Source: Oscillospiraceae bacterium (GTDB lineage: Bacteria; Bacillota; Clostridia; Oscillospirales; Oscillospiraceae). From it: DNA of 33,561 nucleotides. A model generated the notes under the pieces. That model did no database searches, was not told where the DNA came from, and saw nothing but the letters and a program-made list of their open reading frames with translations. Positions 1 through 33,561 of this stretch are shown piece after piece (the first letter of the stretch is position 1; every line of letters begins with the position of its first letter). A program made the position numbers and the translations under genes. The DNA lies in NCBI GenBank assembly GCA_017440525.1, contig JAFSHB010000071.1:1-33561 (forward strand). The letters run 5' to 3'.

Positions 1-1950
1 CTGGAGCGTCTGGCAGTCGTCTGCCAGGATGTGGACAGCCTGTTCAATGTGGACACTGTCATGAACATCACTGACCGTGTCTCTCAGCTGACCGGTGCTT
101 ACTACGGCAAGTCTCAGAAGATGGATGTGAGCCTGCGTGTCATCACCGACCATATCCGTTCCTCTACCTTCATGATCTGCGACGGCGTCCTGCCCTCCAA
201 CGAAGGCCGTGGCTATGTCCTGCGCCGTCTGCTTCGCCGTGCTGCCCGTCACGGCAAGCTCTTGGGCGTCAATGAGCCTTTCCTGTATCAGGTGGTCGAG
301 ACTGTCGTGCAGGAGAACGAAGGCCAGTACCCTGATGTCCGTGAGAAGCAGTCCTATATCACCGAAGTCATCAAGAGAGAAGAAGAGAGCTTCGCTAAGA
401 CCATCGATGGCGGCATGAAGATCTATGCCGAGATGCTGGCAGGTTACAAGGCTGAGGGCAGCACTGTCTTCTCCGGTGCCGACGCTTTCAAGCTCTATGA
501 TACCTATGGCTTCCCCATCGACCTGACGCTGGAGATGGTGGAAGAAGAGGGCATGACTGTGGATCAGGATGCCTTCACCGCTCTGATGCAGGAGCAGCGC
601 CAGAGAGCCAGAAAGGCCCGCGAGGCTCTGGGCGATCTTGGCTGGTCCGGTGTGGATCTGGGTCAGGAGATGCCCGAGACCAAGTTCCTGGGTTATACCG
701 AGTATGAAGCCGAAGCAAAGGTCCTGGCGATCGTTGCCGAGGAAGAGCAGCGTCAGGATATGGTCGCAGGCGTGGAAGCGATCGTTGTCCTCGATCAGTC
801 TCCCTTCTATGCCGAGATGGGCGGTCAGGTCGGTGACCACGGTGTCATCACCACGGCTGACGGCGTGTTCGAGGTCCGCGATACCCAGAAGAACAAGGGC
901 GGCAAGTACCTGCACTACGGCGTCATGAAGTCCGGCACCATGAAGGTCGGTGAGACCGTCAAGGCCTCCATCGACCGTGAGCGCCGCGCCGCCATCGCCC
1001 GTGCCCACTCCGCCACCCACCTGCTGCAGGCCGCGCTGGAAAAGACCCTGGGCGAGCACTGCCATCAGGCCGGTTCTCTGGTCGAGCCCGACCATCTGCG
1101 CTTTGACTTTACCCATTTCTCCGCAGTTTCTGCCGAGGAACTGGCGAAGGTCTCCCACGATGTGATGGATGCTGTGCTGGACGGCGATACCATCGATACC
1201 ATGGTCCTGCCTATCGAAGAAGCCAAGAAGCTGGGCGCGACTGCCCTGTTTGGCGAAAAGTACGGCGATACGGTCCGTGTGGTCAAGATGGGCGACCGTT
1301 CTCTGGAATTCTGCGGCGGCACCCATCTGGATAACACCGCCAAGGTCGGTATGTTCCGCATCGTCTCCGAAGCCTCTGTCGCTTCCGGTGTCCGCCGTAT
1401 CGAGGCCTATACCGGCCGTGAGGTCCTGCGCCAGATGGAGAACATGAACAAGACCATCCTCGATGCTGCCGAGACCCTCAAGACCACCCCCGGTGAGCTG
1501 CTGAACAAGGCTGCCGCTACCATGGCTGAGATCAAGGAAGCCAAGCAGGCTGTGGATCGTCTGAAGGATAAGCTCTTCTCCGGTGAGATCGAGCGCACCC
1601 TCTTCGGTGCGAAGCCTGTTGCAGGCCTCAAGGTCGTCACCGTGACCCGCAGCGACATCGACGCAGGCGATCTGCGTAAGATGGGCGACTTTATCAAGGA
1701 TAAGGCTGCCGATGTGGTCGCACTGCTGGCAGCTGTGCAGGGCGATAAGATCACCCTCAATGCTGTCTGCGGCAAGGATGCTGTCGCACGCGGCATCAAG
1801 GCCGGCGATATCATCAAGAACCTGGCTCCCATCTGCGGCGGCAAGGGCGGCGGTAAGCCCGACAGCGCCATGGGCGGCGGCACCGATGTGCTGAAGATCG
1901 ATGATATGATGGCAGCTCTGGATGACTTCGTTGCTGCCAACGCCAAATAA
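1..1950 (+). CDS. alaS: alanyl-tRNA synthetase, 3' part (5' end outside window)
   Basis: Charges tRNA-Ala with alanine in the cytoplasm and clears mischarged Ser/Gly. The frame is open from base 1, where the protein reads LERLAVVCQDVDSLF, a segment that in AlaRS lies inside the aminoacylation domain, so the true start is upstream and about 649 residues are visible of a family length near 875. The editing domain shows the metal-binding HSATH motif (near base 1006) and the CGGTH motif (near base 1312). The glycine-rich C-Ala segment GGKGGGKPDSAMGGG (near base 1840) is followed by a short C-terminal tail, so the end is complete. Third codon positions are strongly C/G-biased, as expected of a highly expressed gene. 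The HIT-family gene follows after 17 bases, so the two are probably co-transcribed. Identification is secure. Confidence 0.97.
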   Translation: MERLAVVCQDVDSLFNVDTVMNITDRVSQLTGAYYGKSQKMDVSLRVITDHIRSSTFMICDGVLPSNEGRGYVLRRLLRRAARHGKLLGVNEPFLYQVVETVVQENEGQYPDVREKQSYITEVIKREEESFAKTIDGGMKIYAEMLAGYKAEGSTVFSGADAFKLYDTYGFPIDLTLEMVEEEGMTVDQDAFTALMQEQRQRARKAREALGDLGWSGVDLGQEMPETKFLGYTEYEAEAKVLAIVAEEEQRQDMVAGVEAIVVLDQSPFYAEMGGQVGDHGVITTADGVFEVRDTQKNKGGKYLHYGVMKSGTMKVGETVKASIDRERRAAIARAHSATHLLQAALEKTLGEHCHQAGSLVEPDHLRFDFTHFSAVSAEELAKVSHDVMDAVLDGDTIDTMVLPIEEAKKLGATALFGEKYGDTVRVVKMGDRSLEFCGGTHLDNTAKVGMFRIVSEASVASGVRRIEAYTGREVLRQMENMNKTILDAAETLKTTPGELLNKAAATMAEIKEAKQAVDRLKDKLFSGEIERTLFGAKPVAGLKVVTVTRSDIDAGDLRKMGDFIKDKAADVVALLAAVQGDKITLNAVCGKDAVARGIKAGDIIKNLAPICGGKGGGKPDSAMGGGTDVLKIDDMMAALDDFVAANAK

Positions 1951-1967
1951 GAAAGGGGATAAAAGCC

Positions 1968-2306
1968 ATGTCCGATTGCCTGTTCTGTAAGATCATCGCA
2001 GGGGATATCCCCTCCAATAAGGTCTATGAAGACGATCTGTGCTACGCCTTCCACGATATCGCGCCTATGGCGCCGACCCACTTCCTTGTGATCCCCAAGG
2101 CGCATTTCGCCTCCGCCGCGGAGGTAACGGAAGAAAATGCCGCGGTCGTCGGTCATATCTACGCCGTCATCGCCAAGCTGGCCAAGGAACTGGGCTTTGC
2201 CGATGGCTACCGCGTGGTCACCAACGTGGGCGAGCTGGCCGGTCAGACCGTCCACCACATCCACTTCCATGTCCTGTCCGGCAAACCTCTGGGCAGCTTC
2301 AACTAA
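1968..2306 (+). CDS. HIT-family nucleotide hydrolase (HinT-like)
   Basis: Histidine-triad protein of 112 residues, the usual size for a HinT-type purine nucleoside phosphoramidase. It carries the diagnostic triad HHIHFHVL near residues 96-103, whose histidines bind the phosphate and form the nucleotidyl intermediate. The N-terminal DCLFCKIIAGDIP block is typical of bacterial HIT proteins and resembles the half zinc site of the family. The ATG at 1968 has an AAAGGGG ribosome site and lies 17 bases after alaS. HinT proteins can hydrolyse aminoacyl-adenylates, which would fit a place beside alaS, although that link is inference. A strong terminator follows directly. The exact substrate is not readable from sequence. 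Confidence 0.93.
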   Translation: MSDCLFCKIIAGDIPSNKVYEDDLCYAFHDIAPMAPTHFLVIPKAHFASAAEVTEENAAVVGHIYAVIAKLAKELGFADGYRVVTNVGELAGQTVHHIHFHVLSGKPLGSFN

Positions 2307-2310
2307 ACAC

Positions 2311-2341
2311 AAACGGACAGGCTTTCGAGCCTGTCCGTTTT
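2311..2341 (+). terminator. intrinsic terminator after alaS-HIT
   Basis: A perfect 13-bp stem (2311-2323 with 2328-2340) closes a stable TTCG tetraloop. The right arm ends in TTT and further T-rich sequence follows. It sits 4 bases after the HIT stop codon. Confidence 0.9.
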
Positions 2342-2394
2342 GCGTTTTCCCCATCCGCAGGAGGGCTTCGATGTCCAAAGCCGTGATACGGTCG

Positions 2395-2423
2395 TTGCAA
2401 TATGCGGCGTGCTGTGATATGAT
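2395..2423 (+). promoter_or_regulatory. sigma-A-type promoter of the zeta-like gene
   Basis: TTGCAA (2395-2400), a 17-base spacer, then TATGAT (2418-2423). It lies after the upstream terminator and about 33 bases before the TTG start of the kinase-like gene. Confidence 0.7.
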
Positions 2424-2455
2424 AAGCACATCGATCGGTGGAGGAGGGAGAACCT

Positions 2456-3013
2456 TTGAAGACCTATACCATTGTTGCCGGTGTCAACGGCTGCGGAAAA
2501 AGCAGCTTGACCGGTGTTTTGCGTACAGAGATCGACGATCTCGGCAAGATCATTGATGTGGACAAGATCACTGCATCCTGCGGCGGCAATTTGCTGGAGG
2601 GCGGTAAGAAAGCGATCGCTATGATCGAGGAGTGCTTGGAAAAGGAGATCTGCTTCACGCAGGAGACCACCCTTTCCGGCAGGAAAACATTGGATACTGT
2701 CAAACGCGCGATCGCGAAGGATTATTATATCCGCCTTTACTATGTAGGCCTCGATACCATGGAAGAGAGTTTGCTCCGGATCGAAAATCGCGTCAAGAGG
2801 GGCGGCCACGATATCGATACAGATACTGTGATGAAGCGTTTCGGCAAGCGATTCGATGACCTGCTTGCAGTGTTGCCGTACTGCAACGAGGCCACATTCT
2901 ATGATAATGACAACGGCTTTGTGCCTGTGGCAAAGTACAGAAACGGCGAATTGCAGACCATTGGACAAAGCACTGTCAAATGGCTCTTGGAACTGCAAGA
3001 AAAAATGAGATAA
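2456..3013 (+). CDS. zeta-toxin-like P-loop kinase, no antitoxin gene visible
   Basis: P-loop protein of 185 residues in the zeta-toxin/AAA_33 group. Zeta toxins phosphorylate UDP-N-acetylglucosamine or related sugars; many chromosomal relatives have unknown targets. Visible features are the Walker A GVNGCGKSS (residues 9-17), the DVDK segment after strand two, the ETTLSGR block, and NRVKRGGHDI, which matches the arginine-rich GGH lid of the family. I chose the TTG at 2456 because GGAGGAGGGAG ends five bases before it; an upstream in-frame GTG at 2438 would overlap that ribosome site. The gene has its own promoter and a following hairpin, so it is monocistronic. No small antitoxin frame lies next to it, so it may be a solitary kinase rather than half of a toxin-antitoxin pair. 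Family assignment is firm, function is not. Confidence 0.82.
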   Translation: MKTYTIVAGVNGCGKSSLTGVLRTEIDDLGKIIDVDKITASCGGNLLEGGKKAIAMIEECLEKEICFTQETTLSGRKTLDTVKRAIAKDYYIRLYYVGLDTMEESLLRIENRVKRGGHDIDTDTVMKRFGKRFDDLLAVLPYCNEATFYDNDNGFVPVAKYRNGELQTIGQSTVKWLLELQEKMR

Positions 3014-3016
3014 GAA

Positions 3017-3050
3017 GACCGTGTGCCCACTATGGCACACGGTCCATTTC
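3017..3050 (+). terminator. probable terminator after zeta-like gene
   Basis: Perfect 11-bp stem (3017-3027 with 3034-3044), loop CACTAT, followed by a short T-containing tail (CATTTCTGTCTT). The weak T-tract lowers confidence. Confidence 0.65.
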
Positions 3051-3065
3051 TGTCTTGGCGCCGCT

Positions 3066-3090
3066 GTAGGGGAGGCTCTATGTGGCCTCC
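3066..3090. repeat. short hairpin of the GTAGGGG interspersed type
   Basis: GTAGGGGAGGC followed by GGCCTCC can fold as GGAGGC/GCCTCC (3071-3076 with 3085-3090). The GTAGGGG lead-in matches several hairpins in the gene-free region at 13.8-14.4 kb and one near 12.3 kb, so it may be a stray unit of that repeat group. Confidence 0.35.
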
Positions 3091-3098
3091 TGTGTGAC

Positions 3099-3127
3099 TT
3101 GACTTTTATTGGTGATAGTGATATCAT
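3099..3127 (+). promoter_or_regulatory. sigma-A-type promoter of the leucine-rich-repeat gene
   Basis: TTGACT (3099-3104), a 17-base spacer, then TATCAT (3122-3127), followed by more TATA-rich sequence. The predicted transcript has a leader of about 80 bases containing two hairpins. Confidence 0.75.
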
Positions 3128-3145
3128 ATATAAAATGTTGATCGC

Positions 3146-3184
3146 AAGAGGCATATGCCTCTTCATGTCTTTATTAAAGACATG
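3146..3184 (+). promoter_or_regulatory. two adjacent hairpins in the 5' leader
   Basis: An 18-base perfect palindrome (3146-3163) is followed without a gap by a 9-bp stem with a 3-base loop (3164-3172 with 3176-3184). Both lie between the promoter and the ribosome site (AAAAGGAG). The palindrome could also be a protein-binding operator. Neither has a T-tract of terminator type, so an effect on mRNA stability or repressor binding is more likely than attenuation. Confidence 0.5.
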
Positions 3185-3214
3185 AGTAAACTTTGACGAG
3201 AAAAGGAGAAAAAT

Positions 3215-5362
3215 ATGTTAAAACGAATGGTTTCCTTGGTGCTGGTCTTTGTCCTGCTCTTATCTGCCATCCCTGTGGCGAATGCGTTGATCATTGTCAT
3301 TGGTCATGAAGAACCCTACGGTGATGATCTGAAATATAAGATCGATGCTTCTGATACGATGGTGCTGTCTATTTACGGTAACGGCGCTATGATGGACCGG
3401 AACGATTCTATGTGGGACGGACATGGTATCAAAAGTGCGATCATTGAAGAAGGTGTTACAAGAATCGGCAACTATTCCTTTGCAAATTGCGACAAGCTGA
3501 CATCAGTGACGATTTCGAGCAGTGTGACGAGCATTGGTGACTATGCTTTCGATGATTGTGGGGAACTGGTATCTGTGACCATTGCGGAGGGTGTGACGAG
3601 CATCGGCGACTATGCGTTTCAGAATTGCGACAAGCTTGTATCTGTGACCCTTCCAAGTACGATATCGAGCATTGGCCGTCGAGCGTTCTATGGTTGCGAT
3701 GCTCTGACCACCGTGACCATTGCGGACAGTTTGACTGAGGTGTCCGCACCTGATGATGCGATAGGCATTTATATAGAGGCATTTAGTGGATGTAACAGCC
3801 TTAGATCTGTGACCATCGGAGGTCAAGTGACGACCGTTGGTGCTTATGCGTTCCGCAACAACACCGGTCTGATGTCGGTAGAGATCGGTGATAGTGTGAC
3901 AAGCATTCAGGATAGAGCGTTCGAAGGTTGCAGTAAACTGACTACAGTGACCATTGGTGACAGTGTGACGGATATCGGATATCGCGCCTTTCAAGCCTGC
4001 ACCGATCTGAAGTCTTTGATCCTCGGGCAGAATGTATCTCATATTGAGGATTATGCGTTTGCAGGCTGCAGCAGCTTAGAAGCTGTAGTGTTCCCAGAGC
4101 ATGTGACGAGTATGGGTGAAGGTGCATTCTTTAACTGTAGTGCGCTGTCTTCCATAACGCTCAGCAGCGGCGTGGAAAGTATAGGTGTAGGTGCTTTTCA
4201 GAGTACGGGGTTGCGTGAAGTCTTTTACTATGGAACTTCTGCGCAATGGGGAAGTATGACGATAGGGAGCAGCCAAACGCCGTTGACATCCGCTACCCGC
4301 CATTATATGTCTGTGTCTTATGTCGGCAACGGTCAAGGCGCGCATATCCAAAAAGATATCTGCTCTCACTGCGATCTGGTGATCGAGAGTCCTGAGACTT
4401 CCTGTGTGGATGAAAACATGGATACCGTCTGTGACATCTGCGGCGGTCTCGTCAAGTTTATCACCAAGTTCGACATCTATGGCTCCAACATGACCTTGGG
4501 CAACGAACTGAAAGTCAATTTCTTCTTCCCGAGATCTGCGGTGACGGATATCGATAGCATCGCGGTCATTACGCAGACCCAGGCTGATGGTGACGATCGC
4601 ATCGTTGAGATCCCTCAGTCCGATTGGCTCATAAATGGCATTTACTATAAGATCCCTGTGGATGTTACCGCCAAGGAGATGGCGGATGCGCTCACCCTCG
4701 AGGTCAAAGATGCAGACGGCTACATTTTGAACGATGACTATGTGACTTCTGTTCGTGATTATGCTGGCAAGGCTTTGACGAGCGAGACGGCCTCCGGTGC
4801 GGTCAAGACCATGGTCGTGGATATGCTGAACTACGGTGCTTCCGCACAGATGGAATTTGGTTACAACGAAGATGACCTTGCAAACGGCCTTTTGACCGAA
4901 GAGCAGCAAGCTCTGGCGACCGAAGAAGTCGATAGCACGAACACGCTCGTTGGCGGCAAGTATGTCTACGGCTCCAATTTGAGTTTGGAAGAGCGTATCT
5001 TGATGAATGTTCATTTCAAGGGACTCAAAAACAAGGATGTCAGCTCCATGTATGCGATCGTCTCCTTTACGAGTTATACCGGGGATCGGAATGAGATCGT
5101 CGTAAAAGACGATGGATTTGTCGAGTACGGTACCACCGGCGATATCTACAAGATCATTGTCGATGACATCGTACTGGCGGATGCAAGACAGGATGTGACC
5201 GTGACTGTGTATGATGCGGATGGGTCGGTCTATGCCGAGTGTACCGATTCTGTGGAGAGCTATGTGGCCCGTGCCATTATGAATATGGTCGATGGCAATG
5301 GCCTGTACACCAACATCCTGAAATTTGCGGATTCTGCAAAAAACTATTTCCTGAACAGATAA
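3215..5362 (+). CDS. secreted BspA-type leucine-rich-repeat protein with duplicated C-terminal domain
   Basis: A 715-residue secreted protein of unknown partner; BspA-type repeats usually mediate adhesion. Residues 1-25 are a signal peptide (MLKRMVSLVLVFVLLLSAIP). Residues about 70-345 hold some ten repeats of roughly 23 residues with the pattern VTSIGDYAFxxCxxLxSVTI. Residues about 380-411 carry CSHC and CDICGG pairs that could form a small metal or disulfide knuckle. From residue 419 comes a domain of about 140 residues with GSNMTLGNELKVNF, TAKEMADAL, SVRDYAGKAL and DMLNYGASAQ; a diverged second copy fills residues 582-715. No LPXTG-type anchor or transmembrane tail is visible. The repeat part looks less GC-biased at third positions than alaS, hinting at a different history. 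The start has an AAAAGGAG site. A terminator follows. Confidence 0.92.
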   Translation: MLKRMVSLVLVFVLLLSAIPVANALIIVIGHEEPYGDDLKYKIDASDTMVLSIYGNGAMMDRNDSMWDGHGIKSAIIEEGVTRIGNYSFANCDKLTSVTISSSVTSIGDYAFDDCGELVSVTIAEGVTSIGDYAFQNCDKLVSVTLPSTISSIGRRAFYGCDALTTVTIADSLTEVSAPDDAIGIYIEAFSGCNSLRSVTIGGQVTTVGAYAFRNNTGLMSVEIGDSVTSIQDRAFEGCSKLTTVTIGDSVTDIGYRAFQACTDLKSLILGQNVSHIEDYAFAGCSSLEAVVFPEHVTSMGEGAFFNCSALSSITLSSGVESIGVGAFQSTGLREVFYYGTSAQWGSMTIGSSQTPLTSATRHYMSVSYVGNGQGAHIQKDICSHCDLVIESPETSCVDENMDTVCDICGGLVKFITKFDIYGSNMTLGNELKVNFFFPRSAVTDIDSIAVITQTQADGDDRIVEIPQSDWLINGIYYKIPVDVTAKEMADALTLEVKDADGYILNDDYVTSVRDYAGKALTSETASGAVKTMVVDMLNYGASAQMEFGYNEDDLANGLLTEEQQALATEEVDSTNTLVGGKYVYGSNLSLEERILMNVHFKGLKNKDVSSMYAIVSFTSYTGDRNEIVVKDDGFVEYGTTGDIYKIIVDDIVLADARQDVTVTVYDADGSVYAECTDSVESYVARAIMNMVDGNGLYTNILKFADSAKNYFLNR
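4469..4885 (+). repeat. LNYGA-type C-terminal domain, copy A
   Basis: Protein-domain repeat, residues 419-557 of the leucine-rich-repeat protein. It is closely similar, also in DNA, to the last visible domain of the giant protein at 33169-33561: shared blocks are GSNMTLGNELK, AKEMADA, SVRDYA, KAL and KTMVVDMLNYGA. I know such domains only as common uncharacterised tails of clostridial surface proteins. Confidence 0.85.
4958..5359 (+). repeat. LNYGA-type C-terminal domain, diverged copy B
   Basis: Residues 582-715. It begins YVYGSNLSLEERILMNVHF, parallel to IYGSNMTLGNELKVNFFF of copy A, and keeps the order of a DADG-type turn, a SVESYVARAI helix and an NMV helix, but has lost the LNYGA core. 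Tandem duplication followed by divergence is the simplest reading. Confidence 0.7.
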
Positions 5363-5368
5363 AAACTG

Positions 5369-5397
5369 TTGCAAGATGTGGAAAATAGCGTTATAAT
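5369..5397 (+). promoter_or_regulatory. promoter lying before the terminator, toward comEC
   Basis: TTGCAA (5369-5374), a 17-base spacer, then a consensus TATAAT (5392-5397). Transcription would start near 5404 and meet the terminator-like hairpin at 5416-5445 before comEC. Confidence 0.65.
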
Positions 5398-5415
5398 AAA
5401 GAAAATTTAAACTAT

Positions 5416-5449
5416 ATGACCGTCGCGGATCGTCGCGGCGGTCATTTTT
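5416..5449 (+). terminator. intrinsic terminator or attenuator upstream of comEC
   Basis: 13-bp stem with two G-T wobbles (5416-5428 with 5433-5445), loop ATCG, followed by TTTTTG. It ends about 10 bases before the comEC start, and the comEC ribosome site (TTGAGG) directly follows the T-run. Confidence 0.8.
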
Positions 5450-5457
5450 GAGGCTAT

Positions 5458-7632
5458 ATGAGAAAATTGGCGATATTTACCGCTGCTTTTGCCATCATGG
5501 CGGCGCTGTATGTGTACGATGCGATCGACGGCTGGGCGGTGTGGCTCGCAGTCGGGATGCTCGTGCTCTCGGTGTCGGCGCGGGGGATGCGGTTTCGGAG
5601 AGCGAGCATCTTTTTCCTTGGCGCAGCTATGTCACTTCTGTGGTGCCTTTGCTATGAGCAGGTCTTTCTGCGGGATATCGTCCTGCTGGATGGCACGGAG
5701 CAGACGGTCTGTGTGCAAGTTTTGGAGCATCCTCAAGAGACCGACCGCGGTGCGTATGCGATTTGCGGATACGATGATCGTAAAGTCCTGCTCTATGGCG
5801 GTGCCGACCTTTTGAAAGCCGATGTTGGCGACCTGGTCACCTGCCGTGTAACGGTCAAAACAAAGACCGACGATCGCGGAAGCCGCGCATCCGGGACTGT
5901 GGCGGTGTTCTATGGGAAAGGCGGGCTTTCGATCGAGCCCGGAACGATGACGCTGCCGCAGAGACTGCGAACTTGGCTGCAAGGGCGGATAGACCTTCTC
6001 TACAAAGGGCAGACAAGGGCCTTGGTCAAAGCGCTCCTGACAGGCGACCGCTCCGATCTGTCGTATAAGATCTATAATGCCCTCTCTGTGGCAGGTCTCA
6101 GCCATGCGGTGGCGGTGTCCGGTATGCATGTGTCGATCCTGGTCGGCATGCTGGCACTGCTCTTCGGAAAGTCATCGAGGCTGACAGCGGTGCTGGGCAT
6201 CCCGATCATCGTGTCGTTCGCCTTGATGACCGGTGCGTCACCTTCTGTTTGCAGGGCGGCTGTGATGCAGATATTGTTGCTCCTTGCGCCGCTGGTGCGG
6301 CGGGAGCGGGATGATATCACATCCCTTGCGGCGGCCGCGTTCGTCCTGTTGGCGCAAGATCCGTGGTGCATCGCAAGTGTCAGCTTCCAGCTCTCCTTTG
6401 CCGCAGTGGCAGGCTTGATGCTGTTTAGCAGCACGATACAGAAAAAGCTCCTGCTTTTGCTGAAAGGACCCAAGTGGATACGGCGATTTGTGGCATCCGG
6501 TGTTGCCGCGACCCTCAGCGCCACATTGATCACCCTGCCGCTGACCATGTTCTATTTCGGTATGGTCTCCATCGTGGGCCTGCCGGTCAATCTTCTGACG
6601 CTCTGGGCTGTGGAGCTGGTCTTTGTATGGGGGCTGATCTCCTGCCTGATCGGCAGCTTGGGGACCTGTGTGGCATTCGCCGTCGATATCCTGAGCCGGT
6701 ATATCCTTCAGATCGCGGTGCTGGTGTCGAAGCGGCCTTTTTCGGCGGCCTATGTGCAGAATATCCCGCTGATGCTATGCGCGGTCGCCGGGTATTTGCT
6801 GGCTGTGGTGGCTTCGCTGCGAAAGAGCATCCCTGTCAGATGGTGTGCCTGTGCTGTGTTGGTGCTGTATCTGGTCGGTATCCTTTCTTCGCATATAAGC
6901 TTCCTGCGAGACCCTTGGCATATGGCCATGTTGGATGTAGGGCAGGGGCAGTGCGTCGTTTTGCGGATCGGCGATCTCACTGCCATGATCGATTGCGGTG
7001 GCAGTGATGCGGAGGATGCAGGTGAGTACGCCGCCAGATTCCTGCACAGCGCGGGCATCCGTAAGATCGATGCCCTGATCCTGACCCATTATGATGACGA
7101 CCATGCAGGCGGCGCGGTACAGCTGATGGATAGAGTGCAGGTCGATACGGTCTTTCTGCCTGCCATTGGTGCGGACTGCGAGATCGGGACTTTGATCGCC
7201 GAGGCCGCACCGCAAGTACACTATGTGTCTTCTGCCGCCGAGATCCGTGTGCCGAACGGCTCGATCACGCTGTTTCCGCCTGTTTTCTCGGAAAATGACA
7301 ACAACGCAGGCGTATGTGTCTTGGCAATGGCGGAAAAATATGATATCCTTATCACCGGGGATATCGATGCCATGGCAGAGCTGAGGCTCCTGTCTCGTTG
7401 GCATCTGCCGCAAGTGGAGCTGCTGGTAGCCGGGCATCATGGCGCGGCGACTTCCAGCTGTGCGCCGTTCTTAGAGGCGGTCTGTCCGCAGTTCGTGGCG
7501 ATCTCGGTCAGTGCGGACAATACTTACGGACATCCCCATGAGGAAGCATTACAGCGCTTTGAGGAGATCGGAGCCGAGATCTATCGGACGGATCTCATGG
7601 GCGATCTTCATTTTTACCCCGAAAGAAGGTGA
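5458..7632 (+). CDS. comEC: ComEC/Rec2 DNA-uptake channel and nuclease
   Basis: Polytopic membrane protein that moves single-stranded DNA into the cell during transformation. It has 724 residues, near the family norm (about 750-800). The N-terminus has two hydrophobic helices and an OB-like region (residues about 25-160). The Competence domain starts with HAVAVSGMHVSIL near residue 213 and has many hydrophobic segments to about residue 480. The C-terminal metallo-beta-lactamase domain starts MAMLDVGQGQCVVL (about residue 489) and keeps the metal motif HYDDDH (544-549), GDIDAMAE and GHHGAATS, so the nuclease centre looks intact. The GAGG site fits the ATG at 5458. No comEA or comEB gene is adjacent. 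Only 4 bases separate it from holA, suggesting one transcript. Confidence 0.95.
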   Translation: MRKLAIFTAAFAIMAALYVYDAIDGWAVWLAVGMLVLSVSARGMRFRRASIFFLGAAMSLLWCLCYEQVFLRDIVLLDGTEQTVCVQVLEHPQETDRGAYAICGYDDRKVLLYGGADLLKADVGDLVTCRVTVKTKTDDRGSRASGTVAVFYGKGGLSIEPGTMTLPQRLRTWLQGRIDLLYKGQTRALVKALLTGDRSDLSYKIYNALSVAGLSHAVAVSGMHVSILVGMLALLFGKSSRLTAVLGIPIIVSFALMTGASPSVCRAAVMQILLLLAPLVRRERDDITSLAAAAFVLLAQDPWCIASVSFQLSFAAVAGLMLFSSTIQKKLLLLLKGPKWIRRFVASGVAATLSATLITLPLTMFYFGMVSIVGLPVNLLTLWAVELVFVWGLISCLIGSLGTCVAFAVDILSRYILQIAVLVSKRPFSAAYVQNIPLMLCAVAGYLLAVVASLRKSIPVRWCACAVLVLYLVGILSSHISFLRDPWHMAMLDVGQGQCVVLRIGDLTAMIDCGGSDAEDAGEYAARFLHSAGIRKIDALILTHYDDDHAGGAVQLMDRVQVDTVFLPAIGADCEIGTLIAEAAPQVHYVSSAAEIRVPNGSITLFPPVFSENDNNAGVCVLAMAEKYDILITGDIDAMAELRLLSRWHLPQVELLVAGHHGAATSSCAPFLEAVCPQFVAISVSADNTYGHPHEEALQRFEEIGAEIYRTDLMGDLHFYPERR

Positions 7633-7636
7633 GACG

Positions 7637-8698
7637 ATGGCAAAGAAAGATAACAGTGCCAGTGAGAATTATGAACTGCTGAAACGGGAGCTGAAAGAGG
7701 GCGTGTTCCGCCGTCTGTATCTGTTCCACGGTCAGGAGCATTTTCTGCGCGACCACTATCTGGGCATGCTGCGTGAAAAGCTGATCGGCGGTCCGGCGCA
7801 GGATTTCAACGACCATCGCTTCACCCAGGAGAATATGGACATGACCCAGATCGCCGATGCGGTGGATGCGCTCCCCATGATGGCACCCTATTCTCTGGTC
7901 GAGATCGACGACTGCGACTTCAGTCGCCTGACCGACACAGAAACGGAGCAGCTGTCTGCTATTTTGTCCGATATCCCGGACTATTGCACCATCGTGTTCG
8001 TGTTCGATACAGTTACGATCAAGACAAATGAACGGCAAAGAGCTTTCAAAAAGCTCCTGTCCTCCGGTCTTACGGTGGAGTTCGGCTGTCAGGGCCAGCG
8101 GGAGCTCAATGCATGGATCCGCCGCCGTTTCCGCAGTCATGGCAAGGATATCGACGACCGGCTGAGTGAACACCTGACCTTCCTGACCGGCGGCACCATG
8201 ACGGCGCTGGCTGCTGAGATCGAGAAGATCGCGGCCTATTCCTCCGCAGATGTGATCACGCCGCAGGATGTCGCCTCGGTGGTGATCCCGGTACTGGATG
8301 CACAGGTCTTTGACCTGACCGATGCCATCGCCGCCGGTGAGTATGAAAAAGCGCTGGTCAAGCTGCGTACCCTCCTTCAGATGCAGGAGGAGCCGATCAT
8401 GCTCCTTGGCGCGATCGGCAGTCAGCTTCGCAAACTGATGTATGCCCGTGTCGCCATAAGCGCCGGAAAGGGCGAGAGCGGTGCGGCAGAACTGATCGGA
8501 CAGGCCTCCGGCAAAGCGCCCCATCCCTATGTGCTGCAAAAGACTGTCAGCGCCGCACGCCGCTTGCCCGATAGCTTCTTTGCCGCAGCTATGCAGGCTT
8601 GCGTGGAAACAGATGCAGTCCTCAAGGGCTACGGTGATGCCCAGCGTGCCCTGGAGCTTCTGATCTTGCGTCTGGCGCAGGAGGTGCGCCGTGGTTAA
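7637..8698 (+). CDS. holA: DNA polymerase III delta subunit (clamp-loader)
   Basis: Delta is the clamp-loader subunit that opens the beta sliding clamp. The protein has 353 residues, normal for HolA, with the typical opening LKEGVFRRLYLFHGQEHFLRDHYLGML, an AAA+-like fold without a functional P-loop, the FVFDTV segment, and the helical collar from about residue 220 (FDLTDAIAAGEYEKAL, then QEEPIMLLGAIGSQLRKL). I place the start at ATG 7637, preceded by AAGGTGAG six bases upstream; the frame continues open upstream inside comEC, but that part is the comEC tail read in another frame. The comEC-holA order is common in Firmicutes. The next gene overlaps its 3' end by 8 bases, indicating translational coupling. 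Confidence 0.94.
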   Translation: MAKKDNSASENYELLKRELKEGVFRRLYLFHGQEHFLRDHYLGMLREKLIGGPAQDFNDHRFTQENMDMTQIADAVDALPMMAPYSLVEIDDCDFSRLTDTETEQLSAILSDIPDYCTIVFVFDTVTIKTNERQRAFKKLLSSGLTVEFGCQGQRELNAWIRRRFRSHGKDIDDRLSEHLTFLTGGTMTALAAEIEKIAAYSSADVITPQDVASVVIPVLDAQVFDLTDAIAAGEYEKALVKLRTLLQMQEEPIMLLGAIGSQLRKLMYARVAISAGKGESGAAELIGQASGKAPHPYVLQKTVSAARRLPDSFFAAAMQACVETDAVLKGYGDAQRALELLILRLAQEVRRG

Positions 8699-9272
8699 GA
8701 TCAGGCAGGCCATCGTAGTGGAAGGAAAATATGATAAGAATACCCTGAGCCAGATCGTGGACACCGCCATTTTTACGACCGACGGTTTTGGCGGCATGAC
8801 GGATAAGACCTTTCTGGCTTTTTTGCGCTCTGTTGTGGAAACGAGGGGCTTGATCGTCCTGACGGACTCTGACGGTGCAGGCTTTGTGATCAGAAATCAT
8901 TTGAAAAGTGCACTGCCCAAAGAGGGCGTGCTCCATGCCTACATCCCCGACATCCATGGGAAAGAAAAGCGGAAAACGGCTCCGGGCAAAGAAGGCAAGC
9001 TGGGCGTGGAGGGCATGAGCAGGGAAGTGCTCCTGCAAGTCCTCGCCAATGCCGGCGCACAGTTCGAGGACACCGAGGCTGTGGAGCTTACAGAGCCGAT
9101 CACCAAGGCGGACTTCTATGAGCTTGGGCTGACAGGGCATCCCGACAGCAAGGCAAAACGGCTGTTGCTTTTGAAAAAGCTGAACTTTCCGGAGCATATG
9201 AGCGCCAATGCCATGCTGGAGGCGCTGAATGTGCTGTACGGCAGAAAGAGATTTTTTGAGGAGATCCTATGA
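8691..9272 (+). CDS. Toprim-domain protein, RNase M5-like (DUF4093 type)
   Basis: A 193-residue protein with an N-terminal Toprim domain: the conserved glutamate in IVVEGKYDK (about residues 8-16) and the DxD in LTDSDGAG (about 57-64) bind metal. The second half includes HAYIPDIHGKEKRK and GKLGVEGM and matches the DUF4093 C-terminus found in clostridial relatives of RNase M5 (RnmV), which matures 5S rRNA in Bacillus. Whether this copy processes 5S rRNA is inference. The start is GTG at 8691, with AGGAGG ending about 7 bases before it, inside the end of holA (8-base overlap). Its stop overlaps the ABC-F start in an ATGA, so it is translationally coupled on both sides. Confidence 0.88.
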   Translation: MVKIRQAIVVEGKYDKNTLSQIVDTAIFTTDGFGGMTDKTFLAFLRSVVETRGLIVLTDSDGAGFVIRNHLKSALPKEGVLHAYIPDIHGKEKRKTAPGKEGKLGVEGMSREVLLQVLANAGAQFEDTEAVELTEPITKADFYELGLTGHPDSKAKRLLLLKKLNFPEHMSANAMLEALNVLYGRKRFFEEIL

Positions 9273-11152
9273 TCGATCTATCGGTAAAGGACTTGGTCAA
9301 GTCCTTTGATACAGAACGAAATATCTTGGATGGCTTGTCCTTCGATGTCCAGTCCGGTGAGCGGGTGGGCATCATGGGCGCCAACGGCGCGGGCAAGACC
9401 ACCCTTTTCAAAATACTCACAGGTGAACTGGGGTATGATACAGGTGAAGTGATCTTCGCGCCGGGGAAAAAGGTGGGACTGATCTCGCAGATCCCCAATT
9501 ATCCTGCGGACTTTACGGTCGAGCGCGTCTTGCGCACGGCCTTTTCCGAGCTTGACGGCATCCGCCGCAAACTGGAAGACTTAGAGAGCCGCATGACGGC
9601 CTCCGCACCCCAGACCCTCTTACAGCAGTATGACGAGCTGATGAATCGTTATACGGTCGGCGGCGGCTACGAGATCGATGTGGACTTAGAGAAGATCTGC
9701 AACGGTCTGAATGTGGGCAAAGAGATGCGCGCACAGCTGTTCACTATGCTCTCCGGCGGAGAGAAGACCCGCGTCAATCTGGCCCGCCTGCTTCTGGAAA
9801 AGACGGATATCCTGCTTCTGGACGAGCCTACCAACCATCTGGATATGAAGAGCGTGGAATGGCTGGAGGACTATATCTTAAAGTTCAAGGGCACAGTCCT
9901 GACCATCTCCCACGACCGCTATTTCCTCGACCGTGTGGTCCAGCGCATCGTGGAGCTGCGCGACGGCAAGGCCGAGTTCTATTCCGGCAACTATTCCTTC
10001 TATGTGGAAGAAAAGGAAGCGCGCTATGAGCTGCAATTGAAGCAGTATGAGCAGGAGCAGGCGAAGATCAAACAGCTGAGCTATACAGTCGAGCGTATGA
10101 AGGGCTGGGGCATCAACAACCGCACCCTGTATCGCCGGGCCATGTCCATCCAGCACCGAATCGACCGCATCGAGCAGACTGACCGCCCCACCAGAGAGCG
10201 GGAACTGCGGATGCGCTTTGAGGAAAAGAGCTTTTATGGCGACGAGGTCATGACGATCAGGGACCTCTCCAAGACCTTTGGAGAAAGGACCCTCTTCTCC
10301 GGTGTGGAGCTGGAGGTCAAGGGCGGTGAGCGTATCGCGCTCCTTGGTGATAACGGCACAGGTAAATCCACCTTCCTGAAGATCTTACTGCAGGAAGAGA
10401 CCGGTACGACCGGCCGCATCCGTTTTGGCCCGACCGTCAAGTCTGCCTATCTTCCTCAGATCATCCACTTCGCCCATCCGGAGCGGACGCTCTATGACAC
10501 CATGCTCTATGAGAAGAACTGCACGCCCCAGACGGCCCGCGACCGTCTCGGCGCATTCAACTTCCGTGGGGAGGATGTGTTCAAGACCGTATCTGCCCTC
10601 TCCGGCGGTGAGCAGAGCCGCCTCAGGCTCTGTATGCTCATGGATGAGAAGATCAACCTGCTGATCTTGGACGAGCCTACCAACCATCTGGATATCGCCT
10701 CCCGCGAGTGGATCGAAGCGGCGGTGGATGAATATGAGGGAACGCTCCTGTTCGTCTCCCACGACCGCTATTTCGTCGATCGCTTTGCAACGAGAGTATG
10801 GGAGCTGGAGGACGGCACGATCCGAGACTTCAAGTGCCCTTATGCCAAATACCGCGCCATCAAGGAGCATGAGGCGGCGCAGAGGATCGCCGTGCCGACG
10901 GAGAAGAAAGAGAAAAAGGAAAAACCCAAGTCCAATCATAAAAATCTGGAAAAGAAGCTCCGTGCATTGGAGCGTGACATCGAAAAGCAGGAAGCCGCTG
11001 TTGCGGCCTTTGAGCCCATGATCGAAGCGGCTTCGGCCGACTATCAGGAGCTCACGAGGCTCTTAGAAGAGAAGTCCAATGCGGAAGCACAACTGGAAGC
11101 CCTCATGGAGCAGTGGGAAGAGATGTCTCTGGAGCTGGAGGGTGAAGGTTGA
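9269..11152 (+). CDS. ABC-F family ATPase
   Basis: Soluble ABC protein with two ATPase domains and no membrane segments; ABC-F proteins act on the ribosome (translation rescue, factor function or antibiotic protection). Domain 1 has Walker A GANGAGKTT (residues 37-45), signature LSGGEKTR (about 161) and LLLDEPTNHLD. A charged P-site-tRNA-interaction linker with YELQLKQYEQEQAKIKQL follows. Domain 2 has GDNGTGKST (about 360), LSGGEQSR (about 444) and LILDEPTNHLD. Residues about 545-627 are a lysine/glutamate-rich coiled coil, as in Uup-type and some clostridial members. At 627 residues the length is normal. Resistance subtype cannot be told from sequence alone; a housekeeping role is more likely from its place behind rnmV-like and holA genes. 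The start ATG overlaps the previous stop. Confidence 0.93.
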   Translation: MIDLSVKDLVKSFDTERNILDGLSFDVQSGERVGIMGANGAGKTTLFKILTGELGYDTGEVIFAPGKKVGLISQIPNYPADFTVERVLRTAFSELDGIRRKLEDLESRMTASAPQTLLQQYDELMNRYTVGGGYEIDVDLEKICNGLNVGKEMRAQLFTMLSGGEKTRVNLARLLLEKTDILLLDEPTNHLDMKSVEWLEDYILKFKGTVLTISHDRYFLDRVVQRIVELRDGKAEFYSGNYSFYVEEKEARYELQLKQYEQEQAKIKQLSYTVERMKGWGINNRTLYRRAMSIQHRIDRIEQTDRPTRERELRMRFEEKSFYGDEVMTIRDLSKTFGERTLFSGVELEVKGGERIALLGDNGTGKSTFLKILLQEETGTTGRIRFGPTVKSAYLPQIIHFAHPERTLYDTMLYEKNCTPQTARDRLGAFNFRGEDVFKTVSALSGGEQSRLRLCMLMDEKINLLILDEPTNHLDIASREWIEAAVDEYEGTLLFVSHDRYFVDRFATRVWELEDGTIRDFKCPYAKYRAIKEHEAAQRIAVPTEKKEKKEKPKSNHKNLEKKLRALERDIEKQEAAVAAFEPMIEAASADYQELTRLLEEKSNAEAQLEALMEQWEEMSLELEGEG

Positions 11153-11176
11153 CAATTGCTGATATCGTGGTAAAAT
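11149..11176 (+). promoter_or_regulatory. sigma-A-type promoter of mrp
   Basis: TTGACA (11149-11154), a 16-base spacer, then TAAAAT (11171-11176). The -35 box overlaps the stop codon of the ABC-F gene; no terminator separates the two transcription units. Confidence 0.75.
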
Positions 11177-11207
11177 AGTCGAAGAAAATACAAAGGAGAA
11201 ATTCCAA

Positions 11208-12029
11208 ATGAGTGGATGTTCCGGAAACTGCTCCTCCTGTGGAGAGAGCTGCTCCGACCGTAAGCAGGAGAGCATGCTGGCAGAGGCCAACAAGCTGTCC
11301 AATGTAAAAAAAGTGATCGCCGTCATGTCCGGCAAGGGCGGTGTCGGCAAAAGCACCGTCACCACCATGCTGGCTGTGGCTATGTCCAAGATGGGCTATA
11401 AGGCCGCTGTCCTCGATGCGGATATCACAGGCCCCTCCATCCCCAAGGCCTTTGGCCTGAAGGATAAGATCATGGGCAATGACGATGGTATGCACCCTGC
11501 CGTCACCAAAGATGGCATCAAGGTCATGTCGATCAATCTGCTGCTGCCCAATGAATCCGATCCCGTCCTGTGGCGCGGCCCTGTGGTGGCCGGTGCAGTC
11601 AAGCAGTTCTGGACCGATGTCTGCTGGGGCGATGTGGACTATATGTTCGTGGATATGCCGCCCGGCACCGGTGATGTGGCCCTGACGGTGTTCCAGAGCC
11701 TGCCGATCGATGGCGTTATCCTCGTGACCTCTCCTCAGGATCTGGTCTCCATGATCGTGGAGAAGGCCGTGAAGATGGCGGAGATGATGCATGTGCCGGT
11801 CTACGGCTTCGTAGAGAACTACAGCTACTTCAAGTGCCCCGATTGTGGCAAGGAGTATAAGATCTTCGGTGAGAGCAAGCTGGACGAGGTCGCACTGGCC
11901 CACCGCCTGCCTGTGATGGCAAGGCTGCCCATCGACCCCGAGACCGCCAGGCATTTCGACGAAGGCGATATGGAACATGTCAACTTAGAGCCTGTGGCCG
12001 CTGCTGCCACGCTCATCTCAAGAGCATAA
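11208..12029 (+). CDS. mrp: Mrp/NBP35-family P-loop Fe-S carrier protein
   Basis: Cytoplasmic ATPase of the Mrp/ApbC/NBP35 family, which assembles or transfers 4Fe-4S clusters. It has 273 residues. The N-terminus is cysteine-rich, with CSGNCSSCGESC (residues 4-15), resembling the cluster-binding extension of the eukaryotic and archaeal NBP35 type. The deviant Walker A SGKGGVGKST spans residues 41-50. The family motif FVDMPPGTGDVALT follows, and the bridging-cluster motif CPDC is at residues 210-213. AAAGGAGA lies about 10 bases before the ATG. It is followed after 24 bases by a small DUF1858 protein, which also has a CxxC pair, so the two probably act in the same redox or Fe-S context (inference). 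Confidence 0.93.
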   Translation: MSGCSGNCSSCGESCSDRKQESMLAEANKLSNVKKVIAVMSGKGGVGKSTVTTMLAVAMSKMGYKAAVLDADITGPSIPKAFGLKDKIMGNDDGMHPAVTKDGIKVMSINLLLPNESDPVLWRGPVVAGAVKQFWTDVCWGDVDYMFVDMPPGTGDVALTVFQSLPIDGVILVTSPQDLVSMIVEKAVKMAEMMHVPVYGFVENYSYFKCPDCGKEYKIFGESKLDEVALAHRLPVMARLPIDPETARHFDEGDMEHVNLEPVAAAATLISRA

Positions 12030-12053
12030 ATGTTATAATAAGGAGATACTATC

Positions 12054-12284
12054 ATGGCAACTAGAATCGAAAAGACTACCATCATCGGCGATGTTCTGGA
12101 TATCGCCCCTCAGACCGCACCCCTGTTCATGGCCATCGGCATGCACTGCCTGGGCTGCCCCTCCTCCCGCGGTGAGACCGTGGAAGAGGCTTGCATGGTC
12201 CACGGCGTGGACTGCGAAGCTTTCCTGAAGCAGGTCAACTACTTCATCGAAGTTTCCGAAGAGAACGCAAAGCAGGAAAACTAA
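12054..12284 (+). CDS. DUF1858 small redox-type protein
   Basis: A 76-residue protein of the DUF1858 family (hybrid-cluster-associated disulfide domain). The recognisable pattern is I-x-DVLDIAPQTAPLF, then GMHCLGCPSSRGET with C32 and C35, then EEACMVHGVD. In the family the CxxC is thought to be a redox disulfide or metal site; the biochemical role is unknown. AAGGAGA lies 9 bases before the ATG. Its position directly behind mrp and the shared cysteine chemistry suggest a partner in Fe-S or thiol handling, but that is inference. A terminator follows. Confidence 0.9.
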   Translation: MATRIEKTTIIGDVLDIAPQTAPLFMAIGMHCLGCPSSRGETVEEACMVHGVDCEAFLKQVNYFIEVSEENAKQEN

Positions 12285-12292
12285 CATCGTAG

Positions 12293-12314
12293 GGCGGCCA
12301 GACTCTTGGCCGCC
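12293..12314. repeat. GGCGGCC hairpin of the interspersed type
   Basis: GGCGGCCA (12293-12300) pairs with TGGCCGCC (12307-12314) around GACTCT, and is preceded by CGTAGG. This matches the design of the GTAGGGGCG...GCCC hairpins at 13.9-14.2 kb. It stands 12 bases before a separate terminator. Confidence 0.5.
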
Positions 12315-12325
12315 GCACAAAAGAG

Positions 12326-12351
12326 AAAAAGCGGCCTTAGGCCGCTTTTTT
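12326..12351 (+). terminator. intrinsic terminator after mrp-DUF1858
   Basis: Stem AAAAAGCGGCC/GGCCGCTTTTT (12326-12336 with 12340-12350), loop TTA, with a run of six T. The A-run on the left makes it usable in both directions. The next start codon is only 15 bases downstream. Confidence 0.88.
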
Positions 12352-12365
12352 CATAGGAGCACATT

Positions 12366-13073
12366 ATGAGAATACCGATCTGTGAGCGTCTGCTGTGCTG
12401 TGCCGAGCAGGTGCGAAAGGGGAGCCGTGTGGCCGATATCGGCTGCGATCATGGCTATCTTGGCATCTGGCTCATAAAAAACGGCATCGCGGACTATGTG
12501 ATCGCTTCCGATCTGCGGGAGCAGCCTTTGCAAAAAGCCATCGAGAACAGCCGTCTGTTCGGCACGGATGACCGCATGGAGTTCCATGTGGCAGACGGCC
12601 TGACCGCTGTCTCGCCCGAGCGGGTGGATACCGTCATCTGCGCCGGTATGGGCGGCGACTGTATCGCCCATATCCTGGAAGAAGCACCTTGGGTCAAAGA
12701 CCCCAAATATACTTTGATCTTACAGCCTCAGACCTCCGGCAACGATCTGCGGCGTTACTTAGGTGAGCAGGGCTATTCCATCGAGGCAGAACATCTGGTG
12801 CAGGATGGCGGCTTCCTCTACTTCACGATCAAGGCAAGATACGGTGAAGGAAGACCTCTCAGTCCCGGGGAGCAATATCTTTCCAAGCAGTTGCTATCGT
12901 GCGGCTCGGAGCTGTTGCCTGCCTATTTCGACCGCGTGATCAACGCGCTGACCAAAACGGTGGAGGGCATCCGCCGCAGTAAAAAAGAGCATGAAAAGCT
13001 TTCTTATTATGAAACGGCTCTGCATGAGCTGTTGGAAATGAGGGACGGATATGACCGTACAGAACATCCTTGA
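12366..13073 (+). CDS. trmK: tRNA adenine-22 N1-methyltransferase
   Basis: SAM-dependent methyltransferase of the TrmK/YqfN family (235 residues) that makes m1A at position 22 of certain tRNAs in Gram-positive bacteria. It has the SAM-binding loop DIGCDHGYLG (residues 24-33), the acidic ASDLRE at the end of strand two, the motif VICAGMGGD, and ILQPQTSGNDLRRYL, all typical of the family. The C-terminal half is a helical, charged extension (KTVEGIRRSKKEHEKL). AGGAGC lies 8 bases before the ATG. It overlaps the next gene by 23 bases; trmK followed by a Nif3 gene is a common Firmicute pair. No promoter is visible between the terminator at 12326-12351 and the start. Confidence 0.92.
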   Translation: MRIPICERLLCCAEQVRKGSRVADIGCDHGYLGIWLIKNGIADYVIASDLREQPLQKAIENSRLFGTDDRMEFHVADGLTAVSPERVDTVICAGMGGDCIAHILEEAPWVKDPKYTLILQPQTSGNDLRRYLGEQGYSIEAEHLVQDGGFLYFTIKARYGEGRPLSPGEQYLSKQLLSCGSELLPAYFDRVINALTKTVEGIRRSKKEHEKLSYYETALHELLEMRDGYDRTEHP

Positions 13074-13821
13074 CTATTTGCAGACCTTCGCGCCTACTTA
13101 CATGAAATATGACTGGGACAATGTGGGCCTTCTCTGCGGCAGCCGCCAAAAAGAGGTCAAAAAGATCTTGGTGGCCCTGGATCCTTTTATGGATGTGTGC
13201 CAAGAGGCGGCGGCTGTGGGCGCGGATCTCATCGTCACCCATCATCCTTTGATCTTCCGTCCCTGTAAGGCTGTCACCGATGACGACCATGTGGGAAAGA
13301 GCATCCTGTTTTTGCTGTCCCATGGAATCGCCGCTGTCAATGCCCATACCAATCTGGACTGCGCCCCCGGCGGTGTCAATGATGTTTTGGCCAAGACCCT
13401 TGGCCTTTCCGATATTGAAATGATCGACCCCATCGGAGAAAACTACGGCCTTCTTCGCAAGGGGAGCATCGCGCCCCATAGCCTAGAGACCTTTATGGCT
13501 CATGTGAAAGAAAAGCTCGGCACGCCTGTTTTGAGATATGTGGATGCAGGCAGGGAAGTGCGCTGCGTGGCAGTGGGCGGCGGTTCCTGCGGCGATGAAT
13601 TTGAGGCCGCCTACCGTGCCGGCTGTGATACCCTCGTTACCGCCGATGTGAAGTATAACCACTTCTGGGATGCCAAGGAGCTTGGCATCAACCTGATCGA
13701 CGCCGGCCATTACTACACCGAAAACCCCATCACCGCCGTCCTTGCGGAAAAACTCCGCACCGCCTTCCCCGAAGCGGAGGTCATCCTCTCCGCCCATAAA
13801 GACTGTATGCAGTTCTTTTAA
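13051..13821 (+). CDS. Nif3-like dinuclear metal-centre protein
   Basis: A member of the NIF3/DUF34 family of toroidal hexamers with a two-metal site, sometimes labelled GTP cyclohydrolase I type 2; the cellular role is unsettled. It has 256 residues, the short form without the PII-like insert of the roughly 370-residue members. Metal ligands can be assigned: H64 and H65 in VTHHPLIF, H99 and D103 in NAHTNLD, and H220 and E224 in DAGHYYTE. The DNVGLLCG opening is also conserved. The ATG at 13051 lies within the end of trmK, with AGGGACGG as ribosome site, so translation is probably coupled. Downstream is the hairpin-repeat region; a conventional T-tract terminator is not evident. Confidence 0.93.
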   Translation: MTVQNILDYLQTFAPTYMKYDWDNVGLLCGSRQKEVKKILVALDPFMDVCQEAAAVGADLIVTHHPLIFRPCKAVTDDDHVGKSILFLLSHGIAAVNAHTNLDCAPGGVNDVLAKTLGLSDIEMIDPIGENYGLLRKGSIAPHSLETFMAHVKEKLGTPVLRYVDAGREVRCVAVGGGSCGDEFEAAYRAGCDTLVTADVKYNHFWDAKELGINLIDAGHYYTENPITAVLAEKLRTAFPEAEVILSAHKDCMQFF

Positions 13822-13828
13822 TAGAAAG

Positions 13829-13880
13829 CCTCCCCTTGAAGGGGAGGTGGCACGGCGCAGCCGTGACGGAGAGGTGTGTG
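13829..13880. repeat. double-hairpin repeat unit, copy 1
   Basis: A CCTCCCCTT/AAGGGGAGG stem followed by TGG, a CACGGC-GCA-GCCGTG stem and ACGGAGAGGTG. Copy 2 lies at 14186-14234 with the same layout. Confidence 0.65.
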
Positions 13881-13967
13881 CAGGCATGATCGAGAAAGGA
13901 TCGCCTTCGGCGATCACGGACAGCAGAGGACTGCTGTCCCTACGCCGCTGTCGAACGGTATTCGTAG

Positions 13968-13988
13968 GGACACCTCTCTGAGGTGTCC
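13968..13988. repeat. GGACACCTC palindromic unit, copy 1
   Basis: GGACACCTC-TCT-GAGGTGTCC, followed by GTTCGTGCAGGC. The same unit recurs at 14349-14369. Confidence 0.7.
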
Positions 13989-14185
13989 GTTCGTGCAGGC
14001 GTTTTCGGCGGGCGGGCAATGCCCACCCCTACAGCGCACCATCGAACATCGCTTGTAGGGGCGACCATTGGGCGCCCGCGGGCCGACACTTGGGTCGGCC
14101 CCTACGGATATGTACGAACACCGCCGTAGGGGCGGACCCGCGTGTCCGCCCGGTGCAGGCACTTCCGGTCAGATGCACCCCAAAG

Positions 14186-14234
14186 GCTCCCCTTATATAC
14201 TAAGGGGAGCTGGCGCCGCAGGCGACTGAGGGGA
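14186..14234. repeat. double-hairpin repeat unit, copy 2
   Basis: A perfect 10-bp stem (14186-14195 with 14201-14210), then TGGCGCCGCAGGCGACTGAGGGG, parallel to copy 1 at 13829-13880 in the order first stem, TGGC, GC-rich second hairpin, TGA/GA-rich tail. Confidence 0.6.
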
Positions 14235-14348
14235 TAAAAAGCAAAAGTCCGCTTGCTGCCGCGGCGATCTGCTTTCTCGGGATCTGCTCCACAAATTTTC
14301 GGAATGGGCAAGCCCATTCCCTATGGCATTGTTGACCGCCGTGCGTAT

Positions 14349-14369
14349 GGACACCTCTCCGAGGTGTCC
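14349..14369. repeat. GGACACCTC palindromic unit, copy 2
   Basis: GGACACCTC-TCC-GAGGTGTCC, followed by ATTTGTGCAGGC. Identical arms and nearly the same tail as the copy at 13968-13988. Confidence 0.7.
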
Positions 14370-14451
14370 ATTTGTGCAGGCATCATCCCTTTCGGTCAGA
14401 TGATAGGTAAAAGTTGCTTTATGCGAAGATTTGTATTTCCATTTCGTTCCT

Positions 14452-14479
14452 TTGTGTGCTATGATGATACCAGTATGAT
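14452..14479 (+). promoter_or_regulatory. candidate promoter of the reductase operon
   Basis: TTGTGT (14452-14457), 16 bases, TATGAT (14474-14479). A second TATGAT at 14460-14465 has no good -35 partner. The ribosome site AAAGGTGG follows at 14495-14502. Confidence 0.4.
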
Positions 14480-14511
14480 CCGAAAAAATATCGGAAAGGT
14501 GGAATATACTT

Positions 14512-15822
14512 ATGCTTCATGAAAAATTCCATTATCAGACTCTGGAAGAACTGCTGGAAACAGCGAAGCAGGCGGAGGGCAACATCCCTGTGTCGGACAA
14601 CATGGATGTGCTGTTCGAGCCTGTGGACAAAAACGGGATCCATTTTGAGAACCGTTTTGCCATCCAGCCTATGGAGGGCTGCGATGCCGCAGAGGACGGC
14701 ACGCCCGGTGAATTGACCACCCGCCGCTATGACCGCTTCGCAAGGAGCGGTGCAGGCCTGATCTGGGCCGAAGCTGTGGCGATCTTGCCCGAGGGCCGTG
14801 CAAAGCCTCGCCAGCTCCACATGAAGGATGATAACCTCGATGGCTTCAAGCGCATGGTGGAGGACATCAAGGAGACCTCCATGAGAGAACACGGCTTCGC
14901 GCCTGTGGTCATCATGCAGGCGGCGCACTCTGGCCGCTACTCCAACCCTAACGGCTACTCCGAGCCTATCATCGCCTACAACAATCCTCTCTTTGAAAAG
15001 GACAAGCCCATCGACCCTAGCCGCATCATCACCGATGACGAGGTCAAGCGTCTGGAAGAGCGCTACGCATGGGCGGCAAGAAATGCCGAAGCCTGCGGCT
15101 TTGACGGCGTGGATATCAAGAGCTGCCACAGATATCTGCTCAGTGAGTTCCTGTCTGCCTACCATCGTGAAGGTGAATATGGCGGCTGCTTTGAGAACCG
15201 TATCAGACTTCTGCGCAATGCCATCAGGAACGCCATGGATGCCACCGGCAAGGACTTTATCGTCACCTCCCGCCTCAATGTCTACGACGGCTTCCCTTAT
15301 CCCTATGGCTTCGGTGTCAAGGACGGCGAAGGCATCATCCCCGACCTGACCGAAGGCAAGAAGCTGGTGGATATCCTGTGCGACGATCTTGGTGTGCGGA
15401 TGCTGGATATCACCATCGGCAACCCCTATGTCAATCCCCATGTCAACCGTCCTTATGACCGCGGCAACTATGTGCCTGAGGAGCATCCTCTCTTTGGTCT
15501 TGGCCGCATCATGGACTGCGTCACCGAGATCCAGAAGCATCGTCCCGACCTGCTGGTGGTCGGTTCCGGCTTCTCCTACCCCAGACAGTTCTCTGCCCAG
15601 TTGGCTGCCGGTATGATCGAGCGCGGCGGCTGTACTGTAGCAGGCTTTGGCCGTATGGCCTTTGCTTATCCCGATTTCATTCAGGATATCAAGAAGAATG
15701 GCTGTCTCAACAGCAAAAAGTGCTGCGTATCCTGCGGTGAATGCGCCAAGCTCCTGCGTGCAGGACAGGCTTCCGGCTGTGTCGTGCGTGATAATCAATT
15801 GTATCGTCCCCATAAAGACTAA
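14512..15822 (+). CDS. Old Yellow Enzyme-family NADH:flavin oxidoreductase with Fe-S motif
   Basis: FMN-dependent TIM-barrel reductase (436 residues) of the family that includes 2,4-dienoyl-CoA reductase, BaiCD/BaiH and daidzein reductase; such enzymes reduce activated C=C bonds. Recognisable barrel motifs are FAIQPMEGCDA, MQAAHSGRYS, DGVDIKSCHRYLLSEFLS and the C-terminal VVGSGFSYPRQF. The end carries C405-x2-C408-x2-C411-x11-C423, very close to the 4Fe-4S motif of dienoyl-CoA reductases, with extra cysteines at 398, 404. The large FAD/NAD domain that follows in those enzymes (total about 640-670 residues) is absent, so electrons must come from elsewhere. The AAAGGTGG site fits the ATG at 14512. 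It is first of a three-gene operon with 22- and 12-base gaps. Substrate unknown. Confidence 0.9.
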   Translation: MLHEKFHYQTLEELLETAKQAEGNIPVSDNMDVLFEPVDKNGIHFENRFAIQPMEGCDAAEDGTPGELTTRRYDRFARSGAGLIWAEAVAILPEGRAKPRQLHMKDDNLDGFKRMVEDIKETSMREHGFAPVVIMQAAHSGRYSNPNGYSEPIIAYNNPLFEKDKPIDPSRIITDDEVKRLEERYAWAARNAEACGFDGVDIKSCHRYLLSEFLSAYHREGEYGGCFENRIRLLRNAIRNAMDATGKDFIVTSRLNVYDGFPYPYGFGVKDGEGIIPDLTEGKKLVDILCDDLGVRMLDITIGNPYVNPHVNRPYDRGNYVPEEHPLFGLGRIMDCVTEIQKHRPDLLVVGSGFSYPRQFSAQLAAGMIERGGCTVAGFGRMAFAYPDFIQDIKKNGCLNSKKCCVSCGECAKLLRAGQASGCVVRDNQLYRPHKD

Positions 15823-15844
15823 AATAAGAAAGAGGTAATCACTT

Positions 15845-16573
15845 ATGAAGAAAACTGCGATCGTGACCGGCGGTACCGGTGGTATTGGTCTTGCAACTGT
15901 TAAGGAGCTGCTGGGCCGTGGCTTCAATGTTGTCTGCGTGGATCTCAGAGACGATCCCGTCCTGCCCGAAGGCGTGCTGTATGTCAAGGGCTCCGTGGCA
16001 GATGCCGCTGACCGTCAGAAGGTCCTCGATGAGGCTGTCAAGGCTTTCGGCAATGTCCATGTCCTGGTCAATGTGGCAGGTGTCGCACCCCGTGTCCGCC
16101 GCGACCTGCTGGAGATGACCGAAGAGAGCTATGACTTCGTTATGGATATCAACACCAAGGGCCTGCTGTTCCTGAGCCAGCTGCTGGCCAATCACATGGT
16201 CGCCCACGGTGAGCCCGGCTGCGCCATGGTCAACATCTCTTCCATGTCTGCCTACACCTCCTCTGTCAGCCGTGGTGAGTACTGCATCTCCAAGGCAGGT
16301 GTCTCCATGATCACCAAGCTGTTCGCCGACCGTCTGGCTGAGTACGGCATCACCGTCAATGAGATCCGTCCCGGTATCATCCATACCGGCATGACCGAGA
16401 CCGTCAAGGCCAAGTACGACGCTTTGATCGACGGCGGCCTGCTCCCCATCAAGCGCTGGGGCGAGCCCGAAGATATCGCAAAGGCTGTGGCAGTGCTCTG
16501 CACCGGCGAGCTGGGCTACACCACCGGTCAGTCCATCGATGTGGACGGCGGCTTCCACATCCAGAGACTGTAA
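15845..16573 (+). CDS. short-chain dehydrogenase/reductase
   Basis: Classical SDR of 242 residues. It has the cofactor loop TGGTGGIG (residues 8-15), D33 after the second strand (favouring NADH over NADPH), NVAG at 76-79 in place of the usual NNAG, N103, S133, and the catalytic pair Y146/K150 in YCISK. The C-terminal motif DVDGGFHIQRL matches FabG-like 3-oxoacyl reductases, but a role in fatty-acid synthesis is unlikely given the neighbours. It probably reduces a ketone or oxidises an alcohol in the same pathway as the flanking Old Yellow Enzyme and flavoprotein genes. The GAGG site fits the ATG at 15845; the next gene starts 12 bases after its stop. Confidence 0.93.
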   Translation: MKKTAIVTGGTGGIGLATVKELLGRGFNVVCVDLRDDPVLPEGVLYVKGSVADAADRQKVLDEAVKAFGNVHVLVNVAGVAPRVRRDLLEMTEESYDFVMDINTKGLLFLSQLLANHMVAHGEPGCAMVNISSMSAYTSSVSRGEYCISKAGVSMITKLFADRLAEYGITVNEIRPGIIHTGMTETVKAKYDALIDGGLLPIKRWGEPEDIAKAVAVLCTGELGYTTGQSIDVDGGFHIQRL

Positions 16574-16585
16574 GAGGAGATCGAG

Positions 16586-18511
16586 ATGGATACTTTGAAA
16601 GTTCTGAATAAGTGTATTCCCGTCTACCGCTGCGGCGCGCTGGTCATCGGTACCGGCTGTGCCGGCTACAATGCGGCTGACTGGCTGTATGACATGGGCT
16701 ATGAGGATGTCCTCATGGTCACGGAGGGCACCTACATGGGCACCTCCCGCAACACCGGCTCCGACAAGCAGACCTATTACAAGCTGGCTCTGCAGTCCGG
16801 GGAGCCCGACAGTGTTACCGATATGGCCAAGGCTCTGGCTGCCGGTATCTCCGTCAACGGTGATACTGCCTATGTGGAAGCTGTCAACTCCATGCGTTCT
16901 TTCATGAAGCTGGTCAATCTGAATGTCCCGTTCCCCACCAATGAGTTCGGTGAGTTCGTGGGCTATCAGACCGACCATACCACCACTAAGCGCGCCACCT
17001 CCTGCGGCCCTCTGACCTCCAAGTTTATGACTGAGGCCCTGCAGAAGCAGGTCGAGAAGAAGAACATCCCTGTGGTGGATGATACCATCATCGTGGAGAT
17101 CTTGAAGAATGAAAAGGGTGTCGTGGGCGCTGTGGGCCTCAACACCAAGGATAATGCAGGTCCCAACAAGGGCTTCTGCCTGTTCGTCACGAGCAATATC
17201 ATCGCCGCTACCGGCGGTCCTGCCGCGGTCTACAGCAATTCCGTCTATCCGCCCTCCCAGACCGGTATGACCGGTATGTTCATCGATGCGGGTGCCCGTT
17301 GCGTCAACCTGCAGGAGTGGCAGTACGGCATCGCTTCCGTGGACTTCCGCTGGAACTTGTCCGGCACCTATCAGCAGGTCCTGCCCAAGTATGTCTCCAT
17401 CGACGAGAACGGTGTGGAGCGTGAGTTCCTGCGCGACTACTTCGATACCCCCGAGGAGTTCCTGGATCTGGTCTTCCTCAAGGGCTATCAGTGGCCCTTC
17501 GACTGCGCCAAGATCGATGGATCTTCTCTGATCGACCTGCTGGTCTACCACGAGGAAGTGGAGCTGGGCAGAAAAGTCTACATGGATTTCCGCACAGATC
17601 CCACCGGTCTGGAGAACGGCTTTGACAAGCTCTCCAAGGAGACCTACGACTATCTGGCGAACTCCGAGGCTTTGATGAGCCTTCCTATCAAGCGTTTGGA
17701 GAAGATGAATCCCGCCGCCATCGAGCTGTACCGCAGCCATGGCATTGACCTGTACACAGAGCTCCTGCGCATCACGGTCGCCGCGCAGCACAACAACGGC
17801 GGCGCCGCTGTCGATGTCAACTGGCAGACCGATATCCCCGGTCTGTATGTGGTCGGTGAAGCCGCCGGTACCTTCGGTGTCTACCGTCCCGGCGGCAGTG
17901 CGCTGAACTCCACGCAGGTCGGTTCTCTCCGCGCCGCTGAGCATATCCGTTATGCAGGCCGCAAGGATGTGGCTCCCGATGACGAGGTGATCGGTGCCAT
18001 CACCGTGACCAAGGCATATCTGGAAGATGGCGATACCTGCCCCTGTGCGGCAGATCTCCTCAAGCAGGCCCAGAGCATGAACTGGGATATGAGCTGCTGC
18101 GGTGCCCACATCCGTGACTGCAAGCCTCTGGCTGAGCTCAAGACCAAGGCCGAGGGGATCCTGGAGAAGATGGCCGCCTGTGCCGCCTCCGTGCCTGCGG
18201 AGCTTTTGGGTGCATGGCTCAAGGCAAGAGACATGCTGGTGACCCAGATCGCTATGGCCGATTCCATGATCCTGGCCGGTACAGAGATCGGTTCCCGCGG
18301 CGGCGCTGCCTTTAGCAAGATGCCTCTGGAGTTTGACTCTACCGCCGATCTGCGTAAGATCTTCAAGGGCAGGAACGAAGCCTTTGACAATAAGCTCCTG
18401 TACTACAAGAAGGGCGCTCCCTGCTGGTTCGAGGATGCCCGTCCCATGCCTGAGAGCAAGGATTGGTTCGAGACCGCCTGGGCCAAGTACAAAGAGCGCA
18501 GAAGCATCTGA
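16586..18511 (+). CDS. FAD flavoprotein of the fumarate reductase/succinate dehydrogenase family
   Basis: FAD-binding oxidoreductase of 641 residues. It has the dinucleotide loop GTGCAG (residues 22-27), the capping-domain region rich in aromatic residues, the family block AAQHNNGGAAVD (about 400-411) and the second FAD contact IPGLYVVGEAAGTFG. A helical C-terminal domain from about residue 470 and a GSRGGAAF element parallel those of FrdA/SdhA and L-aspartate oxidase. No iron-sulfur or membrane-anchor subunit gene is beside it and there is no Tat or Sec signal, so it looks like a stand-alone cytoplasmic reductase or dehydrogenase. Operon partners suggest a C=C or C-O reduction step; the substrate is unknown. 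A GAGGAG site precedes the ATG. A 16-17-bp terminator hairpin follows. Confidence 0.9.
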   Translation: MDTLKVLNKCIPVYRCGALVIGTGCAGYNAADWLYDMGYEDVLMVTEGTYMGTSRNTGSDKQTYYKLALQSGEPDSVTDMAKALAAGISVNGDTAYVEAVNSMRSFMKLVNLNVPFPTNEFGEFVGYQTDHTTTKRATSCGPLTSKFMTEALQKQVEKKNIPVVDDTIIVEILKNEKGVVGAVGLNTKDNAGPNKGFCLFVTSNIIAATGGPAAVYSNSVYPPSQTGMTGMFIDAGARCVNLQEWQYGIASVDFRWNLSGTYQQVLPKYVSIDENGVEREFLRDYFDTPEEFLDLVFLKGYQWPFDCAKIDGSSLIDLLVYHEEVELGRKVYMDFRTDPTGLENGFDKLSKETYDYLANSEALMSLPIKRLEKMNPAAIELYRSHGIDLYTELLRITVAAQHNNGGAAVDVNWQTDIPGLYVVGEAAGTFGVYRPGGSALNSTQVGSLRAAEHIRYAGRKDVAPDDEVIGAITVTKAYLEDGDTCPCAADLLKQAQSMNWDMSCCGAHIRDCKPLAELKTKAEGILEKMAACAASVPAELLGAWLKARDMLVTQIAMADSMILAGTEIGSRGGAAFSKMPLEFDSTADLRKIFKGRNEAFDNKLLYYKKGAPCWFEDARPMPESKDWFETAWAKYKERRSI

Positions 18512-18517
18512 AAATAG

Positions 18518-18558
18518 TAAAAGATGTCAGTATGTGTATGGCATACTGACATCTTTTA
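18518..18558. terminator. terminator hairpin after the reductase operon
   Basis: A perfect 17-bp stem (18518-18534 with 18542-18558), loop TGTATGG; the left arm is A-rich and the right arm ends in TTTT, with another T-run at 18563-18568. Confidence 0.8.
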
Positions 18559-18569
18559 AGATGTTTTTA

Positions 18570-18598
18570 TTGACTTCTCCGGCTCCTTTTGATATTAT
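18570..18598 (+). promoter_or_regulatory. sigma-A-type promoter of the TIM-barrel isomerase gene
   Basis: TTGACT (18570-18575), a 17-base spacer, TATTAT (18593-18598). It lies between the upstream terminator and the start at 18634. Confidence 0.75.
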
Positions 18599-18633
18599 CA
18601 CCACGAAGAATGAAAACCTCTGGAGGTATCACT

Positions 18634-19383
18634 ATGAAAACAGGTTTGTGTTCCGTCAGCTTCCGGAAGCTGACGGTGGAAGAGATCATTGCGGCTGTCA
18701 AGGATGCCGGTCTTGACGGTATCGAGTGGGGCGGCGATGTCCATGTTCCTCACGGCGATGTGGAAAAGGCCAGATATGTGGCGAAGCTGATGAAGGAGGC
18801 AGGCCTTGAGACGCTGTCCTATGGTACATACTACTATTCCGGCGACCACGCTGTGGAAGATTTTAAGGGCGTCATCGACTGCGCTCTGGCGCTCGGCACC
18901 AAGATCCTCCGTGTCTGGGCAGGCTCCAAGACGCTGACAGAAGTGACCGACGAGTACCGCGCAAAGATCATTGCCGATACCAAGGCCCTGTGCGAGATGG
19001 CAAAGCCCCATGGTCTGACCGTTGCCTATGAGTACCACGGCTGGACCCTGACTGAGACGCTGGAGAGCGCCGTGCAGGCTTACGCTGAGGTGGGCGAAGA
19101 GAACATGAAGATGTACTGGCAGCCCAGCATCTTCAAGAGCGATGAGGAGAATATGGAAGCACTGAAGGCTATGCTGCCGTCCTGCTGCAACCTCCATATG
19201 TTCCATTGGGATGCCGAATATCACCGCTATGCGCTGGAAGAAGGCGCCGATGTGGTGAAGCAGTATCTGGATCTGGCAAAGACCTCCCCCAACATCTACG
19301 GTGTTATGCTGGAGTTCATCAAGGATGATTCCCTTGAGCAGATGAAGGCAGATGCCGCGGTCCTCAACAAGCTGGCAAAATAA
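18634..19383 (+). CDS. sugar phosphate isomerase/epimerase-like TIM barrel
   Basis: A 249-residue protein of the AP-endonuclease-2/xylose-isomerase-like superfamily, which covers sugar and inosose isomerases, epimerases and dehydratases. It shows the typical opening LCSVSFRKLTVEEIIAAVKD, the DGIEWGGDVH end of strand two, and candidate metal or acid-base residues E133 and H135 (VAYEYHG), H188/H191 and E227 (VMLEF). No signal peptide. I place the start at ATG 18634, eight bases after TGGAGG; the frame is open upstream but lacks a ribosome site. It has its own promoter, so a functional tie to the upstream reductase operon is plausible but not proven. A strong terminator follows. Specific substrate cannot be assigned. 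Confidence 0.87.
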   Translation: MKTGLCSVSFRKLTVEEIIAAVKDAGLDGIEWGGDVHVPHGDVEKARYVAKLMKEAGLETLSYGTYYYSGDHAVEDFKGVIDCALALGTKILRVWAGSKTLTEVTDEYRAKIIADTKALCEMAKPHGLTVAYEYHGWTLTETLESAVQAYAEVGEENMKMYWQPSIFKSDEENMEALKAMLPSCCNLHMFHWDAEYHRYALEEGADVVKQYLDLAKTSPNIYGVMLEFIKDDSLEQMKADAAVLNKLAK

Positions 19384-19390
19384 AGACACA

Positions 19391-19423
19391 AACTCCCTCG
19401 TGCACAGCACGAGGGAGTTTTTT
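19391..19423. terminator. terminator between convergent genes
   Basis: A perfect 13-bp stem (19391-19403 with 19407-19419), loop ACA, followed by TTTT on the plus strand. It ends the isomerase gene and probably also the minus-strand gene, which stops at 19428, although the T-run is weaker on that side. Confidence 0.88.
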
Positions 19424-19427
19424 GCTG

Positions 19428-20489
19428 TCACAGCTCGATATGGGACAGGAGATATTCCACAGCGACACTTTTGGCGCATAGATAGCGCGCTTTTTTGATT
19501 CGGGACAGCAGCCACTTGTCGCGGCCGTCGTAAAGTGCCTCCGGCAGGCTCTCAGGGACACGACCCTTTCGGATCCGCTCAGAGAGCTTCCAAGCATCTT
19601 TATCGGCTATGTCATGGTCCAGAAGATACTGAAGCACATCGTCCCGGAAGCAGATCAGTTCATGAGGCGCGTAGCCAAGCTTCTCAAGCATGAAGTGAGC
19701 ATCCTCATCCCAGACGCCGATACCGTGGACCAGTCCGAACAGGGCCACCAGATCGGCAAAGCTGCCGGGCTCAGGGAGGGGCGGTTCGTGTTTGCTGTCT
19801 TCATGGAGCAGCGCCCGCCACTTTGCTTTTGCGTCCTCCAGAGAAGTTGCGGTCGGCGCGCTGTCCCTTTCCAGTGCGATGCAGAAATGACCGAAGCAGA
19901 GTATGTCGGGATCGTCTTTGTCCGGATGATCGACCGTTGCTTCTTCATCAAAGGTTATGATCCAGTGCTGATCCAGCGCATCCAGAAGCGACTGCCGCGT
20001 CTGTTCCGGGAATGTGATGAGAAAGCCGGGCTCATGGGGCGGATAGCCCCAGTAAGTCCTCCATGGGATGTCGTGCCCATCGCCGGACATCAGTGTGCCG
20101 TCGTCGATACAATGGCTGTGCGGCAGGTCGAAGCCGTCTGTGGTATCGAAGCGCCAATACACGCTATGGCACTTGGGGCAGCGGTAGTGCGGCTGCAAAG
20201 GACACCCCCTGGTGATCCCCAGCAGATATAGAAGAAAACTGGACGCTTCCGTGCCTGCGATGCGGTAAGGGATCGCATTCTCCTTTGCCCACAGAGTCAG
20301 GTCGTGCAGTGCGGCAAGATGCAAGGCAAGGCTGCTCTGCTCCATTGCATGGAGCTCCTGCTCCATACGCATCTTGATGAGGTCATCGGGCGCTGGTCCG
20401 AAAAGTTCTGTTAAGGCTGCTCTCAGTGCTTCGAGCAGGGCTCCTTCGATCTGCTGTTTGGAAAGAGCTCCGTATCGCCATTGGATCAT
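19428..20489 (-). CDS. PolC-derived protein lacking catalytic aspartates, co-oriented with dnaA
   Basis: A 353-residue protein that I recognise as a shortened relative of the alpha subunit PolC. Ordered matches to PolC are: ASSFLLYLLGITRGCPLQPH (PolC [21 protein letters not shown]), CPKC, then GFDLPHSHC and DGHDIPWRTYWG (PolC GFDLPDKNCP, DGHDIPFETFLG), and later SFADLVALFGLVHGIGVW, ICFRDDVLQYLL and ERIRKGR (PolC ELVQISGLSHGTDVW, CRDDIMVYL, ESVRKGK). Where PolC has its catalytic PDIDLNFSG this protein reads EPGFLITFPEQ, so both aspartates are gone, and the fourth zinc cysteine is missing. The exonuclease, fingers and C-terminal parts are absent. The start at 20489 follows AAGGAGG; 54 bases separate it from dnaA. 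The frame is intact, so it is probably a functioning, non-polymerase protein. Confidence 0.75.
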   Translation of the reverse strand: MIQWRYGALSKQQIEGALLEALRAALTELFGPAPDDLIKMRMEQELHAMEQSSLALHLAALHDLTLWAKENAIPYRIAGTEASSFLLYLLGITRGCPLQPHYRCPKCHSVYWRFDTTDGFDLPHSHCIDDGTLMSGDGHDIPWRTYWGYPPHEPGFLITFPEQTRQSLLDALDQHWIITFDEEATVDHPDKDDPDILCFGHFCIALERDSAPTATSLEDAKAKWRALLHEDSKHEPPLPEPGSFADLVALFGLVHGIGVWDEDAHFMLEKLGYAPHELICFRDDVLQYLLDHDIADKDAWKLSERIRKGRVPESLPEALYDGRDKWLLSRIKKARYLCAKSVAVEYLLSHIEL

Positions 20490-20543
20490 GTTCGTATCGT
20501 CCTCCTTTTCATATCCTATCGTGATCGCGATCATAGCATCTCT

Positions 20544-21851
20544 TTATTCCTGGAGCTGCTTCGACAGTTCCTCCATGATCTTGCAGAGCCTGGGGTCTTT
20601 GGACTGTAAAAGATCCTGGATCTTTTCGATGCCGTGCAGGACGGTGGCATGGTGCCGCCCGAAGGTCTGACCGATCTTGGGGAGGGGGAGACCTGCGGCT
20701 GTCCTTGCCAGATACATGGATATCTGCCGCGCTTCCGCAACGACCATATTGCGCTGTGGCCCCAAAAGCTGTGTGCGGTCGAGGCCGTAATAACGGCTCA
20801 CCGTATCGATGATGCGGTCCGCGCAGATCGTAAGGGTCGGTGCTTCCATACAGAGGTCTTCGATGGCCTTTTCCACATTCTCCTTTGTCAGGGCCATATC
20901 GTCCAGATCGCGGAGGGCGCGGATCTTTTTCAGCGCGCCTTCGATCTGACGCACATTGTCTGTCAGCCGCGAGGCCAGGAGCTCCAGCACCTCCTCAGAG
21001 AAATGCAGGCCCAATGCCGCGGCCTTGGATCGAAGGATCAAAAGCCGTGTCTCACGGTCAGGCGGTACGATGCCTACCATGATGCCTTCTCCGAACCGGC
21101 TCTTCAGCCTCTCCTCCAGCGTGGTCATATCACCGGGGCGTCGGTCGGCGGCCAGTACGATCTGCCTGTGGTGTTCGTGCAGCTCATTGAAAGTGTGGAA
21201 GAATTCTTCCTGTGTTGCCTCTTTTCCTGCGATGAATTGGATATCATCCATCAGAAGCACATCTGCGGTGCGGTATTTTTCACGGAAGGCAGTTGTGTTT
21301 CGGTCTCGGATCGCTTCGACCAGCTCGTGGGTGAACTGCTCACATTTGACATAGACCACCTGGAGCTGCGGCTGTCGGGCGCAGATCTCGTTGGCGATCG
21401 CATACAGCAGGTGGGTCTTACCAACACCGGGAGGACCGTAGAAAAACAGAGGATCGTAGATGCTCTGTCCCGGCTCATGTGCCACAGCTGTGGCGACCTT
21501 CAAAGCTACCTGATTGGAGGAGCCTGCGATGTAATTGTCCAATGTGAACTGTGGGCAGGAGGGAAAAGACGGGCGCTGTGGATCTTTGTCCCAGTGAGGC
21601 TTGTCTCCCGGATCGCTCCGCAGCACAGGCTCTACGGTCTGGCCGAGCTGCCGCAGTGCCTGGCGGATATGCTCGATATAATGCTTTTCGATGACCTGCT
21701 GACGGAAGTCTGTAGGAACATATAGGATCAGCTGTGTCTCGGTCAGGTCGATCGCCTTGGTGTCGTCGAACCATGTCTGTACGAGCACATCGCCCAGCAG
21801 AAGTTCGAGATGTTCCAAGACCTTAGCCCAGATATGATCGGCGCTGTACAT
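20544..21851 (-). CDS. dnaA: DnaA-family replication initiator (unusual recognition loop)
   Basis: A 435-residue AAA+ protein with the full DnaA layout: domain I (1-80, IWAKVLEHLELLLG and WFDDTKAI), linker to about 110, AAA+ domain with FTLDNYIAGSSNQVA, Walker A GPPGVGKTHLL, Walker B VLLMDDIQFIAGKEATQEEFFH, sensor I and the TTLEERLKSRFGEG arginine-finger block, sensor II RQIEGAL, and DNA-binding domain IV (about 335-435). The DnaA signature is changed: residues 397-404 read FGRHHATV where the family has FGGRDHTTV, so one glycine is missing, Asp is His, and one Thr is Ala. The ribosome site AAAGGAGG precedes the ATG. No dnaN is adjacent; the PolC-derived gene follows instead. It could be the sole initiator or a paralogue. 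Confidence 0.92.
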   Translation of the reverse strand: MYSADHIWAKVLEHLELLLGDVLVQTWFDDTKAIDLTETQLILYVPTDFRQQVIEKHYIEHIRQALRQLGQTVEPVLRSDPGDKPHWDKDPQRPSFPSCPQFTLDNYIAGSSNQVALKVATAVAHEPGQSIYDPLFFYGPPGVGKTHLLYAIANEICARQPQLQVVYVKCEQFTHELVEAIRDRNTTAFREKYRTADVLLMDDIQFIAGKEATQEEFFHTFNELHEHHRQIVLAADRRPGDMTTLEERLKSRFGEGIMVGIVPPDRETRLLILRSKAAALGLHFSEEVLELLASRLTDNVRQIEGALKKIRALRDLDDMALTKENVEKAIEDLCMEAPTLTICADRIIDTVSRYYGLDRTQLLGPQRNMVVAEARQISMYLARTAAGLPLPKIGQTFGRHHATVLHGIEKIQDLLQSKDPRLCKIMEELSKQLQE

Positions 21852-21889
21852 GGCATGGTCGCCTCCTTTAGAGATAGGGTGGGAGCCCC

Positions 21890-21918
21890 ATTATAGCGGC
21901 AGTTCTTTTGGAACGCAA
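21890..21918 (-). promoter_or_regulatory. sigma-A-type promoter of dnaA
   Basis: On the minus strand TTGCGT (21918-21913), a 17-base spacer, then consensus TATAAT (21895-21890). The leader to the ATG at 21851 is about 30 bases. No TTATCCACA-type DnaA box is recognisable between dnaA and sigK. Confidence 0.75.
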
Positions 21919-22113
21919 TGGTAAAAACGGAGAAAATATTTTTTCGTAGGATGTCACAATGCATGATCTGCATATGCTCCGATCGAACAGCTGTAAAGTC
22001 GAAAACAAAGAGAAAAACTTACCGATCTTTGGAAAAGACCAGTTAAAATGTGATGAAATAGTGCTGAATTTAGGAAACTATGTAAACCGAGGCAAGTGGA
22101 CAAAATGTATGCT

Positions 22114-22121
22114 CATACAGT
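22114..22121 (+). promoter_or_regulatory. candidate sporulation-type -10 element of sigK
   Basis: CATACAGT followed by A fits both the sigma-E -10 (CATACAnT) and the sigma-K -10 (CATAnnnTA) of Bacillus. It would start transcription just before the GGAGGTGATC ribosome site. A good -35 is not seen. TGGACAAA at about 22097-22104 resembles part of a SpoIIID site. Confidence 0.4.
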
Positions 22122-22141
22122 ATCACCATGGAGGTGATCAT

Positions 22142-22834
22142 ATGCTCTCTGCCACGGTGTGGCTGATCTTCAGCGGCATGCTCTACTCACTTCGCCTTGG
22201 GAGCAGCGGTTCGTTCCCCAAGCCTTTGACGGCACAGGAGGAGCGGGACTATCTTGCGCGGGCAGCCGATGGGGATCTGGAGGCAAGAAATATCCTGATC
22301 GAGCGAAATCTTCGGTTGGTCGCGCATATCATGAAGAAATATTATGCACAGACGGACGATCAGGAGGATCTGATCTCCATCGGTACGATCGGGCTGATAA
22401 AGGGGATCTCCACCTTCGATCCGTCCAAAGGGGCAAGGCTTGCGACCTACGCGGCAAGATGCGTGGAAAATGAGATCTTGATGCATTTCCGCTCTCAGAA
22501 AAAAACAGCGCAGGATGTTTCGCTGTCTCAGTATATCGAAACAGGGAAGGATGGCAATGCCCTGTCTTTGATGGAAGTGGTCGCTTCGGATGAAGATCTG
22601 TTTGAAGATCTGAGCGATAAGGAGCTTTACGGAAAGCTGTACGATGCAATGGAGGCCTGTCTGACCAAGCGGGAAAAGCATATCATCGCTCTGCGCTATG
22701 GATTGGGTGGAAAGAAGCCGCTCCCGCAGCGTGAGATCGCGGAGCAGTGCGGGATCTCCAGAAGCTATGTATCCCGCATCGAAAAAAAGGCTCTCCAAAA
22801 GCTGCAGACAGCCCTTGGAGAGTACCGTTTATAA
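22142..22834 (+). CDS. sigK: RNA polymerase sporulation sigma factor SigK
   Basis: Late mother-cell sporulation sigma factor (230 residues). The N-terminus is a hydrophobic pro-sequence (MLSATVWLIFSGMLYSL), as in pro-SigK, then FPKPLTAQEERDYL begins the mature part. Region 2 has ARNILIERNLRLVAHI, DLISIGTIGLIKGISTF and LATYAARCVENEILM; region 4 has EKHIIALRYGLGGKKPLPQREIAEQCGISRSYVSRIEKKAL. These match SigK rather than the housekeeping factor. The gene is uninterrupted: no skin-type element and no recombinase beside it. I chose ATG 22142 because of the GGAGGTGATC site just upstream; the frame stays open upstream but without a ribosome site. The gene is divergent from dnaA, and its 3' end overlaps the convergent acetyltransferase by 6 bases. 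Confidence 0.93.
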   Translation: MLSATVWLIFSGMLYSLRLGSSGSFPKPLTAQEERDYLARAADGDLEARNILIERNLRLVAHIMKKYYAQTDDQEDLISIGTIGLIKGISTFDPSKGARLATYAARCVENEILMHFRSQKKTAQDVSLSQYIETGKDGNALSLMEVVASDEDLFEDLSDKELYGKLYDAMEACLTKREKHIIALRYGLGGKKPLPQREIAEQCGISRSYVSRIEKKALQKLQTALGEYRL

Positions 22835-23347
22835 TTTCTTTTCCAAAAGCACCAGCCCAACGCCGGGGATACCGTTGAATTCGCAGGGGACAGTGCCGAC
22901 CTCCCGGTAGCCGTGCTTTTCGTAGAATGCTCTTGCACGGATATTGCGCTCGTTGGTATCGATCCGCAGGTAGGAGCAGCCGTGTGCTTTTGAGAAGTCC
23001 TCATAGAACTGCAGGAACGCTGTGCCATAGCCATTTCGGCACACGCTTGGATCGACCACCAGCGTGTGCAGCACCATGACTTCCTCCGGCGGCGCGTCAT
23101 ACTGCCACCGGCCCTGTGCATAGCAGTCCACCTGCTCTTTGTTGATGCGGCCGCAGGCGACGATCGTGCCTTCTTCCTCCAATACGAACATATCACCGAG
23201 CGCGATGGCGCTGAGGGCTGTGTCATGGGTGGGATAGATATGCCGGCTCCAGCCGATGGTGGTGCGGCCCGCTTCCTCTTCGGTGTGGACAGCGTCGTAG
23301 ATGGCGCCGATCGCATCGATATCATCAAGTACGGCTTTTCGGAACAT
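22829..23347 (-). CDS. GNAT-family N-acetyltransferase
   Basis: A 172-residue acetyl-CoA-dependent N-acetyltransferase. It begins MFRKAVLDDIDAIGAIYDAV; the core includes VMVLHTLVVDPSVCRNGYGTAF, with the pyrophosphate-binding RNGYGT loop (motif A), and ends with RIDTNERNIRARAFYEKHGYREVG (motif B), typical of the family. The acceptor is unknown. I place the start at 23347, seven bases after AAAGGAGG; an upstream in-frame ATG lacks such a site. It is convergent with sigK (6-base overlap of stop codons) and divergent from the DUF5662 gene. Confidence 0.9.
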   Translation of the reverse strand: MFRKAVLDDIDAIGAIYDAVHTEEEAGRTTIGWSRHIYPTHDTALSAIALGDMFVLEEEGTIVACGRINKEQVDCYAQGRWQYDAPPEEVMVLHTLVVDPSVCRNGYGTAFLQFYEDFSKAHGCSYLRIDTNERNIRARAFYEKHGYREVGTVPCEFNGIPGVGLVLLEKKL

Positions 23348-23375
23348 GGCGAGCCTCCTTTGGGGTGATAGAGAT

Positions 23376-23403
23376 ATTATACAGCACTTGCATTTTTTTG
23401 CAA
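23376..23403 (-). promoter_or_regulatory. promoter of the GNAT gene
   Basis: On the minus strand TTGCAA (23403-23398), a 16-base spacer, TATAAT (23381-23376). The leader to the start at 23347 is short. Confidence 0.7.
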
Positions 23404-23410
23404 CCAATGC

Positions 23411-23439
23411 TTGCTGTTTGTTCGACCTGGCGGTATAAT
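23411..23439 (+). promoter_or_regulatory. promoter of the DUF5662 gene
   Basis: TTGCTG (23411-23416), a 17-base spacer, TATAAT (23434-23439). It stands back to back with the GNAT promoter; the two -35 boxes are 7 bases apart. Confidence 0.7.
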
Positions 23440-23470
23440 GAGACTACTAGAATGTTACAGGGAGATTCCA

Positions 23471-24022
23471 ATGAACAAAGCATGGGGACATTTCAAGACC
23501 GTGACCCGCCATCGCCATCTGGTCATGTACCACTGTTTTCGGGTAGGACTGTATGGACGAGGGCTTCTGCACGATCTGTCCAAATACAGCCCCACGGAGT
23601 TCCGTGTGGGCGTAAAATACTATCAAGGCACCCGCAGTCCCAATGTCGCGGAGCGTGAGGATGTGGGATATTCTGCCGCATGGATGCATCACAAGGGGCG
23701 GAACCGGCATCATTTCGAGTATTGGACAGATCTTCTGCCCGGTACCAATACCTATTCCGCCGTACCTATGCCCACGAGATTTTTGGTGGAGATGGTCATG
23801 GATCGTATGGCGGCCTGCAAGGTCTATAAGGGAAAGGACTATACGGATGGCTCTGCGCTGGAATACCTGCTGCAGGCCAGAGACTCCAAGCTGATCCACC
23901 CGGAGACCATGGAAAAGCTGGTGTTTCTTCTGACGATGCTCCGCGATCGGGGCGAGGATGAGACCTTCCGGTTTATCCGTCAGGTAGTTTTGAAAGAAAC
24001 GCCTTTTTCACGATGGGCGTAA
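23471..24022 (+). CDS. DUF5662 family protein, HD-like metal site
   Basis: A 183-residue protein of the DUF5662 family, widespread in gut Firmicutes and sometimes mislabelled catalase. Histidines are arranged as in HD-type metal hydrolases: GLLHDLSKYSPTEF (H34, D35), WMHHKGRNRHHFEYW (H73, H74, H80, H81), then EMVMDRMAA with an aspartate. I infer a metal-dependent phosphohydrolase-like fold, but no activity is known to me. The start at ATG 23471 follows GGGAGA; it has its own promoter and a following hairpin, so it is a single-gene unit. Confidence 0.85.
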   Translation: MNKAWGHFKTVTRHRHLVMYHCFRVGLYGRGLLHDLSKYSPTEFRVGVKYYQGTRSPNVAEREDVGYSAAWMHHKGRNRHHFEYWTDLLPGTNTYSAVPMPTRFLVEMVMDRMAACKVYKGKDYTDGSALEYLLQARDSKLIHPETMEKLVFLLTMLRDRGEDETFRFIRQVVLKETPFSRWA

Positions 24023-24027
24023 ATGAT

Positions 24028-24058
24028 AAGACCGGGGATGGTGTCCATCTCCGGTCTT
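24028..24058. terminator. bidirectional hairpin between convergent genes
   Basis: 14-bp stem with one wobble (24028-24041 with 24045-24058), loop TGT. It lies between the DUF5662 stop and the AraC gene stop (24065). T-tracts are poor on both sides. Confidence 0.65.
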
Positions 24059-24064
24059 GTGTCC

Positions 24065-24880
24065 TTATAAAGCATCTTTCATTTCCTTCTCCAGTACGCG
24101 CAGATCGTACAAAAAGGTATTTTTCCATGTGCGGGGACTGCAGCCCTCTTTCTTTTTGAAAAGGCGGGAATAAGTCGCCGCATCGTTGAAACCGCAAAGA
24201 TATGCGGCCTCCTGCACGGAGTAGCCCAGGCGCAGATAACGCTTGCTCTCGAAGATGCGCACATTGGTCAGCTGATCCTGGATGGTGATCCCGGTCTTTT
24301 CTTTAAAGATCCTGGTCAGATAGTAGCGGTTGATGCCGACATGGTCTGCGATATTCTGCACGATCAGATCTTCGCTGTAGTGCATCTGGATGTAGTTCAC
24401 GGTCTTCTGGATATGGTCGGCACGGCTCGCTTTCGTTTTGACCAGTTCTGCGTAGAGCTGCAGAAGGTCTGAGGCCAGCAGATGTCCCAGCTCGTCACTG
24501 TAACAGGCCAGATCCTTCAGATAGCGCAGCTGGTGGGCGGCAGGCTCGAATACCGGCGGCAGGGCAGAAAAATCCTGTGCCAGCTCTCCGGTGAAGATCA
24601 CCCAACGAAGGCCCCACGGATCATCGGCATCGGCCACATGATAGCCCTTGTCCTCGGGACGCATGAGAAAGGCCTGTCCTGCATGGACATGATACACCGT
24701 GCCGCGCATATGGACCTCGCCCTTGCCGGTGTAAACATAGTGCAGCAAATGGCAATTTTTGTTGAGCATTTGGTCACGCGTGCCGGGGATCGCCGGTAAG
24801 CTGTAGCCGGCGGTGGTGGGGTTGAGGTCGCGCAGATGGGGATTGACGACGAATTGGTGCGCCAATATTTGGCCTGCCAT
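24065..24880 (-). CDS. AraC-family transcriptional regulator
   Basis: A 271-residue regulator. The N-terminal cupin-like sensor domain contains HLLHYVYTGKGEVHMRGT and VHAGQAFLMRPEDKGYHV, typical of AraC sensors of sugars. The C-terminal domain (from about residue 165) has two helix-turn-helix units: LIVQNIADHVGINRYYLTRIFKEKTG and YSVQEAAYLCGFNDAATYSRLFKKKEGCSP, a classic AraC signature. I chose ATG 24880, eight bases after AAGGGAG, over in-frame ATGs further upstream that lack a site. The gene is divergent from the giant lyase-like gene at 25021 and shares a 140-base intergenic region, so it probably controls that gene (inference). Confidence 0.9.
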   Translation of the reverse strand: MAGQILAHQFVVNPHLRDLNPTTAGYSLPAIPGTRDQMLNKNCHLLHYVYTGKGEVHMRGTVYHVHAGQAFLMRPEDKGYHVADADDPWGLRWVIFTGELAQDFSALPPVFEPAAHQLRYLKDLACYSDELGHLLASDLLQLYAELVKTKASRADHIQKTVNYIQMHYSEDLIVQNIADHVGINRYYLTRIFKEKTGITIQDQLTNVRIFESKRYLRLGYSVQEAAYLCGFNDAATYSRLFKKKEGCSPRTWKNTFLYDLRVLEKEMKDAL

Positions 24881-24939
24881 ACGGGAAGCTCCCTTCTGAT
24901 GTTCAAACATTATCATGTTTTTCACAAATCAAGCTATGG

Positions 24940-24953
24940 TATATTCAAATATA
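24940..24953. promoter_or_regulatory. short palindrome in the AraC/giant-gene intergenic region
   Basis: TATATT-CA-AATATA is an inverted repeat between the divergent genes. AraC proteins usually bind direct repeats, so it may instead be part of the promoters. A weak plus-strand promoter (TTCAAA, 16 bases, TAAAAT) overlaps it. Confidence 0.3.
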
Positions 24954-25020
24954 TCCTGTTATTATTAAAATGTCAAGCAGGACTTCCTGCGGACAGAGAA
25001 TGAAAAAGGAGTGAGCAGCT

Positions 25021-28000
25021 ATGAAGAAACAGCTTACGAGAGCCATCAGTCTTTTGCTGAGTTTGGTCCTGATGCTGGGGATGATCCCCGCAGGTGTTGC
25101 CGCACCTGTTGAAGCATCGGCAGCTTCGGCAGAGGCTGAACTGACCGATGGCTCTATCCGTGTGGACTTTATGGACTTCGCGCAGCAAGCGGCGCAGCAG
25201 TCCTGGTGGTCTGCGCTCAAGGACACGAACATGAGCGGTGTGAAGGTCCTTGGCATCCGCAATGCGTCTACCATCCAGACGGAAGCGGAATTGCAGGCGC
25301 TGGCACAGATGCGTGACTGGATGGCGCAGACCGTCAACTGGAGCATCGATGTGGAGCGTACCAATTTGAACTCTGTGGGGCATCTCAAGCGTTTGTTCAT
25401 CAATGCTGATGCGTCCAGAGGCTTTGCTCTGCGCCTGTATCCGGCCTATCTGTCCGATGCTGTCTATACCACCTGGTATTTCAATGTGGAAGTGCCCGAG
25501 GGCGGTGCAGGTGCCTATGCTATGCTGCTGGATCACCTGTTGGATCGGGCGACCTACACGATCGATAATACCGGTGCGGGCGGCTATATGAATGTATATG
25601 TCAATGATGCGCTCGTCTATGAGGGGCTCCATACCAGAGCCGAAGAACCAAAGCCTGTGGTGCAGAATATGGGCATCGTGGAGCTCCACGAGGGCACGAA
25701 CACCGTTGCTTTCCGGGTCACGGCTGACTGCAACGGCAATGCTGTGAACTCTGACCGTTCGGTCAACCTGCGCGGTATCGAGTTCAAAAAGCTCGATACC
25801 GTGGAAGTACAGGCCTACATCAATGAGACGATCGATCTCAATACCACCTATCTGCCCTTTGATCATGCGGTGAGCTCTGAGACCCATACGGCGGTATCCT
25901 CCAATGATATCGTCCTGTCCGCCTCCATCGATGCCAACGGCGATCTGGTCCTCAGCGGCAAGGTCCCCGGTGAGGTCGAGGTGGATATCCTGCGCGGGGA
26001 TGAGGTCGTGGCTGCCGTGGATGTGATCGTGCGGGAATTTACCGGCGAACTGGATGACCTGGGCGCCAATACTGTCACTATCGATCTGGCGGCGTCCTTG
26101 ACCAGGGCTGTCGATGAGCCATGGTGGGAGACCTTCGCCGATGGGGAAGAGTCCGGCACCAAGGTGCTGGACGGCACGGAAGAGGATTATGAGGCACTGC
26201 GTGACTGGCTCGATGCCAGCGGCGCATGGAATCTGGCGGAAGTGCCTGCGGCGGCTGTCACCCTCGGTGTGAGTGGTGCGGCTTCTGAGGAACTGGAGCT
26301 TTCTGTTCTGGCTCCGGCCTCCGGTCTGTACGCACTGCGTGTACAGGGCAGTTTTGACGGTGCAGATGTGACTGTCAATGATACTGCTGTGTATGCCGGC
26401 CTCACCGATGCAGGGAAGTTCGACTTAGGCGCTGTGTATTTTGAAAAGGGTCTGAATACCCTTGCGTTCTGCGGTGATACGGCACTTCGCAGTATCGTTC
26501 TGACCCCTCTGGGCTCCAGACAGGCAGAACTTGACAGCACCCTGTATGTAGACCTTCTGCAAACTTATCTGCCCTTCGATACGGATCTGGAGACTGCCGA
26601 ACTGGGGGCCGTATCCGACGATCCCGTCGTGGCATCTGCCCATGTGGATGAGGAGGGCTATCTGATCGTTGGCGGCAGGCAGCTTGGCTCCGCCACCATC
26701 ACGGTGACGATGCAGGGGGAGGCTGCGTTCCGCTTTACGGTGCATGTCATCGAGCCCGGTGTGTTCCGCAACCTCTTCTATACCCTTGATGAGTTCAAGG
26801 CTGCGACCCTTGCCGTCGGTGAAGTGGCAGAGGGTGTCGTGTCCGGTCTGACTACGGAGGGCACGCCCCTTGCCGAGAAGCAGCTCCGTCATGACGGCAG
26901 CGTTTATTTCAGTTCAAGCGATATCTCTGTGGCGACTGTGGATCAGGCTACCGGTGATGTCACCTGTGTGGGCGAAGGCACTGCCAAGATCTCTGCCTAC
27001 GCTGTGTTCGGCGGTGTGACACAGAGAGCGGATGCTGTCCTGTGCGTCACCGATGATACGGATCTGGCTGCGATCGGCCTGTATGCCGTGGCAGACTATG
27101 TGGGTGTGGACAACACCCTGCAGATCAAAGCCGAGGGCGTCAAATCCTCCGGCGTCAAGGCTGATATGAGTCTGTATCCGCTTTCCTGGACTGTGGATGA
27201 TTCGTCCATCGCCAAGGTCGATGACATGGGCAGACTGACCGGTCTGAAGCCCGGTACTGTCACCGTGACTGCGACCGCCGGTGTCATGCGTATGGCGATC
27301 GTCGGCTCCATGGAAGTGGAGATCGTGGAGAATGCACTGCTCGATGTGGACGCGCAGCTGTATGACTTTACCTACAGCCGTGTCCTGGATGTAAAGACTG
27401 CGACTCTGGAGACCGATGGCTATGAGGTCGATTGGGAGAGGACGGTCAAGAACGGTGCGGATATGAGATGCACCGGCAACAATGGCATCGATCTGAAGGT
27501 CAATGCAGGCGAGGCTCTGTATATGAACTTTATGATCAAAAAGTCGGGCTGGTACCGTCTGGAGGTCCGCGGCCGCACCTATGTGGGACGCGGTGCGCAT
27601 GTGGATGTGTTCGTGGATGATGCCAGCTACATGGGCATGATCGACTTTGAGGGCATCCGCAGTGAGAACTACAATGGCGGCGGCTTCCTCAATACCGTTT
27701 GGCTGGATGCCGGCGTCCATAGTGTGAGCATGGTCTCGCAGGACAACAGCCGCTATATCCAGCTTGGTAAGGTCAACTTCTATCCCACAGAAGACCCCAG
27801 AGTGGTGGATGTGGCGCTGTCTGCGGATAAGACGGAGCTGATCATCGGTGAGACCACCGAGACGCAGGTGGTCCTGACTGATGCCAACGGCGCTCCCTTC
27901 TATCTCAAGCGGGTAGCAAAGATCCCGGCATACACCAACTACTATATGCTGGAAAGCACGGACCCTGATGTGGTGAGCATCTCCGGCAGTACACTTACCG

Positions 28001-31000
28001 GCAAGGAGGGCAAACTGGAGGGCACTATCGAGGTGGACTTTATCGACGCCGCTCTGCAGGCCAGCAGTCAAAGCTGGTGGTCTGCCCTCCGCGATACCGA
28101 TACCAAAAATGTAAAGATCTACGGCCGCAGCGGCTACAGCGATACGGTCACGGCTGAGGAGACGGCGGCCTACCGTCAGATGCTGCAGTGGCTCAGCGAC
28201 ACCTACGGCTGGACCATCAATGAGAAGCGCTCTATGGTGGAGCACGAGGGCCTGATGAAGCGCCTGTTCATCAACTGCGATCCTGAGCAGGGCTACGGTA
28301 TGCGCTTCTATCCCACCTTCCTCAGCGATAATTTGCAGCAGACCGCCCTGTATCTTACCGTCAACGCGGAGACGAGCGGGCTGTATGATATGTCCTTTGC
28401 GTATCTGCAGGATACCAAGATCTACACCAATGGGCGCGGCTCCGGCGCGACCTTCGATCTGTATGTCAACGATCAGCTGATCAAGAGCAATGTGAACACC
28501 TGGGGCGAGACCAAGCGCATCGAGCTGGAGCTTGGCACGGTGTCTCTGTCCAAAGGAGAGAACACGGTGACGCTGGTCGTCCATTCCGATAAGGTCGGCG
28601 GCACGACCAACGGCGACCGCACGCTGAACCTGTGTGCCATGACCTTCACTCCCAAGAACGGCATCACGGTCAATGTGGCCGAAGCCATGGCGGAAGCATC
28701 CGGGCAGGACTTCTGGGCAGATCTCCGCAATACGGATACCACGGATGTGAAGATGGCAGGCAGCGACGGTACCTATGCCACGGAAACAGAATTTGCCGCC
28801 TATCTTGATATGGTACAGTGGCTGAAGGATACCTACGGCTGGACGATCGACGAAGAGAAGACCCTGGTGGAAAATACCTATTACAGAAAGCGTCTGTTCG
28901 TCAACGGCGATCCGGAGCGGCTCTTCGGTATGTTCTTCTATCCCACTTTGCTCGATTCCAACCCCAAGGTCTCCGGTCTGTATCTGACCGTGGATGTGGC
29001 GGAGGCCGGGCTCTACGATATGGTCCTTGACTATGTGCAGAGCAATTCTCTGTATGTCAACGGACGCGGCCCCGGCGGTACAGTGGATATCTATGTCAAC
29101 GATGTTCTGGTCAAGGATGACCTGAATACCTGGGGTGCGACCCAGCTCGTCAGTCTGGAGCTTGGACAGGTCCAGCTCCACGCAGGTGAGAATACAGTTC
29201 TGATCCATGTCCATTCTGATAAGTCCGGCAAGACTACCAATGCCGACCGCTCTTTCCTTCTTACAAATATGTCCTTTGTCCCCATAGGTGCGGAAGGCGC
29301 CAAGGGAACGGGCGGCACAGCGAAGGTGAAGGCCGTCTGTGAGATCCTGCGCGAGCCTGCCGCAGATGAGCTGACGGTCACAGTCAAGCCCGGCCTTGTG
29401 ACTTCGGTGGAGCTTTCTGCCGACAGCACGACGGTCCGTCCTGATGCGGAGGACTTCTCCGTCTATGCCGCGGTCAACGGTCTGGAAGGCACGATCGGAG
29501 AGCTTCCCGAAGGTGTGCAGACCATTCTGGAGAGCGGTGATACTTCTATCGCCACCGTTACGCAGGAGGGACTTGTGCATCTGACCGGCAAGGAAGGCTC
29601 TGTGGAACTGCGTCTGACTGTAACGGAAGGGGAGCGGACCGTCACCGCCAAGCTGTGGATCACAGTCACCTCCGGTAAGACCGCTCCCACGCTCTACACC
29701 GAAGAAGAGCGTGCCAATGCCCAGGAGAATGTGAAAAAGTACACCTGGGCATGGGAAGAGATGAACAGCGCCGTGAAGCTGGCGGATTACTATCTGGAGC
29801 ACTTCGATCAGATCTACTACATGATCACCCAGGAAGGCCTCCCCAGAAACTCCGGTGTGGCCCGCCCTCTGGACACTTATTCCAGAGCGCACTGCCCCTA
29901 CTGTGATACCGATCTGCAGTCCATCTATTCCCATCAGCCCTGGGTCATCAACACCATCGAGAATCCGTGGAAGATCACCTGTCCCATCTGTGACAGAGAT
30001 TTCCCCTCCAATGACTTTGAGAGCTTCTACAAGTGCGGCATCGATGAACAGGGCCGCTTCTCTGTGGAGCGTGCCATGGCCAATGGCGGTGAGCAGTATC
30101 TGGTCAACGAGCTGTATCCCGAGATGGGCGAGGGCTGGGGCGTCGATGACGGCTTCGGCTATAAGCCCGGTGAGTTTGCCGATAACGGCACCGAGGTGGT
30201 CTGGACCTTCATCGCCCACTATGTGGCCGCTGTCATGTATGGCCTCGGCGAATACGACCAGCACTCCATCCTGGAGATCCTGGATGCGATCGGCCATGCC
30301 TATCTTTACACCGGCGATGAGAAGTATGGCTCTGCCGGCGCGATCTTGATCGACCGCATCGCCGATGTCTATCCCGACTTCCTGACCAGCAACTATCCCA
30401 TCTACGACTACGGCGAATCCGATGGATATTCCGGTCGCGGCAAGATCATGGGCATCATTTGGGAGCCCATCATCGGCAACTGCTTTGCAAGAGCAGTGGA
30501 TACCTTCTGGCCTGCCATGGACAACCCCGATGTGATCGAGTATCTGCGAAACAATGCTGTCTACAAGGGCATGGATGCAGAAGCGATCACGCCTGAGCAG
30601 GTCCGCGATCATACGGAGCAGAACATCCTGATCGAGATCTACGAGGGCGCCAAGGCGAACCTCTATAACGGCAACTTCGGTATGCACCAGTCCGCAGTCG
30701 GTTATGCCGCCGCGGCCTATGGCAAAGAGCCGCTGAGGACCGAGATGCTGGAATGGATCTTTAACAAGGAAGAGCAGCGCACTGTCAACGGTGTATCCAG
30801 CAATGCGGGCGGCGATGTGATGTATATGCTCATCGATGAAGTCTCCCGCGACGGCTTCGGCAATGAGGGCTCTTTGTCCTACAACTCCCTGTGGCCCATC
30901 TATATGCTGGATGTGGCAGATGCTCTGGAAGGTATCGAGGGCTTCGACCTTTGGGAGAACTCCAAGTTTATCGGGCTCTTCACCGGCGGCATCCGCATGA

Positions 31001-33561
31001 CCACCTTGGGCGATAAGTCTCCCAACCTCCATGAGACCTCCGGCGCGTTCCAGAATATCTCCTCCACGGCAAATCTGGAGCGCATGCTGACGGCTTTCGT
31101 CAAGACCGGGGACCGTGTACTGGCCCGTGCCATCTATGCAAGGAATGGCAACAAGGTCGATGGTCTCCACGGCGATATCTTCACCAAGGATCCCGAGTAT
31201 GGTATCCGCAGCCAGATCCAGCAGATCGTACTGGAGGACGGCGAGTGGGATATGTCTCAGAGCTCCATGCTGCCCGGCTACGGCATCGCGATCTTGCGGG
31301 AAGGTCCTCAGAGATATCTTGGTAAGAATGTCAACGGCGACCAGTTCTCTGACTACTGGATGTATTTTGGCTATACCAACAGCGCGCATCATCAGCGTGA
31401 AGTGCTTGGCATCGGTGTGGAAGCCTTCGGACTGCCGCTTGACGGCAACATGGGCTATCCCAGAAATGTCAACGCCTCCGATCCCACCCGTATGCAGTGG
31501 ATCGCCAATACTGTTTCCAACAATACTGTCGTGGTGGACGATAAGCCCCAGATGGAGATGGCAGAAGGCGGCTTCCCTCTGCACTTCGATGATGCAGGTG
31601 CTGTCAAGGTCATGGATGCGGAGGCACCCAATGCCTATCCCGAGGCTGATGTCTACCGCCGTACAGTCGTTTCCGTGGCGGCGGAGGATGGTCAGCACTA
31701 CGCTGTGGACTTCTTCCGTGTCCTTGGCGGCTCCGAGCATGTCTATTCTTTCCACGGTGCGACCAGAATCGACCCCACAGTAGAAGGTCTGGATATGACC
31801 GAACAGCCTATGGGTACTTACGCCGGTGCGGATATCCCCTTTGGCGACCACGATATCTCCGGTACCGGTGATGCTTCCACCAATATGGGCAGCGGCTACA
31901 GCTGGCTGTATAATGTCTCCCGCGATGAGACCCCGGAGGCGACCTTCTCCATCGATTGGCAGATCGAGGACTATCAGCATCAGCTGGTCACCTCCAATGG
32001 CATCCACATGAGACTGACCATGCTCTCCGAGGAGCCTATGACCGAAGTGGCGCTGGCTGACGGTCAGCCTGCGCAGGATGGCAGAGCGCCTGACCATGTG
32101 GAATATGTACTGATTCGCCGCAGCGGCGATGAGGGGATGGATACGCTCTTTACTGCTGTGATCGAGCCCTATAAGGGGACCGCGCAGATCCTGCGCTCCG
32201 AATTGGTCGAGACCAGTCTGGTCGAAGGCGTAGAAACGCCCACGGATAAGATCGCGGTCATCAAGAATACTTTGGTCGGGGGCCGTGTGGACTATGTGAT
32301 CTATGCCACGAACCCCAACTGCACCTATGAGATCGATGGCCTGTTCCGCTTCCGCGGCGCAATCGGTGTATGCTCCTACAAGGGCGGTCAGCAGGTCTAT
32401 GCCTATGGCAACGAGGCAGAGCTGGTGGGCGATCTGGTAGTAGATGCATTGCCCAGAGTGACCGGCACAGTAGAGAGCTTTACGGAAGATCTGGCCCAGA
32501 GCTATGAGATGACCGTCAAGCTGGATACGCCGATCGCCGCCGAGGAATTGAAAGACCGCTGGATCTATGTGGAGAACGACGGCAAGGAGAATGCGGCCTA
32601 TCAGATCTTCAAGGCAGAGATCCGGGGCGATACGGCGGTGCTGGATCTGCAGCATCAGTGCCTGATCCGTGCGTGCGCCGATCCTGCGGATATGAGCCGC
32701 GGCTATGTCCATAATCTGACAGTAGGGGATCGCTTCACCATCCCTATGAGCGCATCCTCTGACATCGGTGCTTACTTCACCCATACCACCGATCAGGTCG
32801 TGAAGGCCGGCAGCAAGCAGACTTTGATCCTCGGCAAGGCAGGCAGCGGCGCGGCCTATGAGATCGAGGGCCTGCCCACCACCGCCAAGATCGACGGCAA
32901 GACCGGCACCGTCACATGGACGCCCTCCAGAACGCAGACAGGCCGCTATCCTGTGACAGTCAAGGCTGTCTGTGATGGCGAGACTGTTGCCGAGATGTCC
33001 TTCGTGATCTATGTGGTCAGCTATACCGGCTCTGCCTATGATGCTTCTGTCTGTAAGCATGCCAAGGCTGTGACCTATGAGGCTGACGGTATGCTCGAGA
33101 CTGTCTGTCCCGCCTGCGGCACGGTCACCAAGACCGCCGTGGAGGATGCGCCCGAAGTGACCGAAAAGTTCAAGTTCGTCGGCTCCAACATGACTTTGGG
33201 CAACGAGCTGAAGCTGAACTTCATGGTGGATACCGCCGATCTGAAGGACGGTCATACCGCCCTCATCACTCACAAGGGCGAGACCGTGGAAGCGAGCTTC
33301 GCCAAGTATAACAACACCTACAGCTTCGTGAGCCAGTCCGTTGCCGCCAAGGAGATGGCAGATGCCATCGAAGTGGTGGTCGTGGATGCAGACGGTAACG
33401 AAGTCTCCGAGGTCTATACCGCTTCCGTGAGAGACTACGCTATGAAGGCGCTGACTGCCGCAAGCTCCTCCGCCGAGGTCAAGACCATGGTGGTGGATAT
33501 GCTGAACTACGGCGCGGCGGCACAGACCTACTTCGAGTATAACGAAGCCGATCTTGCCAAC
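25021..33561 (+). CDS. giant secreted multidomain protein with heparinase II/III-like lyase core (3' end outside window)
   Basis: Open for 2847 codons to the last base. Residues 1-32 are a signal peptide (MKKQLTRAISLLLSLVLMLG). Next come four copies of a WW-RLFIN module (48-258, 352-498 degenerate, 1005-1213, 1217-1423), bacterial Ig-like (BIG2-type) domains (about 505-770, 929-1003, 1461-1551) and a sugar-binding-like sandwich (771-925). Residues about 1558-2470 match heparinase II/III-family lyases: a helical part with CPYC (C1625, C1628) and CPIC (C1654, C1657) knuckles, NGNFGMHQ (H1889), then a beta part with GYGIAILREG and SAHHQREVLGIGVEAFG (H2123, H2124). An Ig-like TGTVTWTPSRTQTGRYPVTV domain and the LNYGA domain (from 2717) follow. 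It probably eliminates uronic-acid polysaccharides at the cell surface; the substrate is unknown. GGAG precedes the ATG. Confidence 0.88.
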   Translation, partial: MKKQLTRAISLLLSLVLMLGMIPAGVAAPVEASAASAEAELTDGSIRVDFMDFAQQAAQQSWWSALKDTNMSGVKVLGIRNASTIQTEAELQALAQMRDWMAQTVNWSIDVERTNLNSVGHLKRLFINADASRGFALRLYPAYLSDAVYTTWYFNVEVPEGGAGAYAMLLDHLLDRATYTIDNTGAGGYMNVYVNDALVYEGLHTRAEEPKPVVQNMGIVELHEGTNTVAFRVTADCNGNAVNSDRSVNLRGIEFKKLDTVEVQAYINETIDLNTTYLPFDHAVSSETHTAVSSNDIVLSASIDANGDLVLSGKVPGEVEVDILRGDEVVAAVDVIVREFTGELDDLGANTVTIDLAASLTRAVDEPWWETFADGEESGTKVLDGTEEDYEALRDWLDASGAWNLAEVPAAAVTLGVSGAASEELELSVLAPASGLYALRVQGSFDGADVTVNDTAVYAGLTDAGKFDLGAVYFEKGLNTLAFCGDTALRSIVLTPLGSRQAELDSTLYVDLLQTYLPFDTDLETAELGAVSDDPVVASAHVDEEGYLIVGGRQLGSATITVTMQGEAAFRFTVHVIEPGVFRNLFYTLDEFKAATLAVGEVAEGVVSGLTTEGTPLAEKQLRHDGSVYFSSSDISVATVDQATGDVTCVGEGTAKISAYAVFGGVTQRADAVLCVTDDTDLAAIGLYAVADYVGVDNTLQIKAEGVKSSGVKADMSLYPLSWTVDDSSIAKVDDMGRLTGLKPGTVTVTATAGVMRMAIVGSMEVEIVENALLDVDAQLYDFTYSRVLDVKTATLETDGYEVDWERTVKNGADMRCTGNNGIDLKVNAGEALYMNFMIKKSGWYRLEVRGRTYVGRGAHVDVFVDDASYMGMIDFEGIRSENYNGGGFLNTVWLDAGVHSVSMVSQDNSRYIQLGKVNFYPTEDPRVVDVALSADKTELIIGETTETQVVLTDANGAPFYLKRVAKIPAYTNYYMLESTDPDVVSISGSTLTGKEGKLEGTIEVDFIDAALQASSQSWWSALRDTDTKNVKIYGRSGYSDTVTAEETAAYRQMLQWLSDTYGWTINEKRSMVEHEGLMKRLFINCDPEQGYGMRFYPTFLSDNLQQTALYLTVNAETSGLYDMSFAYLQDTKIYTNGRGSGATFDLYVNDQLIKSNVNTWGETKRIELELGTVSLSKGENTVTLVVHSDKVGGTTNGDRTLNLCAMTFTPKNGITVNVAEAMAEASGQDFWADLRNTDTTDVKMAGSDGTYATETEFAAYLDMVQWLKDTYGWTIDEEKTLVENTYYRKRLFVNGDPERLFGMFFYPTLLDSNPKVSGLYLTVDVAEAGLYDMVLDYVQSNSLYVNGRGPGGTVDIYVNDVLVKDDLNTWGATQLVSLELGQVQLHAGENTVLIHVHSDKSGKTTNADRSFLLTNMSFVPIGAEGAKGTGGTAKVKAVCEILREPAADELTVTVKPGLVTSVELSADSTTVRPDAEDFSVYAAVNGLEGTIGELPEGVQTILESGDTSIATVTQEGLVHLTGKEGSVELRLTVTEGERTVTAKLWITVTSGKTAPTLYTEEERANAQENVKKYTWAWEEMNSAVKLADYYLEHFDQIYYMITQEGLPRNSGVARPLDTYSRAHCPYCDTDLQSIYSHQPWVINTIENPWKITCPICDRDFPSNDFESFYKCGIDEQGRFSVERAMANGGEQYLVNELYPEMGEGWGVDDGFGYKPGEFADNGTEVVWTFIAHYVAAVMYGLGEYDQHSILEILDAIGHAYLYTGDEKYGSAGAILIDRIADVYPDFLTSNYPIYDYGESDGYSGRGKIMGIIWEPIIGNCFARAVDTFWPAMDNPDVIEYLRNNAVYKGMDAEAITPEQVRDHTEQNILIEIYEGAKANLYNGNFGMHQSAVGYAAAAYGKEPLRTEMLEWIFNKEEQRTVNGVSSNAGGDVMYMLIDEVSRDGFGNEGSLSYNSLWPIYMLDVADALEGIEGFDLWENSKFIGLFTGGIRMTTLGDKSPNLHETSGAFQNISSTANLERMLTAFVKTGDRVLARAIYARNGNKVDGLHGDIFTKDPEYGIRSQIQQIVLEDGEWDMSQSSMLPGYGIAILREGPQRYLGKNVNGDQFSDYWMYFGYTNSAHHQREVLGIGVEAFGLPLDGNMGYPRNVNASDPTRMQWIANTVSNNTVVVDDKPQMEMAEGGFPLHFDDAGAVKVMDAEAPNAYPEADVYRRTVVSVAAEDGQHYAVDFFRVLGGSEHVYSFHGATRIDPTVEGLDMTEQPMGTYAGADIPFGDHDISGTGDASTNMGSGYSWLYNVSRDETPEATFSIDWQIEDYQHQLVTSNGIHMRLTMLSEEPMTEVALADGQPAQDGRAPDHVEYVLIRRSGDEGMDTLFTAVIEPYKGTAQILRSELVETSLVEGVETPTDKIAVIKNTLVGGRVDYVIYATNPNCTYEIDGLFRFRGAIGVCSYKGGQQVYAYGNEAELVGDLVVDALPRVTGTVESFTEDLAQSYEMTVKLDTPIAAEELKDRWIYVENDGKENAAYQIFKAEIRGDTAVLDLQHQCLIRACADPADMSRGYVHNLTVGDRFTIPMSASSDIGAYFTHTTDQVVKAGSKQTLILGKAGSGAAYEIEGLPTTAKIDGKTGTVTWTPSRTQTGRYPVTVKAVCDGETVAEMSFVIYVVSYTGSAYDASVCKHAKAVTYEADGMLETVCPACGTVTKTAVEDAPEVTEKFKFVGSNMTLGNELKLNFMVDTADLKDGHTALITHKGETVEASFAKYNNTYSFVSQSVAAKEMADAIEVVVVDADGNEVSEVYTASVRDYAMKALTAASSSAEVKTMVVDMLNYGAAAQTYFEYNEADLAN
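25162..25794 (+). repeat. WW-RLFIN module, copy 1
   Basis: Residues 48-258 of the giant protein. Landmarks: QQSWWSALKDTNMSGVKVLG, RDWMAQTVNWSID, LKRLFINADASRGFALRLYP, and a beta-rich second half with YVNDALVYEG and HEGTNTVAFRVTAD. I do not recognise a named family for the first half; the second half looks like a carbohydrate-binding sandwich. Confidence 0.75.
26074..26514 (+). repeat. WW-RLFIN module, degenerate copy 2
   Basis: Residues 352-498. It keeps DEPWWETFADGEESGTKVLD, ALRDWLDASGAW and the NDTAVYAG/EKGLNTLAF half, but lacks the whole KRLFIN-YP block present in the other three copies. Confidence 0.6.
28033..28659 (+). repeat. WW-RLFIN module, copy 3
   Basis: Residues 1005-1213. Landmarks: SQSWWSALRDTDTKNVKIYG, LQWLSDTYGWTIN, MKRLFINCDPEQGYGMRFYP, YVNDQLI, SKGENTVTLVVHSDK. 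Directly followed by copy 4. Confidence 0.8.
28669..29289 (+). repeat. WW-RLFIN module, copy 4
   Basis: Residues 1217-1423. Landmarks: GQDFWADLRNTDTTDVKMAG, VQWLKDTYGWTID, RKRLFVNGDPERLFGMFFYP, YVNDVLV, HAGENTVLIHVHSDKSG. Closest to copy 3, with which it is in tandem. Confidence 0.8.
33169..33561 (+). repeat. LNYGA-type C-terminal domain of the giant protein (runs to window end)
   Basis: From residue 2717: GSNMTLGNELKLNF, AAKEMADAI, SVRDYAMKAL, VKTMVVDMLNYGAAAQ, YNEADLAN. Nearly the same as copy A of the leucine-rich-repeat protein at 4469-4885, which continues with GLLTEEQQALATE and a second copy. It is also preceded by a cysteine-pair segment (VCPACG) as in that protein. Confidence 0.85.

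Follow-up and report, generated by a model that had tools for sequence, protein, structure and literature searches.

Hda, SirA and YabA act on the initiator protein DnaA and limit initiation, and to our knowledge none of them is derived from a DNA polymerase. Chlamydiae have two DnaA proteins, and we know of no polymerase-derived partner gene there. Among polymerase relatives, ImuB acts as a hub. It is a catalytically inactive relative of the Y-family polymerases that has been kept in a complex, as described in two surveys (PMC12926913, PMC3919608), the first of which also describes inactive members of the Y and X polymerase families (PMC12926913). For the C family, the 2013 survey of Timinskas required an intact active site and reports PolC variants that lack the exonuclease in Clostridia and Negativicutes, as well as one extra copy in Thermotogae (PMC3919608). 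In the 2026 survey, strongly diverged or truncated sequences had been discarded before C-family trees were computed from the PHP and polymerase domains, and the parts consulted mention no inactive C-family group (PMC12926913). As far as we found in the open-licence PMC literature, no inactive relatives of C-family polymerases have been described. Searches of that literature for inactive PolC homologues, PolC paralogues, PolC associated with XRE or decoy functions, and second DnaA proteins returned no description in the literature consulted, in keeping with the statement in an initial annotation of this DNA that no such system was known.

The dnaA2-dPolC locus

The window (the whole stretch of 33,561 nucleotides analyzed here) carries a dnaA gene followed on the same strand by a gene for a PolC-like protein, which we term dPolC. 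The features of this region are:

18634..19383, plus strand: TIM-barrel (AP_endonuc_2) gene, convergent neighbour of dPolC; adjoins dnaA2 in genome G003 too
19390..19420, both strands: terminator-like hairpin of 14 pairs, located where the dPolC and TIM-barrel genes converge
19428..20489, minus strand: dPolC (353 aa), predicted catalytically dead, PHP-less PolC core; the ATG at 20489 is the likely start
19428-20534, minus strand: full dPolC ORF, 368 aa if the upstream in-frame ATG at 20534 is used
about 19434..19772, minus strand: dPolC fingers block, residues 240-352, 60.3 bits to the PolC profile
19773..20039, minus strand: dPolC middle stretch of about 90 residues, where the catalytic palm segments belong; no significant PolC match
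about 20040..20438, minus strand: dPolC thumb/palm and zinc-knuckle block, residues about 18-150 of 353, 68.4 bits to the PolC profile
20501..20506, minus strand: AGGAGG, Shine-Dalgarno sequence of dPolC
20544..21851, minus strand: dnaA2, encoding a second DnaA of 435 aa in which the ATPase motifs and the arginine finger are intact; TIGR00362 432.4 bits, cut-off 343.9
22142..22834, plus strand: gene for a sigK-like sporulation sigma factor, pointing away from dnaA2; PRK05803 285.8 bits, cut-off 252

Against TIGR02846 the sigK-like gene scored 278.5 bits, below the cut-off of 298.65. The neighbourhood as a whole looks like ordinary chromosome. Separately, SpoIVA was found in four of the eight genomes of the genus, neither of the two that carry dnaA2 being among them; this distribution is not significant in MAGs that are 70-88% complete.

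The host genome (G000) is a MAG of 147 contigs, 80.79% complete and 2.86% contaminated, and the dnaA gene of the window is its second copy, hence dnaA2. The ordinary gene, dnaA1, lies on contig C66 and is followed, according to Pfam matches, by dnaN, a RecF-like gene (RecF/RecN/SMC) and the beginning of a gyrase-A-type gene. Between dnaA1 and dnaN are six DnaA boxes with at most one mismatch, two of them perfect (L039:2027-2271). No DnaA-box cluster was found at dnaA2 within the window, and G003, the other genome of the genus with a dnaA2 gene, has two sites of the less stringent form TTWTNCACA in the interval from sigK to dnaA2. The genome also encodes a full PolC of 1425 aa, on contig C5.

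DnaA2 exceeds the cut-off of TIGR00362 and, at 286, falls below that of PRK00149.3-3 (410). Walker A, Walker B and the arginine finger are all retained. The DNA-binding signature, canonically D-H-[TS]-T with the first D present in 15 of 16 canonical-like rows, reads H-H-A-T in the window protein and D-N-S-T in that of G003, and the box VII region is altered in both. The two DnaA2 proteins share 59% identity, with a dN of 0.34 and saturated dS (pS 0.756, pN 0.274), against a dN of 0.137 for DnaA1. By these estimates DnaA2 is constrained, yet faster-evolving than DnaA1.

Searches with the 368-aa form of dPolC matched the PolC families PRK00448 (E 1.6e-37) and TIGR01405 (E 2.3e-34) of NCBIfam and the PDB entries 3f2b (1.8e-27) and 9qpc (1.1e-25), and the sole Pfam match at E 0.01 was to DNA_pol3_alpha (E 2.9e-5); a domain search of the same 368 residues found no HTH domain. 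By these comparisons the homology to PolC is far above chance, as the initial annotation had proposed from motifs alone. The score of 128.7 bits against the curated PolC equivalog does not reach the cut-off of 873. Against a profile built from 41 canonical PolC rows and one exonuclease-less relative, dPolC aligned in two collinear blocks, residues 18-149 and 240-352, with no significant match for residues 150-239; here 90 residues of dPolC replace 204 profile columns that include the DxD motif and the third catalytic Asp (positions of the catalytic Asp residues follow PMC12592400). In a MAFFT alignment, EPGFLITFP of dPolC sits opposite the later QHPGG-type motif of PolC. Both catalytic palm segments are absent under either alignment. 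The initial annotation was right that a catalytic segment is gone, whereas its more specific reading, in which EPGFLITFPEQ takes the place of DxD, reflects just one of the possible alignments of a stretch with no significant match in the profile. The fourth zinc cysteine is lost as well, as had also been noticed (CPxCG has become CIDDG).

The protein starts after the PHP domain, so that PHP, exonuclease and OB/NTD are all absent, and it terminates inside the fingers, lacking the HhH and the C-terminal clamp-binding motif. The stretch GSRGSVGSS of PolC, which we take to have a role in nucleotide sensing, reads AGTEASS in dPolC; sensing of nucleotides by the PolC route is therefore unlikely. With PHP, exonuclease and both catalytic segments missing, dPolC cannot be a polymerase, and the earlier view of it as catalytically dead is borne out.

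The stop codon of dnaA2 (20544) and the dPolC ATG (20489) are separated by a 54-base gap, in which a consensus scan of the minus strand found no terminator-like site; the same scan found one weak five-pair site within dnaA2 (21057-21045). A scan for sigma-70-type promoters on the minus strand found none. Because the short gap has no terminator-like site, the two genes are likely to be co-transcribed, which agrees with the probable operon first proposed.

Distribution of dPolC and of related PolC cores

Of eight genomes in the genus, two encode DnaA2 (G000 and G003) and one encodes dPolC (G000). The gene order in G003 is that of the window (sigK, dnaA2, TIM barrel, FAD enzyme); there, dnaA2 and the TIM-barrel gene are 44 bases apart, and a hairpin takes the place of dPolC. 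This long hairpin, recognized by eye directly 3' of dnaA2, is absent from the consensus-scan list, probably because a T run lies inside the stem. It follows from the arrangement in G003 that dPolC was gained or lost behind dnaA2, and that DnaA2 does not need dPolC. A conserved link between dPolC and dnaA, as the initial annotation envisaged, was not recovered within the genus, and the other dead PolC cores that we read in the order lie away from dnaA. One pair in one MAG lends weak support to a fixed functional bond between the two genes.

Further PolC-like proteins occur in the order. Of 394 of its genomes, searched at a threshold of E 1e-21, at least seven encode an XRE-HTH domain fused to a PHP-less, dead PolC core (G472 L168:6001-7419, G481 L169, G705 L170, G664 L172, G507 L171, G438 L173 and G484 L155). 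Counted from a conserved Met, the fusions of G472, G481, G705 and G664 are 472-473 aa long and that of G438 is 478 aa; those of G507 and G484 are cut by contig ends. The G472 protein matches HTH_3 (3.8e-14) and DNA_pol3_finger (6.7e-13). In the six copies aligned, the first catalytic Asp is lost in all, the third is lost in all (to T) and the second in two, so that four copies lack two of the three residues and two copies lack all three. Among six of the seven fusions (G438 left out), dS of the core was saturated in ten of the 15 pairs; the remaining five, whose dS was finite (0.69-2.45), gave dN/dS ratios of 0.103, 0.111, 0.157, 0.185 and 0.186. These ratios indicate that the fusion cores are under purifying selection. 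The fusions of G484, G472 and G481, which belong to three families, share 79-89% DNA identity, and in the stretches fetched this likeness is confined to the gene and some 85-130 upstream bases (the G484 gene being cut). Such confinement across three families suggests single-gene transfer of the fusion. Inspection by eye of the stretches fetched around the fusions revealed no dnaA.

Other PolC-like proteins vary in their domains and neighbours. G332 encodes a PHP-less protein of 357 aa (L102:7261-8334, minus strand), followed by a gene for a 160-aa AAA+ protein. A DnaA origin of this AAA+ protein was considered because HHalign gave 91% to DnaA, and is not claimed here since three of five control AAA+ proteins gave 88-96% (the remaining two gave 70 and 4). 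PHP-containing proteins of 727 and 757 aa, with a mutual identity of 39%, are encoded in G029 and G332, in each case with an HTH gene upstream that overlaps the dead PolC gene; of the 20 genomes in that genus, two carry this type. A 731-aa protein is found in G197, and a copy split across two frames in G043. Of the catalytic Asp residues, G029 keeps the second alone, G197 the first alone, and the long G332 copy and G043 none. All three are kept, by alignment, in two exonuclease-less proteins, G430 (817 aa; 1036.6 bits to PRK00448, above the cut-off) and G505 (884 aa; 738.5 bits, below it). Several of the further PolC-like frames shorter than 1000 aa may have been cut by contig ends. In G332, G029, G197, G043, G430 and G505, the canonical dnaA lies on another contig than the PolC-like gene.

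Phylogenetic analyses placed the dead copies outside canonical PolC, with support of 98/96 for the 41 canonical rows in one tree and of 98/89 in a second (30 canonical and exonuclease-less rows versus 10 dead), on very long branches in both. When four other long rows were removed, dPolC fell among canonical PolC, beside G055 (69/61). Grouping of dPolC with the PolC of its own genome (AU test p 0.296) or of its own family (p 0.188) was not rejected, and neither was a clade of dPolC and the fusions (p 0.417), the branches being long. The group of dPolC, the fusions and the short G332 copy had support of 58/34, again on long branches. Of 15 diagnostic sites, dPolC agrees with other families at four, with its own at three and with neither at six, and has gaps at two. 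Its N-terminal block scored 73.9 bits against the fusions versus 68.4 against PolC, and its C-terminal block 34.9 versus 60.3. With dPolC as query, the genome contigs yielded 13 loci with weak matches (E 2e-6 to 4e-4) in records from Treponema and gammaproteobacteria, which we guess to be DnaE.

Possible roles of dPolC

We propose, at a probability of about 0.38, that dPolC is a non-catalytic adaptor made from a PolC core, which is co-expressed with DnaA2 and would adjust initiation. DnaA2 would supply DNA binding and ATP switching, while dPolC would supply a PolC-like surface, comprising the zinc knuckle and fingers, that could dock a replisome partner or a primer-template; jointly they might restrain initiation at DnaA boxes or redirect it. 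Where a dead PolC core is fused to an XRE-HTH protein or adjoins one, the same idea would be realized with another DNA-binding partner. This is our best guess because dPolC is a dead core with zinc knuckle and fingers, is likely co-transcribed with dnaA2, and has counterparts found with DNA-binding proteins. Also in its favour are the signs, given below, that its frame and codons are selected, the intact Walker motifs and arginine finger of a DnaA2 that occupies the same position in G003 at 59% identity, the hairpin that follows dPolC here and dnaA2 directly in G003, the fusions of at least 7 of the 394 genomes with their low core dN/dS, the copies overlapped by HTH genes, and the precedent of ImuB. 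Against it, the pair was seen once, in a MAG that is 80.79% complete, G003 has dnaA2 without dPolC, the other dead cores that we read are located away from dnaA, the minus-strand scan revealed no sigma-70-type promoter, and the GSRGSVGSS stretch is lost. As the initial annotation suggested, dPolC may have a role in initiation. Its suggestion that dPolC could bind the clamp has no basis in a protein that ends inside the fingers, without HhH and clamp motif. A wider proposition, which we consider somewhat doubtful, is that bacteria of this order have repeatedly recruited the PolC core as a regulatory module without catalysis and coupled it to various DNA-binding proteins (XRE-HTH by fusion or adjacency, DnaA2), through which the state of the replisome would feed back on initiation or transcription.

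The absence of dPolC from the same locus in G003 would fit a selected cargo gene, unrelated to DnaA2, that inserted ahead of the dnaA2 terminator and relies on the promoter there for expression while doing a job of its own, such as stress or growth control. Dead PolC cores do occur in many contexts, including the fusions of G484, G472 and G481 that share no flanks, the AAA+ neighbour in G332 and the different neighbourhoods in G197 and G043. Several of them have a DNA-binding or AAA+ protein as neighbour or fusion partner, so a neighbour with both properties, as DnaA2 is, may be suggestive. We regard the cargo explanation as unlikely.

Patchy presence and the apparent spread of single fusion genes between families could also reflect phage defence, with dPolC a decoy that ties up phage proteins recruiting host PolC or initiation factors. 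Several PolC-like relatives lie in islands with AAA+, DUF3990, HTH or helicase-like genes (some recognized by eye). However, neither dPolC nor six other proteins tested matched a PADLOC family, dnaA2 and a DnaB-DnaA fusion giving weak ATPase-type matches alone; the neighbourhood of dPolC resembles ordinary chromosome, and no phage partner is known. We consider a decoy function improbable. Viral contigs gave no match to dPolC and five distant matches (21% identity) to the G197 protein; a PolC alignment matched four loci there, whose long PolC frames measure 1338-1540 aa. Phages gave 22 records with dPolC as query, and plasmids gave 41 with the G197 protein. Two of these records, MT837681.1 and OY725841.1, contain a full-length polC adjoining an ispG-like gene (by eye), and no mobile short PolC copy was seen in either.

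The dPolC gene itself has the GC pattern of a coding sequence (0.649/0.402/0.652 by codon position), its third-position value being the lowest among the correctly framed genes compared (0.662-0.781). Its synonymous codons fit those of host genes with z 7.1 against a composition null; the corresponding values are 9.4 for dnaA2, 19.0 for polC and 14.5 for dnaA1, the last two being themselves among the reference genes. When neutral decay of 233 codons of the host polC to 33% identity was simulated, with substitutions and no indels, a mean of 6.9 stops arose and 0.1% of 2000 runs were stop-free. We found no orthologue of dPolC from which dN/dS could be calculated directly. Frame, codon usage and Shine-Dalgarno sequence appear selected, so that dPolC looks to be kept as a protein. 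The initial annotation had likewise read the frame as selected, and of the two elements of its refuting condition, location away from dnaA was seen for the other dead cores read, while neutral decay is contradicted by these analyses and by the core dN/dS of the fusions. Since related dead fragments, some with DNA-binding domains, exist elsewhere in the order, dPolC appears to be a part put to new use, not debris. A decaying polC fragment, open by chance, would suit the single occurrence, very long branch, missing orthologue and low third-position GC, but is very improbable given that 353 codons are open at an identity of about 30%, and given the coding-type GC, the codon fit, the rarity of stop-free simulations and a good ribosome site.

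Comparison with known systems

If the wider proposition above is true, DnaA2-dPolC would join an initiator to a polymerase mimic of its own. The pair and the selected HTH-dead-PolC fusion offer small, testable genes for how the replication machinery may talk to initiation or transcription. Like chlamydiae, the host genome has two DnaA proteins. With PolC (PRK00448/TIGR01405; 3f2b, 9qpc) dPolC shares the collinear thumb/palm plus zinc-knuckle and fingers blocks; unlike PolC it has no PHP, exonuclease, OB/NTD, catalytic Asp segments, HhH or clamp motif. The fusions resemble dPolC in being PHP-less dead cores that begin at about the same point of PolC, but they possess an N-terminal HTH and a recognizable middle segment, both absent from dPolC. 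ImuB is comparable in that a dead polymerase has been retained for its protein contacts within a replication or repair complex, although it belongs to another polymerase family and has other partners (ImuA and DnaE2).

Genes near the second dnaA

A second dnaA (dnaA2) is carried by only two of the eight genomes of the genus, and in both a sigK-like gene is divergent from it. In the window this gene and a further long frame lie as follows:

22142-22834, sigK-like gene, divergent from dnaA2
25021-33561, plus strand, very large open frame cut short by the end of the contig; judged by eye, its start resembles a signal peptide

SpoIVA is present in 4 of the 8 genus genomes and was found in neither of the two bearing dnaA2, a distribution that is not significant among MAGs 70-88% complete. 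The start of the very large frame is similar to one on contig C5 (locus L038), the contig of the same genome with full-length polC, and a long minus-strand ORF in the mechanical ORF list (26914-33273) is antisense to it.

Replication-protein derivatives in other genomes

L133:6293-8011, minus strand, DnaB-DnaA fusion protein, 572 aa (genome G505)
L114:4172-6826, plus strand, second PolC-like gene, exonuclease-less (G505)
L115:4253-6706, minus strand, second PolC-like gene, exonuclease-less (G430)
L106:5780-6517, minus strand, DnaA AAA+ protein, 245 aa (G114)

Family profile searches matched the 572-aa protein to a reduced DnaB RecA-type part (TIGR00665, 5.1e-22) and a DnaA AAA+ part (TIGR00362, 6.6e-34); it is another replication-protein remnant, in a genome that also holds an exonuclease-less PolC-like gene. 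By alignment, that gene and its G430 counterpart retain all three catalytic Asp and are C-terminally short. Helicase-like, AAA+ and DUF2201-type genes, some assigned by eye, lie nearby. The recognised part of the 245-aa protein is the DnaA AAA+ domain (TIGR00362, 2e-52; Bac_DnaA, 1.6e-38), with no match to DNA-binding domain IV in the same type of search; the function of its neighbours is not obvious.

Settings of dead PolC genes

L102:1-5872, minus strand, several adjacent CxxxCxxC-motif genes (G332)

These genes, radical-SAM-like as judged by eye only, lie downstream of a short dead PolC (a catalytically inactive core derived from PolC) and its AAA+ neighbour. In three families (loci L155, L168 and L169) the dead PolC core is fused to an XRE-type HTH, and DNA identity among these loci is, over the regions compared, confined to the fusion gene and a short upstream stretch; so limited, the shared sequence looks as if the gene had moved as a single-gene cassette.
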